A stretch of 64,000 nucleotides of DNA, taken from NCBI GenBank assembly GCA_029266635.1, contig JAQSWM010000005.1:1-64000 (forward strand). The letters run 5' to 3'. This document shows positions 1-64,000 of the stretch, piece by piece. Below the pieces are notes generated by a model that did not search any database, was not told the origin of the DNA, and saw only the letters and a program-made list of their open reading frames with translations. The translations under genes and the position numbers were made by a program. How positions within the stretch are numbered: position 1 is the stretch's first letter; the number at the start of each line of letters is the position of its first letter. This DNA is from Sphingobacteriaceae bacterium (GTDB lineage: Bacteria > Bacteroidota > Bacteroidia > Sphingobacteriales > Sphingobacteriaceae).

Positions 1-70
1 GGTTGTCAATGAAAATGCTGTCGCCTTGAATTTCTATTCGTTTATGTCGTTTCTTGAATAGTCCGAGCAT
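1..70 (-). CDS. 5' end of an unidentified gene (runs off the window)
   Basis: A minus-strand reading frame opens with ATG at 70 and stays open to the window edge, giving 23 residues rich in Lys, Arg and Ile (starting MLGLFKKRHKRIEI). It is too short to assign. It lies downstream of the integrase gene on the same strand, separated by the structured 71-219 interval. It could be a cargo or flanking gene of the integrase locus, but it may also be a chance open frame. Confidence 0.3.
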   Translation of the reverse strand, partial: MLGLFKKRHKRIEIQGDSIFIDN

Positions 71-111
71 TATGAGGGGTTTTTAAAATGGTACCTAACT
101 TGTATTTATAT

Positions 112-190
112 GCGTATCGCTCTGCTACTTTACGCCCACAAACACCCAATATGGGTGGGATATATGCGATAAGGCACGTAAATTATACGC
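112..190. repeat. Nested inverted-repeat element beside the integrase gene
   Basis: Several complementary arms share one axis: GCGTAT (112-117) with ATACGC (185-190), TTTACG (129-134) with CGTAAA (177-182), and CACCCA (143-148) with TGGGTG (152-157) around a 3-nt loop. TATCGC (115-120) can alternatively pair with GCGATA (166-171). The element sits just past the 3' end of a solo tyrosine recombinase. By inference it could be a folded recombination site, or the terminator/leader structure between the integrase and the next gene. There is no T-tract that would make it a standard intrinsic terminator. Confidence 0.45.
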
Positions 191-219
191 CGTTTATTTT
201 TAAAGCTATCCATTAAAGT

Positions 220-1335
220 TTACACATCCAAATCATCAAAGGGGCTTATTATTTTGCTTAGCTTATTATCGCTGACATGTGTATAAATCATGGTAGTTTT
301 AGGGCTACTATGTCCAAGTAGTTCTTGTATGTACCGCAAATCGGTCCCTGCCTCTAAGAGATGTGTAGCAAAGCTATGCCTTAGGGTATGTAGGGTAATA
401 GTTTTCTTTAAGCGGCATCGTGTTACTGCTTGTTCTAAAACCTGAGCAAAACTCCTCTCGCTATATTTACCGCCATACAGTCCTTCAAATAAATATTCTG
501 TTGGCTTAAAGAGCTTATAGTATTCTACCAGTAGTTCACGCAATTTACTGCCAAGCGGCACATAACGGTCTTTTCTGCCTTTTGCCTGCCTGATCCGTAT
601 CAGTTTTCTCCCACTGTCTAAGTCACCAATTTTTAAATTAAGCACTTCGCTTCGCCGCAAACCGCAGGCATACGTTATAGACAGCAGAGCTTTATGCTTA
701 AGATTGCTTGTACCTTTAATCAGCATATTGACTTCGTCTTTACTTAGTACCTGAGGCAAGGTATTTTCCTTAAACGGCCGTTGCAGCTTGTCCGGGTTTA
801 TATTACAGCCGGTTCGGTTCTGATAAAATAACTTAATTGCACTAACTGTAGTGCGTTGAAATGAGGTTGAAAGCCCCTTATTGAGAATCTCGTTCGTGTT
901 AAACACGATAACATCATCAACGCACAACTCTGTATAGCTCCTCTCAGGAAAATAATTAAAGAAGAGCCGCAACTGGCTGATGTAGTTTTTTATGGTGTTT
1001 GGGCTGTACCGCTGTTGAGCCATCCAGCCTTCAAAATCAATTAACGCCTTGCTGGTGCCGGATTGCATAGCAGCATTTATCAGATTGGCTTTATCAGTTT
1101 CTTTTGCAGCAAAATGGTTCGTCAGCGCTTCGGCATCTACGCTGCCAAATTTCTGTAATTTTTTATAAAGCTGAGCGGCCAACGTACGGTTTGGTTCAAA
1201 GTGCCAGCATTTTTTAGACTGGCTCCACTTTCTGCCCGGCGTACCTCTTAGCATCTTATTTATTTCGGCAGAATTAGGTGAAGAAACAAACAACCTTTCA
1301 CGCTTGTCATGTTCCGCAATAAACAGCCTGATCAT
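220..1335 (-). CDS. Tyrosine recombinase / integrase (XerD-like, solo)
   Basis: Site-specific recombinase of 371 residues. The catalytic set is complete: R227 in GLRRSE, K252 in AKGRKDR, H316 and R319 in HTLRHSFATHL, H342 in LGHSSPKTT and nucleophile Y351 in IYTHV. Residues about 95-180 form the SAM-like core-binding domain. The first ~65 residues are an extra N-terminal module with the pattern PGRKW...KKCWHF, seen in many Bacteroidota integrases and reminiscent of the HARP motif; that resemblance is my inference. There are no excisionase, transposition or phage genes next to it, so it is either a solitary integron-like or dispersed integrase or the right end of an element lying to the left. 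A structured site (112-190) lies just downstream. Confidence 0.93.
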   Translation of the reverse strand: MIRLFIAEHDKRERLFVSSPNSAEINKMLRGTPGRKWSQSKKCWHFEPNRTLAAQLYKKLQKFGSVDAEALTNHFAAKETDKANLINAAMQSGTSKALIDFEGWMAQQRYSPNTIKNYISQLRLFFNYFPERSYTELCVDDVIVFNTNEILNKGLSTSFQRTTVSAIKLFYQNRTGCNINPDKLQRPFKENTLPQVLSKDEVNMLIKGTSNLKHKALLSITYACGLRRSEVLNLKIGDLDSGRKLIRIRQAKGRKDRYVPLGSKLRELLVEYYKLFKPTEYLFEGLYGGKYSERSFAQVLEQAVTRCRLKKTITLHTLRHSFATHLLEAGTDLRYIQELLGHSSPKTTMIYTHVSDNKLSKIISPFDDLDV

Positions 1336-1456
1336 AATTGTTTTTCTTTTTTTAAAGCTATAATTTTTTCAGGAGGCAGATGTAATTTACTTACATGCTG
1401 TGAATGTTTTCTAAACAAATTCATCAGCATAACTTTTTATTTAAAAGCTTACAGCT

Positions 1457-2305
1457 ATGGAACTTACAGGAAACGGAACAAACACCTCAGGGCCTAAATA
1501 TGATATCGCCCAGATCATGGGCGCACTTTACGGGGATGGCATTACCGCACTGAAAGGAGCCTTCAGCAGAGAATGGGCCGAGCAATTGCATGAAGATGTG
1601 ATGAGGCTTTATGAAGAAGCCCTGCAGCGCCCGGGCGGTGCTGTTGGCCGCGGCCCGAAGAGACATTATGTTGAAATTCACCCGGAAGACATTCGTGGAT
1701 TTGTTGAATTGGCTACCCACCCTTGGGTTGTTGCCGTTTGCGAGGCTGTTCTAGGCCCGGAGTACAAAATTGTGGAGATTGGCTTTGATGTGCCCGGGCC
1801 CGGAGCCGTCAACCAGCCCTGGCACCGCGATTTCCCTGCCCCACCCGACACCATCACCGGGAGGCGGCTAAACTCCCTCGCTTTTAACCTCACTACTGTG
1901 GATGTCTATGAAGACATGGGCCCGTTTGAGATTGCGCCCGGCACGCAGTGGGATTTGCCTGAGGGATTTCAGCACGAAATGTTCCCGGCAAAAGAGAACT
2001 ATTCCCGCTACGAAGAGCGTGCGCAACGTAAGATGCCGAAGATGGGAGATATCTCGGTGCGGTCGGCACTTACCATCCATCGCGGCACAGCAAATCAGTC
2101 GGACAAATACCGACCGGCTCTGGTGCTGGGTGTTGATGCGCCCGGAGCCATAAACGCCGAGCGGCATGATCTGCAGCTCACACGCCGATTTTTTGACACC
2201 CTTCCGGACAATTTAAAGCAACATCTTACTTATAGATTAGTTGACGAACTGGAGCCGATTGTGCAGGCACATAGCATTGAAGGCTTGATGATGGGAGAAG
2301 CTTAG
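1457..2305 (+). CDS. Phytanoyl-CoA dioxygenase (PhyH) family protein
   Basis: Fe(II)/2-oxoglutarate oxygenase of 282 residues with a double-stranded beta-helix fold. The iron ligands appear as HxD in QPWHRDFP (about residues 121-125) and a distal His in TIHRGTANQ (about residue 208), followed by an Arg (KYRPAL) in the position that binds the 2-oxoglutarate carboxylate. The family hydroxylates varied small molecules, and the substrate cannot be told from sequence. It is transcribed alone, divergent from the integrase, with a 121-bp shared intergenic region. The ATG at 1457 is preceded by no convincing Shine-Dalgarno sequence. Local G+C is higher than in the integrase gene, which fits core chromosomal DNA starting here. 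Confidence 0.85.
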   Translation: MELTGNGTNTSGPKYDIAQIMGALYGDGITALKGAFSREWAEQLHEDVMRLYEEALQRPGGAVGRGPKRHYVEIHPEDIRGFVELATHPWVVAVCEAVLGPEYKIVEIGFDVPGPGAVNQPWHRDFPAPPDTITGRRLNSLAFNLTTVDVYEDMGPFEIAPGTQWDLPEGFQHEMFPAKENYSRYEERAQRKMPKMGDISVRSALTIHRGTANQSDKYRPALVLGVDAPGAINAERHDLQLTRRFFDTLPDNLKQHLTYRLVDELEPIVQAHSIEGLMMGEA

Positions 2306-2344
2306 CCGTATTGGAGGATAGTTGTTTAAAGCTATCTTCGGCGG

Positions 2345-3091
2345 ATGTTTTTCTTCCTCTCAAAGCTGCTGGTAATTTTCCTCTCGCCGTTCACATGGAT
2401 TTTGCTAACGCTGTTCCTCGGGATCATTAGTAAAAACCGCCGTTATGGGAAAAGGCTGCTGATAACTTGCCTGCTTCTGGCCCTTATTTTTTCTAACAGG
2501 TTGCTTCTGGATGTGCTTGCCAGAGCCTGGGACATCCAAACCTATCCCAAGGGAAATCAACAATACAGTTGTGCCATATTGCTTGGAGGCTTTGCATCGG
2601 AAGACAGCCAGAGCAATGGGTATTTTAATTCTTCATCAGACAGGTTTATTCAGGCTGCTACCTTATATCACCAGAAGAAGGTTTCGCACATCCTGATGTC
2701 AGGAGGGAACAACGCTATCAGAAAATCGAAATTCAGAGAAGCCGATTATGTATCAATGCGGCTGAGGCAATTGAATGTTCCTGATAGTGCTATCCTCATT
2801 GAAAATCAAGCAAAAAACACGCTGGAGAACGCCAGCTTCGCTAAAAAGATGCTGGAGGCAAAACATCTTAAACCTCCTTATTTGCTCGTCACCTCAGCTT
2901 TCCACATGCGGCGCTCTATTCTAACTTTTCAGGCAGCCGGAATTGATGTGGTTGCCTGTCCGTCAGATTTCAAAGCTGGTAACAGGAGGTTTGCTTATGA
3001 TGATCTTCTCCCGCATCCTGATGCGCTAAGTTTATGGGATCTTTACATCAAGGAAATCGTGGGCTATTTGGTCTATCAAATCAAACTTTGA
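2345..3091 (+). CDS. YdcF/ElyC family membrane protein (DUF218)
   Basis: A 248-residue inner-membrane protein with two hydrophobic segments (about residues 5-28 and 37-55), followed by a Rossmann-like DUF218 domain. Family signatures are visible: ILLGG, LMSGG, an E-x-x-A-x-N-T-x-E-N block and VTSAFHMRRS. Members such as SanA, ElyC and YdcF take part in envelope integrity or peptidoglycan-precursor metabolism, but their chemistry is poorly defined. The sequence TTGG (2311-2314) and TATCTTCG (2333-2340) resembles a Bacteroidota promoter whose -7 element ends 4 nt before the ATG, implying a leaderless or very short leader. Confidence 0.85.
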   Translation: MFFFLSKLLVIFLSPFTWILLTLFLGIISKNRRYGKRLLITCLLLALIFSNRLLLDVLARAWDIQTYPKGNQQYSCAILLGGFASEDSQSNGYFNSSSDRFIQAATLYHQKKVSHILMSGGNNAIRKSKFREADYVSMRLRQLNVPDSAILIENQAKNTLENASFAKKMLEAKHLKPPYLLVTSAFHMRRSILTFQAAGIDVVACPSDFKAGNRRFAYDDLLPHPDALSLWDLYIKEIVGYLVYQIKL

Positions 3092-3112
3092 TGCCGCAAT
3101 GTTCGGATTCCC

Positions 3113-4537
3113 TTATTGCCAGTTTATCCAAGTACCCGCTGAGGCCCAGTTGTCTGTACCAACCGCACCGCGGTAAGTAACCTGTGTAAAAAACGTCTGG
3201 AAATCAGCCCCGCCCAGGTTTCCACCACTAAGCGCCTCAGATCCGGAAGCCGGCGAAAAATTTGGATTAGCTGTATACAAGCCCTGTAGCTTTATTTCGC
3301 CAATGGTGTTAGATACTTTATTCTTACTCACCGAAGGCTTTGCTATTGTGTTATCATCCATTTGAACGGCATAGTTGGCAACCTCCGGATCTGGTATGAT
3401 GTTGTTGCCATCGCCGCCGGTATCGTAAGTAAACGCTCTATCGGGGTTGTCGCTGTTTACGATATTGAATCTGAAATAGGAACCAAAGTTGTTAACCAGT
3501 ATAGGCTTCGTTTTTGGGCACAACATTAAGCCGCCACTTGAATATCCTGCAATTATCGAATTCTGAATATTAAACCTGGTGTTCTTACGGATATAAATTC
3601 CCTGGCTAAGGTGAGTGGCATCAGGGTCAGTCCCTTCCGGTCCGATAATGGTCATGTTGGATATTATTGGCCGTGTGTATGGAAGGATATCCGATGCGTT
3701 TTCATCGTTTAAACTTTCAACTCCGTGCGCTCTAAGTGCCACGAACGATACCGTAGGATTGTAAGAAATCAAGAACTGTAGTTTCCCTGTATATCCGCGA
3801 TCAAAATCAAAATTGTCATCCCCATTTTTATACGCAATCAGATATTTGGCGTTCACTGTGCCTCCCACAAACTGAAAGGCATCATCCCTCGAGTGTTTCA
3901 CCATTACGTTTTCTATTGTGGTGCCGGAACCAACTCCCTGCAGGCTCAAACCGCTCGGCATGTCAACAGCCCATTCAGGCTCGTTCAACGGATTCAGGCC
4001 ACCAGCATATTCTACTCTCAGGTATCTGATTACCCCCGAATTGTCATTGTCAGTATTGCCGCCAAACTCTGTGTCGGCAGTAGATGGCAGGCCCTGCACA
4101 CGCAAAATTCCAGCCGGTCCGTTGGTTGTAGCTTTGCCCAGAACAATAATTCCCGCCCAGTCGCCGGGCGCTTTTGCAGTGGCTGCCGAAGTAAATACAA
4201 CGGGCTTATCGCTCGTGCCATTGATATTGATTTTTGCACCTCGTGCAATGATCAAAGCACCTTTACTGTCCGTAGCTGATGAGGGTTCCACTTTGATTGT
4301 GGTACCTGCCGGGATGGTTAAAACAGCGTTATTCTTAACAAATACACGCCCCTTCAGCGTATAGTTGGTGTTTTCGCTAAGTGTAGTGTTCGCCGTAATA
4401 TCGCCTGAGATGGTTTCATTCTGCACTGGTTGGCTTACGGGAGGGCCTTCTTGCGAAGTTTTTTCTTTTTTGCAGGAACATAAAGCACTTGCCAGGAGCA
4501 TAGGCAAGCAAAGCTTAAAGGGTAAAATATTTTTCAT
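3113..4537 (-). CDS. Secreted beta-helix-like lipoprotein
   Basis: A 474-residue exported protein. The N-terminus is a lipoprotein signal (hydrophobic stretch ending LCSC followed by KK). After a short linker comes a repetitive region (about residues 45-400) rich in Gly, Asn and Thr with motifs typical of right-handed parallel beta-helices, such as NTTLSENTNYTLKG, TIPAGTTIKV, GDWAGIIVLG and FQFVGGTVNAKYL. Proteins of this kind in Bacteroidota are often annotated as T9SS-associated or multidomain surface proteins; I see no C-terminal sorting domain here. The function is unknown, and polysaccharide binding or scaffolding is only a guess. In the leader, a 6-bp inverted repeat (CAGGTA/TACCTG, 4553-4571) lies about 15 nt upstream of the start. 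Confidence 0.75.
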   Translation of the reverse strand: MKNILPFKLCLPMLLASALCSCKKEKTSQEGPPVSQPVQNETISGDITANTTLSENTNYTLKGRVFVKNNAVLTIPAGTTIKVEPSSATDSKGALIIARGAKININGTSDKPVVFTSAATAKAPGDWAGIIVLGKATTNGPAGILRVQGLPSTADTEFGGNTDNDNSGVIRYLRVEYAGGLNPLNEPEWAVDMPSGLSLQGVGSGTTIENVMVKHSRDDAFQFVGGTVNAKYLIAYKNGDDNFDFDRGYTGKLQFLISYNPTVSFVALRAHGVESLNDENASDILPYTRPIISNMTIIGPEGTDPDATHLSQGIYIRKNTRFNIQNSIIAGYSSGGLMLCPKTKPILVNNFGSYFRFNIVNSDNPDRAFTYDTGGDGNNIIPDPEVANYAVQMDDNTIAKPSVSKNKVSNTIGEIKLQGLYTANPNFSPASGSEALSGGNLGGADFQTFFTQVTYRGAVGTDNWASAGTWINWQ

Positions 4538-4695
4538 ATCAAATGTTTTAAACAGGTACTTTAAATACCTGCTAAAGCATTTTTTTGTTTAATCAATTTC
4601 AGCTTATTTCCGGCTTGGAAAAAGGGGGTGAATAGCTGAGAACCTGGTAAATGCCAGCTATTGGGAAACGAACTCCTTTGAAAAGTTCTTTTGTG

Positions 4696-4770
4696 TGGGA
4701 ATTACTGGGCTCGAACCAGTGACCCTTACCTTGTCGAGGTAATGCTCTAAACCAACTGAGCTAAACTCCC
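4696..4770 (-). tRNA. tRNA-Val (anticodon GAC), with C at position 33
   Basis: A full cloverleaf of 75 nt: acceptor stem GGGAGTT/AATTCCC with one G-U pair, D stem GCTC/GAGC, anticodon stem TTACC/GGTAA, T stem ACTGG/CCAGT and discriminator A. CCA is not encoded. The anticodon loop reads TCGACAA, so the anticodon is GAC (4735-4733). Position 33, nearly always U in elongator tRNAs, is C (base 4736). It lies 43 nt downstream of tRNA-Val(UAC) on the same strand, with a terminator hairpin between the two. Confidence 0.93.
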
Positions 4771-4776
4771 GGATAC

Positions 4777-4802
4777 AAAAAACCCCTCAGCTTACTGAAG
4801 GG
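4777..4802 (-). terminator. Intrinsic terminator between the two tRNA-Val genes
   Basis: Read on the minus strand, an 8-bp stem CCCTTCAG/CTGAGGGG (one G-U pair, loop TAAG) is followed by six T. It lies after tRNA-Val(UAC) and before tRNA-Val(GAC), so it should end part of the transcription from the upstream promoter. Alternatively, the second tRNA is made by read-through. Confidence 0.7.
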
Positions 4803-4813
4803 ATTTGTTTTGG

Positions 4814-4888
4814 TGGGAGATACTGGGTTCGAACCAGTGACCCTCTGCTTGTAAGGCAGATGCTCTGAACCAGCTGAGCTAATCTCCC
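4814..4888 (-). tRNA. tRNA-Val (anticodon UAC)
   Basis: A cloverleaf of 75 nt: acceptor GGGAGAT/ATCTCCC, D stem GCTC/GAGC, anticodon stem TCTGC/GCAGA with loop CTTACAA (anticodon TAC), T stem ACTGG/CCAGT, discriminator A and no encoded CCA. The T arm and most of the D arm match the neighbouring tRNA-Val(GAC), suggesting an old tandem duplication. A consensus promoter lies directly upstream. Confidence 0.96.
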
Positions 4889-4902
4889 CTGTTTTGGGAC
4901 TG

Positions 4903-4933
4903 CAAATATAGGCGCAAAGCCCAATTCTCCAAA
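4903..4933 (-). promoter_or_regulatory. Consensus Bacteroidota promoter of the tRNA-Val pair
   Basis: On the minus strand TTTG (4933-4930) is followed after 19 nt by TATATTTG (4910-4903), a perfect match to the phylum's -33/-7 consensus. The predicted start, near 4896, is about 8 nt before the mature 5' end of tRNA-Val(UAC). Confidence 0.75.
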
Positions 4934-4960
4934 AAGAAAGTTGAAAAATAATTTATAAGC

Positions 4961-6109
4961 CTATTTCCCTGCGTTTGCCTTCAGCACCCGCAGAAAGTTC
5001 AGTCCAAATATTTTGTCGATATCGTCTTTGCTGTAGCCGAGTTTCTTCAGCTCCTTAGTTACTTTGGGATAATCTTCTACAGAGTCTAAACCTTTGGGAT
5101 ACGATTCTGATCCATCAAAATCAGATCCGATTCCGACGTGATCAACACCGATCAGTTTAACCATGTAGTCGATGTGGTTTATCAGCGCACTTAAAGGCGG
5201 CCGTATAGCATCAGCTTCTTGAGGATAAACCGAATTCAACAAATCGGCAGAATAATCATGGCCGTGAATGCTTCGCAAAGAGTCTAGTTGTGCCCTGTGC
5301 GACCTGATGAACATTCCTTCCTTTCGCTCATAAGCAGAATCGATAAACCCACTGTAGAAATTCACAAAAGCCACTCCGCCGTTCTTGGCAAGCGCTTTTA
5401 GCTGGTCGTCTTTTAAATTTCGGCGGTTCGGGGTGAGTGCATAGACGCTGCTGTGCGATGCAATAACAGGCTTGGAAGTTGTAGCCAATACATCGTAAAA
5501 GGTTGCCTCGCCCACGTGCGAAACATCGACCATAACGCCAAGATCATTCATGTGATGAACGATCTTTTTACCAAAGTCCGTCAAGCCCTTATGCGCCAGC
5601 GAATCTCCTTTTACCGTTTCATCCCTCGCAGAAGTTGCCCACGATGGGCTGTTATTCCAGGTGAGCGTAAGGTAACGCATGCCGCGTTTGGCAAGTGCAT
5701 CCAAGTTCTCCATCCGCTCCTCTATCATGTGCCCTCCCTCTACACCGATCAGCGCCGCAAATTTGCCTTGTGCGTAAGCCTGCTTCACGTCTTCGGCGGT
5801 TCGGCACAAAGTGATCTTATCCGGATGCCGGCTGATCAGTGAGTACAAAGAATCAATCTCCTTATTTGCATGGGCGAAGCCGCCACCTTTGCTAAAGCTC
5901 TCGCCGCACCAAATGGAAAATACCTGCCCACTTAGCCCGCCTTTCTTGGCACGTACCAAGTCGAAATTACCTACAGTTTGTCTCTGGCCCATATCAACCC
6001 TCGAGAGCTCGGGAGAAGAAAGGGCATCATTATGGGTGTCAATTAGCAGGCGTTTGGGCTGACAGCTTGAGACAGTTACTACCGCCGCCAGAAAAAGGAG
6101 TTTTTTCAT
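4961..6109 (-). CDS. Membrane dipeptidase (peptidase M19), lipoprotein
   Basis: Zinc dipeptidase of the renal dipeptidase family, 382 residues. Metal-site motifs are complete and in order: DTHNDA near residue 25, GVEGGH with the bridging Glu near residue 121, TLTWNN, DVSH, ASHS and GSDFDG near residue 330. The N-terminus is a signal peptide ending VSSC, so the enzyme should be a periplasmic lipoprotein that splits dipeptides, possibly including D-amino-acid dipeptides from wall turnover. It is transcribed alone. Its stop is about 70 nt upstream of the tRNA-Val pair, with the tRNA promoter in between. Confidence 0.9.
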   Translation of the reverse strand: MKKLLFLAAVVTVSSCQPKRLLIDTHNDALSSPELSRVDMGQRQTVGNFDLVRAKKGGLSGQVFSIWCGESFSKGGGFAHANKEIDSLYSLISRHPDKITLCRTAEDVKQAYAQGKFAALIGVEGGHMIEERMENLDALAKRGMRYLTLTWNNSPSWATSARDETVKGDSLAHKGLTDFGKKIVHHMNDLGVMVDVSHVGEATFYDVLATTSKPVIASHSSVYALTPNRRNLKDDQLKALAKNGGVAFVNFYSGFIDSAYERKEGMFIRSHRAQLDSLRSIHGHDYSADLLNSVYPQEADAIRPPLSALINHIDYMVKLIGVDHVGIGSDFDGSESYPKGLDSVEDYPKVTKELKKLGYSKDDIDKIFGLNFLRVLKANAGK

Positions 6110-6205
6110 TCAGCCGAAGTTAAGGATTTCATTTCTCCTAACGGGATTTTACATTTTCAAATCAAACGATGCCGGGGCATTGTTTTAATCAATAAAGGCA
6201 AGGCT

Positions 6206-6799
6206 ATGCGAAATTGAAATTACAGGTCCAGGTAACCGTAGATGGGTTTATTGAAAGTGCGCAAGGGCAGTTGGATTGGATGAAGATGGATTGGGGAAGA
6301 TTTGAATAGATATGTAAGCGGGTTGACAGAGCCGGTCGACTGTATTCTGTTAGGGCGTGTGCTGGCGGAGAAATTTATTCCTGCCTGAAACGAACGTATC
6401 AACGAGCCTAGCGGCGAAGGTGCATTTGCTCACAAGATAGTAGAAACGCCGAAAGTAGTGTTCTCAAGAACAATGAAGGAGTCCACTTGGGAACGCACCA
6501 CTTTGGCGAACAACCTTGCTGAGGAAATAAACAAGCTGAAAAAACAGCCTGAAAACGACATCATTGCCTATGGTGGCAGCAAGTTTGTTTCGAGCCTCGT
6601 TGAACAAAGGCTTATAGACAAGTATCATCTGTTTGTTAATCCCGTGGCTATAGGAAGCGGGCTGCCAATATTCAGCCATTGGAAAGAAAACTTGCTCCTT
6701 AAGCTGGTAAATGCTACCTCATTTCAGTGCGGAATTGCGCTTCTGTGCTACAAGCCGGATGATAGCGAGAGCGTAGCTAAGCTCATGCAGGATAATTGA
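6206..6799 (+). pseudogene. Broken dihydrofolate reductase (RibD C-terminal)-family gene
   Basis: Protein-like sequence of this family runs from the ATG at 6206 to the stop at 6799 but is interrupted three times. A frameshift lies just after the start, near 6211-6216. A second shift lies near 6300-6308. A TGA at 6386-6388 replaces what should be a Trp codon (FIPA-stop-NERINEPSGEG). Recognisable pieces include KLQVQVTVDGFI, LLGRVLAEKF, VETPKVVFSRTM, IIAYGGSKFVSSL and YHLFVNPVAIGSGLPIF. Intact relatives are small cytosolic reductase-like proteins of about 190 residues. The 3' half remains an open frame from 6458, but on its own it lacks the N-terminal nucleotide-binding strand. Confidence 0.8.
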
Positions 6800-6880
6800 A
6801 ATTAAGCGGAACATTAAGTAATTGACTATGTTAAATTACTAATTAAAAACATCATCTATTAAAACAAGGGAGGAGCTAAT

Positions 6881-8035
6881 ATGCTGGCAATGAATTTTAG
6901 AGGCCCGTTCAGGGTTCGGGCGGACCAAAAACCTTATCCGAAAATACTACACCCGAATGATGCCATTGTGCGGGTTACGCGTTCGTGCATTTGCGGATCA
7001 GACTTGCACCTTTATCACGGCCTGGTGCCGGATACCCGCGTTGGCCAAACCTTTGGGCACGAGTTTATCGGAGTGGTTGAAGAAGTAGGGTCGTCTGTTG
7101 AAAAGCTGAAGGTTGGCGACAATGTGATGGTGCCGTTCAACATCGCCTGTGGCAAATGTGCATTCTGCAAACAGGAGCTTTACGGAAACTGCCATGAGTC
7201 TAACCCCATGGCTACCGCTGTAGGCGGGATATTTGGTTATTCGCATACAGCCGGCGGCTACGATGGCGGCCAGGCGGAATACGTGCGTGTGCCTTACGCA
7301 GATGTGGGCCCGACAGTCATTCCCGCCGACATGGATCCTGACGATGCCGTTCTTTTAACCGACGTGGTGCCAACTGGCTACCAGGCTGCTGAGATGGCGG
7401 GTATTCAGAAGGGTGATACCGTTGTGATTTTCGGCGCAGGGCCTATCGGGATTATGGCTGCCAAATGCTGCTGGTTGTTTGGCGCAGGCCGTGTGATAGT
7501 GATAGATCAGCTCGAGTATCGCCTGGAATTTGTTAAAAACTACGCCAATGCGGAGGTCTACAACTTTAATGAAATCGGCGATCCGGTTCTGTTCCTTAAA
7601 AAAGCTACCGATTGGATGGGAGCCGATGCTTGTATTGATGCGGTTGGCTGCGAGGCTGCCGGGAACGCCATGCAAACCATCACCGGAAGGAAAACACTTC
7701 TTCAGGCGGGCTCGGCAACAGCCTTGCACTGGGCCATCAACTCAGTGAAAAAAGGCGGTATCGTTTCTATTGTGGGAGTTTATGGGCCAACGGACAATCT
7801 GGTGCCAATTGGAAATGTGGTGAACAAGGGAATCACTATCCGGGCAAACCAGGCATCGGTTAAGCGCCTTTTGCCAAGGCTGATCGAGCACGTACAGGCA
7901 GGCAGGATTAATCCGAAAGCGATCATCACTCACAGGATTCCGCTGGAGGAAGTAGCAGAGGGCTATCACATGTTCTCAGCCAAACGAGATAACATAATCA
8001 AGCCGGTGTTAATTCCGCCATCAGCAAGAACTTAA
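6881..8035 (+). CDS. Zinc-dependent alcohol dehydrogenase (formaldehyde dehydrogenase-like)
   Basis: Medium-chain dehydrogenase of 384 residues. The catalytic zinc site is formed by Cys in SCICGSD (about residue 38), GHEF (about 61-64) and a later acidic/Cys ligand. The structural zinc site is the four-Cys lobe CGKCAFCKQELYGNC (about 90-104). The Rossmann motif GAGPIG (about 187-192) binds NAD(P). The long C-terminal insertion resembles glutathione-independent formaldehyde or threonine-type dehydrogenases. AAGGGAGGAG lies 6 nt before the ATG, an unusually strong Shine-Dalgarno for this phylum. The gene is followed after 11 nt by the 166-residue membrane protein, so the two form an operon ended by the 8570 terminator. 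Confidence 0.9.
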   Translation: MLAMNFRGPFRVRADQKPYPKILHPNDAIVRVTRSCICGSDLHLYHGLVPDTRVGQTFGHEFIGVVEEVGSSVEKLKVGDNVMVPFNIACGKCAFCKQELYGNCHESNPMATAVGGIFGYSHTAGGYDGGQAEYVRVPYADVGPTVIPADMDPDDAVLLTDVVPTGYQAAEMAGIQKGDTVVIFGAGPIGIMAAKCCWLFGAGRVIVIDQLEYRLEFVKNYANAEVYNFNEIGDPVLFLKKATDWMGADACIDAVGCEAAGNAMQTITGRKTLLQAGSATALHWAINSVKKGGIVSIVGVYGPTDNLVPIGNVVNKGITIRANQASVKRLLPRLIEHVQAGRINPKAIITHRIPLEEVAEGYHMFSAKRDNIIKPVLIPPSART

Positions 8036-8046
8036 AAACTACAATC

Positions 8047-8547
8047 ATGGAAAACAGATCAGAAGATTATAAAAATATACCGGGCTGGGGCATTGATGCA
8101 GATCCGAACAACAATCCCACTTACCCTATTAAAAATCGCACAAACGAGGAGCACAAGGGTTACACCTGGGAGCGCCCGCCGCAACAGCCGGTAGACGTAG
8201 AAATACTTCATTCCAATGAACGTCCGAATGTGTCGGCGGTGTTTGGAACATCCAGCCCGCCGTCGGGATTAAGCGGGATGATCCGCAGATTTGCTTTTAA
8301 GCATAGCGAAAACAGTTATCTGCATTGGCTGCCGCTCATAATGGCTGATCGCGTAAACATGGTGGAGGGCATCATTGAAGACATCGCACACGGGCACATC
8401 CCCAACATTTACGCCGAACGCGGTTGGTCAGCAGAGATGAAGTATAACAAAAAGGAGTTTCTGACTAAGGCTGTGGCTACTGCTGTGATAATATCGGCAG
8501 TTACTGCTGTGTTGGTTTATCAAAGCAAACACAAAAAGACCGCTTGA
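8047..8547 (+). CDS. Unknown protein with C-terminal membrane anchor, in operon with the alcohol dehydrogenase
   Basis: A 166-residue protein that I do not recognise. The N-terminal ~60 residues are polar, rich in Pro, Asn and Glu, and look disordered (NIPGWGIDADPNNNPTYPI). A more ordered stretch follows (about 75-135) with WLPLIMADRVNMVEG. One transmembrane helix near residues 140-158 is followed by a Lys-rich tail. The topology suggests a tail-anchored protein with its bulk in the cytoplasm. It starts 11 nt after the dehydrogenase and is co-terminated with it, so a role linked to that enzyme is plausible but unproven. Confidence 0.7.
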   Translation: MENRSEDYKNIPGWGIDADPNNNPTYPIKNRTNEEHKGYTWERPPQQPVDVEILHSNERPNVSAVFGTSSPPSGLSGMIRRFAFKHSENSYLHWLPLIMADRVNMVEGIIEDIAHGHIPNIYAERGWSAEMKYNKKEFLTKAVATAVIISAVTAVLVYQSKHKKTA

Positions 8548-8569
8548 TCAGCCGCTAATTTCTTTGAAA

Positions 8570-8596
8570 AAGCATGCTTCAGGCGTGCTTTTTTGT
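8570..8596 (+). terminator. Intrinsic terminator of the dehydrogenase operon
   Basis: An 8-bp stem AAGCATGC/GCGTGCTT (loop TTCAG) is followed by TTTT-G-TTT. It lies 22 nt after the stop of the 166-residue gene. Confidence 0.8.
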
Positions 8597-8618
8597 TTAC
8601 TTCCACATCCGCGAATCG

Positions 8619-8626
8619 TATCTTTG
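8619..8626 (+). promoter_or_regulatory. -7 element (TATCTTTG) upstream of the secreted protein gene
   Basis: A perfect TAnnTTTG lies 70 nt before the ATG at 8696. The best upstream TTTG (8592-8595) is 23 nt away, longer than the usual 19-21, and overlaps the preceding terminator's T-tract. Confidence 0.4.
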
Positions 8627-8695
8627 CGGCAAAGTTTTGAAGGGCGGGATAAAGAATCCAGAATGGCCGTTTAAAGCTTCTCTGGACCCAGCCCA

Positions 8696-9640
8696 ATGAA
8701 AAAGTTTTTAGCATTTCTTTTATTGCTTTCCTGTTCTTTCCCTGCCTTTTCGCAAAAAATCCCTCGTTTCAACCCCGACACTATCCTCACCGTTGTTGCA
8801 GACTCGGTGATAGTGATTGGGCACCGGCTAACTGCTGAAACTTTCATTCGTGAAATTCTCCAGGATACAAGTTTTTATCAGGCATTCCGGAACATGAAGA
8901 AATATACCTTTACCGCCGAAGACCGGGTTTATACGTACGATAAAAAAGACCGGGTTGATGGCAAGATCTATCGCAAAATATACCATAACAACGAAGGCAA
9001 GTACAAGATGCAAACCCTGGCAAAACGCGACAGCGGTAACGTTTATAAAAAGAACGGTAAATACCAGTTGTACACAGCCGAAATGTTTGATTACATCTTT
9101 ATGAATGCTTACAATTCCGACTTTGTGCCATCTTCTGCACCCATCGCCGGCAAGAAGGGCGGTACAAATGAGTCGTATAAAGACAAGTTAAAAACGTTGA
9201 TATTTACTCCCGGAAGGCCGATCACAGGAGTGCCATTCATCGGCAATAAAACAGAGCTATTCTCGGCTAATATGCGCCAGTATTATGATTATCGGTATTA
9301 CAGCGGCACTTATTTAGACTCGATTCCGGTTTATCGCTTTAAGGTAACGCAAAAGGATGACCTATCCGGCTGGACAAAAGACGGGATCATGATCAAGGAG
9401 CTTACAACTATTTTTGATAAGCGGAACTTTCAAATCCTTGGCAGGTATGTTGACATGAAATACAGTAACGTGCTATTTGACTTTGATGTTCAAATGAATA
9501 TTGAACTCAGCTATTTTGGCAAAGATTCTGAGCTGCTCCCTACAAAAATTACTTACCAGGGGAATTGGGATATCCCCATGAAAGCAGAAGAACGTGCCAG
9601 CTTTCTTATTGTTCACAAAGGATATAAGCTCGAAAAGTAG
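8696..9640 (+). CDS. Secreted protein of unknown function
   Basis: A 314-residue protein with a clear Sec signal peptide (MKKFLAFLLLLS...FPAFSQ, cleavage likely after residue 19). The mature part has many Tyr, Lys and Asp residues and alternating hydrophobic positions (TYQGNWDIP, MNIELSYFG), consistent with a beta-rich periplasmic or outer-membrane-associated fold. No catalytic motif is visible and I cannot place it in a named family. Similar ~300-residue secreted proteins are common in Bacteroidota. It is monocistronic, lying between a terminator and the toxin-antitoxin pair. Confidence 0.75.
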   Translation: MKKFLAFLLLLSCSFPAFSQKIPRFNPDTILTVVADSVIVIGHRLTAETFIREILQDTSFYQAFRNMKKYTFTAEDRVYTYDKKDRVDGKIYRKIYHNNEGKYKMQTLAKRDSGNVYKKNGKYQLYTAEMFDYIFMNAYNSDFVPSSAPIAGKKGGTNESYKDKLKTLIFTPGRPITGVPFIGNKTELFSANMRQYYDYRYYSGTYLDSIPVYRFKVTQKDDLSGWTKDGIMIKELTTIFDKRNFQILGRYVDMKYSNVLFDFDVQMNIELSYFGKDSELLPTKITYQGNWDIPMKAEERASFLIVHKGYKLEK

Positions 9641-9737
9641 CTAAGGCGAATCAGGTACCTAAATAAGTCTGCCGAGGCAACGAACACATTTCACAGATTT
9701 TCGTACGATATTTGTACTTTGGTTTTAAACAAAGGAT

Positions 9738-9941
9738 ATGGAGAAGCCTCAGTATATAATTGATGCAGAAGGCAGGAAAGTGAGTGTTGTACTAAGCATT
9801 CAGCAATACCAAGAACTATTGGATCAGGTTGACGATACCTATTGCCAAAAATTATTCGATAAAGCGATTGAGCTTAACGAACCTGAGATGCCATTTGATG
9901 AATATCTAAAAAACAGGAAACGTACTTCTCTAAATGACTAG
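9738..9941 (+). CDS. Antitoxin of a RelBE/Phd-type toxin-antitoxin pair
   Basis: A 67-residue acidic protein. Residues 1-45 (PQYIIDAEGRKVSVVLSIQQYQELLDQ) match the Phd/RelB-like pattern in which a short beta-strand with the sequence DAEG-K-V-VVLS is followed by a helix; this part binds DNA. The C-terminal part (about 46-67) would wrap the toxin. The start is preceded by AAAGGA. Upstream, GTAC-N7-GTAC (9703-9717) is a possible operator, and TACTTTGG or GATATTTG a possible -7 element. The stop overlaps the toxin start by 8 nt, the usual coupling. Confidence 0.85.
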   Translation: MEKPQYIIDAEGRKVSVVLSIQQYQELLDQVDDTYCQKLFDKAIELNEPEMPFDEYLKNRKRTSLND

Positions 9942-10191
9942 GTACAGGATCTCTATAAAAGTATCTGTTTACAAAAAATTAGAAAAGCTTCCTTCAAAAA
10001 TTGAATCGCGAATAGTTGAAGAAATTCAATCTCTTGCGGCTAATCCAAGACCTGCCGGTTGTAAAAAGCTTAAGGGCTTAGATGGCTACCGAATCAGGGT
10101 GGGAGATTACAGGATCGTCTATCAAATAAAAGACAGCGTTCTCATTATTCTTGTGTTAGATATAGGTCATCGCAAAAATATATACAAATAG
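9934..10191 (+). CDS. RelE/ParE-family toxin
   Basis: An 85-residue basic protein with the RelE fold pattern: helix KLEKLPSKIESRIVEEIQSL, then PAGCKKLKGLDGYRIRVGDYRIVYQI with the G-Y-R-I-R-x-G-x-Y-R-I-x-Y signature, then the C-terminal strand with DIGHRKNIYK. Arg, Tyr and the terminal basic residues are those used by mRNA-cleaving RelE/YoeB toxins. Its ATG lies inside the antitoxin gene. Its stop is only 5 nt before the dnaG start codon, so the pair must be at least partly co-transcribed with primase. Confidence 0.88.
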   Translation: MTRYRISIKVSVYKKLEKLPSKIESRIVEEIQSLAANPRPAGCKKLKGLDGYRIRVGDYRIVYQIKDSVLIILVLDIGHRKNIYK

Positions 10192-10196
10192 CAATT

Positions 10197-12116
10197 TTGA
10201 TCGCCAAAGAAACCGTCGATAAGATTCTTGAAACAGCTCAGATTGAAGAAGTTGTTGGCGATTTTGTGCAGTTAAAAAAACGCGGCACCAGCCTCATCGG
10301 CAACTGCCCGTTCCACAACGAGAAAACCCCATCCTTCCACGTCTCTGTTTCAAAAGGCATCTATAAATGTTTCGGCTGTGGCAAAGGCGGCGATTCGGTG
10401 CGCTTTGTGATGGATCACGAGAAATACTCGTACCCGGAAGCGCTCAAATATCTCGCAAATAAGTACCGCATAGAGATTGAGGAAACGGAGCAAAGCCCGG
10501 AGCAGCTCATTGCCGACAGCCGCCGCGAGAGCCTCTTCATCGTTTCAGCCTGGGCGGGAAAGTTTTTCCAGCAGGCAATGTGGGAAACAGAAGAGGGGAA
10601 AAGCATTGGATTAAGCTATTTCAAAGAGCGTGGCTTCCGCGATGATATAATTAAGAAATTTGAGCTCGGCTATTCGCCGGATGGCTGGGCTGCCATGACC
10701 GACAAAGCCATCGCCGAAGGCCACAAAGAAGAGTTCCTGGAAGCCACCGGGCTTGCCATCCGCAACGACAAAGGGAAATTATACGATCGTTTCCGCGGCC
10801 GCGTGATGTTCCCCATTAACAACTTCACCGGAAGGCTCATCGGCTTTGGCGGGCGCACTCTCAAAACCGACAAAAACGTACCCAAATACGTTAACTCGCC
10901 CGAGAGCGACATTTACCATAAGTCGAATGTGCTGTACGGCTTGTTCCACGCCAAGAAAGCCATTCGCGATGAAGACAACTGCTATTTGGTTGAGGGCTAC
11001 GCCGATGTGCTGTCGGTTCATCAGGCGGGGATTGAAAATGTAGTCGCCTCTTCCGGAACCTCGCTCACAATTGAGCAGATCCGCCTGATTGGCCGCTTTA
11101 CCAAAAACATCACCATTCTTTACGATGGCGATGCGGCGGGTATAAAAGCATCTCTTCGCGGGCTCGACATGATTTTGGAAGAAGGGCTCAACGTAAAAGT
11201 TGTGCTTTTTCCTGATGGCCACGATCCGGATTCTTACGCCATGCTGGTGGGAAGCTCTGCGTTCAAAACCTACATTGAGCAGAAGCGGCAGGATTTTATC
11301 CTCTACAAAACAACCATGCTGCTGAAAGATGCCGGCACAGATCCCATCAAACGCTCCGGCGTGATCAGGGAAGTGGTGGAGAGCATCGCCAAAATCCCGG
11401 ACAGCATTAAAGCTTCGGTTTTCGTACGTGAGTGTAGCTCGCTGATGCAGATCGAAGAGCGTGTGCTGATCTCTGAACTCAATAAAATGCGTTTGGCGAA
11501 GCAGAAAAAGGAGAGTTCGACGCCTGCGCCCTTGCCTCCGCCGGATGGCTTTTACGAAACACCCCTTGAGGGCGACGCCAGTTCATCGCCTGATGAGGCT
11601 CAGGAAAAAGAGATCATCCGCCTGCTTTTAACCTACGGACATCAGCTTGTAAATTGGGATGAAATTACCGATACCTACATTGCGCCTTACATGCTCACAA
11701 ATCTGAGCGATGTGGAGTTCGACCATCCGCAAAGCAAACAAATACTCGAAGAGTATAAAACGCGGATGGAAAAAGGCGAACTGCCAACGGAGCAGGATTT
11801 TATCAAACATCCGGATGCAACCATTTCAGAACTTGCCATTTCGCTCATATCCTCGCCTTACGTTTTGAGCGACAACTGGTACGCTAAACGGAAAATATAC
11901 GTTAAGAATGAAACAGAAAACCTCCGGGCAACTATCTTAGGCGGGATTTTCCATCTGAAGAAACGCAAAGTAGATCATATCCTTAAAAATATCCGTACAG
12001 AGATACAGACAGAAACTGATGCCGATAATCAGGCAATTCTGATGCAGCGATATCTCAGGGTGAAAGAAGTGGAAAAAGGGATTTCTTCCTTTTTGGGCTC
12101 TGTGATCGTGAAATAA
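10197..12116 (+). CDS. dnaG: DNA primase
   Basis: Makes RNA primers for the replisome; 639 residues. The CHC2 zinc finger uses C37, H40, C58 and C61 (CPFH...CFGC). The TOPRIM domain has the Glu in YLVEGYADV (about residue 265) and the DGD motif in ILYDGDAAG (about 309-311). The C-terminal ~150 residues form the helicase-binding part. The start is a TTG at 10197, chosen because primases begin (M)I-x-K-x-T-V-x-x-I at this point and no ATG lies nearby. No Shine-Dalgarno is visible. The toxin stop is 5 nt upstream, leaving no room for an own promoter, so expression depends on the toxin-antitoxin promoter or one inside it. Confidence 0.96.
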   Translation: MIAKETVDKILETAQIEEVVGDFVQLKKRGTSLIGNCPFHNEKTPSFHVSVSKGIYKCFGCGKGGDSVRFVMDHEKYSYPEALKYLANKYRIEIEETEQSPEQLIADSRRESLFIVSAWAGKFFQQAMWETEEGKSIGLSYFKERGFRDDIIKKFELGYSPDGWAAMTDKAIAEGHKEEFLEATGLAIRNDKGKLYDRFRGRVMFPINNFTGRLIGFGGRTLKTDKNVPKYVNSPESDIYHKSNVLYGLFHAKKAIRDEDNCYLVEGYADVLSVHQAGIENVVASSGTSLTIEQIRLIGRFTKNITILYDGDAAGIKASLRGLDMILEEGLNVKVVLFPDGHDPDSYAMLVGSSAFKTYIEQKRQDFILYKTTMLLKDAGTDPIKRSGVIREVVESIAKIPDSIKASVFVRECSSLMQIEERVLISELNKMRLAKQKKESSTPAPLPPPDGFYETPLEGDASSSPDEAQEKEIIRLLLTYGHQLVNWDEITDTYIAPYMLTNLSDVEFDHPQSKQILEEYKTRMEKGELPTEQDFIKHPDATISELAISLISSPYVLSDNWYAKRKIYVKNETENLRATILGGIFHLKKRKVDHILKNIRTEIQTETDADNQAILMQRYLRVKEVEKGISSFLGSVIVK

Positions 12117-12195
12117 ATTGCTTGCTTCGGATTGGTTCTTTCAAACATTAAATTTCATCTTTGTGTGAGCCCGGAAAGCTTAATGAATATAAAAA

Positions 12196-12567
12196 ATGGC
12201 CGACCATAACGACCTTGGTAGAAAAGGCGAAGCAATAGCAAAAGAGTTCCTGGAAATTTCCGGTTATGATATTTTAGACGAAAACTGGGTTTTCGGCAAA
12301 GCCGAAATAGACCTGGTGACCTATCGCGATAAGCAATTGATCTTTGTAGAGGTGAAAACCCGTACCGGCAGCAAATTCGGTCAGCCGGAAGATTTTGTTG
12401 ACGACGCCAAACAGCGGCAGATGCAGCTCGCAGCCGAAGAATACATCCATTTGATGGATTTTAAGGGCGAAATACGTTTTGACATTCTTTCAGTTTTGTT
12501 CGACGGGCAGGGCAGGCACATGCTGCGACACATTGAAGACGCGTTTTGGCCCGGAAATAACTTATGA
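12196..12567 (+). CDS. YraN family protein (UPF0102), endonuclease-like
   Basis: A 123-residue protein with the compact PD-(D/E)XK-like fold. The motif GKAEIDLVTYRDKQLIFVEV carries the Glu, Asp and Glu of the nuclease site, followed by Lys in VKTR. LGRKGEAIAKEFL at the N-terminus is the other conserved block. The role is not established; relatives are thought to act on DNA or in recombination. ATGA overlap with the next gene (4 nt) shows translational coupling. TTGG and CATCTTTG at about 12133-12164 may form a weak promoter. Confidence 0.9.
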   Translation: MADHNDLGRKGEAIAKEFLEISGYDILDENWVFGKAEIDLVTYRDKQLIFVEVKTRTGSKFGQPEDFVDDAKQRQMQLAAEEYIHLMDFKGEIRFDILSVLFDGQGRHMLRHIEDAFWPGNNL

Positions 12568-13610
12568 AGAAAATATTAGCTCCAGCGCTGCTGGCCATTT
12601 ACATGATTTCATCCTGCAAGGATGATAAAAAAAGCATTTCTATCCTTTCGCCTGAAGCGGGCTCTTCCGTTAGATCAGGAGAAAAATTCACGATTGATGT
12701 TGACTTCGCCGATCAGAAAATAGACTCGGTGGTTTACCTGCTCGATTCTGCAGTTATTTCCCGGAAACAAGACACAAGCTCGGTTAGCGCAACCACTTCC
12801 GGAATCGCTTTGGGGAATCACCTTGTCACAGCCCGCATTTACACCGGCGGAACGCCACAGGAGCAATCGTCAAACATCGTGGTGCTGGCGGCAAATCAGC
12901 CTCAGCCTTACACGTTTACCGTTGTAAATACCTACCCGCACGATACCACGTCGTATGTGGAAGGGTTGGAATATCATGATGGGTTATTGTATGAGAGCGA
13001 TGGGCAGTATGAGGATCGCGGAGGATCAAGCTTGAGGGTTGTGCAAACGGAAACGGGCAAGGTTCTGAAGAAAGTTGATCTTGATAAAAAGTATTTTGCA
13101 GAAGGGATTACCGTGGTGGGAGATAAAATCATTCAGCTCACTTACAAAGAAGGAGTTGGTTTTGTGTACGATAAGAATAGCTTGAAAAAGCTTCGGGAAT
13201 TTAATTACACCGCAGGTCGCGAAGGCTGGGGAATGGCGTTTGACGGCGGACGCATCCTCAACACATCCGACGGCACAAACCAGATTCACTTCCTCAATAA
13301 AGACACCTATCAAAAAGAGCGCACCATTGAGGTTTACGACAACAATGGGCCTGTTGATAATTTGAATGAACTTGAATTTATCAACGGAAAAATCTATGCG
13401 AATGTTTATACCAAACCCTGGATCCTGATCATAAATCCGCTGACTGGCGCTGTAGAAGGGAAAGCGGATTTGACCCAGCTTTTGCCGAAAGGCGATGATT
13501 CTGATTATGTGCTGAATGGCATTGCATGGGATGCAGCTGGCAAACGCATGTTTGTGACCGGCAAGTGGTGGGATAAACTTTACCAGATCAGGTTGAAGCC
13601 TATCAATTAA
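12564..13610 (+). CDS. Glutaminyl-peptide cyclotransferase (glutamine cyclotransferase family), lipoprotein
   Basis: A 348-residue exported protein. The signal ends ISSC, giving a lipoprotein followed by DDKK. Residues ~30-110 form a small beta-sandwich of the Ig/bacterial-adhesin kind (SPEAGSSVRSGEKFTIDV). From about residue 118 a five-bladed propeller of the plant/bacterial glutamine cyclotransferase type follows, with YVEGLEYHDG, YFAEGITVVGDKI, REGWGMAFDG, LNELEFINGKIYANV and VLNGIAWD. The family turns N-terminal Gln into pyroglutamate on secreted peptides. It is translationally coupled to yraN. Confidence 0.87.
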   Translation: MKKILAPALLAIYMISSCKDDKKSISILSPEAGSSVRSGEKFTIDVDFADQKIDSVVYLLDSAVISRKQDTSSVSATTSGIALGNHLVTARIYTGGTPQEQSSNIVVLAANQPQPYTFTVVNTYPHDTTSYVEGLEYHDGLLYESDGQYEDRGGSSLRVVQTETGKVLKKVDLDKKYFAEGITVVGDKIIQLTYKEGVGFVYDKNSLKKLREFNYTAGREGWGMAFDGGRILNTSDGTNQIHFLNKDTYQKERTIEVYDNNGPVDNLNELEFINGKIYANVYTKPWILIINPLTGAVEGKADLTQLLPKGDDSDYVLNGIAWDAAGKRMFVTGKWWDKLYQIRLKPIN

Positions 13611-13655
13611 TTTTTTATTTCGGTACATTCACGATCAGATAAATAGATCTATTAT

Positions 13656-14478
13656 ATGCCGGATGTTCGACTATTTGAGGAAAAGAAAGTACGTACCTAT
13701 TGGGATGCTGATCTTGGAACTTGGTTTTTTTCGGTCATTGATGTTATAGAGATTCTAACAGGGAGTACTATTCCTAAACGGTATTGGAGCGATCTCAAGA
13801 AAAAGCTTATCAAAGAAGGCAGTCAGTTGTACGATAAAATCGTACAACTGAAATTCGAAGCGGCCGATGGAAAAAAATATTCCACCGATTGCCTGGATAC
13901 TCCCAATCTTCTTCGCCTGATCCAATCCATTCCCTCTCCTAAAGCCGAGCCTTTCAAGCAGTGGCTTGCGAAAGTAGGCTACGAGCGGATGCAGGAAATT
14001 GCTGATCCCGCCCAAAGCCTGGACCGGGCAAGGGAGAACTGGCAAAAGCTGGGGCGAAGCGAAAAGTGGATACAGCAGAGGATGACTGGTCAGGAGACCC
14101 GAAATAAGCTAACTGATTACTGGAAGCAAAGCGGCGTAGAAAAAAGCGATGAGTTTGCCCTGCCCACCAATATCATACCTCAGGAGTGGACAGGCTTAAC
14201 GGTTAAAAAGCATAAGGATTTAAAAGGCTTAAAATCTCAGAACCTGAGAGATCATATCAGCGAGGCAGAGTTGATTTTCACCGCTCTTGCCGAACTTTCT
14301 ACCCGCCAGATAGCAGAAACTGAGGAGGCTCAGGGATTACAGGCTAATGCGGTCGCCAGTAAAAGGTGGAGCGGTTGCAAAGAACGCCAGAAAAGAGCTG
14401 GAAAGCCGAACAGGAAAAAGCGTGATTACCAGCGAGAGTTTCTTACCTCCCGTAAAGGAGAAGAAAAACGTCAGGTAA
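13656..14478 (+). pseudogene. BRO-N domain protein (DinD-like), C-terminus frameshifted
   Basis: The N-terminal BRO-N domain (about residues 5-110: DVRLFEEKKVRTYWD, WFFSVIDVIEILTGS, LDTPNLLRLIQSIPS) is typical of phage antirepressors and the E. coli DinD family. The middle part (about 150-230) is a DinD-like helical region ending ALAELSTRQIAETEEAQGL. The frame then shifts. The run AAAA at 14361-14364 has one A too many, giving SKRWSGCKERQ. Removing one A restores the usual ending (SKGGAVAKNARKELE, then RTGKSVITSESFLPP) with a TAA at 14476-14478. As written, translation continues to 14483 with an aberrant basic tail. The cause is either a real mutation or a sequencing error. Confidence 0.85.
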
Positions 14479-14479
14479 C

Positions 14480-17368
14480 ATGAACTCATTCCTCAAGGAA
14501 GTTGCAACCGATCTGATTTCCCGTTTTGGCGATGACCTGAAGGATGTGGCCATTATTTTTAATAATAAACGTCCTGTGATTTTCCTGAAAAAACATTTGG
14601 GCGAAGTTGCCGGAAAATCCTCGTGGAGCCCTGCTTTCTTTGCCGTTCAGGAATTCTTCTCGAAATCTTCCAAGCTTATAATTGCTGATCAGATCAGGCA
14701 GTTTTTCATCCTACACAAAGAGTTCAACTCGCTGTTGTATGCGGAGGGAAAGCCGGGGATGTCGCCGGATCAGTTTTTTCCGATGGCGGAGATCATCCTG
14801 AACGACTTTGCCCAGATAGACTATGATCTGGTAGACGCCGACGAGCTGTTTTGTGAGTTAGAAGATATCGCGGCCATCCAACACCAGTTTCCGCATTTCA
14901 GTTCAGAACAGCACCAGTTTTTAGAGCAATTCTGGGCATCGTTCTCCAAAGAAAAACATCAGGATTACCAAAAGAAGTTTATTGATCTCTGGAAGCGCAT
15001 GCCGAAGCTCTACAAAGCCTTCCACCACGAGATGGAAAGCCTTGGGCTCACAACCACCGCTCACATTTACCGTAGGCTTGCCACAGGCTTGGCCGATAAG
15101 CCTGATTTCGCTGATTCATACAAGAAACTAGTTTTTGTTGGCTTTAATGCCCTCAATAAATCAGAAGCCAGGCTTTTCAAAAAATGGCAGGATGAAGACA
15201 GGGCCTTGTTCTACTTTGATGCCGATACGTATTACCTCGAAGACGATCTTCAGGAAGCAGGGCTGTTCCTGCGCCGCAACCTCCGTAATCTTGGGCTTGT
15301 AAATGCTCTTCCCGAAACCCCTTCGCTCATCAAAACACAGCAAAAGGAAATTCAGGTTATCCAGGCAAACGGCCATGCAGCACAGGCAAAAGCAATCAAC
15401 GAGTTTTTAGATGCTGGAAACTTCGCATCTGGCAGCGGTGATCCTGAGCAAACAGCCATCATCATTGCCGATGAAAGCCTTCTGCTGCCCGTGCTCCAAA
15501 CCATACCGGAAAACGCTGGGAGGGTTAATGTTACCATGGGCTACCCGCTGGCACAATCTACCGTTTTCGGGTTGGTTGATCTGTGGCTCAGCATCCAGGA
15601 GCAGGTGCATAAAGAGAAAAAAGATACAATCTACTACCGCGAAGTGGAAGCTTTCCTGTCGCACCCGCTTACCGGGGTAAAACCAAGAGAGCGCAACATC
15701 CTGCAAAAACGGATTCTGGAAAATCAATGGCTGGAAGTGCCGCTCACCGAACTGCACTTTGCCTCTGCGCTTGCACCAAACTTTTTCACCGTAAAGCATG
15801 AAGGGCTACAAACCATAGATGCGCTTTACGTTCTGCTCACCGCAGTTTTAGAGCAACGCCAAAAACATAGCGAGCTTCAGCAACTTGAGTCGAATCTATT
15901 AATCGCCGTGAGCAAGAGCCTGAACTTGCTTTACGAGGGGCTTTCTGCATATGCGGAGAACCTCGGATTGACCTTTGTCCTCTCGCTCATACGCCGAGCT
16001 TTGCAGGGGCTGTCCGTCCCGCTGGAGGGCGAACCACTGCGTGGCATCCAGGTGATGGGCTTGCTGGAAAGCCGCTGCCTTGATTTTGAGAAAGTAATTA
16101 TTCTGGGCGTAAACGAGGGCACTTTGCCCAAGCTTAGCGTATCGCCAACCTTTATTCCGGATAGTATCCGAAGAGCTTACGGACTGCCGGTGCTGGAAAA
16201 CCAGGATGCTATTTCGGCTTATCTCTTCTACCGCTTGCTTCAGCGATCATCGGATGTGTACATGGCTTACAATAGCTTGGTTGACGAAAGCAATAGCGGC
16301 GAGCCAAGCCGCTTTCTTCGCCAGCTTGAATTTGAAAGTAGTTTTTCATTCGCTTATCACCTACAGCAACAGCCGGTGCAGATTGAGATAAATGATGAGT
16401 TAGTAGTCAAAAAGGAAGGAGAAGTATGGGCGGCACTACAGAAGTTTTTCAGGTCTAAAGGAACTTGGGATGATGAAAAAATATCCGCCACAGCGCTCAG
16501 CACATATCTTAACTGCGCCATTCAGTTTTTTTTCAGGTATGTGGCCAAGATCAAAGAGCCGGAAGAAATTTCAGAAAATCTCGAAGCCAATCAGGTTGGC
16601 TCGGTATTGCACCAGGTGCTCGAATGGTTTTATCAGCAACTGGCAGATGAAGGGCGGGACATGACTGCATCCCGCATCCGCGAAAAGCGTAAAGATCTCC
16701 CATCCTTGTGCCGGCAGGCTTTGTCGAAAGAATTGTTTAACAATCCACAGCAACTCCGAAATCCGAACAGTATGCAACAGATCGTGCTGCGGATTGTGCA
16801 GGAATATGCGGAAGCCATCCTCACGCACGACGAGAATATTGCTCCGTTCCGCATCATCGAACTGGAGAATAAAAAGGATTATAGATATCGCTTCCCAATA
16901 AACGTGAAGGGCAAAGAGGAGCTTGTAACCCTTTACGGGATCATTGACCGGGTTGACGAGCGGGAAGGCATCACCCGCATTGTTGATTACAAAACCGGCG
17001 GCCGGGATGAAGTTAAATTCAGTTACCTGGCTGACATTTTTGAGCGTGATGGCAAGCGGCAGAACAAAGCTTTGCTGCAAACACTCTTTTACACCTTCGT
17101 GTACGAGCAGGTGAAAGACATCCGAAACGTAGAGCCAAATTTGTACATCGTGCGTAAAATGAAGAACGAAGGAACGCTGTTCTTCAACGGCGGGCGTACC
17201 GGCAAGGCTTTCCTGCAGGCCGAGCACCTGGAGCAGATGAAAACCGGCTTCCGGACTCACCTGCAAAGCTTGCTTGAAGAGCTTTTCAATCCCGATATCC
17301 CATTCACCCACACCACAAAGCCGGAGAACTGCGCCTTTTGTCCGTACACACAAATTTGCGGAAAGTAG
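14480..17368 (+). CDS. AddB-like nuclease/inactivated helicase (PD-(D/E)XK, Fe-S)
   Basis: A 962-residue protein of the AddB/RecB-nuclease type. The N-terminal two-thirds are helicase-like but lack a Walker A motif, as in AddB. The C-terminal domain has the nuclease signature GIIDRVDE...RIVDYKTGG (about residues 815-840; catalytic Asp, Asp and Lys). One Cys near residue 678 (STYLNC) and three in CAFCPYTQIC (about 951-960) form the Fe-S cluster typical of AddB. The protein should work with an AddA-type helicase in double-strand-break resection, but no such gene is adjacent. Its ATG is 1 nt past the restored stop of the BRO-N gene. Confidence 0.88.
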   Translation: MNSFLKEVATDLISRFGDDLKDVAIIFNNKRPVIFLKKHLGEVAGKSSWSPAFFAVQEFFSKSSKLIIADQIRQFFILHKEFNSLLYAEGKPGMSPDQFFPMAEIILNDFAQIDYDLVDADELFCELEDIAAIQHQFPHFSSEQHQFLEQFWASFSKEKHQDYQKKFIDLWKRMPKLYKAFHHEMESLGLTTTAHIYRRLATGLADKPDFADSYKKLVFVGFNALNKSEARLFKKWQDEDRALFYFDADTYYLEDDLQEAGLFLRRNLRNLGLVNALPETPSLIKTQQKEIQVIQANGHAAQAKAINEFLDAGNFASGSGDPEQTAIIIADESLLLPVLQTIPENAGRVNVTMGYPLAQSTVFGLVDLWLSIQEQVHKEKKDTIYYREVEAFLSHPLTGVKPRERNILQKRILENQWLEVPLTELHFASALAPNFFTVKHEGLQTIDALYVLLTAVLEQRQKHSELQQLESNLLIAVSKSLNLLYEGLSAYAENLGLTFVLSLIRRALQGLSVPLEGEPLRGIQVMGLLESRCLDFEKVIILGVNEGTLPKLSVSPTFIPDSIRRAYGLPVLENQDAISAYLFYRLLQRSSDVYMAYNSLVDESNSGEPSRFLRQLEFESSFSFAYHLQQQPVQIEINDELVVKKEGEVWAALQKFFRSKGTWDDEKISATALSTYLNCAIQFFFRYVAKIKEPEEISENLEANQVGSVLHQVLEWFYQQLADEGRDMTASRIREKRKDLPSLCRQALSKELFNNPQQLRNPNSMQQIVLRIVQEYAEAILTHDENIAPFRIIELENKKDYRYRFPINVKGKEELVTLYGIIDRVDEREGITRIVDYKTGGRDEVKFSYLADIFERDGKRQNKALLQTLFYTFVYEQVKDIRNVEPNLYIVRKMKNEGTLFFNGGRTGKAFLQAEHLEQMKTGFRTHLQSLLEELFNPDIPFTHTTKPENCAFCPYTQICGK

Positions 17369-17438
17369 TTTCAGATTCACCAGCTGCCAATTCTGCTAAG
17401 AATTCGCTAAGTTTGAGTTACGCCAATTTTAAACCATC

Positions 17439-18608
17439 ATGTCTAATCACGCACAAACCATAGAGCCTGCTCTGGTGAAGACGAGGCTTTTGTCCCTTGA
17501 TTTTTTTCGCGGCATAACGGTTGCTGCTATGATCCTCGTTAACAATCCCGGCGACTGGGGGCATATTTATGCACCGCTCGAACATGCCGAATGGAACGGC
17601 TGCACGCCAACCGACCTGATCTTCCCGTTTTTCCTGTTCATTGTGGGTGTGGCAATTGCTTATGCGCTTGGTGGCAAGAAGGACGCGGGAACGGATCAGC
17701 GGAAGCTTGTAGCAGGGATTATCAGAAGAGCGCTGATCATCTTCGGGCTTGGCTTTTTGCTTGCGCTGATATTTTCGGTGTTCTGGGATCCTGTTAAAGC
17801 CTTTAAAACTGTGAGAATAATGGGCGTTTTGCAGCGAATCGCAATTGTCTATCTGATTACCGCGTTGATCTTTCTTAAAACCTCACGCAAAGTTCAGTTC
17901 AGAGTATTTATTGGTGTGCTGGTTCTTTACTGGGCTTTGATGATGTTTGTGCCGGTGCCGGGAGTTGGCTATCCAAATTTGGAAAAAGAAACAAACCTCG
18001 GAGCCTGGATAGACCGAGGTATTTTGGGCACGCCGCACTTGTGGAAAGAAGCAGTAACCTGGGATCCGGAAGGATTGCTCGGCACTATCCCGGCCGTGGG
18101 CACGTGCTTGTTTGGTGTTCTGATCGGAACCTGGCTGAAGCGCAAGGACAAAGATGAAAGCACCAAGGTTGCGTGGATGTTCACCTGGGGCCTGGCTGCG
18201 GTAATTGCGGGGCTGTTGTGGGATTTGGAGTTCCCTATAAACAAGGCTTTGTGGACAAGCTCGTACGTATTGTATGCCGGTGGCCTGGCAACCATGGGAC
18301 TTAGTCTGTGTTATTGGCTCATTGATGTTCAGGGCTATAACCGTTTCACGAAGCCATTTGTGGTGTATGGCGTAAACGCAATAACCGTTTTCTTCTTTTC
18401 TGCTGTGATAGCCAAGACCATGAACCTGATCAAGCTTCAGGGAACGGCGGGAACTCCGGTTTCCAGCCAGCGCTGGATCATGCAGCACTTTATCAACCCT
18501 TACTTCTCGCCGATTAATGCCTCGCTGATTTGGGCAGTACTTTTCGTGCTGTTCTGGCTTTGTATTTTGTGGTGGATGTACAACCGAAAAATAATTATCA
18601 AGGTTTAG
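17439..18608 (+). CDS. Heparan-alpha-glucosaminide N-acetyltransferase-like membrane acyltransferase (DUF5009 type)
   Basis: A 389-residue integral membrane protein with about ten hydrophobic segments. The N-terminal signature RLLSLDFFRGITVAAMILVN, the His in LEHAEWNGCTPTDLIFPFF (about residue 49, the acetyl-carrying His in human HGSNAT) and the Pro/Phe-rich first helix place it in the family. In bacteria these proteins are thought to acetylate or transport amino sugars from the wall or glycans. It stands alone between the AddB-like gene and the M16 protease, and no sugar genes surround it. Confidence 0.87.
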   Translation: MSNHAQTIEPALVKTRLLSLDFFRGITVAAMILVNNPGDWGHIYAPLEHAEWNGCTPTDLIFPFFLFIVGVAIAYALGGKKDAGTDQRKLVAGIIRRALIIFGLGFLLALIFSVFWDPVKAFKTVRIMGVLQRIAIVYLITALIFLKTSRKVQFRVFIGVLVLYWALMMFVPVPGVGYPNLEKETNLGAWIDRGILGTPHLWKEAVTWDPEGLLGTIPAVGTCLFGVLIGTWLKRKDKDESTKVAWMFTWGLAAVIAGLLWDLEFPINKALWTSSYVLYAGGLATMGLSLCYWLIDVQGYNRFTKPFVVYGVNAITVFFFSAVIAKTMNLIKLQGTAGTPVSSQRWIMQHFINPYFSPINASLIWAVLFVLFWLCILWWMYNRKIIIKV

Positions 18609-18639
18609 TGACTAAGCAATTTACGCAGTTGCAGACAGT

Positions 18640-18647
18640 TATATTTG
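18640..18647 (+). promoter_or_regulatory. -7 element (TATATTTG) of the M16 protease gene
   Basis: A perfect TAnnTTTG lies 27 nt before the ATG at 18674, giving a predicted leader of about 20 nt. No good TTTG lies at the usual -33 distance. Confidence 0.5.
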
Positions 18648-18673
18648 TAGATTAAAACAACAACTTTAAATAA

Positions 18674-21508
18674 ATGAGATCAACTAATCAATTGTTTATC
18701 TATTCGCTGGCTCTTGCCCTTTCGGTTTCAACCGTTGCCAGCGCACAGGTAACTAAAAAATCAACAACGACAAAGCCGGCTACAGCAACCCTACCGCTCG
18801 ACCCGGATGTTAAGGTGGGAAAGCTTGCCAACGGATTTACTTATTACATCCGTAAAAACACAGAACCAAAGAACCGGGCAACTATTTACCTGGCGAATAA
18901 AGTGGGTTCAATCCTCGAGAATGATAACCAGCAGGGGCTTGCGCACTTCATGGAGCATATGAGCTTCAACGGAACCAAGAACTATCCAAAGAACGAACTG
19001 GTTAGTTATCTTCAAAAATCCGGCATCCGCTTTGGCGCAGATTTGAATGCTTACACCAGCTTTGATGAAACAGTTTATCAGCTGCCGATCCCTACAGATG
19101 ATCCTTCTATTCTGAAAAACGCCATGCAGATTATGCGTGACTGGGCTCAGGACGCAATGCTTGATCCAAGCGAGATCGAAAAAGAACGCGGAGTTGTATT
19201 GGAGGAAAAACGCCTCGGAAAAGGCGCACAGCAGCGGATGCAGTATCAGTATCTGCCGATGTTGTTCAACAATTCCAGGTATTCAAACAGGCTCCCGATA
19301 GGAACTGAAGAAGTGTTGAAGAACTTTAAGCCTGAAGTTATCAGGCAATTTTACAAAGACTGGTACCGCCCCAGCCTTCAGGCGCTCATCGTAGTTGGCG
19401 ATGTAGATGTTAATGCTATTGAACAAACTATTAAAGCTAAGTTTTCTGATCTGAAGAACCCAGCAACAGCCAAACCCCGCACTGACTATAAAATCCCGTT
19501 AACCGGGAAGAACCAATATATCGCGGTAACGGATCCGGAGATGCCATCGACAGTGGCTCAGGTGATCATCAAACATCCGGAGCTTACTATCAAAACTACT
19601 GATAACCTCCGCAGCTCTATTATGCGCTCTCTGTACAACCAAATGATGAACGCACGTTTCAGCGAGCTCACCAAGCAGGCTAATCCACCTTTTATCCAGG
19701 GTGGCAGCAGCATTGGCGGCTTCCTTGCGGGCTTGGATGCGGCATCATCGTACGTAGTTGCCAAACCCGGTGAACTGGAGAGCGGATTCAAGTCAGTTCT
19801 TTCTGAAGTGGAACGTGTGAAACGTTTTGGCTTTGTGCAAACTGAGCTCGACCGTGCAAAGGCATCGTACTTAACTAACCTGGAATCTGCTTATAAGGAA
19901 AAAGACAAAACACCTTCCGATAGTTACGTGCAGGAATATCTCCAACTGTTCCTTAACGGAGAGGCAAGTCCGGGCATTGAGTATGAATACAATTTTGGTA
20001 AGAGAACCCTTCCGGGGATTAGCCTTGCCGAGGTGAATGCATTGGCGAAGCAGTACATTACGGACGCAAATCGTGACGTGATCATCATGGCTCCTGAAAA
20101 AGATAAAGCGAGCCTGCCCGCCGAAGCTGTTGTAAATAGCTGGATTAGTTCAGTGAAGAACTCTGATATTAAGCCTTATGTAGATCAGGTTTCTACAAAG
20201 CCGCTTTTGGCTGTTAAACCGGTTGCAGGTAAAACAGTCTCGGAGAACAAAACGAATGCTATTGGCGTAACCGAATTGACTTTGAGTAACGGAGTTAAAG
20301 TTGTGCTGAAGCCAACAGAATTTAAGAACGATGAGATCCAGTTTAGCGCCTTTAGCCCGGGTGGAACTGCTCTTTATAGCGATGCGGATTACCAGTCGGC
20401 GGCAAATGCAGCCAGCATAATCGGCCGTAGCGGCGTTGGGGAATATACTTCGCAACAGCTAACCAAGTACCTGACTGGCAAGATTGCTTATGTGAGCCCG
20501 AATATCTCTGAGCGCTACGAAGGCATTAACGGATTGACAACACCAAAAGACCTGGAAACAGCTTTGCAGTTGGTTTATTTGTATTTCACCCAACCTCGTA
20601 AAGATCCTGAGATTTTCAAAGGTATTGTTGCTCAACAAAAGGGAAGCCTGGCAAACAGGAGCAACGATCCGAATGCAGTATTCTCTGATTCAATTTCAGC
20701 CTTCTTGTACAATCACAACGTTCGCCGCACAGGGCCGAGCGTTGCCAAGTTAGAGCAAATCAATTTGGACCGTGCATATGAGATTTACAAGCAACGTTTT
20801 GCAGATGCAAGCGACTTTACTTTCACTTTCGTGGGAGCTTTTGATGTGGATAAAATAAAGCCACTGTTGGAGCAATACCTCGGCGGATTGCCATCATCAA
20901 ACCGCAAAGAGCAGGCGCCTGATTTAGGCATTTATCCTCCGGCAGGAAAGCTTGTGAAGCAGGTGTACAAAGGGCAGGAGCAGAAATCGACTGTCAGGCT
21001 GCTATTCAGCGGCGATTACAATTACAACGAGGCTGATAACCTTCAACTGGATGCACTTGCTGAGGTTTTGAACATTAAGTTGATTGAGCGCTTACGCGAA
21101 GATGAAGGCGGTGTGTATGGCGTTGGTGCGGGAGCGAGCTACAGCAAATATCCGAAAGGGCGTTATAGCTTTACAATTTCTTTTGGCTGCGGTCCGGAGA
21201 ATGTGGAGAAACTAATCGCATCTACTTTAGACGAGATCAATAAGATCAAGCAGAATGGAGCGCTACAGGTGGATATAGATAAATTCAAAGCTGAGGAAAC
21301 CCGTACAACAGAAACTCAGTTAAAAGAAAACGACTTCTGGCACCCATACCTGGCAAGTCATTATCAAATCAATGAGGATCCGAAACAGATACTCGGTTAC
21401 CTGGAATCATTAAAGTCGGTTACACCGGAGTCTTTGAAAGCTGCTGCTAATAAGTACTTGAGCGGACAGAACTACATCAGGATGGTGTTGATGCCTGATA
21501 AGAAATAA
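18674..21508 (+). CDS. Zinc protease, insulinase/pitrilysin family (M16)
   Basis: A 944-residue secreted protease with two M16 halves. The inverted zinc motif HFMEH (about residues 95-99, LAHFMEHMSFNGT) is followed by the distal Glu in IEKERGVVLEEKRLG, about 75 residues on. The second half (from about 540) lacks the zinc motif, as usual for tandem M16 enzymes that form a clam-shell. An N-terminal signal peptide ends ASAQ. Such periplasmic enzymes degrade short or partly folded peptides. The gene is monocistronic and ends in a shared bidirectional terminator. Confidence 0.94.
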   Translation: MRSTNQLFIYSLALALSVSTVASAQVTKKSTTTKPATATLPLDPDVKVGKLANGFTYYIRKNTEPKNRATIYLANKVGSILENDNQQGLAHFMEHMSFNGTKNYPKNELVSYLQKSGIRFGADLNAYTSFDETVYQLPIPTDDPSILKNAMQIMRDWAQDAMLDPSEIEKERGVVLEEKRLGKGAQQRMQYQYLPMLFNNSRYSNRLPIGTEEVLKNFKPEVIRQFYKDWYRPSLQALIVVGDVDVNAIEQTIKAKFSDLKNPATAKPRTDYKIPLTGKNQYIAVTDPEMPSTVAQVIIKHPELTIKTTDNLRSSIMRSLYNQMMNARFSELTKQANPPFIQGGSSIGGFLAGLDAASSYVVAKPGELESGFKSVLSEVERVKRFGFVQTELDRAKASYLTNLESAYKEKDKTPSDSYVQEYLQLFLNGEASPGIEYEYNFGKRTLPGISLAEVNALAKQYITDANRDVIIMAPEKDKASLPAEAVVNSWISSVKNSDIKPYVDQVSTKPLLAVKPVAGKTVSENKTNAIGVTELTLSNGVKVVLKPTEFKNDEIQFSAFSPGGTALYSDADYQSAANAASIIGRSGVGEYTSQQLTKYLTGKIAYVSPNISERYEGINGLTTPKDLETALQLVYLYFTQPRKDPEIFKGIVAQQKGSLANRSNDPNAVFSDSISAFLYNHNVRRTGPSVAKLEQINLDRAYEIYKQRFADASDFTFTFVGAFDVDKIKPLLEQYLGGLPSSNRKEQAPDLGIYPPAGKLVKQVYKGQEQKSTVRLLFSGDYNYNEADNLQLDALAEVLNIKLIERLREDEGGVYGVGAGASYSKYPKGRYSFTISFGCGPENVEKLIASTLDEINKIKQNGALQVDIDKFKAEETRTTETQLKENDFWHPYLASHYQINEDPKQILGYLESLKSVTPESLKAAANKYLSGQNYIRMVLMPDKK

Positions 21509-21522
21509 AAGATCATTAACTG

Positions 21523-21551
21523 AAAAAGGAGAGGCTTGCCTCTCCTTTTTT
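21523..21551. terminator. Bidirectional intrinsic terminator (M16 protease / TerC)
   Basis: A 7-bp G+C-rich stem GGAGAGG/CCTCTCC with loop CTTG is flanked by A5 and T6, so it can work on both strands. It lies between two convergent genes. Confidence 0.9.
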
Positions 21552-21558
21552 GTTTTGC

Positions 21559-22386
21559 TTAATTATTTTCGGGATGAGTGATTGCGTCCATATCATTCCT
21601 CAACTTAACGGCCGCCCCTCGTTTGGCTCTTAGTTTAAGATTCAGCATCTCTACCAGCAAGGAGAACGCAATAGCGAAATACAGATATCCTTTTGGAACC
21701 GTGCCCACCTCTGCTTCGCCGAACCTGGCATCTGCTAAATGCGCTCCTTCTACGATCAGCATGAATCCGATCAGGATCAGGAATGACAAGCCAAGGATTT
21801 GCATGGTTGGGTGATTGTTAATAAAATTGCCCACGGGAACGGCAAATAGCATCATGATGAGTACCGAAAGCACCACGGCAATGATCATCAGGATGAGCGC
21901 TCCGGGAATGCCGGTGGTCATTCCGACTGCGGTAAGGATTGAATCGAAAGAAAAGATGATGTTAATAAGCGTGATCTGAATAATCACTGCCGACATGCTG
22001 CTGCCTTTTTTCACGCCGGCTGCATCTTCATGATGCTCGTCGCCTTCAAGCTTGTGGTGTATTTCGGAAACGCTTTTGTAAAGCAGAAAAATTCCTCCTG
22101 CAATCAGGATCAGGCTTTGCCCGCTAAAGCCAGCCGTAAAGCCAGCAAAGTCGATAGAAAACCAAGGCTTCTGCATCCCAATCAAAATATTGATGCCGAA
22201 CAGCAGGACTATACGCAATACCATCGCGATAAGCAGCCCAAGGTTTGTAGCTTTTTTGCGCTTCTCTTTAGGAAGTTTATTGGCGGCTATAGTTAGGAAG
22301 ATGATATTATCAATTCCGAGTACTACTTCGAGAAACGTTAAAGTTAACAGAGATATCCATGCTTCGGGACTGTTGATCCATTCCAT
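21559..22386 (-). CDS. TerC family integral membrane protein
   Basis: A 275-residue protein with about seven transmembrane helices. Family motifs include LEVVLGIDNIIFL (first helix, with acidic residues inside the membrane) and IIFSFDSILTAVG (about residue 150). A His/Asp-rich cytoplasmic loop HHKLEGDEHHED (about 112-123) could bind metal. TerC proteins are linked to metal efflux or metalation of exported proteins, notably manganese. The gene is alone, between terminators. Confidence 0.92.
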   Translation of the reverse strand: MEWINSPEAWISLLTLTFLEVVLGIDNIIFLTIAANKLPKEKRKKATNLGLLIAMVLRIVLLFGINILIGMQKPWFSIDFAGFTAGFSGQSLILIAGGIFLLYKSVSEIHHKLEGDEHHEDAAGVKKGSSMSAVIIQITLINIIFSFDSILTAVGMTTGIPGALILMIIAVVLSVLIMMLFAVPVGNFINNHPTMQILGLSFLILIGFMLIVEGAHLADARFGEAEVGTVPKGYLYFAIAFSLLVEMLNLKLRAKRGAAVKLRNDMDAITHPENN

Positions 22387-22410
22387 ATTTTAAGGGTTTG
22401 TGGCGAAAAT

Positions 22411-22440
22411 AAAAAAACCTCTCCGGTTGGGAAAGGTTTT
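22411..22440 (-). terminator. Intrinsic terminator of the sigma/anti-sigma/adhesin operon
   Basis: On the minus strand, AAAACCTTTCC and GGAGAGGTTTT form a stem with one mismatch around CAACC, followed by T7. It lies 24 nt after the stop of the 438-residue gene. Confidence 0.8.
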
Positions 22441-22463
22441 AAATCGTTTGGGTAAGCGGAATA

Positions 22464-23780
22464 TTAAAGGAATTTTACACCGCCGTAATTTGATTTGATG
22501 ATAACCCGGGCACCTGAGCCATTGCCGTATGTGCCTTTGTAATTCTTGATCGGGTTAAACCCTCTCGAGTTTTCTGAAGGTTCGGTACTTGTTAACTTAA
22601 CCTTATCATTGTTGTAATTAAACCCGGAATAGCTTACTGTTACATCGAAGTTAAAGTTGGCGTTAGGAACAAATCCGAGCGCAACAGATGTATAAGCGGC
22701 ATTCACATTCAGGTTCTTCACGTTGTCATCTACCTGTTCGATTTTCAATCCGCCATATCTAAGGTTTAAACTCCCGTCTTCATTTAATTTGCCTATCGTA
22801 GCATTAGAGTAGCTCACATCAGCGCTAAGTTTTCCGGCGCTGCCAAGTTTCAAGCTTCCGTACGATATGTCCAGACTACCTGCTTTAAGGTTTGCAATAT
22901 TCGCTGAGCCATAAGAAACCTTAATTCTGTTAGCGGGGTTGCGCAATTCCTTGCCTGAAAAGCTGCCATAAGATGAATTTATGTTTAAAACGCCATCAAA
23001 ATTAGGCACAGATGTTCCTCCATATTTGTTTGTGATGTCGAGCGGATTTTTAGATGGCATATTCACTACATAATTAACCTGTACTCCACGACGCTCTTCT
23101 TTCCCATCCCTTGATCTCATAACCCAGTGCTGAGACTCACGTTTTATATTGGTTTGAAAACTTACAAGATTGGGCTGTTTTGAATCTGTAATAGAAACAT
23201 TATCCAGCAAATCCTGAGCGGCGCTCTCCGAACGTTCATAAGCTTTTATCACAACGTCAACTTTGATTTCATTTTTATCCCAGGTGTTGATAGATACGGT
23301 TCCATACTGATTATTGATAGCCAGTTTATCGTTTGCATCAACCGTGTAAGATTTGCTAATCACTTTGCTTTTTTCTATTCCCTGGTAATCGCCTTGAAAG
23401 TCCAGGCCATTCAGCTTATCAAAATCGTTAAACTGCTTATCAAATCCTTTAAACTGTTCAGAAAACTTTTTGTCGAAATCTGCCATAGCAAACTCCATAT
23501 TCTTGAAGTCAACTTTTCTGAGTTTCTCTTCAACAATCTTCATCTTTTCCGCGACCTTCTCGTCTATGTCGTTCATTTTAAGCTCGAAAGCTTTTTCATT
23601 AAACTTAACGAATGGTGCTGCCGGTGCCTCTGCAGGCTTGGCAGCAGCCGCGGATTTAACTGCGTTGGGCGGAGTTGCTGGCTTAGCTGGTGCGGCAGGT
23701 GTTTGCGCATAAGCTTCTGCGCCGATGGCGATGGTTGCCCAAAGGGCAACCAATAGTGTTTTATATGCTTTGTGTTTCAT
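22464..23780 (-). CDS. Secreted DUF4097-like putative adhesin
   Basis: A 438-residue exported protein (signal peptide ending AYAQ). Residues ~25-60 are a low-complexity Ala/Pro linker. About 65-135 is a charged helical stretch with repeating D-K-F-x-x-F units. From ~150 on there is a beta-helix of short repeats with Y-G-S/T motifs (NNQYGTVSINTWD, NSSYGSFSG, VSYGSANIANLK, ISYGSLKLGS), characteristic of DUF4097 proteins. It overlaps the anti-sigma-like gene by 20 nt and is the last gene of a sigma-factor operon, so it is probably a product whose dose the system controls or a surface sensor. Confidence 0.8.
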   Translation of the reverse strand: MKHKAYKTLLVALWATIAIGAEAYAQTPAAPAKPATPPNAVKSAAAAKPAEAPAAPFVKFNEKAFELKMNDIDEKVAEKMKIVEEKLRKVDFKNMEFAMADFDKKFSEQFKGFDKQFNDFDKLNGLDFQGDYQGIEKSKVISKSYTVDANDKLAINNQYGTVSINTWDKNEIKVDVVIKAYERSESAAQDLLDNVSITDSKQPNLVSFQTNIKRESQHWVMRSRDGKEERRGVQVNYVVNMPSKNPLDITNKYGGTSVPNFDGVLNINSSYGSFSGKELRNPANRIKVSYGSANIANLKAGSLDISYGSLKLGSAGKLSADVSYSNATIGKLNEDGSLNLRYGGLKIEQVDDNVKNLNVNAAYTSVALGFVPNANFNFDVTVSYSGFNYNNDKVKLTSTEPSENSRGFNPIKNYKGTYGNGSGARVIIKSNYGGVKFL

Positions 23781-24318
23781 TTTGTTGTTGCGTTTTAATC
23801 TGTTTGATTTGCTGTATAATATTCAATTGCTGATTTAACACCCCGATCTGCGCCTGCAAGTTCCGGATCATTGCTTTTACAGTTTCTTCCTGGTTAGGGC
23901 TGGTTGGTAAATCACTTTTTAACTTTTGATAGCTCACCTCCATCTTTTTAATTTCAGATGCGAACTCATTATATAGTTGGGGATCCTGCTTTTCAATTTG
24001 CTTTAACTCGCTGCGCTTCGTCTCAATCATCGAGGCATAATGAACCTGCTGATCAGCCAACTCAGGATTAATATTGCTGATGTTAACAGCTTGTGTTTTC
24101 TGATACTTGATGAACACTATGCCAGCAGAAAGCACAACCAGCAAGGTAGCTGCAATGCTTAGCACCACGCTCAACTTCACCACCCGAGGCTGCCTAGGGG
24201 CAACGGTTTTTTCCTGGTCAAGCTGTTCTTCAATCCGATCCCATAGATTCATGGGTGGTTCAAATTCATCAAAGTCTCTGCGATGTCCTCTTACAAAATT
24301 TTCTAATCTGTCGCTCAT
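23761..24318 (-). CDS. Anti-sigma-factor-like membrane protein
   Basis: A 185-residue single-pass protein: a cytoplasmic N-terminus with RRDFDEFEPPMNLWDRIEEQL (about residues 14-34), a transmembrane helix (about 49-70) and a periplasmic coiled-coil tail (about 85-185, heptads rich in Leu, Gln and Lys). The layout and position immediately downstream of an ECF sigma gene suggest it holds the sigma factor at the membrane. I see no ZAS zinc motif, so it belongs to the loosely defined anti-sigma proteins of the phylum. It starts 14 nt after the sigma gene and overlaps the next gene. Confidence 0.7.
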   Translation of the reverse strand: MSDRLENFVRGHRRDFDEFEPPMNLWDRIEEQLDQEKTVAPRQPRVVKLSVVLSIAATLLVVLSAGIVFIKYQKTQAVNISNINPELADQQVHYASMIETKRSELKQIEKQDPQLYNEFASEIKKMEVSYQKLKSDLPTSPNQEETVKAMIRNLQAQIGVLNQQLNIIQQIKQIKTQQQNETQSI

Positions 24319-24332
24319 AATCTCTCTTGTTC

Positions 24333-24932
24333 CTAGTTATAGTTAACACCCTGAAGTTTTAACACTTCCATTAGTTTTCGCTTTGCCCGCATAAACTGGG
24401 TTCGCGATGTATTTACACTGATCTTCATGATGTGCGATATTTCCTCGTGGTCATATCCTTCCAGAAGATAAAGCGAAAGCACAATCCGGTAGCCTTCAGG
24501 CAGCATCTGGATAGCTCGTTTCACCTGCGAAACCTGGTACTGGATTTCCTCTTCGTCAAAAGCGTCCGCATCCGGTATCGCTTCAACATCTACGTCGTCT
24601 ATCGCAATCAGTTCCATCTTACGTTTCCGCAGCTGGCTTATGGATTTGTTCACCACAATCTGCTTCATCCACAACCCGAAAGTTGTTTCCTGCCTGAAAT
24701 CTGCCAGCCGTTTAAATGCATCCACAAAAGCCTCCTGCAAAACGTCCGCTGCCTCCGCTTCATCGCCCACAATCCGCATAGCCACGTTGAACATAGCCTT
24801 CGAGTACAATTTGTACAGCTCGTACTGTGCCTTGCGGCTGCCCTGCTTGCACTCAACCACCAGGTTGTAATGCTGATCTACGTAAACAGCTTCCAAATTT
24901 TTAGCTTTCAAATTAACAGACGCAGTGTTCAT
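24333..24932 (-). CDS. RNA polymerase ECF sigma factor
   Basis: A 199-residue sigma-70 family member. Region 2 includes YKLYSKAMFNVAMRIVGD...AADVLQEAFVDAFKRLADFR (about residues 40-85). Region 4 is the C-terminal helix-turn-helix LPEGYRIVLSLYLLEGYDHEEISHIMKISVNTSRTQ in two parts (about 145-185). It probably drives its own operon together with the anti-sigma-like and adhesin genes. I cannot identify the upstream promoter with confidence; TAATTTTTT near 24960 is the best candidate. Confidence 0.93.
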   Translation of the reverse strand: MNTASVNLKAKNLEAVYVDQHYNLVVECKQGSRKAQYELYKLYSKAMFNVAMRIVGDEAEAADVLQEAFVDAFKRLADFRQETTFGLWMKQIVVNKSISQLRKRKMELIAIDDVDVEAIPDADAFDEEEIQYQVSQVKRAIQMLPEGYRIVLSLYLLEGYDHEEISHIMKISVNTSRTQFMRAKRKLMEVLKLQGVNYN

Positions 24933-25059
24933 ATCAACGTTGCATAAGGTTGGTAAAAAAATTATGCGAATCTACTTACACGCTGATTATCTAAGTGTTA
25001 AGAGATGTTAAAGTGCTTACAAGGTTTAATAATTTGGAGAAGTCAAAGTTTGGGGGATT

Positions 25060-25126
25060 GCGGCGGGAGCCGCACCGGGCTATTCGCGGCTAATCCTCTC
25101 CGCCGGCTGGCGGATGTGGGTTAGCC
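25060..25126. repeat. G+C-rich intergenic hairpins
   Basis: Two hairpins lie in tandem: GCGGC/GCCGC around GGGA (25060-25073) and a longer imperfect one with arms GGCTAATCC and GGGTTAGCC (25088-25126), whose centre is CCGCC-GGCT-GGCGG. The central CCGCCGGCTGGCGG type of core also appears near 32519-32532 as CCGCCAGCCGGCGG. No T-tract follows, so I treat it as a dispersed intergenic repeat and not a terminator. Confidence 0.5.
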
Positions 25127-25137
25127 AGCTTCTATCC

Positions 25138-25698
25138 CTACCCCGGGCTACTGCTAAAACTAATTTCTCCGGTGAGAAAACTATCAATTGCCGCAATCGC
25201 ATTGGCCAGGCGTTCAGCTCCCCCCCCCGAAATCACAACATATTCGGCGTCAAGAGCCTTTAGTTCTTTATGCCACACATCCATGAAATGCTCACGAAGG
25301 TCGGGGAAGTCCCGGAGTGGGTCGTGCTCCCAGGGCAGGTCTATATCCAGTAACAAATACAGATCATAGGGGTGTTTCGGCAGCTCATCGGTAACTTCCT
25401 GCGGAGATCGCCCGAACATATGATCGCTCCATATCTTAACAGTGATGAAGGTGGTATCACAAATCAGGATATTGTTGGCTTTAGGCAGCAGCTCCTCCTC
25501 CAATTCCAACTGTCCGCGAAACATGTTTATCTCATCTTGCCAGGTGCATGGTTCAGTCAGCTTCTCGCAATAGCCACGAGCATATTCAGGAACCCACACA
25601 GTATGATAATGTTCTGCCAGTTGAACCGACATCGTAGACTTTCCCGTAGACTCCGGGCCAACAATAGCTATCTTCTTTATACCGTTGCTGCTTTCCAT
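25138..25698 (-). CDS. Nicotinamide riboside kinase-like ATPase (NadR C-terminal type)
   Basis: A 186-residue P-loop kinase. The Walker A motif is GPESTGKST (about residues 14-22), with WVPEYARGYCEKL and ICDTTFITVKIWSDHMFG as the NadR-kinase signatures and LLLDIDLPWEHDPLRD for substrate binding. It should phosphorylate nicotinamide riboside to NMN in the cytoplasm, trapping the nucleoside imported by PnuC, whose gene overlaps its start by 22 nt. A run of nine G (25220-25228 read on the minus strand) encodes SGGG near residue 163; slippage there would change the last ~25 residues. Confidence 0.88.
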   Translation of the reverse strand: MESSNGIKKIAIVGPESTGKSTMSVQLAEHYHTVWVPEYARGYCEKLTEPCTWQDEINMFRGQLELEEELLPKANNILICDTTFITVKIWSDHMFGRSPQEVTDELPKHPYDLYLLLDIDLPWEHDPLRDFPDLREHFMDVWHKELKALDAEYVVISGGGAERLANAIAAIDSFLTGEISFSSSPG

Positions 25699-26294
25699 GT
25701 TTTCTTCCAGTCTATGTATCCAATAATTGCAAGAGCTACAAATAACATATAAAGCAAAGCGAACGACATTAGTTCTTTATAAACCAATAGCGGCACATAG
25801 CATATATCAACAACAATCCATAATATCCAATTTTGCAATACCTTTCGTGTCATTAGATATTGAGCCACAAAGCTCATCGCGGTGCAGAAACCATCGGCAT
25901 AGGGAACGTTTGTTGGCGTAAAATGGTCAAGAAATAAGCCGAGCAGTATTGAAAGGACTGCAATGCTTCCTATCGCAAGGGCAAATTCCGTTTTATTTAA
26001 ACTTACAATTGGTTTTTCATCTTCTTGTTTGCGCTTTATCCAGTAATACCATCCGTAAACAGCAGTAAATAAAAAATAGCCCTGTAGTACAGCGTCACCA
26101 TAAAGCTTGCTGTTATAATATACAACTGCCGAGGCAATGATGCTCACTATTGAAACCGGCCAGTTCAGGATGTGTTGTTTGGCTGCCAGGTAAACGCACG
26201 CAAAACCGGTGATGGTGCCCAGCCATTCCAGCCATGAGGTTTGCTTTAACTGCTCAACTATGGGTTGCCAAAAAGCCGCGTCTAAAAGTATCAC
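25677..26294 (-). CDS. pnuC: PnuC-family nicotinamide riboside transporter
   Basis: A 205-residue protein with about seven transmembrane helices, matching PnuC: FACVYLAAKQHILNWPVSIV near residue 35, a GWYYWIKR signature near 82, and NWILWIVVDICYVPLLVYKE near 155. It moves ribosyl-nicotinamide (or, in some Bacteroidota relatives called PnuT, thiamine) by facilitated diffusion. The coupled NadR-type kinase argues for nicotinamide riboside. The start is GTG at 26294. No thiamine-type riboswitch is visible in the 27 nt between the start and the upstream terminator. Confidence 0.9.
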   Translation of the reverse strand: MILLDAAFWQPIVEQLKQTSWLEWLGTITGFACVYLAAKQHILNWPVSIVSIIASAVVYYNSKLYGDAVLQGYFLFTAVYGWYYWIKRKQEDEKPIVSLNKTEFALAIGSIAVLSILLGLFLDHFTPTNVPYADGFCTAMSFVAQYLMTRKVLQNWILWIVVDICYVPLLVYKELMSFALLYMLFVALAIIGYIDWKKTWKAATV

Positions 26295-26321
26295 GCAATA
26301 AAGATAGTGTTCGTAAAACAG

Positions 26322-26352
26322 AAAAGCCCTTGCTGCATTAGCAAGGGCTTTT
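26322..26352 (-). terminator. Strong intrinsic terminator after the LTGC lipoprotein gene
   Basis: A 13-bp perfect stem AAAAGCCCTTGCT/AGCAAGGGCTTTT around GCATT. It sits between the stop of the gene at 26370 and the pnuC start, so it separates the two same-strand transcription units. Confidence 0.9.
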
Positions 26353-26369
26353 GTTCTGATAAGAATGAG

Positions 26370-26906
26370 TTACATTCCCGAAGTTGTAGCCGGCGTAGTG
26401 CTGAAGCCGAGGCTCACACGTACGCTGGTGTCAATAGTGAGCTGATTCCGCAAAACGTATTCCATCCGAACACGCACGTTGGAGTTGTTAACCACCTCAT
26501 CGAGGAAGCGGGAATTATCAATATCAAGTACCAGGCTGCTGCCCACGCTCGAAGAAATATCAGAACGCGATGCCACCATGATCTCGCCCGAGCCATCGCT
26601 GCGGGAAAGATAAACCCGGATGCTGCTGAATACCCCAAGGTTTTGACCGGCTGGATTACTGGCATCAATCTTTGCCGATGCCATCCGCACCTGCGTTACC
26701 TGCCCCGTGTTTGATCCCTGACCGGTAAAAATCTGGTCTACACTGGTTGCAGAGCTCGTTGCCGACATGGTTACTCCAGTACGAGCACTTGAAGGGATAA
26801 TCAGGGTTGCGGTATACGGGAAAGTTGAACGTAGAACCGATTGTAAGGTTGAACAGCCGGTTAAAACTGATGCGGTTGCGATGAACGCTATAATGAACTT
26901 TTTCAT
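26370..26906 (-). CDS. Lipoprotein of unknown function
   Basis: A 178-residue exported lipoprotein (signal ending VLTGC, then STLQS). The mature sequence is Ser/Thr-rich with alternating hydrophobic residues (FSSIRVYLSRSDGSGEIMVASRSD, LVLDIDNSRFLDEVV), compatible with a small all-beta domain. The pattern 'NSNVRVRMEYVLRNQLTIDTSVRVSLGF' near the end, in which polar and hydrophobic residues alternate, supports this. I do not recognise a family. It is transcribed alone. Confidence 0.7.
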   Translation of the reverse strand: MKKFIIAFIATASVLTGCSTLQSVLRSTFPYTATLIIPSSARTGVTMSATSSATSVDQIFTGQGSNTGQVTQVRMASAKIDASNPAGQNLGVFSSIRVYLSRSDGSGEIMVASRSDISSSVGSSLVLDIDNSRFLDEVVNNSNVRVRMEYVLRNQLTIDTSVRVSLGFSTTPATTSGM

Positions 26907-26998
26907 GATTATTAATTTAATAGCCTATTTGTAGCTAAACCATCCAGCGGGGATAAGGTTTGCAGTGTACATGGCACTAGGATAACCAAGCGAAACCC

Positions 26999-27475
26999 CT
27001 ATTTGCAATTTATCTTCTGATACTCGATATCGAACTTAGCTGTATCGCTCAGGACCTGCTCGCCCGTAGCTGGATCGAAACTGTATTTCTGCTGGTATAA
27101 TTTATCGCCCGACAACTTAAACTTCACCGGGAGCGACTGGTCCATACCTTCCTGCATAAACTTCCAGGTGCCGCTAATGGTGTCGTTCCTAATAACCCCC
27201 GAGATGCTGCCCTTACGCGAGTCTTTTTCAAAAGGCAAATGATTGAATATGCCTTTCACCAGGTTGTTGCTGATCTCTAATTGCAGGTAGCTGGTATCCT
27301 GATTTCGCATGCCTTCAAGATGTTGAAAGCAAATGGTTTTATTTTGATAGCCTACATTTTCTGCTGATGAACTATCCGAAGAGGCCTTGCTGGTTGAGTC
27401 AGCGTTTGAGTTTGTGTTTTGGCTGCTGCTGCACGCTCCAAATAGCAGCAGGCAGGCAAGGGATAATCTTTTCAT
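26999..27475 (-). CDS. Small lipoprotein of unknown function
   Basis: A 158-residue lipoprotein: signal peptide ending FGACSSS, then a Ser/Asn/Asp-rich linker of about 25 residues, then a compact domain (about 42-158) with Cys residues near both ends (TICFQHLEG, YQKINCK) that could pair in the periplasm. The segment IRNDTISGTWKFMQEGMDQSLPVKF resembles the repeated strands of lipocalin-like or META-like barrels, but I would not assign it. Confidence 0.7.
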   Translation of the reverse strand: MKRLSLACLLLFGACSSSQNTNSNADSTSKASSDSSSAENVGYQNKTICFQHLEGMRNQDTSYLQLEISNNLVKGIFNHLPFEKDSRKGSISGVIRNDTISGTWKFMQEGMDQSLPVKFKLSGDKLYQQKYSFDPATGEQVLSDTAKFDIEYQKINCK

Positions 27476-27517
27476 CCCCTATCAACAAGGCTAACGAAGA
27501 ATGGTTTACCCGGATGT

Positions 27518-28069
27518 TTAGCCGAAGATTTTGCTTAGTTCAAAATCAAGCCCCGGCAAAAGAACGGAGTTTAACACCTCATGCTTAGAAGCCTTTTGTC
27601 TTAGTACAAACCGGTCATTCTCCAAAACATAGAGTTCGGCATCTTGTGGGATAGGATCTACAATGATGTATTCCTGGACGCCATACTTCTCATAAATGTC
27701 TTTTTTCTGGCGAAGGTCGTAGTATGCAGTGGAAGGCGACAAAATCTCGATGATCAGATCCGGAGCGCCTTCAATACGATCTTTAATCAGATTCGCTTTA
27801 CGGTCGCCGGAAATATAAAGAAGATCCGGCTGAAAGATATTCCCTTCATCTAATTCCACATCCATCGGTGCAACCAGCAATACTCCTTCATTTTGCGCCG
27901 AACTGAGGTATTCTTTAATTCGCACACAAAGGTTTATCAATATGAATTGGTGCAGCGGAACAGGCGAAGGCGACATAATCAAATCAAAGTTTATAAGTTG
28001 AAAAGGCGCACCCTCATCCAATAATGCATAATCCTTATCTGTATACTTTTTTTTCTCCGCGGTGAGCAT
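27518..28069 (-). CDS. Uma2 family protein (DUF820, PD-(D/E)XK-like)
   Basis: About 183 residues with the Uma2 restriction-endonuclease-like core: a Glu/Asp pair in VELDEGNIFQPDLLYIS (about residues 80-96), APDLIIEILSPST (about 113-125, catalytic Asp and Glu) and a following Lys in LRQKKDIYEKYGV. The family is widespread in cyanobacteria and Bacteroidota with uncertain function, perhaps DNA processing or mobile. I take the ATG at 28069; the -7 element TATATTTG (28080-28073) ends 3 nt before it, so the upstream TTG at 28075 cannot be used and the mRNA is practically leaderless. Confidence 0.85.
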   Translation of the reverse strand: MLTAEKKKYTDKDYALLDEGAPFQLINFDLIMSPSPVPLHQFILINLCVRIKEYLSSAQNEGVLLVAPMDVELDEGNIFQPDLLYISGDRKANLIKDRIEGAPDLIIEILSPSTAYYDLRQKKDIYEKYGVQEYIIVDPIPQDAELYVLENDRFVLRQKASKHEVLNSVLLPGLDFELSKIFG

Positions 28070-28126
28070 AAACAAATATAATTAAATGGTTTGTAAACTA
28101 CTTGCAACAATTAGACCAGCCCTCTA

Positions 28127-29272
28127 TTAGTTGCTCAACTTATTATTGAACTTTATAAGGAGTTGCAGCAGGTCGTTATATTCATTGAGCGGCAGGGTTG
28201 CCGAGCGGTCAAACACATCATGATAAGCCTTGGGCCCGCCCATTGTATAAAGGAAAAACGACGGAACGCCTTTCTCTGTAAACCAGTAATGATCGCTGTT
28301 GGCAGCTTTGCCGCGGGAGGCGATTTTTACCAGGTATTTATACTCGTTATTTATTTCGTTCAGCAAAGCGAACTCTTTTGGATAAATGGTAGCGTTAACC
28401 ACGGTTGCCCCCTCTGTGCCGGTGCCCACCAGGTCCACATTGGTCAGGAACCTAATCTTGCTTAAATCAACAAGCGGATGGTTCACGAAGTAGTTTGAAC
28501 CCAGTAACCCGGCTTCTTCTCCCGCAAAGCAGATAAACATCATAGAGTATTTGGGCGGGTTCGCAGCATAATACTTTGCCAAACCCAGCAAGAGGGAAAT
28601 CCCGCTGGCGTTATCATTTGCACCAGGAAAATAAGTGTCTTTTCCCATCCCGCCAAGGTGATCGTAGTGTGCTGTGATGGCGATTATAGAATCGGGTTGG
28701 CTCGTGCCTTTTACCAGGCCGCAAACATTCGCTGCGGCAAATGCTTCAATAAACTTGATTTCTATGTTGGCCTCAATCCGCTTCGGAGTTTCCGCAAGCG
28801 CTTTCTTATCTACCTGGACGATTGTCTGCCCGGCTACCTCAGAAGCCACAGACATTGTAAGCTTGTTCTCCAGTGAGACTACGATACTGTGATCTTCATT
28901 TGCAAAGTGTATGGTGTCCTGTTGCACCAGCTTGCCTTTAAATTTCACTCCTTTGCTATCAGCACGAACAATGAAATCCTTTCCGGGCACCAGCTTTTTC
29001 CCATTTATGGACACCTCCATAGCGCCTGGAAATGTATTTACGGGGAAAGAAAAGGGCTGGAGGTAGTTGTTCCCTGCCAATGGTTGAAGTCCGTCGCTTT
29101 TAAATTGGGATGCTAAAAAGCCAGCTGCTTTAGCCATGCCATCTTTCGTATAGCCCCTGCCCCAAAAAGCTTTGGATGTAAGTGTGTCAACGATTTTACG
29201 GGCAAAGATGCTTTCCTGGGCGGAAAGCCGTTGGAATGTAAAAAGCAAAAGAAGGGTGAGGTACTTTTTCAT
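28127..29272 (-). CDS. M28-family zinc peptidase (aminopeptidase-like), secreted
   Basis: About 381 residues with a signal peptide (MKKYLTLLLLFTFQRLSAQ), which places the start at the ATG at 29272. Co-catalytic zinc ligands are visible: His and Asp in ITAHYDHLG...GANDNASG (about residues 205-228), Glu-Glu in CFAGEEAGLLGS (about 259-260), Asp in FLTNVDLVG, and the final His in GPKAYHDVFD near residue 355. Periplasmic M28 enzymes remove N-terminal residues from peptides. It is monocistronic. Confidence 0.9.
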   Translation of the reverse strand: MKKYLTLLLLFTFQRLSAQESIFARKIVDTLTSKAFWGRGYTKDGMAKAAGFLASQFKSDGLQPLAGNNYLQPFSFPVNTFPGAMEVSINGKKLVPGKDFIVRADSKGVKFKGKLVQQDTIHFANEDHSIVVSLENKLTMSVASEVAGQTIVQVDKKALAETPKRIEANIEIKFIEAFAAANVCGLVKGTSQPDSIIAITAHYDHLGGMGKDTYFPGANDNASGISLLLGLAKYYAANPPKYSMMFICFAGEEAGLLGSNYFVNHPLVDLSKIRFLTNVDLVGTGTEGATVVNATIYPKEFALLNEINNEYKYLVKIASRGKAANSDHYWFTEKGVPSFFLYTMGGPKAYHDVFDRSATLPLNEYNDLLQLLIKFNNKLSN

Positions 29273-29328
29273 TGTTAAACCAGGGTCGCGTAGCAGTAAC
29301 GGAGTTGCCGCCCTCAAAGTATTTGAAT

Positions 29329-29464
29329 CCACCCCCTACCCCCGCCAGCGGGGGACAGAGCCCTGCACTAAAAAAGCCAGCTAAATCCCCTATATTTTCT
29401 CCTAATGCAACTTGCTAAAGCGCCATATATCCCCCGCTGGCGGGGGAATAAAAGGGGGTGGCCC
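29329..29464. repeat. MITE-like intergenic element with inverted ends
   Basis: About 135 bp bounded by inverted arms. The left arm reads CCACCCCCT then CCCCCGCCAGCGGGGG (29329-29354), and the right arm reads CCCCCGCTGGCGGGGG then AGGGGGTGG (29431-29462). Each arm is also a palindrome by itself. The middle is A+T-rich with no reading frame. This is typical of non-coding mobile or REP-like repeats; confirmation needs other copies in the genome. Confidence 0.65.
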
Positions 29465-29491
29465 TAATCTCAACTAAAACGTGTCGCCAAA

Positions 29492-31237
29492 TCAGATCGT
29501 CGTCCTGATCTTCAGCTCGGCCAGTTGCTCATCTGCGATGGTTGAAGGCGAATCGATCATCACATCCCTGCCCGAATTATTCTTAGGAAAAGCTATCACA
29601 TCACGAATGGAATCGAGCCCTGCAAAAATAGAGCAAAGGCGGTCGAAGCCAAAGGCGATGCCACCATGCGGCGGAGCGCCAAACTCAAAAGCATCCATCA
29701 AAAATCCAAACTGTTTCTGCGCTTCTTCTTTGCTGAAGCCAAGATGTTTAAACATCAGTGCCTGCAAAGTACGGTCGTGGATACGGATGGAGCCACCGCC
29801 AATCTCGATCCCATTCACCACCATGTCATAGGCATTTGCCCGCACTTCGCCGGGATTGGTGTCCAGCAACGCAATGTCTTCCGGTTTCGGCGAGGTGAAA
29901 GGGTGGTGCATGGCGTGGAAGCGTTGCGTATCCTCATCCCATTCAAGCAGCGGGAAGTCGATCACCCAAAGAGGTGCAAAAGTATTTTTATCGCGTAAGC
30001 CAAGGCGGGTGCCCATCTCCAAGCGGAGTTCATTCAATTGCTTGCGCACTTTGTCTGTTCCGCCAGCCATGATGAGAACCAAATCTCCCGGCTCGGTGGA
30101 AAACGCTGCCGACCATTTCTTTAATTCATCCTCGCTGTAGAATTTATCTACTGATGATTTCAGGGAGCCATCCGTATTGTGGCGCATGTAGATCAAGCCA
30201 GTTGCGCCGATCTGCGGGCGTTTGATGAAATCGGTGAGCTCGTCCAGTTGCTTGCGGGTGTATTCGGCAGCGCCTTTCGCGTTGATACCGACTACCAGTT
30301 CGGCATTATCAAATATCGGGAAGCCTTTTCCTTTTACCACATCGTTCAGTTCAACAAACTGCATCCCGAAACGAGTGTCCGGCTTATCAGATCCGTACAA
30401 GCGCATCGCATCAGCGTAGGTCATACGCGGCACTTCCACCAGGTCAACTCCTTTTACGTTTTTGAACAAGGTGCGGATGAGCCCTTCGAAAACATTCAAT
30501 ATATCTTCCTGCTCGATGAATGCCATTTCGCAGTCTATCTGGGTAAATTCCGGCTGACGGTCTGCACGCAGATCTTCATCGCGGAAGCACTTTACAATCT
30601 GGAAATAGCGGTCAAAGCCCGAAACCATCAGCAATTGCTTAAAGGTTTGCGGCGACTGTGGCAGGGCGTAAAACTCGCCCGGGTTCATGCGGCTTGGCAC
30701 TACGAAATCTCGTGCACCTTCCGGAGTGGATTTGATGAGTACTGGCGTTTCCACTTCGATAAACTCCATGCCATCCAGGTACTTGCGCACTTCCTGAGCC
30801 ATCTTGTGACGAAGCACGAGGTTGTTGCGTACCGGGTTGCGGCGCAGGTCGAGATAGCGGTATTTCATGCGGAGGTCGTCTCCACCATCGGTTTCATCCT
30901 CAATTAAAAAAGGCGGAAGCTTTGCAGCGTTCAGGATCTCCAGAGAAGAAACTTTGATCTCCACTTCGCCGGTAGGAATTTTGAGGTTCTTGCTTGAGCG
31001 TTCAATAACTGTCCCGCTAACCTTGATCACGAACTCACGGCCCAGTTCACGAGCTTGTGCCCGCATTGCATCATTATCGTCAGCATTAAAAGTAAGCTGG
31101 GTAATTCCGTATCGATCGCGTACGTCGATGAAGGTCATGCCCCCAAGGTCACGCGACTTTTGTACCCATCCCGCCAGGATAACTTCTTTTCCAAGGTCGG
31201 CTATGCTTAATTCTCCGCAAGTATGTGTTCTGTGCAT
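29492..31237 (-). CDS. aspS: Aspartyl-tRNA synthetase
   Basis: A 581-residue class II synthetase charging tRNA-Asp in the cytoplasm. An OB-fold anticodon domain lies at the N-terminus (residues ~1-110, [11 protein letters not shown]). Motif 2 is [23 protein letters not shown] in two parts (about residues 195-225), with [13 protein letters not shown]. Motif 3 lies near the C-terminus (GIAFGFDRL, about 531-539). The ~130-residue bacterial GAD insertion lies in between. The -7 element TACTTTTG (31265-31258) gives a leader of about 14 nt and is divergent from the amidase promoter. Confidence 0.97.
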
Positions 31238-31257
31238 GCAATATTGATTTCGAGGTG

Positions 31258-31265
31258 CAAAAGTA
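31258..31265 (-). promoter_or_regulatory. -7 element (TACTTTTG) of aspS
   Basis: A perfect TAnnTTTG on the minus strand, 20 nt before the aspS ATG. The predicted start is near 31251. Confidence 0.55.
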
Positions 31266-31298
31266 AGTTTTTAAGAATAGTTAGATGCTCATTTTTTC

Positions 31299-31306
31299 TA
31301 CTTTTG
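31299..31306 (+). promoter_or_regulatory. -7 element (TACTTTTG) of the amidase gene
   Basis: A perfect TAnnTTTG 41 nt before the ATG at 31348, divergent from the aspS promoter with 33 nt between the two -7 elements. The -33 region is not clear. Confidence 0.5.
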
Positions 31307-31347
31307 GAATACGCACACCAATACAAGCAATTCTCGCTTAGCAAATT

Positions 31348-32175
31348 ATGAAGTCAACTCAGCTACTCGTTCCAGCCCTTTTCTTGTCAGTTTCGTTTTT
31401 GGCGGCTTGTACTACCGGCAAGTACGCGGCAACTAACAAATCGTATAAAAGCCAGGCAAAAGCCTACGCCAAAAACATTGCACAATACCCTCCGGTAACG
31501 CCGGGGCAGGATACTTTGCCAATGTCGGCAGAGTGGGTTGGAACTACCAATTTCAGTTTGCGGAAACCTAACTACGTGATCCTGCACCACACGGCACAAG
31601 ATTCCATCGGGCAAACGCTCAAAACTTTTACTCTTCCCCGCACTCAGGTTAGCGCTCATTATGTGGTGGCGAAAGATGGCAAAATATACCATATGCTGAA
31701 TGATTATATGCGTGCATGGCATGCGGGAGTAGCTAAATGGGGTAACGCGACCGATATAAATTCTTCCTCAATCGGGATCGAAATAGACAACAATGGCACC
31801 GAGCCCTTCAACGATGTTCAGATAGCCAGTGTGATTGAATTGCTGGGCAACCTCAAAAAGAACTACGGAATTCCTACTGCTAATTTTATCGCACACGCGG
31901 ATATTGCCCCCAAACGCAAGCCCGATCCGAACGAGAACTTCCCATGGAAGCTGCTTGCCTCAAAGGGCTACGGCTTGTGGTACGATGATTCATTGCAGGT
32001 AGCGCCTTTTCTTTTCGACGCACCGGCAGCTCTGCGCATTATTGGTTATGATACCACCGATCTTCCCGCTGCCATCGTTGCTTTCAAAAGGCATTTCATA
32101 CAAACAGATCTCAAGCCGGAGCTCACGCCACACGATCTGGATGTGCTGTATAATTTGTACAAAAAGTACTGGTAA
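31348..32175 (+). CDS. N-acetylmuramoyl-L-alanine amidase (AmiD-like lipoprotein)
   Basis: A 275-residue lipoprotein (signal ending LAAC). The amidase_2 domain spans about residues 68-210: zinc ligands His in ILHHTAQD, the conserved WHAG with KWGNATDIN, and His plus Lys in FIAHADIAPKRKPDP, with the catalytic Glu in IGIEIDNNG. The C-terminal ~60 residues (PAAIVAFKRHF...DLDVLYNLYKKYW) form a peptidoglycan-binding-like helical domain. It cuts muropeptides in the periplasm or outer membrane during wall recycling. Single gene, divergent from aspS. Confidence 0.92.
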   Translation: MKSTQLLVPALFLSVSFLAACTTGKYAATNKSYKSQAKAYAKNIAQYPPVTPGQDTLPMSAEWVGTTNFSLRKPNYVILHHTAQDSIGQTLKTFTLPRTQVSAHYVVAKDGKIYHMLNDYMRAWHAGVAKWGNATDINSSSIGIEIDNNGTEPFNDVQIASVIELLGNLKKNYGIPTANFIAHADIAPKRKPDPNENFPWKLLASKGYGLWYDDSLQVAPFLFDAPAALRIIGYDTTDLPAAIVAFKRHFIQTDLKPELTPHDLDVLYNLYKKYW

Positions 32176-32300
32176 GCTAATTAGTCTGCTGCTAATGTCG
32201 TTAGGACTGGTTCAGGACTGGTTCGGGGATCCTTCGATGAAAGTGGGGGTTGTACCGAACATGGACTGAATCTGTTAAGGGGATGCTCCCCCGTAGTTAC

Positions 32301-32541
32301 CGTCATCCCTGCGCTTGTCCCGCCTCAGGCAGGGGCAGGCAGAGATCCTAAAGCGGCGCAAAAGCATTCACGTTGTCCTGCATAGCAGTTTACGATTCTC
32401 CACCAACCAGCGGACGAATGACGTACTATGAAATGTTCGTCATCCCTGCGGAGGCAGGGATCCTAAAGCGGAGCAAAGTAAATGGGAGTCCTGCACAGCG
32501 CTTTACGATTCCGCATTCCGCCAGCCGGCGGACGGAATGAC
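32301..32541. repeat. Two direct copies of a GTCAT-ended intergenic repeat (family A)
   Basis: Copy 1 (32301-32423, 123 bp) and copy 2 (32438-32541, 104 bp) both start CGTCATCCCTGCG and end with ATGAC, and share the internal block GATCCTAAAGCGG followed by GCAAA, then GTCCTGCA and TTTACGATTC near the right end. They are separated by 14 nt. The ends are inverted (GTCAT/ATGAC). A truncated third copy starts at 33085. There is no open frame. These look like REP/MITE elements, with CCTGC-rich stems that can fold. Confidence 0.75.
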
Positions 32542-32557
32542 TTAAATTTCAATTTAC

Positions 32558-32628
32558 CGTCATATCGACGAGGTACGAGGAGATATCTGTCGTTAACAAC
32601 AACAGACTTCTCCTGCGTCGAAGTGACG
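32558..32628. repeat. Palindromic intergenic repeat (family B), copy 1
   Basis: A 71-bp near-perfect palindrome: CGTCATATCGACG at the left end, CGTCGAAGTGACG at the right, with inner arms AGGAGATATCTGT and ACAGACTTCTCCT. It directly follows the family A pair and ends 9 nt before the stop of the small convergent gene at 32638, so it may double as its terminator. Confidence 0.75.
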
Positions 32629-32637
32629 GGCTACGCC

Positions 32638-32946
32638 CTAAAACTCCGGCGCTATCCCTTTCATCAATTCAGATTTCATAAGGTCATAGGCTCTCTGCCC
32701 TGGCTGGCACCTCGACTGGTAATACGCCTTTATCTCCGGCTGTTTCATCCAGGCTGAGGCGGTTTGCTGTGCTTCTTTAAAGTTGAGGCGGCGTGCTTTC
32801 TGCTTTTCGGATGGGATGATCTTCGTCATATCCGGGTAGCTGGTGATGATGACACGGCTCTCATCCAGCGGACAATCTCTCACCACAATGGTTTTTTCAA
32901 TTTGCCTGCGGATGCCCCTTAATGCGGGATTGTAGGATATTGCCAT
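32638..32946 (-). CDS. Conserved-looking small protein of unknown function
   Basis: A 102-residue basic protein that reads like a real domain. The pattern of NPALRGIR, SRVIITSYPDMTKI, PSEKQKARRLNFKEAQ and AYYQSRCQPGQRAYDLMKSELMK recalls a group of short Bacteroidota proteins with a (Y)PDM(S/T)K-I-x-PS-x-x-Q core; that match is from memory and unverified. No signal peptide or membrane segment. It lies inside the repeat-rich gap between the amidase and gatA, on the opposite strand to both. The function is unknown. Confidence 0.6.
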   Translation of the reverse strand: MAISYNPALRGIRRQIEKTIVVRDCPLDESRVIITSYPDMTKIIPSEKQKARRLNFKEAQQTASAWMKQPEIKAYYQSRCQPGQRAYDLMKSELMKGIAPEF

Positions 32947-33244
32947 AGCTGCTGATTGCTGGTAACGGTATTTTACGATGCTTTGGGCAGGAGGTTACAG
33001 GGTGGAGGTGGCTCGGTGGAGGCTTGATCTTTCGATGGAGGCGGGGAGATGATGTGGTGCGGGATGACGAAGCTTTCATCTTACCGTCATCCCTGCGCAG
33101 GCACGGCGGTGCGGCTTGAAAATGTGGAGATATTGGGTTCGGGAAAGATAGAGAAGCTGCGGGAGCTGCACTATGCGCATAACAAGCTGAAGGAGATTGA
33201 GCGGTTCAGGAAGATGGTGCCGTATTATTAGAGTACCATTTAAA

Positions 33245-33404
33245 CGTCATATCGACGAGCCCGCCCGTGCCGGATCGGACGGGGCACGAGGAGATATCTG
33301 TGCCTAGAACAACAGACCTCTCCTGCTGTCGAGGTGACGGTTCTATATTAATTTGCCGTCATATCAACGAGCCGCCAGCAGGGACACTGGCTGCCTGGGC
33401 TCGC
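33245..33404. repeat. Family B repeats, copies 2 and 3
   Basis: Copy 2 (33245-33339, 95 bp) has the same ends as copy 1 (CGTCATATCGACG; GTCGAGGTGACG) and the same inner GAGGAGATATCTGT/ACAGACCTCTCCT, but carries about 25 extra bp after the left end that are themselves palindromic (GCCCGTGCC...GGCAC). Copy 3 (33357-33404) keeps only the left end (CGTCATATCAACGAG) and then diverges, so it is truncated. Confidence 0.7.
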
Positions 33405-33861
33405 GTTTAAATTCATATTCTGAGCTGAATTGACAGCTATATTCCATGATCTGACCGATGCCTAATCGGCATGCTACTTTAACAGTAAGTCACTGATTAT
33501 CAGGTAAATTAATATCACTTTTCAGCAAAAATAATTGCCATTTTCCTTGCATCTTACTTCCTGATTTATTATATTTAATAGCAGAAAATATGCTGTTGGC
33601 AATGATTTAAAACGGGCAAATACAAAATAAGGCAACAGCAGGTGCAGGGGCTTACAGCTCCCGGCGAGCAGCCGCGATGGTGTGCTTAAGCAAGAAATGC
33701 TGTTGTTCTTTGACGTATTAGTTAAGGCTGGCGGGTATGTGCACGTGGTTGGCCTAATTGCTGTAACTGCGGATCGCCAGGATCGATCCTCCATCAACTG
33801 GCGGATTGAGGTTAAACGGGAAGCTGTGGAACCTCTGTTCCCAACCGTAATCATATTTTCT

Positions 33862-33869
33862 TACTTTTG
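33862..33869 (+). promoter_or_regulatory. -7 element (TACTTTTG) of gatA
   Basis: A perfect TAnnTTTG ending 20 nt before the GTG start at 33890, consistent with a leader of about 14 nt. Confidence 0.55.
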
Positions 33870-33889
33870 GCTGCCTTTAAAAAATTCGA

Positions 33890-35338
33890 GTGAAAGATTA
33901 CCAACGTTTATCGGAGGTTAGAGATGATATACAGAGCGGAGCCCTGAATCTTGATGACTTAGTTAACCACTACCTGCAGCGCATCAAGGCGGAAGCACAT
34001 CTCAATGCCTTTATCGAGGTTTTTGCAGAAGAGGCAAGAGCTGCTGCCGCTCCAATTCAGCAAAAACTGCTCAACGGTACTGCCGGGAAGCTGGCAGGAA
34101 TGGTTATTGGCATAAAGGATATTATCTGCTACAAAGGCCACGGTATTGCTGTGGGCTCAAAAATCCTCGAGAACTACAAATCTATCTATTCTGCAACGGT
34201 AGTGGAACGTCTTTTAGCCGAAGATGCCATCATCATCGGCAGGCTGAACTGCGATGAGTTTGCCATGGGCGGCTCGAACGAGAACTCTTACTTCGGTCCG
34301 GTTAAGAACTATGCTGATAACACGAAAGTTCCCGGGGGGTCTTCCGGCGGATCGGCGGTAGCAGTTCAGGCGGGGCTTTGCCTGGCTTCTCTCGGCACCG
34401 ACACTGGCGGCTCTGTGCGGCAGCCTGCAGCCTTTTGCGGCGTGGTTGGGGTAAAACCAACATACGGACGGGTTTCGCGGCATGGCGTGGTGGCTTATGC
34501 ATCGTCTTTTGACCAGGTGGGCCCAATCGCCAATTCTGTTGAAGATGCTGCGTTGATCTTAGAGGTTATCGCGGGAGCTGATGAATTTGACAGCACTGTC
34601 TCATCTCAAGCTGTTCCCGCTTATTCAGAAAAATTAAAGTTTGAAGGCAAGAAGCGCATCGCCTATCTCCCCGAGGTTTTAGAATCGGCAGGCTTAGATC
34701 CGGAAGTAAAAGCGATGACAGAGAATGCAATTGAGCGCCTCCGTGCTGATGGCCATACTGTTGAACCAATCTCTTTTCCGTATCTGGAATATGTGGTGCC
34801 GACCTACTACATCCTCACCATGGCGGAGTCATCTTCCAACCTCGCCCGCTACGATGGCGTACATTATGGCTACCGCAGCCCGAATGCTACCGACCTCGAA
34901 TCGACATATAAAAAATCCCGTTCCGAAGGTTTTGGCGCCGAGGTGAAGCGTAGGATCATGCTGGGCACTTTTGTGTTAAGTGCCGGTTACTACGATGCGT
35001 ATTATGCCAAAGCACAAAAAGTAAGGAACATCATCCGTAGCAAAACGGAAGAAATATTAAAAGATCACGATTTTATCCTGCTTCCCACCACACCTACTCC
35101 GGCGTTCGGGCTTGGCGAAAAAATATCCGACCCGCTAACCATGTACCTTGCCGACATCTTCACCGTTCAGGCATCGCTCGCAGGCATACCCGCCATCTCC
35201 ATCCCGGCAGGCAATAACTCAGCCGGCTTACCGTTAGGTTTACAGTTTATTACAAAACGGTTTGGGGAAACCGAGCTGCTGGCGTTCTCGAAGTACTATT
35301 TAGAGCTTTTTGCCAGTCAGCCTGTAGTAAGCTATTGA
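33890..35338 (+). CDS. gatA: Asp-tRNA(Asn)/Glu-tRNA(Gln) amidotransferase subunit A
   Basis: A 482-residue amidase-signature enzyme that supplies ammonia from glutamine for transamidation of mischarged tRNA in the GatCAB complex. The Ser-cis-Ser-Lys triad is present: Lys in GIKDIICYKGHG (about residue 78), Ser in PGGSSGGSAVAVQAG (about 153-158) and the nucleophile Ser in TDTGGSVRQPAAFCG (about 177). The start is GTG at 33890, supported by the -7 element. gatB and gatC are not adjacent. Since glnS is present nearby, the complex is most likely needed for Asn-tRNA formation. Confidence 0.95.
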   Translation: MKDYQRLSEVRDDIQSGALNLDDLVNHYLQRIKAEAHLNAFIEVFAEEARAAAAPIQQKLLNGTAGKLAGMVIGIKDIICYKGHGIAVGSKILENYKSIYSATVVERLLAEDAIIIGRLNCDEFAMGGSNENSYFGPVKNYADNTKVPGGSSGGSAVAVQAGLCLASLGTDTGGSVRQPAAFCGVVGVKPTYGRVSRHGVVAYASSFDQVGPIANSVEDAALILEVIAGADEFDSTVSSQAVPAYSEKLKFEGKKRIAYLPEVLESAGLDPEVKAMTENAIERLRADGHTVEPISFPYLEYVVPTYYILTMAESSSNLARYDGVHYGYRSPNATDLESTYKKSRSEGFGAEVKRRIMLGTFVLSAGYYDAYYAKAQKVRNIIRSKTEEILKDHDFILLPTTPTPAFGLGEKISDPLTMYLADIFTVQASLAGIPAISIPAGNNSAGLPLGLQFITKRFGETELLAFSKYYLELFASQPVVSY

Positions 35339-35374
35339 TGAGTTTAGGCGTAAAACCTGTATTTTTTGAGAAGA

Positions 35375-36358
35375 ATGAAGAGAAGGGCAAAGGCACTCGC
35401 CATGGTTTTGGTCATGGGTGTGGGGGCATTTTCAAAAAGCGCAAAGGGCAGCCAGCCCGTAACAGCTTCACCGGAAGTTTACAAGAGCCGCTTAGAATCT
35501 ATCCAAAAATCTGTTCCATTAGTTTACAACCAGTACGTTCAGAAGTACATTGACCTGTATGTTGCCAGCAATAAGCGCATGGCGAGAATGGCTGGATTAG
35601 CGAAATATTATTTTCCGCTTTTCGATCAGGGATTTAAACGCTACAACGTTCCCGAAGAGATTAAATTCCTGTCAATTGTAGAGTCGGCTCTTGACCCAAC
35701 AGTGGTTTCAAGAACCGGAGCTGTAGGCCAATGGCAGTTTATGCCGGTAACTGCTTTTGAATACGGATTGAAGATTGACAATTACGTGGATGAACGCAGA
35801 GATCCTGTTGCAGCGAGTGCTGCGGCTGCAAATTATCTTCGAAACTCTTATGCTGAGTTTGGCGATTGGCTGCTAGCGATTGCTTCTTACAACTGCGGCA
35901 AGCCTGCGGTAAGCCGTGCGATCCAGAAAGCAGGATTTGTACGTGATTTCTGGGCTATCCGCCAGTATTTACCTGCAGAAACACAAAACTATGTACCCGC
36001 GTTCATCGCTACGGTGTACATGATGAACTTTTATTCAAAACATAATATTGTACCGACCAATTCCGGGCTTTCTTTAAAGAACGATGTTTTGCAGGTTGAA
36101 AATTTTGTTTCGCTTTCAAATATCGCGAAAGCTGCTAAAATTGGCTTTCAACAACTTTCCGCTTTGAATCCGTCATACAAAGGCGACATCATTAACGGTT
36201 CTGTGATAGCTCCCAAAACTTTGATATTGCCTGCACTTGCGGCTAATGCTTTTGACGCTGTTTATGAAGTACTGAATGGTGGACAAGCGAAGGTTGCGGC
36301 GGCGGCGAACTCGCAGTCTACGTCTGTTGAATTAGCGTATTTGCCTAAAAAGCAGTAG
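35375..36358 (+). CDS. Lytic murein transglycosylase (MltD-like)
   Basis: About 327 residues, starting at the ATG at 35375 (signal peptide MKRRAKALAMVLVMGVGA). The SLT domain covers about residues 70-200: the catalytic Glu in FLSIVESALDP, then TGAVGQWQFMPVTAFEYGL, the AASAAAANYL helix and IASYNCGKPAVSRAI. The C-terminal part (about 245-290, KAAKIGFQQLSALNPSYKG) resembles a degenerate LysM. It cleaves peptidoglycan glycan strands to 1,6-anhydro products during growth or recycling. It starts 36 nt after gatA and may be co-transcribed with it. Confidence 0.9.
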   Translation: MKRRAKALAMVLVMGVGAFSKSAKGSQPVTASPEVYKSRLESIQKSVPLVYNQYVQKYIDLYVASNKRMARMAGLAKYYFPLFDQGFKRYNVPEEIKFLSIVESALDPTVVSRTGAVGQWQFMPVTAFEYGLKIDNYVDERRDPVAASAAAANYLRNSYAEFGDWLLAIASYNCGKPAVSRAIQKAGFVRDFWAIRQYLPAETQNYVPAFIATVYMMNFYSKHNIVPTNSGLSLKNDVLQVENFVSLSNIAKAAKIGFQQLSALNPSYKGDIINGSVIAPKTLILPALAANAFDAVYEVLNGGQAKVAAAANSQSTSVELAYLPKKQ

Positions 36359-36430
36359 CCCCGTATCAGCCTGTGTGTTGGTTTAACATTCCACACGGTG
36401 CGAATGACCATCTATAGAGGACAACATACC

Positions 36431-36616
36431 TTAGCATGCTGTCTTGTGGTTCTTGTGCCGCCATTGAAATACCACCGCCCCGGCTATTAAGGTTAACCCA
36501 AAACCTCTCAAAAAGCCGTCTGCAGAATCGGAAAGACGGATCATGCTATTCATGAGTAATGGAATGCTTGTAGCGATGGCTCCTAACGCCAGCAGTACTC
36601 GTGTGGATGTTTTCAT
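36431..36616 (-). CDS. Small membrane protein, third gene of an ECF cassette
   Basis: A 61-residue protein with two hydrophobic stretches (about residues 5-24 and 35-51) separated by a short polar loop, ending in a basic HKNHK tail. It follows the anti-sigma-like gene after 9 nt on the same strand. It is not assignable to a family. Confidence 0.65.
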   Translation of the reverse strand: MKTSTRVLLALGAIATSIPLLMNSMIRLSDSADGFLRGFGLTLIAGAVVFQWRHKNHKTAC

Positions 36617-36625
36617 TGTCTGATT

Positions 36626-37204
36626 TTATAGTTGATTTATTATTTGTTCAATTCTCTGAATGGCTTCTGCGTCTTTCTTCAGCCGACGCCTAAGTGCAAA
36701 TGGGCGTACCACAAACCAGTTGAGGGCAAGCCAGGCGGCTACCAATGAGAGAGCCAGGACCACATGCGAATTCTTCGCGGCTTCTTCGTATACATACAAT
36801 AGCAATCCGCTTGAGGCGAATGCAAATCCTATTCCCTGCATGCGCTTTAAAGAAGTAAGGAGGCTTAGCTGATCATCCTTCAGTGCTTTCAGGAAATTGG
36901 CATTGCTATAACTGCTGCTGTTCAAGGCTTTTTTGAATATGGTGAATTTTGCTGCCAGGAAAATGCCAATGGCGAGGAGCAGACACGCTTCGCCAATACG
37001 AGTAGTGATGTATGCTGACTTATAGGCAAATAAAACCCACACCATTACCGCCAGCAAAACAATTCCGAACGCCATTGCGGCGGCGCTTGTGAGCATGGCC
37101 TTTCTCCTGTGGGCACGTATGGTTTTAAGAAGTTCTCCTGAGTGCGGGAGAGCCTTTACGCTGGTGCTCAGCCAGAGTTGCTGCAGGTCGTTAAAAGCTT
37201 CCAT
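36626..37204 (-). CDS. Membrane protein, likely anti-sigma partner
   Basis: About 192 residues from the ATG at 37204 (overlapping the sigma gene by 14 nt). A cytoplasmic N-terminus (MEAFNDLQQLWLSTSVKALP, about residues 1-20) is followed by four hydrophobic helices (about 39-60, 70-90, 125-145 and 155-175) and a basic cytoplasmic tail. Its position just downstream of the ECF sigma factor suggests an inhibitor that senses a membrane signal. There is no zinc-binding or other family motif, so the role is inferred from context only. Confidence 0.65.
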   Translation of the reverse strand: MEAFNDLQQLWLSTSVKALPHSGELLKTIRAHRRKAMLTSAAAMAFGIVLLAVMVWVLFAYKSAYITTRIGEACLLLAIGIFLAAKFTIFKKALNSSSYSNANFLKALKDDQLSLLTSLKRMQGIGFAFASSGLLLYVYEEAAKNSHVVLALSLVAAWLALNWFVVRPFALRRRLKKDAEAIQRIEQIINQL

Positions 37205-37664
37205 TGTTCTTGAATTTTTTGGCAAGTTTTTCTTTTATCCGGTGAATCTTCATCCGGGTATTTACATATGATAAGCCCACAATTGATGCGATCTCTTCCT
37301 GGTGCACATCTTCCAGGACAAGCGAGATGATAATCCTTTCCGTTTCGGGCAATTCTGAGATGCACTTGTAGAGAAACTGCAGTTGCTGTTCCTTAGAACT
37401 GTCGGGTTCGAAAGCAAGATTTTCTGGGAAATCGGTCAGAACAAAACGTTTGGCTTTTTCCACCGCGGTGAAGCAGTTATTGGAGGCTATCCGGTAAATC
37501 CAGGTGCTTAGCTTTGATTCATTCCTGAACGATGGCAGATATTTCCATACTGCTATAAAAGTGTCCTGGGTTAGATCGCGAGCCTGCTCATGGTTGTTTA
37601 CATATCCCATGCACAGCCTGAAAACACCAGGAGCATATTGCTGATATATCTCTTCAAATTTCAT
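37191..37664 (-). CDS. RNA polymerase ECF sigma factor (short)
   Basis: A 157-residue sigma-70 member with only regions 2 and 4: region 2 includes FRLCMGYVNNHEQARDLTQDTFIAVWKYLPSFR (about residues 15-50) with the helix SKLSTWIYRIASN, and region 4 is LPETERIIISLVLEDVHQEEIASIVGLSYVNTRM (about 100-135). It heads a three-gene operon with two membrane proteins. The 5' side is a 300-bp gap, where I find no clear promoter. Confidence 0.92.
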   Translation of the reverse strand: MKFEEIYQQYAPGVFRLCMGYVNNHEQARDLTQDTFIAVWKYLPSFRNESKLSTWIYRIASNNCFTAVEKAKRFVLTDFPENLAFEPDSSKEQQLQFLYKCISELPETERIIISLVLEDVHQEEIASIVGLSYVNTRMKIHRIKEKLAKKFKNNGSF

Positions 37665-37966
37665 CAGTAACCATTAGAGGGGTAGTAGTGCGGATTGTGA
37701 CACCCGGCTCCGATTGGTTGTACAAAATATTCAGTCACAAAGTACTCATACAGGAAAGAGAAGGCAAAGTTGTATCGAACCAGCAGCCGACATGGTGGAA
37801 GAACTGACTCTGACCTTAGATTATAAACAGGCAGGAAATGTGGGTGCTCTAAACGATTCTTAGCCGAATGTTTGGAAAAATAGTTCGGAACGGCGAGACA
37901 ATCGAAATGTCAGCCTTGCTTACAAAATAGATCAGCTGCTAGAAAAGTTCAGTAGAAAATACCGTG
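37665..37966. other. Intergenic interval, nothing recognised
   Basis: About 300 bp between the ECF cassette and the lipocalin-like gene. It contains no open frame above 40 codons that looks coding, and no repeat or strong hairpin. It should include the promoter of the ECF operon (read leftward). Confidence 0.5.
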
Positions 37967-38407
37967 TTACCTGCTTAGGACGAACTTCTGTTCTGTGGTT
38001 TGAAAAGTATTCGACTCTACGTAGTATAGCTGGAGCTCGTTAGAGCTTATAACCGGGACAGTGAAGCCGGTGGTGTAATCTATATAATTGGTATCGCTGA
38101 AGTAAAGCTTGTTATTTTCTATCTTCCACTTGCCATTGTAGGTGTTGCTGCCCTCCACGATGTTAACAGTTCCGTTAGAATTGAACTCAAAGTAATCGCC
38201 AGCGGTATACGTGTCCGTACGGGTGTTCTTATTCCCGAACATATCGGTTGTATTGGTGACAGTTTTTAAAGTCCACTTGCCGGATAGCTTTTGCTCCATC
38301 GTGAGTGCTGGTCCGGTTTCTTCCTTTTTATCTTTCTTGCAGCCACTGAAGGCGATGATGCACGCTACAGCACAAACTACCAGAATCCCTGATATTATCC
38401 GTTTCAT
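37967..38407 (-). CDS. Lipocalin-like small lipoprotein
   Basis: 146 residues from the ATG at 38407. The signal peptide ends AFSGC, then KKDKKEETG. The mature domain (about residues 35-146) has the lipocalin-like pattern of Bacteroidota: EQKLSGKWTLKTVTN, YFEFNSNGTVNIVEG, YNGKWKIENNKLYFSD and a final ELQLYYVES. This is a small beta-barrel that probably binds a ligand in the periplasm. A TATATTTG -7 element (38430-38423) ends 15 nt before this ATG, which rules out the longer reading from 38446. Confidence 0.82.
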   Translation of the reverse strand: MKRIISGILVVCAVACIIAFSGCKKDKKEETGPALTMEQKLSGKWTLKTVTNTTDMFGNKNTRTDTYTAGDYFEFNSNGTVNIVEGSNTYNGKWKIENNKLYFSDTNYIDYTTGFTVPVISSNELQLYYVESNTFQTTEQKFVLSR

Positions 38408-38422
38408 CGATTTGTCTTTAAA

Positions 38423-38430
38423 CAAATATA
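38423..38430 (-). promoter_or_regulatory. -7 element (TATATTTG) of the lipocalin-like gene
   Basis: A perfect TAnnTTTG on the minus strand, giving a predicted leader of about 9 nt. The -33 match is poor. Confidence 0.5.
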
Positions 38431-38469
38431 ACTTAATTGTTGTCACTGGGTTTTAATCCAAGTTCTATA

Positions 38470-40140
<1,671 letters not shown>

Positions 40141-40157
40141 AATTAGCAATGGGACGA

Positions 40158-40165
40158 CAAAAGTA
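40158..40165 (-). promoter_or_regulatory. -7 element (TACTTTTG) of glnS
   Basis: A perfect TAnnTTTG on the minus strand. Across the divergent gap, TACTTTTA (40225-40232) is a similar element for the B12 gene. Confidence 0.5.
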
Positions 40166-40238
40166 GCAATTTTTAATAGTCTAAGCCGCTTCCCGCCAGC
40201 TTGATTCTATACCGAAATTCTTGCTACTTTTACCGATA

Positions 40239-40658
40239 ATGGATACATCATTCAACAGGCCAATTCGAGTCCTGATCGCTAAAGCAGGCTTAGACGGGCA
40301 TGATCGTGGGGCTAAGGTCATTGCAACATCCTTGCGGGATGCTGGTATGGAAGTTATTTACACCGGCTTGCGGCAAACTCCCGAAATGATTGTGAATACA
40401 GCACTGCAGGAAGATGTGGATGCCATCGGGATTTCCATTCTTTCGGGCGCACACATGACAGTTTTTCCCAAAATCATGCAATTGATCAAAGAAAAGCAGA
40501 TGGATGATGTCCTGGTAACCGGAGGCGGGATCATCCCCGCTTCAGATATGTCGGCTCTGAATGAATTGGGTGTCGGCAAACTCTTTGCGCCGGGCACCAA
40601 CACGAAAGACATCGCAACATACATTACAGGATGGGTTCAGCAGAACCGCAATTTTTAA
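40239..40658 (+). CDS. Stand-alone cobalamin-binding domain (methylmalonyl-CoA mutase C-terminal type)
   Basis: 139 residues from the ATG at 40239. It contains the B12-binding core only: [15 protein letters not shown] (D-x-H-x-x-G, with the His that replaces the lower cobalt ligand), [13 protein letters not shown] and [11 protein letters not shown]. In methylmalonyl-CoA mutase this domain sits at the C-terminus of the large subunit; here it is a separate polypeptide, as in split mutases of the 2-hydroxyisobutyryl/isobutyryl type. A TIM-barrel partner is not in the window. It is followed after 4 nt by the enoyl-CoA hydratase, suggesting acyl-CoA metabolism. TACTTTTA at 40225 may be its -7 element. 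Confidence 0.87.
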
Positions 40659-40662
40659 AAAC

Positions 40663-41442
40663 ATGGAGTATCAAAACCTGCTTGTAGAGAACCGTGACCG
40701 GATACTCTTCATTACTATAAACCGACCTGAAAAGCTAAATGCATTGAACAAGGCTACTTTGCAGGAGCTGCACAATGCATTCAGCTCCGCACTTAGCGAC
40801 GGTGCCGTGGGAGGCATTATTTTAACCGGAGCTGGTGCGAAAGCCTTTGTTGCTGGCGCCGACATTTCCGAGTTCTCATCGTTTAATAATGAGGAAGGCG
40901 AGAAGCTTGCCCGCACTGGACAAACCACTGTTTTTAACATCATCGAACAAGGTACCAAACCCGTTATTGCAGCAATTAATGGCTTTGCCTTAGGCGGAGG
41001 GTTGGAACTCGCAATGGCTTGCCACATTCGCATTGCTGCGGAAACTGCCCGCATGGGCTTGCCGGAAACCACTCTCGGGATCATCCCCGGCTACGGCGGC
41101 ACCCAGCGTTTAACGCAACTTGTTGGAAAGGGAAGAGCACTTGAGATGATCCTCTCAGCCGATATGATCAATGCGGAAGAGGCTTACCGGATTGGGCTGG
41201 TTAACCATGTGGTTAGCGGAGAAGAACTTATAAGCAGTTCTGAAAAGCTGATGCGCACCATTCTAAGCCGCTCGCCCATAGCTGTGAGCGCCGCAATCAG
41301 AGCCGTTAATGCAAGTTTCGATAAAGAATCAAATGGCTACGAAACAGAAATCTCCCTTTTCGGCTCTTGTTTTGGAACACCTGATTTTAATGAAGGTGTG
41401 AGCGCTTTTACTGAGAAGCGCAAGCCTGATTTTATAAAATAA
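40663..41442 (+). CDS. Enoyl-CoA hydratase/isomerase family protein
   Basis: 259 residues from the ATG at 40663, chosen because the family starts at (M)EYQNLLVENRDRILFITINRP. Oxyanion-hole residues appear in FVAGADISEF (about 65-74) and in INGFALGGGLELAMACHIR (about 105-123), with the catalytic Glu pair in GGLELA and GLPETTLGIIPGYGG. It adds water to 2-enoyl-CoA (or isomerises it) in fatty-acid or branched-chain breakdown. It is coupled to the B12-binding gene. Confidence 0.92.
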   Translation: MEYQNLLVENRDRILFITINRPEKLNALNKATLQELHNAFSSALSDGAVGGIILTGAGAKAFVAGADISEFSSFNNEEGEKLARTGQTTVFNIIEQGTKPVIAAINGFALGGGLELAMACHIRIAAETARMGLPETTLGIIPGYGGTQRLTQLVGKGRALEMILSADMINAEEAYRIGLVNHVVSGEELISSSEKLMRTILSRSPIAVSAAIRAVNASFDKESNGYETEISLFGSCFGTPDFNEGVSAFTEKRKPDFIK

Positions 41443-41523
41443 AATTTTAATTTCTTTTTATATAGTTATCAAAAGTGTGGAAAGAATTTCCCAATTTTAA
41501 GGCAAAATCCAGTTTAAGCCTAA

Positions 41524-41531
41524 TATCTTTG
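41524..41531 (+). promoter_or_regulatory. -7 element (TATCTTTG) of the two-component operon
   Basis: A perfect TAnnTTTG. The predicted start near 41538 is only about 2 nt before the ATG at 41540, so the first mRNA of the operon may be leaderless. The -33 match is weak. Confidence 0.45.
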
Positions 41532-41539
41532 AGACTTGT

Positions 41540-42946
41540 ATGAAGAAAATATTAATCGTAGACGATGAAGTAAATATAGGCTTATTGCTGTCGCGATTTT
41601 TAACCCGCAACGGGTTTGAGGTTAATACCGCAACCAGTGGCACCGCAGCAATGGACTTTCTGGCGAAGCAATCATACAATCTTGTGCTTTGCGATTTCAG
41701 GCTGGAAGATACCGATGGCCGCGAGATCCTGAAAAAAATTAAAGCCTCCTATCCTGCAACCGGCGTAATCATTATCACCGGCTATTCCGATATTAAGCTT
41801 GCAGTTGAACTTATAAAACTGGGCGCTTACGATTATATAACGAAGCCGCTCTATCCGGATGAGATTTTAAATACCATAAACAAGGCGATTGAAACTCAGG
41901 AAGCGCTTGCAAAAGCATACAGCGAACCTGCAAGTTTATCGACCCCGCAAAAAAAGACGCAAAACGGAACATTGCCCGAGGAATTTGTAATCGGTCAAAG
42001 CATTGTATCGCGTGAGCTTATTAAACAAATTGAACTGATCTCTCCAACCAATTACAGCGTAATTTTGACAGGAGAAAGCGGGACCGGGAAAGAATCAATC
42101 GCAAAGGCAATTCACATGCAAAGCCCCCGTCGCGACAAGCCTTTCGTGGCTATGGATTGTGGGTCGTTGACTAAGGAACTTGCCGGAAGCGAATTTTTCG
42201 GGCACGAGAAAGGCTCCTTTACCGGCGCCCTTTTCACGAAAGTAGGGCATTTTGAAATGGCAAATGGCGGCACGCTTTTCCTGGATGAAGTTGGTAACCT
42301 ATCATATGATATCCAGGCAGCTTTGTTGAGAACTGTTCAAGAGCGTAAGGTTAAGCGAATTGGCAGCACGAAAGAAATCGACCTGGATGTTCGCATCGTG
42401 GTGGCTACAAACGAAAATCTGCAGGATTCTATTCAGAAAGGACGTTTCCGGGAAGACCTTTACCACCGTTTTAATGAATTCAGCATTCACTTGCCTCCAT
42501 TGCGGAACAGGGGAAAAGACATCCTGATATTTGCCGAAAGCTTTTTGAAAGTTGCTAATCATGAGCTGAACAGGAATGTGAAAAGCTTTTCGCACGATGT
42601 AATTGAATGCATCATGACTTACAATTGGCCGGGAAACGTGCGTGAGTTAAAGAATGTGATCCGCCGGTCTGTGTTATTAACAGAGGGCGATGTAGTTCAA
42701 ATTAAAGCCCTCCCATTAGAAATTTCCACTTTCGCAAAAGCCTCAGCTATAGAAAATGCCGTGGGTTCTTCTGTTCACGTCCGCGAAAATAAACGCGACT
42801 TGAAAAACGCCGCCATGGAGGCCGAATATGAAGCTATACTGAAAGTTCTTAAGGAAGTTAACTTCAACAAAACCAAAGCCGCCAAAATTCTGAATATTGA
42901 CAGAAAAACCCTGTACAATAAGATGAAGGCTATTAACCTGGAATAA
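41540..42946 (+). CDS. Sigma-54-dependent response regulator (NtrC family)
   Basis: 468 residues with three domains. A receiver (about 1-120) has D8-D9, the phospho-acceptor D52 (LCDFRLEDTDG) and Lys in TKPLYPDE. An AAA+ domain (about 145-385) has Walker A GESGTGKES, the sigma-54 contact loop GSFTGA (Ser in the second place instead of Ala), Walker B GGTLFLDEVGN and the arginine fingers. A Fis-type helix-turn-helix lies at the end (NFNKTKAAKILNIDRKTLYNK). It activates sigma-54 promoters. It heads an operon with a kinase and a REC-PAS-ATPase protein. Confidence 0.95.
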   Translation: MKKILIVDDEVNIGLLLSRFLTRNGFEVNTATSGTAAMDFLAKQSYNLVLCDFRLEDTDGREILKKIKASYPATGVIIITGYSDIKLAVELIKLGAYDYITKPLYPDEILNTINKAIETQEALAKAYSEPASLSTPQKKTQNGTLPEEFVIGQSIVSRELIKQIELISPTNYSVILTGESGTGKESIAKAIHMQSPRRDKPFVAMDCGSLTKELAGSEFFGHEKGSFTGALFTKVGHFEMANGGTLFLDEVGNLSYDIQAALLRTVQERKVKRIGSTKEIDLDVRIVVATNENLQDSIQKGRFREDLYHRFNEFSIHLPPLRNRGKDILIFAESFLKVANHELNRNVKSFSHDVIECIMTYNWPGNVRELKNVIRRSVLLTEGDVVQIKALPLEISTFAKASAIENAVGSSVHVRENKRDLKNAAMEAEYEAILKVLKEVNFNKTKAAKILNIDRKTLYNKMKAINLE

Positions 42947-42956
42947 TTCAAAGCAC

Positions 42957-45020
42957 TTGTCCGGAGTAAGCTCATTAGCGTTTAATCGAAACTTAAACAG
43001 CAGGTACAAGCTTCCTAACAGCTTCTTTTTGTCGGTGGCAGTGATAAGTTTCACACCGCTGCTTGGAGCTTTTATTTCTAATTACATAGGTTTCCGAGGT
43101 TTTGCTGTTTCAAATAGCTACAATGATCAGGTTGGCAAAGCTTTTTTTGAGATCTGGCTTACGCTCGGCATCGCGGCTGCGATTATAACCGGTGCAATTT
43201 CATACATCGATTACTACGTAAAACGCGAGATATCTACTCCGCTTGTGGGAATGATTCTGGTGTTTATTGGCCTGATAGATGCCTTTGAACTTCTCATCGC
43301 CAACAAAGTCATTTTTGTAAAGCTTGATTATATCAGCAGCATTTACGCTACGTGGTTAGCCAGTCGCATCGTGTTTTCTGTGCTGCTGGCGTTTAGCACG
43401 TTTTATTTCATCTTTATAGATAAGCGTGTGCTACGTGGCATGCCGAAAAAGAATGGTATGCTGATCAGGGCAGGGGTAATCTACTTGCTTGCAACGGCTG
43501 CTACCATAGCGTGCTTCCTTATTTTTGATCCGGCTTTTCTCGACAGTAAGTTTAATAACGTATTAAACTTTGAAGCCATACCCATAGGTGTGCTTTTGTT
43601 GTGGGCACTATTGATCCTTCCCTACTTCCATTTGCGGTTTCCATCTATCTTTTCCAGGATGCTGGTACTGAGCGCAATTCCGGGATTGTGCGCAGAGTTG
43701 GCGATGTGCCTGCACGTTCAGCCTTTCGATACCTTCTTTAACATTGCGTATTTCCTGAGATTTTTCTCCTACGTTATCCCGCTGGCCGGCATCAGCATGA
43801 ACTATATTGAAACAATCACCAAAGAGAAAAATATCGTTTATCGCCTGGATTCAGAAATACATGAGAGGCTTGCAGCTCAAAAGCAATTGGAGAAGCGGGA
43901 AGCTCTGCTTGCCAATGCTGAACGGATTGCGCACATGGGAAGTTGGGAATATAATACCCTTACCGACGAGCTGAAATGGTCTGATGAGATGTATAAGATC
44001 CACGGCTATGAGCAGGGCTCTATCAATCCGACCATGGGATTACAGGATGAACTGATTCTTCCCGGCTATTCAAAGGAGATCAAGGACACGTTTAACACTG
44101 CTATCCGGAACCGGAGTGCCTACAACATTGAATATCAGGTAAAGCGGCCCACAGGCGAAGTGCGGTTTCTGTTAGGTCAGGGAAATTACCTTAGAAGTTC
44201 AAATAAGCTGGTGGGAACTGTTCTCGATATTACCGAGCTGAAGGAAGCGCAAAATAATTTGGAAATCAAAGTCCGCGAGTTAAACAGGTCAAATAATGAA
44301 CTGGAACAATTTGCATACGTTGCTTCGCACGATTTGCAGGAACCTTTGCGCAAGATTAAAGCCTTTGGCGACAAGCTAAGCAGCAAGTATGCTCCGGCTC
44401 TTCCCGAGGAAGGTGTCGATTACCTTTCCAGGATGACTAACGCAGCAGTTCGAATGCAAACACTCATAGCCGACCTCCTCACCTTTTCTAAAGTGAGCCA
44501 AACCAATGAGAACGTGCAGCAGGTGGAGCTTAAGGGGTTGGTGAATGGGGTGACTGCTGACTTAGAGGCCGTTATTGAGAAGAAAAATGCACAGATCGTG
44601 GCAGATTTAAACCAATCGGTAATCGGTATCCCCAGCCAGATCAGGCAGTTGTTTCAAAACCTTATTAGCAACGCGGTAAAATTTTCAAAGCCTGGTGTTC
44701 CTCCTGTTGTGCGCTTAAGTGCACAGCCGGCAGATAGCAATGAGCTAAAAATGCACGCGGAGGCACAGATTAATACACATTATTGCAAAATTACGGTAGC
44801 AGATAATGGCATCGGCTTTGACGAGCAGTACTCACAAAAAGTATTCATTTTATTTGAAAGGCTTCATACCCGCAACGAATACGAAGGCACAGGCATAGGG
44901 CTTGCTATATGTAAAAAAATAGTAGAGAATCACAACGGATACATTTCGGTACACTCTAAAGAAGGAGAGGGTACCGTGTTCACCATTTTTCTGCCTTTGC
45001 ACAACAGCCCTAAGCAATAG
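42957..45020 (+). CDS. Membrane sensor histidine kinase with PAS domain
   Basis: About 687 residues. The N-terminal ~300 residues hold about eight hydrophobic helices (a 7TM/MASE-like sensor), then a short coiled coil, a PAS domain (about 320-420, REALLANAERIAHMGSWEYN), the phospho-acceptor helix with the His in FAYVASHDLQEPLRKIKAFG (about residue 458), and the ATPase domain with N box LFQNLISNAVKF and the G boxes DNGIGFDE and GTGIGLAICKKI. I take the TTG at 42957, 10 nt after the regulator's stop; no closer ATG exists, so the start is uncertain. It is the likely kinase for the sigma-54 regulator. Confidence 0.9.
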   Translation: MSGVSSLAFNRNLNSRYKLPNSFFLSVAVISFTPLLGAFISNYIGFRGFAVSNSYNDQVGKAFFEIWLTLGIAAAIITGAISYIDYYVKREISTPLVGMILVFIGLIDAFELLIANKVIFVKLDYISSIYATWLASRIVFSVLLAFSTFYFIFIDKRVLRGMPKKNGMLIRAGVIYLLATAATIACFLIFDPAFLDSKFNNVLNFEAIPIGVLLLWALLILPYFHLRFPSIFSRMLVLSAIPGLCAELAMCLHVQPFDTFFNIAYFLRFFSYVIPLAGISMNYIETITKEKNIVYRLDSEIHERLAAQKQLEKREALLANAERIAHMGSWEYNTLTDELKWSDEMYKIHGYEQGSINPTMGLQDELILPGYSKEIKDTFNTAIRNRSAYNIEYQVKRPTGEVRFLLGQGNYLRSSNKLVGTVLDITELKEAQNNLEIKVRELNRSNNELEQFAYVASHDLQEPLRKIKAFGDKLSSKYAPALPEEGVDYLSRMTNAAVRMQTLIADLLTFSKVSQTNENVQQVELKGLVNGVTADLEAVIEKKNAQIVADLNQSVIGIPSQIRQLFQNLISNAVKFSKPGVPPVVRLSAQPADSNELKMHAEAQINTHYCKITVADNGIGFDEQYSQKVFILFERLHTRNEYEGTGIGLAICKKIVENHNGYISVHSKEGEGTVFTIFLPLHNSPKQ

Positions 45021-45022
45021 AT

Positions 45023-46468
45023 ATGAAGCCTGTAAATATTTTATTAGTAGATGACGACGAAGATGATTTCATCATCACCCGTGATCTGCTTAATGAAAGC
45101 GATAACAGGCAGAACTACAACCTCACCTGGTGCAACAACTACGAGGAAGCTATCAATGCCATGCTTAAATCGTTCTACGATGTATATCTCGTAGATTATA
45201 ACCTCGGCAAATATACAGGCATTGATTTACTCCGCGAGGCAATTCGCTCCAACTGCACCGAGCCCCTCATCATGCTTACGGCTCAGGGCGACTTCAAAAT
45301 AGACGAGGAAGCTATGAAAATCGGTGCTGCAGATTATCTGGTGAAAAACAAAATAACCAGCCAGGTACTTGAGCGCTCTATCCGCTACTCGCTGGCACAC
45401 AGCCAGGCTCTCCGCAATCTGAAAGAAAGCGAATATAAGTTCAGGATGATTTTCGAAAGGTCTAAAGACCCAATGATCGTGAGCGATATCCATGGAAACC
45501 ATTACGATGCAAACCCTGCTGCGCTGAACTTCTTTGAAATGTCGAGAGAAGATTTTCTCAAAGCCAAGTCAACAGATTTTTATCCCAGCAAGGAAGAGCG
45601 GAAAAAGTTTGTGAACTCGATGGAGGAGAAGGGCTCCGTCACAGACCTTGAACTGCAACTTGCTCTGCCGAATGGAAAAACAAAATACTGCAGTGTTTCT
45701 TCTTTTCTGCAGGTTTCGCAGCACGCAACTACAGAGTTATACTATTCCAACATTCATGATCTAACTCATCGCAGGCAACAGGAGCAGGAGTCTGTGCTCA
45801 CAGAGAAGCTTGCGGTTTCTGAGCGCATAGCGAAAAGCCTTGCCGACGAGATACAAAACCCACTTTCAAACGTCCATTTTGCGCTGGAAGAAATGACCGA
45901 TGCACTAAACGGCAGTATTGAACCCGTGCAGATGTACATAGATATCATCAAGGAAAACTGTATCAAGATAGACCAGCTTACTACTGATTTCATCGCAAGT
46001 ACCGAACCCAAAAGCCTCGTTTTTGAACGTGTAGAAGTTGATTCCTTTTTGGCTGAAATTATAAGCGAGGCTCAGCTTTTGTTGCAGGTACGGGCTGAGT
46101 ACTCATCACCAGCACAGCACTTGTATATCAATGCGGATATAGAAAAGCTTAAAGAGGCAGTAATGAACCTGTTTAAAAATGCTTCGGAGGCATTGCCTGA
46201 CAATGATCGAAATGTTTCGGTTACGGTTGAGCATACATCAGCCAAGGTGTATATTCAGGTCAAAGACAAAGGTTGTGGCATTGAAGAGGAAAACCTTGAT
46301 AAGATATTCGAGCCATTCTACACGACCAAATTGCGCTCGAGCGGTCTGGGACTTACCTATACACAGCGGATTATTGAAGCGCATAACGGGTCGGTAATTA
46401 TTGAAAGCAGAAGAAATGTAGGCACATCGGCTACCCTGTCTCTCCCATTAGCAGACCATTTGAATTAG
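45023..46468 (+). CDS. REC-PAS-ATPase protein with a degenerate H box
   Basis: 481 residues. The receiver (about 1-120) has three Asp in DDDEDD, the acceptor D58 in LVDYNLG and Lys in VKNKI. A PAS domain follows (about 130-250). A dimerisation helix runs about 260-330, then an HATPase domain with the N box MNLFKNASEAL, the G box DKGCGIEEENLDKIFEPFYTT, and GLGLTYTQRI. In the phospho-acceptor helix, where kinases have A-H-E-x-x-N-P-L, this protein has SLADEIQNPLSNV: D275 (bases 45845-45847) replaces the His. It starts 2 nt after the kinase stop, so it is in the same operon. Confidence 0.88.
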   Translation: MKPVNILLVDDDEDDFIITRDLLNESDNRQNYNLTWCNNYEEAINAMLKSFYDVYLVDYNLGKYTGIDLLREAIRSNCTEPLIMLTAQGDFKIDEEAMKIGAADYLVKNKITSQVLERSIRYSLAHSQALRNLKESEYKFRMIFERSKDPMIVSDIHGNHYDANPAALNFFEMSREDFLKAKSTDFYPSKEERKKFVNSMEEKGSVTDLELQLALPNGKTKYCSVSSFLQVSQHATTELYYSNIHDLTHRRQQEQESVLTEKLAVSERIAKSLADEIQNPLSNVHFALEEMTDALNGSIEPVQMYIDIIKENCIKIDQLTTDFIASTEPKSLVFERVEVDSFLAEIISEAQLLLQVRAEYSSPAQHLYINADIEKLKEAVMNLFKNASEALPDNDRNVSVTVEHTSAKVYIQVKDKGCGIEEENLDKIFEPFYTTKLRSSGLGLTYTQRIIEAHNGSVIIESRRNVGTSATLSLPLADHLN

Positions 46469-46551
46469 GTGCCTAAACAATTGCGGGGTATTTGAGTTTA
46501 CATGGCAATAGTTACATTGCACAGGTAAACCACGTACAAATACGCCGATTA

Positions 46552-47616
46552 ATGGCCGCTTTTAATTACAAGCAACGCAATAACATCGTTTTAATCATCC
46601 TGATTGTACTGGGCTGCGCTATTTTATACTCGCTGCGCACTATTGCCGGATCATTATTGAGTACTGTTGTGATGTACACCATTCTAAGACCCGTGTATCT
46701 TCATCTCGTGGAACAGTGGCGGTGGAGGAAAATGGCAGCCGCTGGCGCCATCATCGTAAGCTCGTTTATCGTAATAGTGCTGCCTTTTCTGACTTTGAGT
46801 TTGATGGTGATCAATAAGATTGCTGATTTTAAACGTGATGCGATCCGGATACATGTACTGGCTGCCCGTCTTGATGATTTCCTAACTAAAAAGTTCGATC
46901 AGCCTGATTTGCTCGATAATGTCATGCTAAAAGGAAAAGCTCTGATGAGCGATCTCTTTCCAACAATTCTCGGTGGTGCAGCGGAGATTGTTTTGGGCAT
47001 CACCATAGTTTATTTTCTTCTTTATTTCATGTTCACGCAGATGGAGGAATTTGAAAACGGCCTTCTTAAATATTCTCCTTTTCGGGAGCAGAATGCGTTG
47101 AGGTTTGCCACAGAACTTAAAAATACAACCTATTCAAATGTGTTAGGCCAGGGGTTTATCGCCTTTGTTCAGGGAGCGCTGGTGAGCATCGGGTTTTTCA
47201 TGTTCGGCTTCCCGGATGCTATTTTCTGGGGAGTTATTGCCACTTTCTTGTCGTTTATGCCGGTGGTGGGCGCTCCGGTGGTTTTCATCCCTGCAGGGGT
47301 AATTGCAATTTTGAACGGTGATACGTTTAATGGAGTGGGCTTGTTGCTTTGGGGCTTTATCCTGATCATAAATATTGACAATGTGATCAGGTTTATTATT
47401 GCCAAGCGAGTGGCTGATACACACCCAATAATAACGGTGATCGGGGTCGTAATCGGGATTCCCGTGTTCGGTATAATGGGACTTGTGTTCGGGCCTTTGC
47501 TGCTGTCTTATTTCATATTAACAGTGCGGATTTATGAAACCAGCAAGATGGCGTCAGAGCGATTGGAGAAGATAAAAATATCGGAAGAAAAAAATCTTTC
47601 CGAAAACAGTTTCTAA
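46552..47616 (+). CDS. AI-2E family transporter-like permease
   Basis: About 354 residues from the ATG at 46552. Roughly eight hydrophobic helices in the PerM/TqsA arrangement: helices 1-2 near residues 12-45, a long cytoplasmic helix-loop (about 80-145), then helices including FIAFVQGALVSIGFFMFGFPD and the signature GAPVVFIPAGVIAILNGDTFNGVGLLLWGF. TqsA was described as exporting autoinducer-2, but most family members have no known substrate, and some act as Na+/H+ antiporters. Monocistronic. Confidence 0.85.
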   Translation: MAAFNYKQRNNIVLIILIVLGCAILYSLRTIAGSLLSTVVMYTILRPVYLHLVEQWRWRKMAAAGAIIVSSFIVIVLPFLTLSLMVINKIADFKRDAIRIHVLAARLDDFLTKKFDQPDLLDNVMLKGKALMSDLFPTILGGAAEIVLGITIVYFLLYFMFTQMEEFENGLLKYSPFREQNALRFATELKNTTYSNVLGQGFIAFVQGALVSIGFFMFGFPDAIFWGVIATFLSFMPVVGAPVVFIPAGVIAILNGDTFNGVGLLLWGFILIINIDNVIRFIIAKRVADTHPIITVIGVVIGIPVFGIMGLVFGPLLLSYFILTVRIYETSKMASERLEKIKISEEKNLSENSF

Positions 47617-47675
47617 AAGTTTCTTGTTCAAATAATACTATTAACAAAAAGGAAAAATAACCTAAATCAAACGTT

Positions 47676-47948
47676 ATGAGCGATAATTCAAAAGTAGCAG
47701 TAGCATTGCTTGCAGGCCTCGCCGCAGGAGCAGCATTGGGTATTTTATTTGCGCCAGAAAGAGGCACCGAAACCCGCGATCGTCTAAATGACGCTTTGAA
47801 AAATCTTGGCGATTCAATCAAAGATATGGCCGCAGAAGAAATTGATAAACTATCATCATTTAAGGATGACCTGGTGGACAACATCAAGTCAAAAATCCAG
47901 AAAATTGATGTAGACGAATTAACAAGAGTTGCAGATCGCGTTAATTAA
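47676..47948 (+). CDS. YtxH domain-containing small membrane protein
   Basis: A 90-residue protein: one transmembrane helix with Gly/Ala pattern (VALLAGLAAGAALGILFAPERG, in two blocks around residues 6-28), then an amphipathic helix of repeating D/K (about 35-90). YtxH proteins are linked to general stress in many bacteria, without a known mechanism. First gene of a three-gene cassette. Confidence 0.87.
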   Translation: MSDNSKVAVALLAGLAAGAALGILFAPERGTETRDRLNDALKNLGDSIKDMAAEEIDKLSSFKDDLVDNIKSKIQKIDVDELTRVADRVN

Positions 47949-47965
47949 TTCCAAGTACAGGCATT

Positions 47966-48313
47966 ATGGCAGAATCTCCTGAAGATAAACCAGATATCAT
48001 CTTCCTGGTCAAAGAGTATGTTGGCACTCGGATAGAGCTTTTTAAGTTAAGCGCAATAGAAAAAGCAACCGGTATTGGCTCAAGCGCAGCAACCGGAGCG
48101 TTCATTGCTTTTATGCTCTTATTCGCTCTTATTTTTGGCTCAGCAGCACTCGGGTATTATTTAGGCGATGTTACAGGCTCTAATGCTATGGGTTTTGGAA
48201 TAGTAACGCTTATCTACTTCTTGTTGGGACTTATAATGATTTTTATCAAATCATCTGTAGAGAAGAAGCTGGTGGATATTATGATAAAGAGCATATTTAA
48301 CAAGAAGAAGTGA
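47966..48313 (+). CDS. Phage holin family-like membrane protein (DUF1469 type)
   Basis: A 115-residue protein with two transmembrane helices (about 45-68 and 75-98) connected by a short turn, a polar N-terminal tail and a basic C-terminus. The pattern FIAFMLLFALIFGSAALGYYL matches the Phage_holin_3_6 / YqjE family. Despite the name these are chromosomal, stress-associated proteins. It follows YtxH after 17 nt and overlaps the next gene. Confidence 0.8.
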   Translation: MAESPEDKPDIIFLVKEYVGTRIELFKLSAIEKATGIGSSAATGAFIAFMLLFALIFGSAALGYYLGDVTGSNAMGFGIVTLIYFLLGLIMIFIKSSVEKKLVDIMIKSIFNKKK

Positions 48314-48759
48314 TGGAACATTCTTACAGTAATCTGGGAGAGTTACAGGCTGGCATAGCAGCCCTGAGCATAAAGAAATTTGAGCAGGAAGAAGCTATCA
48401 AAAACTGTTTCAAAGGGCCAAAGGCTATATTCAATACAGTTGCTTCTTTATTTAAAAGCAAGAATGACAGCAAGTCCTTTTTGTCAGAGTTGATGAATCA
48501 GGACATGATAACCGGCATTTCACGGGTAATCCTTCCGGCTATCCTGAATATGTTTGTTTTTAAGAAATCGAACTTCATCACAAAGGCAATTGTGACTTTC
48601 CTTTCACAGAAAGCAGCTAAGAACATTGATTCGAACCTGTTTTCAAATATCACAGACAAAATAAAGGATGTGGTTAGCAAGATCAAGCTTCCTCACAAAA
48701 CCAGCCATCAGCCGCAAATAAGAGATTACGGCATTCCGCCGGATAGCGAAACTTATTAG
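48313..48759 (+). CDS. Third cassette protein of unknown function
   Basis: About 148 residues from the ATG at 48313, which overlaps the previous TGA. The N-terminal half is soluble (LGELQAGIAALSIKKFEQEEAI); the middle (about 70-100, ISRVILPAILNMFVFKK) is amphipathic and may touch the membrane; the C-terminus is basic, ending GIPPDSETY. I do not recognise a family. Its place after YtxH and the holin-like protein suggests one envelope-stress-related unit. Confidence 0.7.
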   Translation: MEHSYSNLGELQAGIAALSIKKFEQEEAIKNCFKGPKAIFNTVASLFKSKNDSKSFLSELMNQDMITGISRVILPAILNMFVFKKSNFITKAIVTFLSQKAAKNIDSNLFSNITDKIKDVVSKIKLPHKTSHQPQIRDYGIPPDSETY

Positions 48760-48761
48760 AA

Positions 48762-48796
48762 ACAAAAAGAGCGATGGTTTATTATCGCTCTTTTTG
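48762..48796. terminator. Bidirectional intrinsic terminator (cassette / fcl)
   Basis: A 14-bp stem ACAAAAAGAGCGAT/ATCGCTCTTTTTGT with an 8-nt loop lies between two convergent genes. Confidence 0.92.
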
Positions 48797-48801
48797 TTTG
48801 T

Positions 48802-49728
48802 TTAATATCTCGAGAGGAAATCCTGGTAGGCAAGTTCAATGCCTTCCCGTAACTCCGTTTTATGCTTCCAGCCAAGATTGTGGAGTTTGGAAACATCCAT
48901 CAGTTTGCGTGGAGTTCCGTCTGGCTTACTCGAATCGAACTCCAGTTCGCCATCAAAACCAATTACATCTTTTATCAGCAAGGCAAGTTCTTTGATGCTC
49001 AGGTCTTCGCCAGAACCAATGTTGATCAAATTCGGCTCATTGTAAGTCTCCATCAAAAACACGCAAGCTTCAGCAAGGTCATCGGCAAACAAAAACTCAC
49101 GTTTCGGGCTTCCGCTTCCCCAAATCTCTACCTTTTCTGAGCCATTTATTTTTGCTTCGTGAAACTTCCGGATTAAAGCCGGCAGCACATGCGAATTCTG
49201 CGGATGATAGTTGTCGTTATAGCCGTACATGTTTGTAGGCATCACAGAAATGAAGTTACAGCCGTATTGATCGCGATAAGCATCGCACATTTTAATGCCC
49301 GTTATTTTAGCAATTGCGTACGGCTCGTTGGTGTGTTCAAGCAAGCCGGTTAGCAGGTATTCTTCTTTTAGAGGCTGTGGCGCAAGCTTCGGGTAAATGC
49401 AGCTGGAGCCAAGGAACATGAGCTTTTTAACGCCTGTTAAATAAGAGTTGTGAATGACGTTGTTTTGTATGCAAAGGTTATCGTAAAGGAACTCAGCCCG
49501 ATAAGTATTATTCGCTACAATTCCACCAACTTTCGCCGCTGCCAGGAACACGTAGTGCGGCTGTTCGTTATCGAAAAATTCGGCTACTGCTGTCTGACTG
49601 CGCAAGTCCAGCTGTGAAGAATTACGCGTAATAATATTGTCGAACCCCTCTTTTTGCAATTTCCGAACTATTGCGGAGCCCACCATTCCCTTATGGCCTG
49701 CAACATACACCTTAGCATTTTTTTCCAC
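48802..49728 (-). CDS. fcl: GDP-L-fucose synthase
   Basis: About 308 residues. Makes GDP-L-fucose from GDP-4-keto-6-deoxymannose. The NADP-binding motif is [15 protein letters not shown] at the N-terminus, with the catalytic Ser in FLGSSCIYP, Tyr and Lys in YAIAKITG and [19 protein letters not shown] start it at GTG 49728, because the -7 element TATCTTTG (49754-49747) lies just upstream and would leave a start at 49782 untranscribed. No gmd or other fucose genes are adjacent. Confidence 0.9.
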
Positions 49729-49746
49729 CCGATATACCGTTTGCGG

Positions 49747-49766
49747 CAAAGATAAAATTAATTTTG
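49747..49766. promoter_or_regulatory. Divergent -7 elements of fcl and trmB
   Basis: TATCTTTG on the minus strand (49754-49747) for fcl and TAATTTTG on the plus strand (49759-49766) for trmB lie only 4 nt apart, so the two polymerases compete for one site. TTTG at 49740-49743 is 15 nt upstream of the trmB element. Confidence 0.55.
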
Positions 49767-49781
49767 CACCATAATTTAGCA

Positions 49782-50444
49782 ATGGGGAAAGATAAGCTTA
49801 GGAAGTTTGCAGAGATAGCAACCTTTGACAATGTGCTGGAACTTGAAGCCGGAAAGCCTTTCAAAGGCAACTGGGGCAGTGGCAAATTTCACAATGAACA
49901 TCCGCTGGTATTAGAGCTCGGCTGCGGCAAAGGCGAATACACCGTAAACATGGCCCAGCTTTTTCCCGGCAAAAATTTCCTCGGACTCGACTACAAAGGA
50001 AATCGCATTTGGCGAGGCGCAAAAACCGCTATTGAAGAAGGCATCAGCAATGTAGCATTCCTTCGGATTCAGATTGAAACTATCCTGGAGTATTTTACCG
50101 AAGGCGAGGTTTCAGAAATCTGGATCACCTTTCCCGACCCGCAGCCTCAAATAAGCCGTGAAAAAAAGCGCCTTACGTCCCCACGCTTTTTAGAAAAGTA
50201 TAAAGCCATCCTGAAAGAAGGCGGAATCCTCCACTTGAAAACGGACAATGACGATCTGCATGAATACACCTTTCAGAAAATAGAGCAGCTTGGAATGGTG
50301 CTTCATGAAAAAACAGAAGACCTGTACAAATCTGAACTGGCTGATGAAGTGCTTTCCATCAAAACTTACTACGAGAAAAAGTACCTGAAAACTGATAAGA
50401 ACATCAATTATTTAAAGTTTAGCTTTGATAATGGACAAGGATAG
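49782..50444 (+). CDS. trmB: tRNA (guanine-N7-)-methyltransferase
   Basis: About 220 residues from the ATG at 49782, supported by the upstream -7 element. SAM-binding motif I is [13 protein letters not shown] (about residues 42-54), followed by [16 protein letters not shown] and the TrmB signature [11 protein letters not shown] (about 108-118) and [15 protein letters not shown]. Methylates G46 in the variable loop of tRNAs. It overlaps the alkyltransferase-like gene by 14 nt. Confidence 0.95.
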
Positions 50445-50769
50445 CTTCTTCGACCAGGTGTACCAGGTTGTGCGGCTTATTCCCGCGGGCCGGGTTACAT
50501 CTTATGGAGCTATAGCCAGTTATTTGGGTACTAAGGGCTCGTCGAGGATGGTGGGATATGCCATGAACTCCTCGGGTACTGCGCATCCGGCTGTGCCGGC
50601 GCACCGGGTAGTGAACAGGATGGGAATGCTGTCGGGCAAACATTATTTCGGTACTCCAACTCTTATGCAACAGCTTTTGGAAAGCGAAGGTATTGAAGTA
50701 AAAGAAGATCAGATCACCAATTTTAAAAAGCTGTTCTGGGATCCAACCGTTGAGCTGTCAATTGATTAA
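50431..50769 (+). CDS. Alkyltransferase-like (ATL) protein, MGMT family without the catalytic Cys
   Basis: About 112 residues from ATG 50431. The DNA-binding domain of O6-methylguanine methyltransferase is present: PAGRVTSYGAIASYLG (about residues 20-35, helix-turn-helix), SRMVGYAMNSS, and VPAHRVVNRMGMLSG, in which the catalytic PCHR of true transferases reads PAHR. It thus cannot accept alkyl groups; ATLs recognise O6-alkylguanine and hand it to nucleotide-excision repair. It is coupled to trmB. Confidence 0.9.
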   Translation: MDKDSFFDQVYQVVRLIPAGRVTSYGAIASYLGTKGSSRMVGYAMNSSGTAHPAVPAHRVVNRMGMLSGKHYFGTPTLMQQLLESEGIEVKEDQITNFKKLFWDPTVELSID

Positions 50770-50772
50770 ACT

Positions 50773-51117
50773 ATGGGAAAACTTGTTGAGGAATTTAACG
50801 GCTACCGCACTAAGATGAACGAGCGGATCATGGAGTCTGCCAATACCAACATCAAGCGGTTTTTTGCACTGGATACAACCACCTATGCCGATGGAGCGCT
50901 TGACATAAAAACCAAGGAAATGCTCGGGCTGGTTGCCTCCATGGTTTTGCGTTGCGATGACTGCATTAAATATCATTTGGGCAAATGCCACGAGGCGGGG
51001 GTAAACTCCGATGAGATGAACGAGATTTTCATGATCGCCAACCTGGTAGGTGGATCGATAGTGATACCGCACTACCGCCGGGCGGTTGAGTATTGGGACG
51101 AGTTGATGGCTGGATAA
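50773..51117 (+). CDS. Carboxymuconolactone decarboxylase (CMD) family protein
   Basis: A 114-residue AhpD-like protein with the family Cys pair in LRCDDCIKYHLGKCHEAG (about 59-75; CxxC plus His). The acidic residue and His in the LDIKTKEMLGLVASM helix are also conserved. Members use the CxxC as a thiol redox site, often in peroxide defence, or as decarboxylases. It starts 3 nt after the ATL stop, so trmB-ATL-CMD form one operon ended by the next terminator. Confidence 0.87.
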   Translation: MGKLVEEFNGYRTKMNERIMESANTNIKRFFALDTTTYADGALDIKTKEMLGLVASMVLRCDDCIKYHLGKCHEAGVNSDEMNEIFMIANLVGGSIVIPHYRRAVEYWDELMAG

Positions 51118-51118
51118 A

Positions 51119-51152
51119 AAAAGCCCTTCGTGCAATCGCAGCAAAGGGCTTT
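51119..51152. terminator. Intrinsic terminator between the CMD gene and baeRF gene
   Basis: AAAGCCCTT and AAGGGCTTT form a 9-bp stem around a 15-nt loop. A-rich and T-rich flanks on both sides fit use by both convergent genes. Confidence 0.6.
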
Positions 51153-51172
51153 CCAAATACAACCTGTTATTT

Positions 51173-52327
51173 TTAAAACCTCATAAAGGCAGCTATTTCT
51201 GCCCGATTTGGCATTTCTGATTTTTCCAGGATATGTACATCGCCACCGTGTAAGAGCGTATTTACGATTGCTCTGTCCACCAGGCACTCATCGCCTTGCT
51301 GCTTCTTCTCGTGAACAACCAATTGGTTTTGCTCCTGATTGAAAGTTCCCCAGATGTGAAGCCCTTTCTCAACAAAAAGATCAGAAATCTGCGAAAAATA
51401 GCTGGCGGGAATTACCTTTTCAGGCATGGAGGATGTCAGCGGAGTTGCCAGGCTGTTGCCATAGCTCTGCAGCGCTTTCTTTGTACGTTCCTTGAATACT
51501 GGTGCTGCAATTTCCAACGCTCTTGGATAAAGCTCCTGCAAATTGGAATGCTCATAGTTTCCCGTAATCGCAGTGTCGGCTATACATTTATAATGTGAAA
51601 CCTGCCTGTAAATGCCAACCATGTAATCCACCGCTGCTAAAACCAGGGGCACACGCTCGTTTGCCAGCACCTCGGTCATCAGCGTTTGGTCAACTTCTGT
51701 GAGGTATTGAGCAATGTATTCTTTTTCATCTGCAAGCCCACTGCCGTGCCCGTGCGGAGTGGCCACTGTTCCATGGCCGGGCTGCCCCGATTCTCCACGG
51801 AAAGTTTGAGTTGCGCTTTTCTCTTCAAAATGGATTACATCCTCCATCCCTTGCGGCAGCCCTTCTATTTCCATCCTTTGCATGCCAAACTCATCTCCCC
51901 GGAAAAAGCAGCTCCAGTTTTTGCTGAATGCAAGTAAATGGAAATGCCCGGTACTGGTAACCATCGGCACCATCGGACGCAAATAGAACGATTTGTTGAC
52001 GTGAAGCTCTTCCTCAACTTTGAAAGGCAGCTTAATGGTTTTAAAGAAATTGTCAGCAATAAAAACTGCCAGCCCAGGTGTTAGCTCATGCCAAAAGGTA
52101 TCGTCCTTTAAAAGTGTATATGCCGGCTCAAGCAAGGTTTTAATTTGCTCAGCATTCAGCCCTTTGCCTTTTAGCTGTTGTTCGCTTTGCTGAAGGGCAT
52201 TCTTAAATAAAATTAAATCGTGTTTTTCATTCACCTCAACTCCCGCGGGGTGAGTTGGTATATAAATAGAAATGCTATTGTTGAAACTCGCTTTAGCAAG
52301 TTCAGAAAACTCTTCTTTTCCTAACAT
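51173..52327 (-). CDS. baeRF3-like protein (bacterial archaeo-eukaryotic release factor family)
   Basis: 384 residues matching the baeRF group, relatives of eukaryotic release factor and Pelota domains found in bacteria. N-terminal NSISIYIPTHPAGVEVN and the segment LLAFSKNWSCFFRGDEFGM are typical, as is VPLVLAAVDYMVGIYRQVS. The region between (about 150-195) is Gly/His-rich and likely flexible. The C-terminal half ends with a DECLVDRAIVNTLLHGGDVHIL fold. The function is unproven, possibly ribosome-associated under stress. An acidic small protein gene lies upstream on the same strand. Confidence 0.8.
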   Translation of the reverse strand: MLGKEEFSELAKASFNNSISIYIPTHPAGVEVNEKHDLILFKNALQQSEQQLKGKGLNAEQIKTLLEPAYTLLKDDTFWHELTPGLAVFIADNFFKTIKLPFKVEEELHVNKSFYLRPMVPMVTSTGHFHLLAFSKNWSCFFRGDEFGMQRMEIEGLPQGMEDVIHFEEKSATQTFRGESGQPGHGTVATPHGHGSGLADEKEYIAQYLTEVDQTLMTEVLANERVPLVLAAVDYMVGIYRQVSHYKCIADTAITGNYEHSNLQELYPRALEIAAPVFKERTKKALQSYGNSLATPLTSSMPEKVIPASYFSQISDLFVEKGLHIWGTFNQEQNQLVVHEKKQQGDECLVDRAIVNTLLHGGDVHILEKSEMPNRAEIAAFMRF

Positions 52328-52356
52328 GTTTCAATCATTTAGTTCTGTAGTGCAAT

Positions 52357-52581
52357 TCAAGTATCAAGGTTATCGCCATCTCTGCCCTTATCGGTGTTTC
52401 GGTTGGGATGCCGAACATGTACATTAGCCGAGGGCTCACCAGGTGCATCCATATATTTATCGGTCAGCTCCTGATCTTTCTCAGGATCGTTTACTGCAAA
52501 TGCCTCTTTTATCCCAGATCCCGTTCCATCGCCGGATGGCCGTCCCTTAGGAGGCACATAACCAGTTTTCGTCTTTGCCAT
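52357..52581 (-). CDS. Small polar protein upstream of the baeRF gene
   Basis: A 74-residue, hydrophilic, probably disordered protein (KTKTGYVPPKGRPSGDGTGSG, then acidic and His/Arg-rich parts). It contains no recognisable domain. It is followed after 29 nt by the baeRF gene, so they likely share a transcript. The combination with baeRF suggests a stress function, but that is inference. Confidence 0.55.
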   Translation of the reverse strand: MAKTKTGYVPPKGRPSGDGTGSGIKEAFAVNDPEKDQELTDKYMDAPGEPSANVHVRHPNRNTDKGRDGDNLDT

Positions 52582-52671
52582 AAGTAGATTTTTATGTTTT
52601 AGTAGATATTATACTAACACAGGTTTGTTGATTAGGATTTAAAAGATTTCTTTTTTGACTGTTTGCATTAT

Positions 52672-53391
52672 TCAAAATAGCGCCACTGCAAAAGTGCAAA
52701 GGCCTTCCAGTTCAGGGAAAATGGTGAACGCATTCACACCGAGCGTATTCAGGTCGGTGCGGATGCTGCTGAGGCAAGCGGAAGATATTTTGACTTTGAT
52801 CAGCTTTTGGTTGAATACCGGATTCTCATTCATGTCGCGTTTGCGGATGAGCTCTTCGGAAGATGGGATGCTGAAAACTCCTGATTGGTTGTTGATGCGT
52901 TGCTTGATTATGCGTGGGCGCACCAGTTTGGTTTCGCTTACCTCAAACGGGCTTACGGTTTCGATGTCGAGGTTGAAGTCTTCGTTGTGCGCCATAAGGA
53001 TCCATACTACCGAGGATTAATTTATCTCTGAATTTTCGTGCGACTGGCTGGTAGCGAACCATAGGGCGGTAAGGGCATTATTGGACCAGTCGAGCAGCCG
53101 CGTGGGCAGGCCGAAGTGCTGGCCGAGGGTGAGGTAATCCCAGTCGTCCATCGGCCTGTGTTGCTCAATGAGCAGCGGATTAGTGCGTTTAAATTCCTGG
53201 AGGAGCAGTTTTTCTACGGATATCAAGTCGCCCCGGGCTTTTAGGCGCCCTATTTTAGGGATCAGCGGATAGTCTGCCGTTTGCCCGCGGAAAAGAAAAT
53301 CTTCAAAGTTGCCAGAATGAAGCGCCTCCTGCTTGCTCTGTTTAACAAGTTTTAGATAATCTTCTATGGTATCTACTTCAACCTCTCTCAT
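52672..53391 (-). pseudogene. FRG-domain protein interrupted by an in-frame stop
   Basis: A single 240-codon frame on the minus strand carries an FRG domain (FLFRGQTADYPLIPKIGR, WDYLTLGQHFGLPTRLLDWS in two blocks, NALTALWFATS) followed after TAA (53019-53017) by the continuation SSVVWILMAHNEDFN, then SPFEVSETKLVRPRII, RINNQSGVFSIPSSEE and IRTDLNTLGVNAFTIFPELEG. The two parts are exactly in the same frame, so the stop is a nonsense mutation. FRG proteins are of unknown function, often near mobile or defence genes. The 5' part alone (124 codons) would lose half of the protein. Confidence 0.85.
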
Positions 53392-53641
53392 GTTGATAGT
53401 TCAAATTATGTACACTGGCTAATTAGCGAAGCTTTATCCTCGTCCAGCAATTTTTCAGCCAAGAGGAAAGGTGAAATGCTGATATTGATTCCTTTTCTTA
53501 AGTTATAATGGTCTGAAGAAATCAAACAGATCTAGTGTAAAAAAGATAGGGTTGACAGTGTTTTAGGATTTTGGCACCTGGTTTAAACTTTTCGGCACCG
53601 TGTTTTGTTAAAAGTTTGTAACTTGCTGAAAACCCTTGGAT

Positions 53642-53899
53642 ATGAAAGCTCAACATTACATCCTAATTAGTGCTGTAGCCCTGTGTTTAACTTCATGCGG
53701 CATTAAAAGAAAGCAAGCTGATAGTGTCAGCCAAACACGGTATAACCATGTACCTGGAGGCAAGAGTACCATTACAGACTTATCTACTTCACAAACTTAT
53801 CGGGAAAGAAGTCAGGTGCGTACCTCATCCAGGTCAACCTATGAAGGTGGAATAGTTGACCTTCGCAGACAGCAAAGGCAAACTGAGATGATTTGGTAG
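53642..53899 (+). CDS. Short lipoprotein of unknown function
   Basis: About 85 residues from ATG 53642. Signal peptide with lipobox LTSC, then a basic, Ser/Thr-rich, repetitive tail (SQTYRERSQVRTSS). It is not recognisable. It lies alone between the FRG gene (divergent) and the tRNA-Pro gene. Confidence 0.6.
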   Translation: MKAQHYILISAVALCLTSCGIKRKQADSVSQTRYNHVPGGKSTITDLSTSQTYRERSQVRTSSRSTYEGGIVDLRRQQRQTEMIW

Positions 53900-54120
53900 T
53901 AAGTATCTTCCAACCCCTCAATTGGCTTAGATATACTCGTAAAGAGCTAGTCTCGGGTGGCAATTCTCGCCTCAATCCTGAACCACATAGAGATTGCAAT
54001 AAAATCTTAGTTTAGCTATCTTTCAGACTTGAACGGTAAATGACCAAAGCTGACTTGATCAGCAATACCCAATACTCTTTTCCAGACGGAGGTTGATTTA
54101 GAAAATTCTAAACCAACTTA

Positions 54121-54128
54121 TATATTTG
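54121..54128 (+). promoter_or_regulatory. -7 element (TATATTTG) of tRNA-Pro
   Basis: A perfect TAnnTTTG ending 13 nt before the mature tRNA 5' end (predicted start near 54135). TTAG 19 nt upstream is one base off the TTTG consensus. Confidence 0.6.
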
Positions 54129-54141
54129 CCGCGGTTAACTT

Positions 54142-54215
54142 CGGGATGTAGCGTAGCCCGGTATCGCGTCAGCATGGGGTGCTGGAGGTCGCAGGTTCGA
54201 ATCCTGCCATCCCGA
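54142..54215 (+). tRNA. tRNA-Pro (anticodon GGG)
   Basis: A 74-nt cloverleaf: acceptor CGGGATG/CATCCCG, D stem with three pairs plus a T-T mismatch, anticodon stem TCAGC/GCTGG with loop ATGGGGT (GGG at 54176-54178), T stem GCAGG/CCTGC and discriminator A. CCA is not encoded. Confidence 0.96.
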
Positions 54216-54216
54216 C

Positions 54217-54250
54217 TAAAAGCCTGTGATTCCTCACGGGCTTTCATGTT
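54217..54250 (+). terminator. Terminator after tRNA-Pro
   Basis: AAAGCCTGTG/CACGGGCTTT (one G-T pair) form a 10-bp stem around ATTCCT; the T-rich region CATGTTTTT follows after a few bases, so it is somewhat imperfect. Confidence 0.6.
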
Positions 54251-54318
54251 TTTAAGCCGGCTTCAAATAGAACAAGTGAGCTTTTTCGGTGTTTATACCT
54301 CATTCAATCTGAACAGCA

Positions 54319-54756
54319 ATGAAACCTTCGATCTTTAGCCCTTACCCACTAAACACTGATTTGGCTGCCCTTCTCCTAAGGCTGGCATTCGGCGGCTTAT
54401 TTGTTTATCACGGCTATAGCAAGTTTGCAGCTTATGATCAAATCCTGCCCATGTTTGGCGATTTGATTGGCATCGGCTCAAAGCTGTCGTTCAACCTTGT
54501 TATTTTTGCCGAGTTGGGCTGCGGGTTTTTGGTATTGATTGGCTTGCTCACTCGCCTGGCTGTCATCCCCATCTTCATTGCCATGGCTGTGGCTTTCTTT
54601 ATGGCGCACGCAAAAGATACATTTCAGGTCAAGGAACTGCCTTTTCTCTTCTTGTTACTTTGCCTGTCCATTTTTGTATTAGGGCCAGGCAAGTACTCTT
54701 TGGATGGGCTGCTCTTTCGATCAAAAGCTAAAGGCCATCATAAAGCGGCTTTATGA
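54319..54756 (+). CDS. DoxX family membrane protein
   Basis: A 145-residue protein with four transmembrane helices. The DoxX pattern is ALLLRLAFGGLFVYHGYSKF (about residues 17-36), followed by NLVIFAELGCGFLVLIGLLTRLA. It may be a quinone-related or redox membrane protein; the family is heterogeneous. Its 3' end overlaps the convergent YwqK-like gene by 29 nt. Confidence 0.85.
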   Translation: MKPSIFSPYPLNTDLAALLLRLAFGGLFVYHGYSKFAAYDQILPMFGDLIGIGSKLSFNLVIFAELGCGFLVLIGLLTRLAVIPIFIAMAVAFFMAHAKDTFQVKELPFLFLLLCLSIFVLGPGKYSLDGLLFRSKAKGHHKAAL

Positions 54757-55474
54757 TCGGGGTTCCATCTTCCATAAACTCCTGAAGCAAATCTCCACTC
54801 CAGATACGCTGAACGTTTCCGTTTGGATAATAAACAATGCTACCAGTTAGCATCCCAGCGAGCCGCCATTTTACCGCCAGCTCCAGGTCTTCTCCTGTAA
54901 AGTTGCCGTTATTATCCATTCTCGCCACAAACACATAATCTAAATAATCCTTATCGTTCAGGAATAATCTAGCGTACACTTTATTGTTCTTATAAAAACG
55001 CCACTCGCCAGTAAACATCAGTTTACTGTCCAGATCAGAAACATATCCGGAAGCAATCGCATCAAAATCCTTGCCCTTAAAATCCGAGAGGCTTTTTTCA
55101 TCGTCGCGTATATTCTCTCTAGTTGGCTTGATATAAAATCCCTCACAAAAAAGTTCATACCTATTTGCGTGAAGAACGTAGTACTTCCAAATTCCATAAG
55201 GATTACCCTGGTTATCCAAATATCCGTAGCCAACTTTAAGTGAGCTATCAGCGTTCCAATAACGGTAACGGCTATCCTCAGGGGAGCCTTTTGCTTCTTC
55301 CTGATGTTGCAAAGTGTCAAGAGTTAGCTTCGCGTCAATAATTTGCTCATCCCCGTTGAAGTTGTATTTAGAAACCTGGATAACTTTCTTCACGTTGCTC
55401 CAGGGCAATTCCTGACTATAAGAGCTTATGCTGCTTGTCAGCAGAAAAACAATAAAGAGGAAAGATTTCGCCAT
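54728..55474 (-). CDS. Secreted YwqK/MORN-like protein
   Basis: About 248 residues starting at ATG 55474 (signal peptide MAKSFLFIVFLLTSSISSYSQ). The mature part has short repeated strands of the MORN/YwqK type with the Y-x-x-G-x-x pattern: VGYGYLDNQGNPYGIWKYY, GEWRFYKNNKVYARLFLN and GSIVYYPNGNVQRIWSG. A TAGATTTG -7 element (55499-55492) 17 nt before the ATG excludes the longer reading from 55522. Despite the antitoxin label given to some YwqK proteins, no partner toxin is visible. Function unknown. Confidence 0.75.
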   Translation of the reverse strand: MAKSFLFIVFLLTSSISSYSQELPWSNVKKVIQVSKYNFNGDEQIIDAKLTLDTLQHQEEAKGSPEDSRYRYWNADSSLKVGYGYLDNQGNPYGIWKYYVLHANRYELFCEGFYIKPTRENIRDDEKSLSDFKGKDFDAIASGYVSDLDSKLMFTGEWRFYKNNKVYARLFLNDKDYLDYVFVARMDNNGNFTGEDLELAVKWRLAGMLTGSIVYYPNGNVQRIWSGDLLQEFMEDGTPIIKPLYDGL

Positions 55475-55616
55475 ATATTTAAGTTTTAAATCAAATCTAA
55501 CAATCTCGTATAAACAGGGCAATAGACTCTGCGAGCAGAGCGGGAATTTCTTTCAAGCCATCTTAAAACATATGTTTTGCCGTGCGGTTATTTAGCAGCT
55601 ACAATGCCGTGATTAA

Positions 55617-58238
55617 ATGAAAATTCTGAAGATACAGCCCCTCCGGGGCCCTAATATATGGTCAATCCGCCGCCCAAAGCTCATCCAGATGCGCTTGGAC
55701 CTGGAGGAGCTTGAAGAACAGCCAACCAACAAAATTCCCGGGTTTAAGGAACGCCTCGAAAAACTCATCCCCAGCCTTTATACTCACCGCTGTTCACCTG
55801 GCCATGAGGGTGGCTTCTTTGAACGTGTGGATGAAGGCACCTGGATGGGGCATGTTATTGAACATATCGCCTTAGAAATTCAAACCCTTGCGGGGATGGA
55901 TGCGGGTTTCGGGCGCACGCGATCTACCAAAACTCCGGGTGTTTACAACGTTGTTTTCGACTACGTTGAAGAGAGCGTTGGAGTGTTCGCGGCCGAAGCA
56001 GCGGTGAAAATTGCTGAAGCGCTGATTGCAGGTGATGAATATGATCTGGAAAAAGACATCACTTCCATGCGGCGGATGCGTGAGCGTGAGCGCTTTGGTC
56101 CCAGCACGGGCTCCATTGTGGATGAAGCTGTTTCACGCGGCATTCCATACATCAGGCTCAATTCGGGCTCTTTGGTGCAGCTGGGATATGGAAAAAATCA
56201 GGTGCGCTTCCGGGCAACTATGACGGACCGCACCAGCAGCATCGCGGTTGATATCGCTTCCAACAAAGATGAAACCAAACGGATGTTACAGGAACAGGCA
56301 ATCCCCGTAGCAAAAGGATCCACGATCTCATCTAAAGGCGATCTCAAAGATGCGGTTGACGGCATTGGTTTTCCGCTGGTTTTTAAGCCTCTTGACGGAA
56401 ATCATGGCAAAGGCGCAACCATCAACGTTAAAACCTTCGAAGAAGCCGAACAAGCTTTCGAGCATGCGCAGAAATATTCACGCCGGGTTATAATAGAGCG
56501 GTTTGTGGAAGGCCATGATTTTCGCGTTTTAGTGATTGACAATGTAATGGTTGCGGCGGCGCTTCGTGTTCCGGCACACGTAAAAGGCGACGGCAAACAC
56601 ACTATCCAGCAATTAATAGACTTAGAAAATCAGGATCCACGCCGCGGATACGGCCATGAAAATGTGCTTACCGAGATCACCGTTGATCGCGATACTTTAG
56701 ACCTGCTCAAGAAACGCAATTATACGCTCGAGTCAGTTCCCCCGGTGGACGAATGTGTATATTTAAAATCAACCGCAAACCTCAGCACGGGAGGCACTTC
56801 GATAGATGTCACGGACATTGTTCATCCTTATAATATTTTCATGTGTGAGCGCATCGCCCGGGTGATCGGACTTGATATTTGCGGCATAGATATTATGGCG
56901 CAGAATCTCAGCGAGCCACTCACCGAAAACGGCGGTGTTGTCCTGGAGGTGAATGCAGCGCCGGGCTTCCGAATGCACCTTGCCCCAAGCGAAGGCCTTG
57001 CCCGTAATGTGGCAGCCCCTGTTTTGGACATGCTTTATCCGTGGAGCAAATCGGCGAAAATACCGATCATCGCCGTCACAGGCACCAATGGCAAAACGAC
57101 GACCACACGGCTTATCGCTCATATTATCAAAAACAACGGTTACCGGGTTGGATATACTACCTCAGACGGAGTTTACATCCAGAACTCCATGCTGCTGAAA
57201 GGCGATACCACCGGACCTGCCAGTGCTGAGTTTGTGCTGAAGGATCCCACAGTTGAGTTTGCGGTGCTGGAGACGGCTCGCGGCGGCATCCTGCGGGCGG
57301 GTTTAGGCTACAGTCGCAGCGACATTGGAATAATCACCAATATTCAGGAAGACCATTTGGGCCTTGCCGATATCCACACCTTAGAAGATCTCGCTAAAGT
57401 GAAGGCAGTAATTATTGAGTCCGTTAAACGGGATGGCTGGGCGGTGCTGAACGCTGATAATGAATATTGCGTACGAATTGGTAAAGAGACGCGGCATTGC
57501 AACGTGGCTTATTTCAGCATGGCTGAGAACAATCCGGTTATAGCAGAGCATTGCCGCACAGGCGGTATAGCTGCAATTTATGAGAACGGCTACATCAGCA
57601 TAAAGAAAGGCGACTGGAAAATACGGGTTGAAAAAGTGACGCACATTCCCATCACATTCGGCGGTTCTGTGGGCTTTATGATCCAGAATGCACTGGCTGC
57701 AACGCTCACATCATACCTATGGGGCTTTAAGATCGAAGATATCCGGCTTTCGCTGGAAACCTTTATCCCATCCACGGCTCACACGCCCGGCCGGATGAAT
57801 ATCTTCGAATTCAAAGACTACCGGATCCTTGTTGACCACGCTCACAACCCTGACGGCTTAAACGGAGTCAAAGACTTCCTCAAAACTATAGATGCAAAAC
57901 ATTTCACAGGGATAATTGCCGGCACCGGCGACCGGCGGGACGAGGATTTGCGGGAAGTTGGACGTATCTGTGCCCGGATGTTTGACGATGTGATTATCTG
58001 CCAGGAAAAATACCTGCGGGGCCGCACTGTTGAGAATATCGTCGAACTTTTAAAAGAAGGCTTGCACGAGGTTAAACCCAATATTCCGATTACGGTTATT
58101 GAAAAAAGCCAGGATGCATTTCAGTTTGCCGTTGATCATGTTCAGCCAGGCGAGTTTATAACGATTGTGAGCGATGCGGTTGCGTATGCGGTGGACGTGG
58201 TTCAGAAATACCAGGACAGCGTGGCGGGGATAAAGTAG
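55617..58238 (+). CDS. cphA: Cyanophycin synthetase
   Basis: 873 residues, close to the usual length. An N-terminal region (1-~160) precedes an ATP-grasp domain (about 220-480, PLVFKPLDGNHGKGATINV; LEVNAAPGFRMH) and a Mur ligase-like domain (about 485-873, VTGTNGKTTTTRL; ARGGILRAGLGYS; LVDHAHNPDGLNG). It polymerises Asp and Arg (or related residues) into multi-L-arginyl-poly-L-aspartate. The usual partner cyanophycinase (cphB) is not adjacent; the neighbour upstream is divergent. Confidence 0.95.
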   Translation: MKILKIQPLRGPNIWSIRRPKLIQMRLDLEELEEQPTNKIPGFKERLEKLIPSLYTHRCSPGHEGGFFERVDEGTWMGHVIEHIALEIQTLAGMDAGFGRTRSTKTPGVYNVVFDYVEESVGVFAAEAAVKIAEALIAGDEYDLEKDITSMRRMRERERFGPSTGSIVDEAVSRGIPYIRLNSGSLVQLGYGKNQVRFRATMTDRTSSIAVDIASNKDETKRMLQEQAIPVAKGSTISSKGDLKDAVDGIGFPLVFKPLDGNHGKGATINVKTFEEAEQAFEHAQKYSRRVIIERFVEGHDFRVLVIDNVMVAAALRVPAHVKGDGKHTIQQLIDLENQDPRRGYGHENVLTEITVDRDTLDLLKKRNYTLESVPPVDECVYLKSTANLSTGGTSIDVTDIVHPYNIFMCERIARVIGLDICGIDIMAQNLSEPLTENGGVVLEVNAAPGFRMHLAPSEGLARNVAAPVLDMLYPWSKSAKIPIIAVTGTNGKTTTTRLIAHIIKNNGYRVGYTTSDGVYIQNSMLLKGDTTGPASAEFVLKDPTVEFAVLETARGGILRAGLGYSRSDIGIITNIQEDHLGLADIHTLEDLAKVKAVIIESVKRDGWAVLNADNEYCVRIGKETRHCNVAYFSMAENNPVIAEHCRTGGIAAIYENGYISIKKGDWKIRVEKVTHIPITFGGSVGFMIQNALAATLTSYLWGFKIEDIRLSLETFIPSTAHTPGRMNIFEFKDYRILVDHAHNPDGLNGVKDFLKTIDAKHFTGIIAGTGDRRDEDLREVGRICARMFDDVIICQEKYLRGRTVENIVELLKEGLHEVKPNIPITVIEKSQDAFQFAVDHVQPGEFITIVSDAVAYAVDVVQKYQDSVAGIK

Positions 58239-58387
58239 GATGTATCAGTCATCCGATGACTATCCAAACGTCCAATTTAATTTCAAATTCTTCTTTGCTC
58301 ATAACCAAATATATAAATGGTAGCAGTCAGAATGTGGCGTTGTGAATCATTATGGAAACAAATTCATAAAATGGATATTTGTTCATT

Positions 58388-59662
58388 ATGCCAACCACCC
58401 CACCTTTAGCAGAGCGGATGCGCCCATCGTCGCTGGATGATTATGTTGGGCAACAGCATCTGGTAGGGCAAAATGCTATTCTCAGGAAAGCCATTCAAAG
58501 CGGCAATTTACCTTCGCTCATTTTGTGGGGACCGCCGGGAGTTGGCAAAACTACTTTGGCTTACATCATTTCTCAACAGCTAAGCCGTCCGTTTTTTAGC
58601 CTGAGCGCTATCAACTCCGGGGTAAAGGATGTACGTGATGTGATTGAAAAAGCCGCAAAGCTCAAGGAAACAGAAGACAATCTGCCAATACTTTTTATTG
58701 ATGAGATTCATCGCTTTTCTAAATCTCAGCAGGATTCATTGCTTGGAGCAGTGGAGCGTGGGCTGGTGACGCTGATCGGAGCCACCACAGAAAACCCATC
58801 GTTTGAAGTTATTTCGGCCTTGCTTTCGCGATGCCAGGTTTACATCCTCAAACATCTTACAGAAGAAGAGCTTGTGGAGCTGATGAACGGGGCATTGAAG
58901 AAAGATGAAATCCTTCGCGATAAGCAGATCACTATCAAGGAACATGAAGCTTTATTGCGCCTCTCCGGCGGAGACGGAAGAAAGCTGTTAAACATTCTGG
59001 AACTGGTGATCAATGCGGCAGGTAAACTTCCCATCACTAATGAGCTTGTGTTGCAGCAGGTGCAGCAAAACATGGCGATGTACGATAAAGCCGGTGAACA
59101 GCATTATGATATAATTTCGGCTTTCATCAAATCTATCCGTGGCAGCGACCCGAACGCAGCCGTTTACTGGCTTGCCCGCATGATTGCCGGAGGAGAAGAC
59201 CCTCTGTTTATTGCCCGCCGCTTGCTGATCCTGGCTTCAGAAGATGTGGGAAATGCCAACCCGAATGCTCTGCTCCTGGCTAATAATTGTTTCCAGGCTG
59301 TTAATGTGATCGGCTGGCCCGAGTCGAGGATTATTCTTTCGCAAACGGTAACTTACCTTGCCTCGTCGCCCAAGAGCAATGCTGCCTACGAGGCTATCAA
59401 CAAAGCCCAGGCGCTCGTTTCAGAAACCGGCGATCTGCCTGTCCCGCTCCACATCCGCAACGCTCCAACCAAGCTGATGAAGAATATCGGCTACGGCAAA
59501 GATTACAAGTATGCACATTCTTACGATAACAATTTTGTGCAACAGGAATTCTTTCCGGAACAACTAAGCGGCAGCAAATTGTATAATCCAGGCAACAATG
59601 CTGCGGAAGCTAAGCTGAGGGAGTATTTAAAAAAAATGTGGCAGGAGAAGTACGGATATTGA
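58388..59662 (+). CDS. rarA: Replication-associated recombination protein A
   Basis: About 424 residues from the ATG at 58388. A AAA+ ATPase of the clamp-loader type: RPSSLDDYVGQQHLVG, Walker A GPPGVGKTT, Walker B LFIDEIHRFSKSQQD, sensor region GATTENPSFEVISALLSR, and the C-terminal MgsA domain (about 270-424: DPLFIARRLLILASEDVGNANP). It acts at stalled forks and in recombination. The sequence GATATTTG, 6 nt before the ATG, resembles a -7 element. Confidence 0.94.
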   Translation: MPTTPPLAERMRPSSLDDYVGQQHLVGQNAILRKAIQSGNLPSLILWGPPGVGKTTLAYIISQQLSRPFFSLSAINSGVKDVRDVIEKAAKLKETEDNLPILFIDEIHRFSKSQQDSLLGAVERGLVTLIGATTENPSFEVISALLSRCQVYILKHLTEEELVELMNGALKKDEILRDKQITIKEHEALLRLSGGDGRKLLNILELVINAAGKLPITNELVLQQVQQNMAMYDKAGEQHYDIISAFIKSIRGSDPNAAVYWLARMIAGGEDPLFIARRLLILASEDVGNANPNALLLANNCFQAVNVIGWPESRIILSQTVTYLASSPKSNAAYEAINKAQALVSETGDLPVPLHIRNAPTKLMKNIGYGKDYKYAHSYDNNFVQQEFFPEQLSGSKLYNPGNNAAEAKLREYLKKMWQEKYGY

Positions 59663-59764
59663 CGGGGTGAAAGTGGAACAGATTTCGAGTGGCACGCCGG
59701 AAAGCCAATGTCATCAATACCTCTCTGAAATTTTGTTTAATTTAGATGATCAACCAGTTGTCCC

Positions 59765-60277
59765 ATGAAAACGTTTATAACTTTTTTTCTTGTTCTCATA
59801 AGTTTATTTTTTCTGCATGCCTGCAAAAACGAAAAAGAATCTGAATTGCCACCAGCTACTACGAGCGGAAAGAATATCATCGCAGGTTATTTAGATGGGA
59901 AGCTGTTTGTCTCAAGGAGAGAGGGTTTATTAACCATTGACCCTAGTGTGACATACGACTCTTCAACTCCCGTGTTTACTCTTAGTGGACGAGACCAGTT
60001 AGTGCCTGATGGCGTGATAGTCGGCTTTACACTCAAAGAGAACCTGCAGACAGGGAAGTCACAGATAACGTCATCGAGTAAGAATTCAGCAGTTTTAATT
60101 GTTCGAGAAAGTTCGGGCGTGTTAGTTAGCCATACTGCTGATTCTGGCTACATTGAATTCACCCGGTTTGATCCCGTCGAACGAGTTTATTCTGGCTTAT
60201 TTGAAGTTACTTTTAAAGGGTCGCTAGGTCAAATCATACATTTCAAAGAGGGTCGCTTTGACTTGAAGGCTTTTTAA
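59765..60277 (+). CDS. Lipoprotein of unknown function
   Basis: A 170-residue lipoprotein (signal ending LHAC, then KNEKE). The mature domain has alternating hydrophobic residues and repeated Gly-turns (IIAGYLDGKLFVSR, YSGLFEVTFKGSLGQIIHFKEGRFDLKAF) typical of small all-beta proteins of the phylum. No family assigned. The closing strand motif G-x-F-x-V-T-F-K resembles that of a group of periplasmic DUF-type proteins, but I will not name it. Monocistronic. Confidence 0.7.
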   Translation: MKTFITFFLVLISLFFLHACKNEKESELPPATTSGKNIIAGYLDGKLFVSRREGLLTIDPSVTYDSSTPVFTLSGRDQLVPDGVIVGFTLKENLQTGKSQITSSSKNSAVLIVRESSGVLVSHTADSGYIEFTRFDPVERVYSGLFEVTFKGSLGQIIHFKEGRFDLKAF

Positions 60278-60372
60278 TTCATATATTCGAAATTTAATAA
60301 AGAAAGGCTTTCTTATGGTGTAAGCAGCAAGAGTAAAAGCCTATACATGGGTATAAACAGTAAAATTCATCT

Positions 60373-60404
60373 TTTGGAAAGAAAAAAATAAATCCTTACA
60401 TTTG
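60373..60404 (+). promoter_or_regulatory. Consensus promoter of rimP-nusA-infB
   Basis: TTTG (60373-60376), 20 nt, then TACATTTG (60397-60404): both elements fit the phylum consensus exactly. The predicted start is near 60411, four bases before the A-tract of the hairpin described next. Confidence 0.8.
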
Positions 60405-60414
60405 TATCAATCTG

Positions 60415-60448
60415 AAAAGAGGGGACCTGTTTGTCCCCTCTTTTTTTT
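60415..60448 (+). terminator. Terminator-like hairpin at the very 5' end of the rimP leader
   Basis: A perfect 8-bp stem GAGGGGAC/GTCCCCTC (extended by A4/T4) with loop CTGTTT is followed by eight T (60441-60448). It lies between the predicted transcription start and the rimP start at 60473, so it is an attenuator or an early-terminating leader for the operon. Whether it terminates in vivo is inferred. Confidence 0.8.
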
Positions 60449-60472
60449 ACCTGCTTTTTTGGAAGGAAGTAT

Positions 60473-60937
60473 ATGAATATCGAGCAGCGTGTTATTGAAT
60501 TAATTGAGGAAAAGATCGCCGACAAGCCTGAGCTTTTTATTGTCGATGTTAAATTTCATCCGAACGGGAAGCTGATCATATTGGTGGATGGAGATAACGG
60601 CATTGCCATTCAGGATTGTGTTGCGATAAGCCGGCATGTGGGTTTTCATCTCGAAGAAGAGAATACAATTGAGCAGGCTTACAACCTGGAAGTTTCATCG
60701 CCGGGCATAGATGCACCGCTGAAGTTAAAACGGCAATATCTAAAGAACGTCGGTCGCAGCCTTGAAATTAAAAAGGCAGATGGAAGCAAAGCAGAAGGGA
60801 AATTGCTGCAGGTAGATGATGCCGGCATCACGATAGAAGAAATTATAAAAGTAAAAGGGAAGAAGGCAGAGCTTATCGAGGCGACTATCCCGTTTGATCA
60901 AATAACAGAAACAAAAGTGTTAATTTCATTTAAGTAA
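60473..60937 (+). CDS. rimP: Ribosome maturation factor RimP
   Basis: About 154 residues from ATG 60473, preceded by GGAAGGAAG at a proper distance; the longer reading from 60431 would start within the hairpin and is unlikely. The N-terminal domain (about 1-75: LFIVDVKFHPNGKLIILVDGDNGI) and the C-terminal SH3-like domain (EVSSPGIDAPLKLKRQYLKNVGR in two parts; VDDAGITIEEI) are present. It helps assemble the 30S subunit. It is followed after 1 nt by nusA. Confidence 0.93.
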   Translation: MNIEQRVIELIEEKIADKPELFIVDVKFHPNGKLIILVDGDNGIAIQDCVAISRHVGFHLEEENTIEQAYNLEVSSPGIDAPLKLKRQYLKNVGRSLEIKKADGSKAEGKLLQVDDAGITIEEIIKVKGKKAELIEATIPFDQITETKVLISFK

Positions 60938-60938
60938 A

Positions 60939-62174
60939 ATGAACAATATCAATTTAATCGATTCATTCCAGGAGTTTAAAGACTTCAAGAATATCGACAG
61001 GCCAACGGTGATCAGTGTATTGGAAGAGGTGTTCCGCAGCATGATCAGGAAAAAATTCGGCACCGACGAAAATTGCGACATTATTGTGAATCCCGACAAC
61101 GGGGATTTGGAAATCTGGCGCACCCGTACCGTGATGGAAGACGGCTTTTCTGAAGATGACGATCTGGAAATTGAGCTTGCAGAAGTACAGAAGATAGATC
61201 CGGATTTGGAGGTTGGTGATGATTATATTGAGCAAATCACGCTTGAGAGCTTCGGCCGCAGGGCGATCTTGGCAGCTCGCCAAACGCTGGTTTCTAAAAT
61301 CCTTGAGCTTGAAAAAGATGAGATTTTCCGCAAATACAAAGATCGCGTAGGCGAAATTGTAACCGGAGAAGTTTACCAGGTTTGGAAGAAAGAAACACTG
61401 ATCCTCGATGATGAAGGCAGCGAATTGATCTTGCCAAAAACAGAACAAATCCCTGCAGATTATTTCAAAAAAGGCGATTCTGTTCGTGCCGTGATCCTGA
61501 AGGTTGATATGATGAATACCAATCCCAAGATCATCATCTCCCGTACAGCTCCTGAGTTTCTCCAGCGTTTGTTTGAGATGGAAGTTCCCGAAATTTTCGA
61601 CGGGCTTATCACCATCAAAAAGATCGTTCGCGAACCAGGCGAGCGTGCTAAAGTGGCGGTTGAATCATACGATGACCGTATTGACCCTGTTGGCGCATGT
61701 GTGGGGATGAAAGGCTCACGCATCCACGGTATTGTTCGCGAGTTGAAAAACGAGAACATTGATGTAATAAACTTTACAAATAATATTTCGTTGTATATCC
61801 AGCGTTCTTTAAGCCCTGCAAAGATCACCAGCATCAAACTTGATGACGCGGAAAAACGTGCGGCGGTTTATTTAAAGCCGGATCAGGTATCCTTGGCTAT
61901 TGGCCGGGGCGGACATAATATCAAACTTGCAGGCAAATTGACCGGCTACGAAATCGATGTATATCGTGAAAACGACGAAACTGATGAAGATGTGGACATT
62001 GAAGAGTTTGCAGATGAGATTGATGGATGGATTATTGATGAATTTAAGCGCATTGGCTTAGATACTGCAAAATCTGTTTTAAATTTATCGGCTGATGAAC
62101 TTGTAAAACGTACTGATTTAGAAGAAGATACTGTACGCGAAGTTCTTGATATCCTGCGTTCTGAATTTGAATAA
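60939..62174 (+). CDS. nusA: Transcription termination/antitermination protein NusA
   Basis: 411 residues: an N-terminal RNA polymerase-binding domain (1-~125), S1 domain (about 130-200, GEIVTGEVYQVWKKETLILD), KH1 and KH2 (about 230-345, VGACVGMKGSRIHGIVRELKNE in blocks, and AIGRGGHNIKLAGKLTGYEID), and an acidic C-terminal region with one short helix-hairpin domain (about 360-411). There is no pair of C-terminal acidic repeats as in E. coli. NusA acts on hairpin pausing and may feed back on the leader hairpin upstream. Confidence 0.95.
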   Translation: MNNINLIDSFQEFKDFKNIDRPTVISVLEEVFRSMIRKKFGTDENCDIIVNPDNGDLEIWRTRTVMEDGFSEDDDLEIELAEVQKIDPDLEVGDDYIEQITLESFGRRAILAARQTLVSKILELEKDEIFRKYKDRVGEIVTGEVYQVWKKETLILDDEGSELILPKTEQIPADYFKKGDSVRAVILKVDMMNTNPKIIISRTAPEFLQRLFEMEVPEIFDGLITIKKIVREPGERAKVAVESYDDRIDPVGACVGMKGSRIHGIVRELKNENIDVINFTNNISLYIQRSLSPAKITSIKLDDAEKRAAVYLKPDQVSLAIGRGGHNIKLAGKLTGYEIDVYRENDETDEDVDIEEFADEIDGWIIDEFKRIGLDTAKSVLNLSADELVKRTDLEEDTVREVLDILRSEFE

Positions 62175-62267
62175 AAGAGCGTAGCTGCTTCGGGCAGCAT
62201 CAGTAAAAGCATGTAACGTCATATAAAAAACGTATTTTTGGAAAATTTTGAGAGGTTAACTTTATAG

Positions 62268-64000
62268 ATGTCAGAAGGTAAAAGCACCAATTTATTAAAA
62301 GCTGCAAAAGAGCTTAACATCGGTTTATCTACCGCTGTAGACTTTTTAGGCAAAAAAGGGTACAAAGTTGAACCCAAGCCTAATACGAAACTTAGCGAGG
62401 ATATGTACGAAGTTCTTTTGAAAGAGTTTCAGGGGGATAAAATTGTACGGGAAGAAGCCAAGCAGATTGTTATTGGCAAAATCCGCCGCGATGATATGCC
62501 GCCAGGAACTGAGCAGCCGCAAAGGCCGGAGCCGAGGCATTCAAGAGACTTTGAGCACGAAGAAATCCTGATCAAAAATACAGGTTCCTTCTCTGCTCCG
62601 CCGCCTGCAGAAAAGCCAAAACCAACTCCTCCGCCTGCTCCAACTCCGGCACCAACGCCTGAACCTGAAGCGCCTAAGGCAGATGAGCCCGGCTTGAAAG
62701 TTGTTGGTAAAATCAACCTTGACGAGTTAAACTCCAAAACACGCCCAGATAAAAAAGCGGAAACAGCTAAGCCTGAACCGCAGCCAGAGCCAGTGCCCGA
62801 GAAAGCACAGGAAGAAAAGCCTGTTGCTGCACCTGTTGCCGAACAAGCTCCTGCAAAACCAGAAGAGGCACCTGCCGCAACGCCTGCTCCAGAAGCAAGC
62901 GATGAAGGCGAAGATGTTATCCGGGCTAAAGCCGAAAGGTTAACAGGGCCGAACGTTGTAGGCCACATCACGCTTCCAACACAGCCGCCACGTCGTAAAG
63001 ACCAGCCGGTGGCGTCTTCATCCAATCTCGCAGCAAACGACAGCAAGCGGAAACGCAAGCGTAAGGATTTCCCCGGCGGCGGACAGCCACAAGGCAATGC
63101 GCAACAGGGTACTACAGGCGCCCGTCCAGGAATGCCTGGTCAAACCACAGGTGGAACTATCAACCCTAACCGTCCGGATTTCAGGAACAACGCCGCCAAC
63201 AGAGCTGCCCAGGGTAACCGTCCAGGATTTGGAAATCGCGGAGGACGTCCGGGAGATGGGCCCAAAGCTGAACCAACAGATAAGGAAATACAAGATCAGA
63301 TTAAGGCAACGCTTGCCCGTTTAAGCGGCGCCGGAAAGTCTGGTAAATTCTCACAACGTGCCAAACTTCGCCGCCAGAAACGTGACGATGTTGCGCAAAG
63401 TGCGGAGGAGGAAGCATTAGAAAGAGAACTTCAATCAAAAATATTAAAGGTTACAGAGTTTGTAACCGCAAACGAGCTCGCAAGCATGCTTGATGTTCCG
63501 GTAACGCAGGTTATTTCAACCTGTATGAGCCTGGGCATGTTCGTTTCCATCAATCAGCGCTTAGATGCAGAAACACTGAGCATCGTTGCTGATGAGTTTG
63601 GCTACGAGGTTGAGTTTGTAAAGCCCGAAGATGAAGAGACTTCCATTCTTGAAGAAGAAGATAGTCCTGAAGATTTGATCCCTAGAGCGCCAATTGTAAC
63701 GGTGATGGGCCACGTGGATCATGGTAAAACTTCGTTGCTTGACTTTGTCCGTAAGGCCAACGTAATTGCAGGTGAGGCCGGTGGTATCACGCAGCACATC
63801 GGAGCTTATGAAGTAACGCTTGAAAACGGAAATAAAATTACATTCCTTGATACTCCTGGTCACGAAGCGTTTACCGCGATGCGTGCTCGTGGTGCCAAGG
63901 TAACAGATATTGCGATCATTGTAATTGCTGCTGATGATAGTGTGATGCCTCAAACTCGTGAGGCGATCAATCACGCTCAGGCAGCGGGCGTTCCAATCGT
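62268..64000 (+). CDS. infB: Translation initiation factor IF-2 (3' end beyond the window)
   Basis: The frame from ATG 62268 is open to 64000 (577 codons), so the gene is partial at its 3' end. The N-terminus ([20 protein letters not shown]) is the IF2-N module, followed by a long Pro/Ala/Glu linker (about 85-250) and a basic Gly-rich part. The GTPase domain begins near residue 475, with G1 [23 protein letters not shown] (G2) and [11 protein letters not shown] (G3). It directs fMet-tRNA to the ribosome. It is part of the rimP-nusA-infB operon; TATTTTTG at 62233-62240 could be an internal -7 element. Confidence 0.96.

Follow-up and report, generated by a model that had tools for sequence, protein, structure and literature searches.

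A conserved hairpin at the predicted start of the rimP-nusA-infB transcript in Bacteroidia: a probable rimP-leader attenuator

Why does an operon encoding NusA and IF2, core transcription and translation factors, carry a terminator hairpin between its promoter and its first gene? The question arises in a 64,000-nt stretch of Sphingobacteriaceae DNA (the window, analyzed over its whole length), where three forward-strand genes lie in a row: rimP (60473–60937, 154 aa; Pfam RimP_N and RimP C-terminal SH3 domains), nusA (60939–62174, 411 aa; Pfam NusA_N, S1, and KH domains), and infB (62268–64000, running past the window end; Pfam IF2_N and GTP_EFTU). The RNA-binding domains of the encoded NusA were recognized by profile alone; its closest relatives among at least 119 listed loci, described below, are those of Pararcticibacter amylolyticus (91.7% identical) and Pedobacter frigiditerrae (89.5%). 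Upstream, outside the element, a forward-strand ORF of 170 aa (59765–60277) matches no Pfam family and has, judged by its N-terminus, a lipoprotein-like start.

The first-pass annotation had placed a promoter directly ahead of the hairpin, and its letters and coordinates are borne out by the sequence. On the forward strand, a −33 element TTTG (60373–60376) is separated by exactly 20 nt from a −7 element TACATTTG (60397–60404), which follows the Bacteroidota consensus TAnnTTTG. The position rule given for Flavobacterium psychrophilum sets TAnnTTTG at −12 to −5, so that transcription is predicted to start on A60409. This start lies 6 nt ahead of the A–T part of the hairpin and 10 nt ahead of its G+C part, and the U-tract would end near +40, in agreement with the earlier claim that the hairpin directly follows the transcript start. 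Across both strands of the window, TAnnTTTG followed by a terminator hairpin within 35 nt occurs at one site, before rimP.

The hairpin (60415–60444, forward strand) reads AAAAGAGGGGAC-CTGTTT-GTCCCCTCTTTT. Its perfect 8-bp stem, GAGGGGAC/GTCCCCTC (60419–60426 with 60433–60440), closes the loop CTGTTT and forms a G+C-rich core at 60419–60440, or 60419–60448 together with the T8 tract at 60441–60448; both the stem and the tract had been described beforehand and were recovered letter for letter at their coordinates. The first four T of the tract also pair with A's, adding four A–T pairs (60415–60418 with 60441–60444) for a stem of 12 bp in all. Folding of the leader (60409–60475) gave −24.3 kcal/mol (z = −4.65), equaled by 0 of 200 shuffles, and the core stem has one site only in the 3.6-Mb genome, in whose assembly no 16S was found. 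This hairpin was missing from the nine sites returned by a simple terminator scan (6.7 would be expected in shuffles), presumably because the stem extension pairs away T's. The remaining 24 nt of the 5′ UTR (60449–60472) separate the T8 tract from the rimP ATG at 60473 and leave no room for another promoter; RNA arriving from upstream must therefore read through the hairpin.

Conservation was assessed in leaders of the family and of the class beyond it. Of 201 family genomes, 198 yielded a RimP, as did 145 of 158 class genomes. From the former we took 79 leaders, window included, comprising the nearest matches plus 40 spread over genera; from the 140 RimP-bearing class genomes outside the family we took 100, hand-picked before any leader was seen. 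Within the 200 nt preceding the RimP match, a terminator hairpin with TAnnTTTG 0–35 nt upstream was present in 79/79 family leaders and 89/100 class leaders, counts drawn from species that share kinship and are not independent trials. Dinucleotide shuffles yielded the combination in 0 of 1,790 cases and the hairpin alone in six. Promoter plus hairpin before rimP is thus not a chance occurrence, and the comparison with other Bacteroidota that the first-pass annotation had proposed finds the hairpin conserved.

TAnnTTTG precedes the hairpin in 168 of the 179 sampled leaders. Among the 11 class leaders that failed the strict pattern, eight (L074, L079, L083, L087, L114, L115, L127, and L128) have TAnnTTTG with a weaker or less regular hairpin and one (L106) has a hairpin and lacks the promoter consensus; no terminator-like hairpin was found in the leaders of L093 and L130. 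L122 was counted as positive, its weak hairpin standing 146 nt ahead of the RimP match. L093, L130, and L122 may represent losses of the hairpin at its usual place. The stem lies 13–146 nt from the RimP match in relatives and ends within 45 nt of it in 139/168 leaders. With distances left uncapped, the hairpin keeps a more constant distance to the promoter (SD 9.9 nt in the class and 3.1 nt in the family) than to the gene (22.9 and 13.3 nt).

In the stem, letters are conserved along with pairing. Among the 163 of 179 leaders that entered the count, 67 carry GAGGGGAC as their 5′ arm and 38 carry GAGGGGGC (105/163 together). Standard pairs occupy each of six core positions and two outside pairs in 97–100% of the 145–162 hairpins scored, percentages inflated by the selection of hairpins for pairing (6 of 168 were omitted for want of a GGG run). 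What is informative is how pair types replace one another: Across leaders, G–C, A–T, G–T, and C–G all occur at the fourth core position, and A–T, G–T, G–C, C–G, T–A, and T–G at the fifth. These pairs were counted by script; a MAFFT alignment misplaced left arms, loop lengths being variable. Loops are not conserved, with 125 distinct versions among 168 hairpins. The 10 nt that follow the stem core hold at least six T in 150/153 leaders, and the 10 nt beyond them do so in 9/153, in a count that did not demand T (26 of 179 leaders gave no strict core). Uninterrupted runs of at least seven T are found in 19/168 of the relatives' hairpins, and runs of at most five in 116/168; the window copy combines a strong stem with T8.

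Upstream of the stem, between start and GGG, the leader is short (median 15 nt). Between start and stem, none of 152 leaders contains a C-rich 4-mer that could base-pair with the 5′ arm, which argues against an upstream antiterminator. A leader peptide was also considered and set aside: The start-to-stem stretch of ∼15 nt holds an ATG in 30/152 leaders and an NTG in 64/152, with no conserved start codon.

The stem is closely tied to rimP. A scan of GTDB contigs for GAGGGGAC-N3–9-GTCCCCTCTTTT returned at least 119 stretches, and in 112 of those listed RimP lies just downstream, with its projected start 4–138 nt past the fourth T; one sequence (L251), which ends 87 nt past the hairpin, was left out of this judgment. 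TAnnTTTG occurs within 45 nt upstream in 98 of the 112 RimP-bearing loci among the matches listed. The seven other listed stretches come from other phyla (five), a Bacteroidetes MAG (one), and a Mesonia record that stops beyond the hairpin (one). Exact-pattern searches matched 52/158 class genomes and 55/101 family genomes, numbers that miss many leaders because exact letters are demanded; in 49 of the 52 matched class genomes the match adjoins rimP, by eye comparison of the tables. Seven matches in four genomes lie away from any RimP match (G283:C126, G283:C132, G325:C10, G325:C23, G339:C5, G339:C29, and G217:C25). RimP was not found in G283, so its two matches were not judged; the matches in G283 and G325 resemble chance occurrences of promoter plus stem in G+C-rich DNA.

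Outside the class, the hairpin persists with other letters. We examined 20 leaders from other classes of the phylum, one per family; in 14 of them the finder detected a terminator-like hairpin, located 50–147 nt upstream of the RimP_N domain match. In a further five (L181, L189, L192, L194, and L200), the fold is a hairpin interrupted by mismatches or bulges and followed by a T run, and one (L190) showed no hairpin with a T run. The GAGGGGAC stem is absent from all 14 hairpins and the five folds; stems there include GCCCG/CGGGC and GTGGG/CCCAC. In E. coli, rimP is preceded by two terminators, GGGCTTTAGGCCC among them. Since position is kept while the stem letters differ, the position of the hairpin is, on this sequence comparison, probably older than its letters.

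Attenuators of this kind are already known. The rimP-leader has been called the most ubiquitous transcription attenuator and is described as having G-rich and C-rich arms and no antiterminator, with NusA as the best candidate (Naville and Gautheret 2010, PMC2965389). With that description, the element studied here shares its location in the 5′ UTR of rimP-nusA-infB, a G-rich 5′ arm and a C-rich 3′ arm with C–G closure, a T-stretch (T8 in the window; 150/153 leaders T-rich), proximity to the gene (24 nt from T-tract to ATG, within the described 4–130 nt from the gene start), and the absence of a visible antiterminator (0/152). The stem differs, GGGGRC/GYCCCC here as against GGGc/gCCC there, with one purine separating the G run from the C; here the hairpin lies nearly next to the promoter, unlike in the rimP-leader as described. 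The word Bacteroidetes does not occur in the main text of that paper.

Precedents exist in other bacteria. In S. agalactiae, RNA-seq revealed two RNAs, one short and one long, that share a start, with termination 31 nt after it; the authors proposed NusA feedback for this rimP-nusA leader (PMC4448216); in that member of the Firmicutes termination was seen by RNA-seq, whereas here it is predicted from sequence. B. subtilis NusA is autoregulated via NusA-stimulated leader termination (Mondal 2016, as reviewed in PMC12288461), and the same review describes NusA as acting especially at suboptimal terminators, with a weak hairpin or an interrupted U-tract. Deep sequencing of B. subtilis gave a long rimP (ylxS) leader of 180 nt (PMC2965389), whereas the leader here is short. 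For E. coli, two terminators upstream of rimP and regulation of the operon by NusA are described (PMC6511841). A fusion of the E. coli rimP 5′ UTR and ORF gave lower expression in a Rho mutant (PMC7815308), an effect that the attenuator reading does not explain.

No Rfam family was found to fit the leader in the sequences searched. Rfam RF01770, the gammaproteobacterial rimP leader, has the operon in common and matches E. coli (102 bits); it has no match in the window at the gathering threshold or at E up to 10. At gathering, Rfam returned three tRNAs only in the window, nothing fitting the leader, and nothing in 20 chosen of 178 family and class relatives. Sub-threshold matches (BTnc060, L20_leader, GibS, and others) lie far below their cut-offs and were rejected; in the alignments shown, their good part is the terminator. 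For Flavobacterium psychrophilum, a structured 5′ element ahead of rimP has been reported that lies in a transcribed region, is conserved in other Flavobacteriaceae genera, and has no Rfam match (PMC9723704). It occupies the corresponding place in the same phylum and is named there as one example. This was the sole mention found for Bacteroidota in the openly accessible papers examined, and the class-wide stem letters have no earlier report that we could find in openly searchable papers. What this analysis adds is a class-wide, strongly conserved stem closely tied to rimP.

The conserved promoter and early hairpin, together with NusA precedents in B. subtilis and E. coli and the proposal for S. 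agalactiae, make attenuation the best reading, as the first-pass annotation had suggested. Beyond the observed anatomy, conservation, and tie to rimP, we infer that termination occurs at the hairpin and that NusA sets it; that the element as a whole is a Bacteroidota form of the rimP-leader attenuator, with read-through set by NusA feedback, we regard as likely. RNA polymerase would start near 60409, and the hairpin with its U-tract would release an RNA of ∼40 nt in a fraction of rounds. Read-through would be obligatory for expression: Only read-through copies would yield rimP, nusA, and infB. Plentiful NusA would help the hairpin form and raise termination, scarce NusA would raise read-through, and the operon could thereby keep NusA steady, along with RimP and IF2. 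Such a circuit would need no antiterminator RNA. With no antiterminator and no upstream gene served, control would fall on termination itself, for which NusA is the natural candidate agent, and by analogy with the other bacteria NusA feedback on the Bacteroidota operon is plausible. One feature cuts against NusA dependence of the window copy in particular: Its hairpin and T8 look near-optimal, and B. subtilis NusA acts most at weak terminators.

That same strength fits a fixed, unregulated early terminator, in which a constant read-through fraction would keep expression low with no response to NusA. We consider such an account unlikely. The anatomy alone requires no regulator, and the missing antiterminator is equally at home with it; a weaker promoter, however, would achieve an equal effect, the stem letters are kept across the class beyond what pairing demands, and in other bacteria NusA feedback has been reported for this operon.

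The retention of letters raises the further idea that a trans-acting factor, either NusA or a different protein, recognizes the Bacteroidia stem sequence while polymerase is leaving the promoter. We hold this to be quite unlikely. If true, the operon would be gated at a fixed checkpoint near +40 that all transcripts pass, by a sequence-specific promoter attenuator unlike ordinary NusA-stimulated termination.

A narrower version assigns recognition of the GAGGGGAC/GTCCCCTC stem, and the setting of read-through, to a protein other than NusA, such as RimP, a ribosomal protein, or an antitermination factor. The prevalence of the two 5′ arms (105/163) is odd for a plain terminator, and a motif-reading protein has been argued for the rimP-leader of other bacteria, with NusA preferred (PMC2965389). 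This version is decidedly improbable, given that other classes of the phylum keep the hairpin with different letters (20 leaders) and that four family leaders (L016, L142, L167, and L169) have their G and C arms reversed (e.g., GAGCCCCG..CGGGGCTC) while promoter, position, and T-tract are kept. Those four leaders are a natural arm-swap experiment.

Proximity to the gene could instead point to a role after transcription, through protection of the 5′ end or a ribosome block at rimP; the fourth T lies 4–20 nt before the projected RimP start in 98/112 loci among the matches listed. The conserved U-tract and the tighter spacing to the promoter than to the gene speak against it, and we judge it very improbable.

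That the hairpin is the terminator of the upstream gene is largely refuted, and little credence is left for it. An upstream ORF is codirectional in the window and in 28/39 family loci, window included; it is divergent in the other 11/39, and the nearest upstream ORF is divergent in 82/106 scorable named loci among the matches listed (simple ORF calling, at least 90 codons; 6 of 112 loci were too short). The hairpin also follows closely upon the rimP promoter.

A separate role for the aborted leader RNA, raised in the first-pass annotation, is weakly disfavored by the 125 distinct loops in 168 hairpins, and its action in trans as a small RNA of ∼40 nt, which efficient termination would make abundant, has a vanishingly small probability given those unconserved loops, the short start-to-GGG stretch (median 15 nt), and the lack of a visible conserved seed.

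Read as a NusA-responsive attenuator, the leader suggests that a large bacterial class limits NusA and IF2 by stopping RNA almost at its start. Firmicutes, Gammaproteobacteria, and Bacteroidota would then share a like solution with unlike stem letters, pointing to a circuit that is old or was repeatedly chosen. The GAGGGGAC/GTCCCCTC signature offers an easy marker for the missing Rfam family, and the leader is a compact test bed for how early polymerase can be stopped.

An antisense promoter was considered and rejected, the TAnnTTTG pattern occurring in antisense on the far side of the hairpin in just 2/168 leaders. Across 60415–60448 the stem is flanked symmetrically, by A's on its 5′ side and T's on its 3′ side, so that antisense RNA could also be terminated there; the 5′ side is A-rich in 65/168 leaders.
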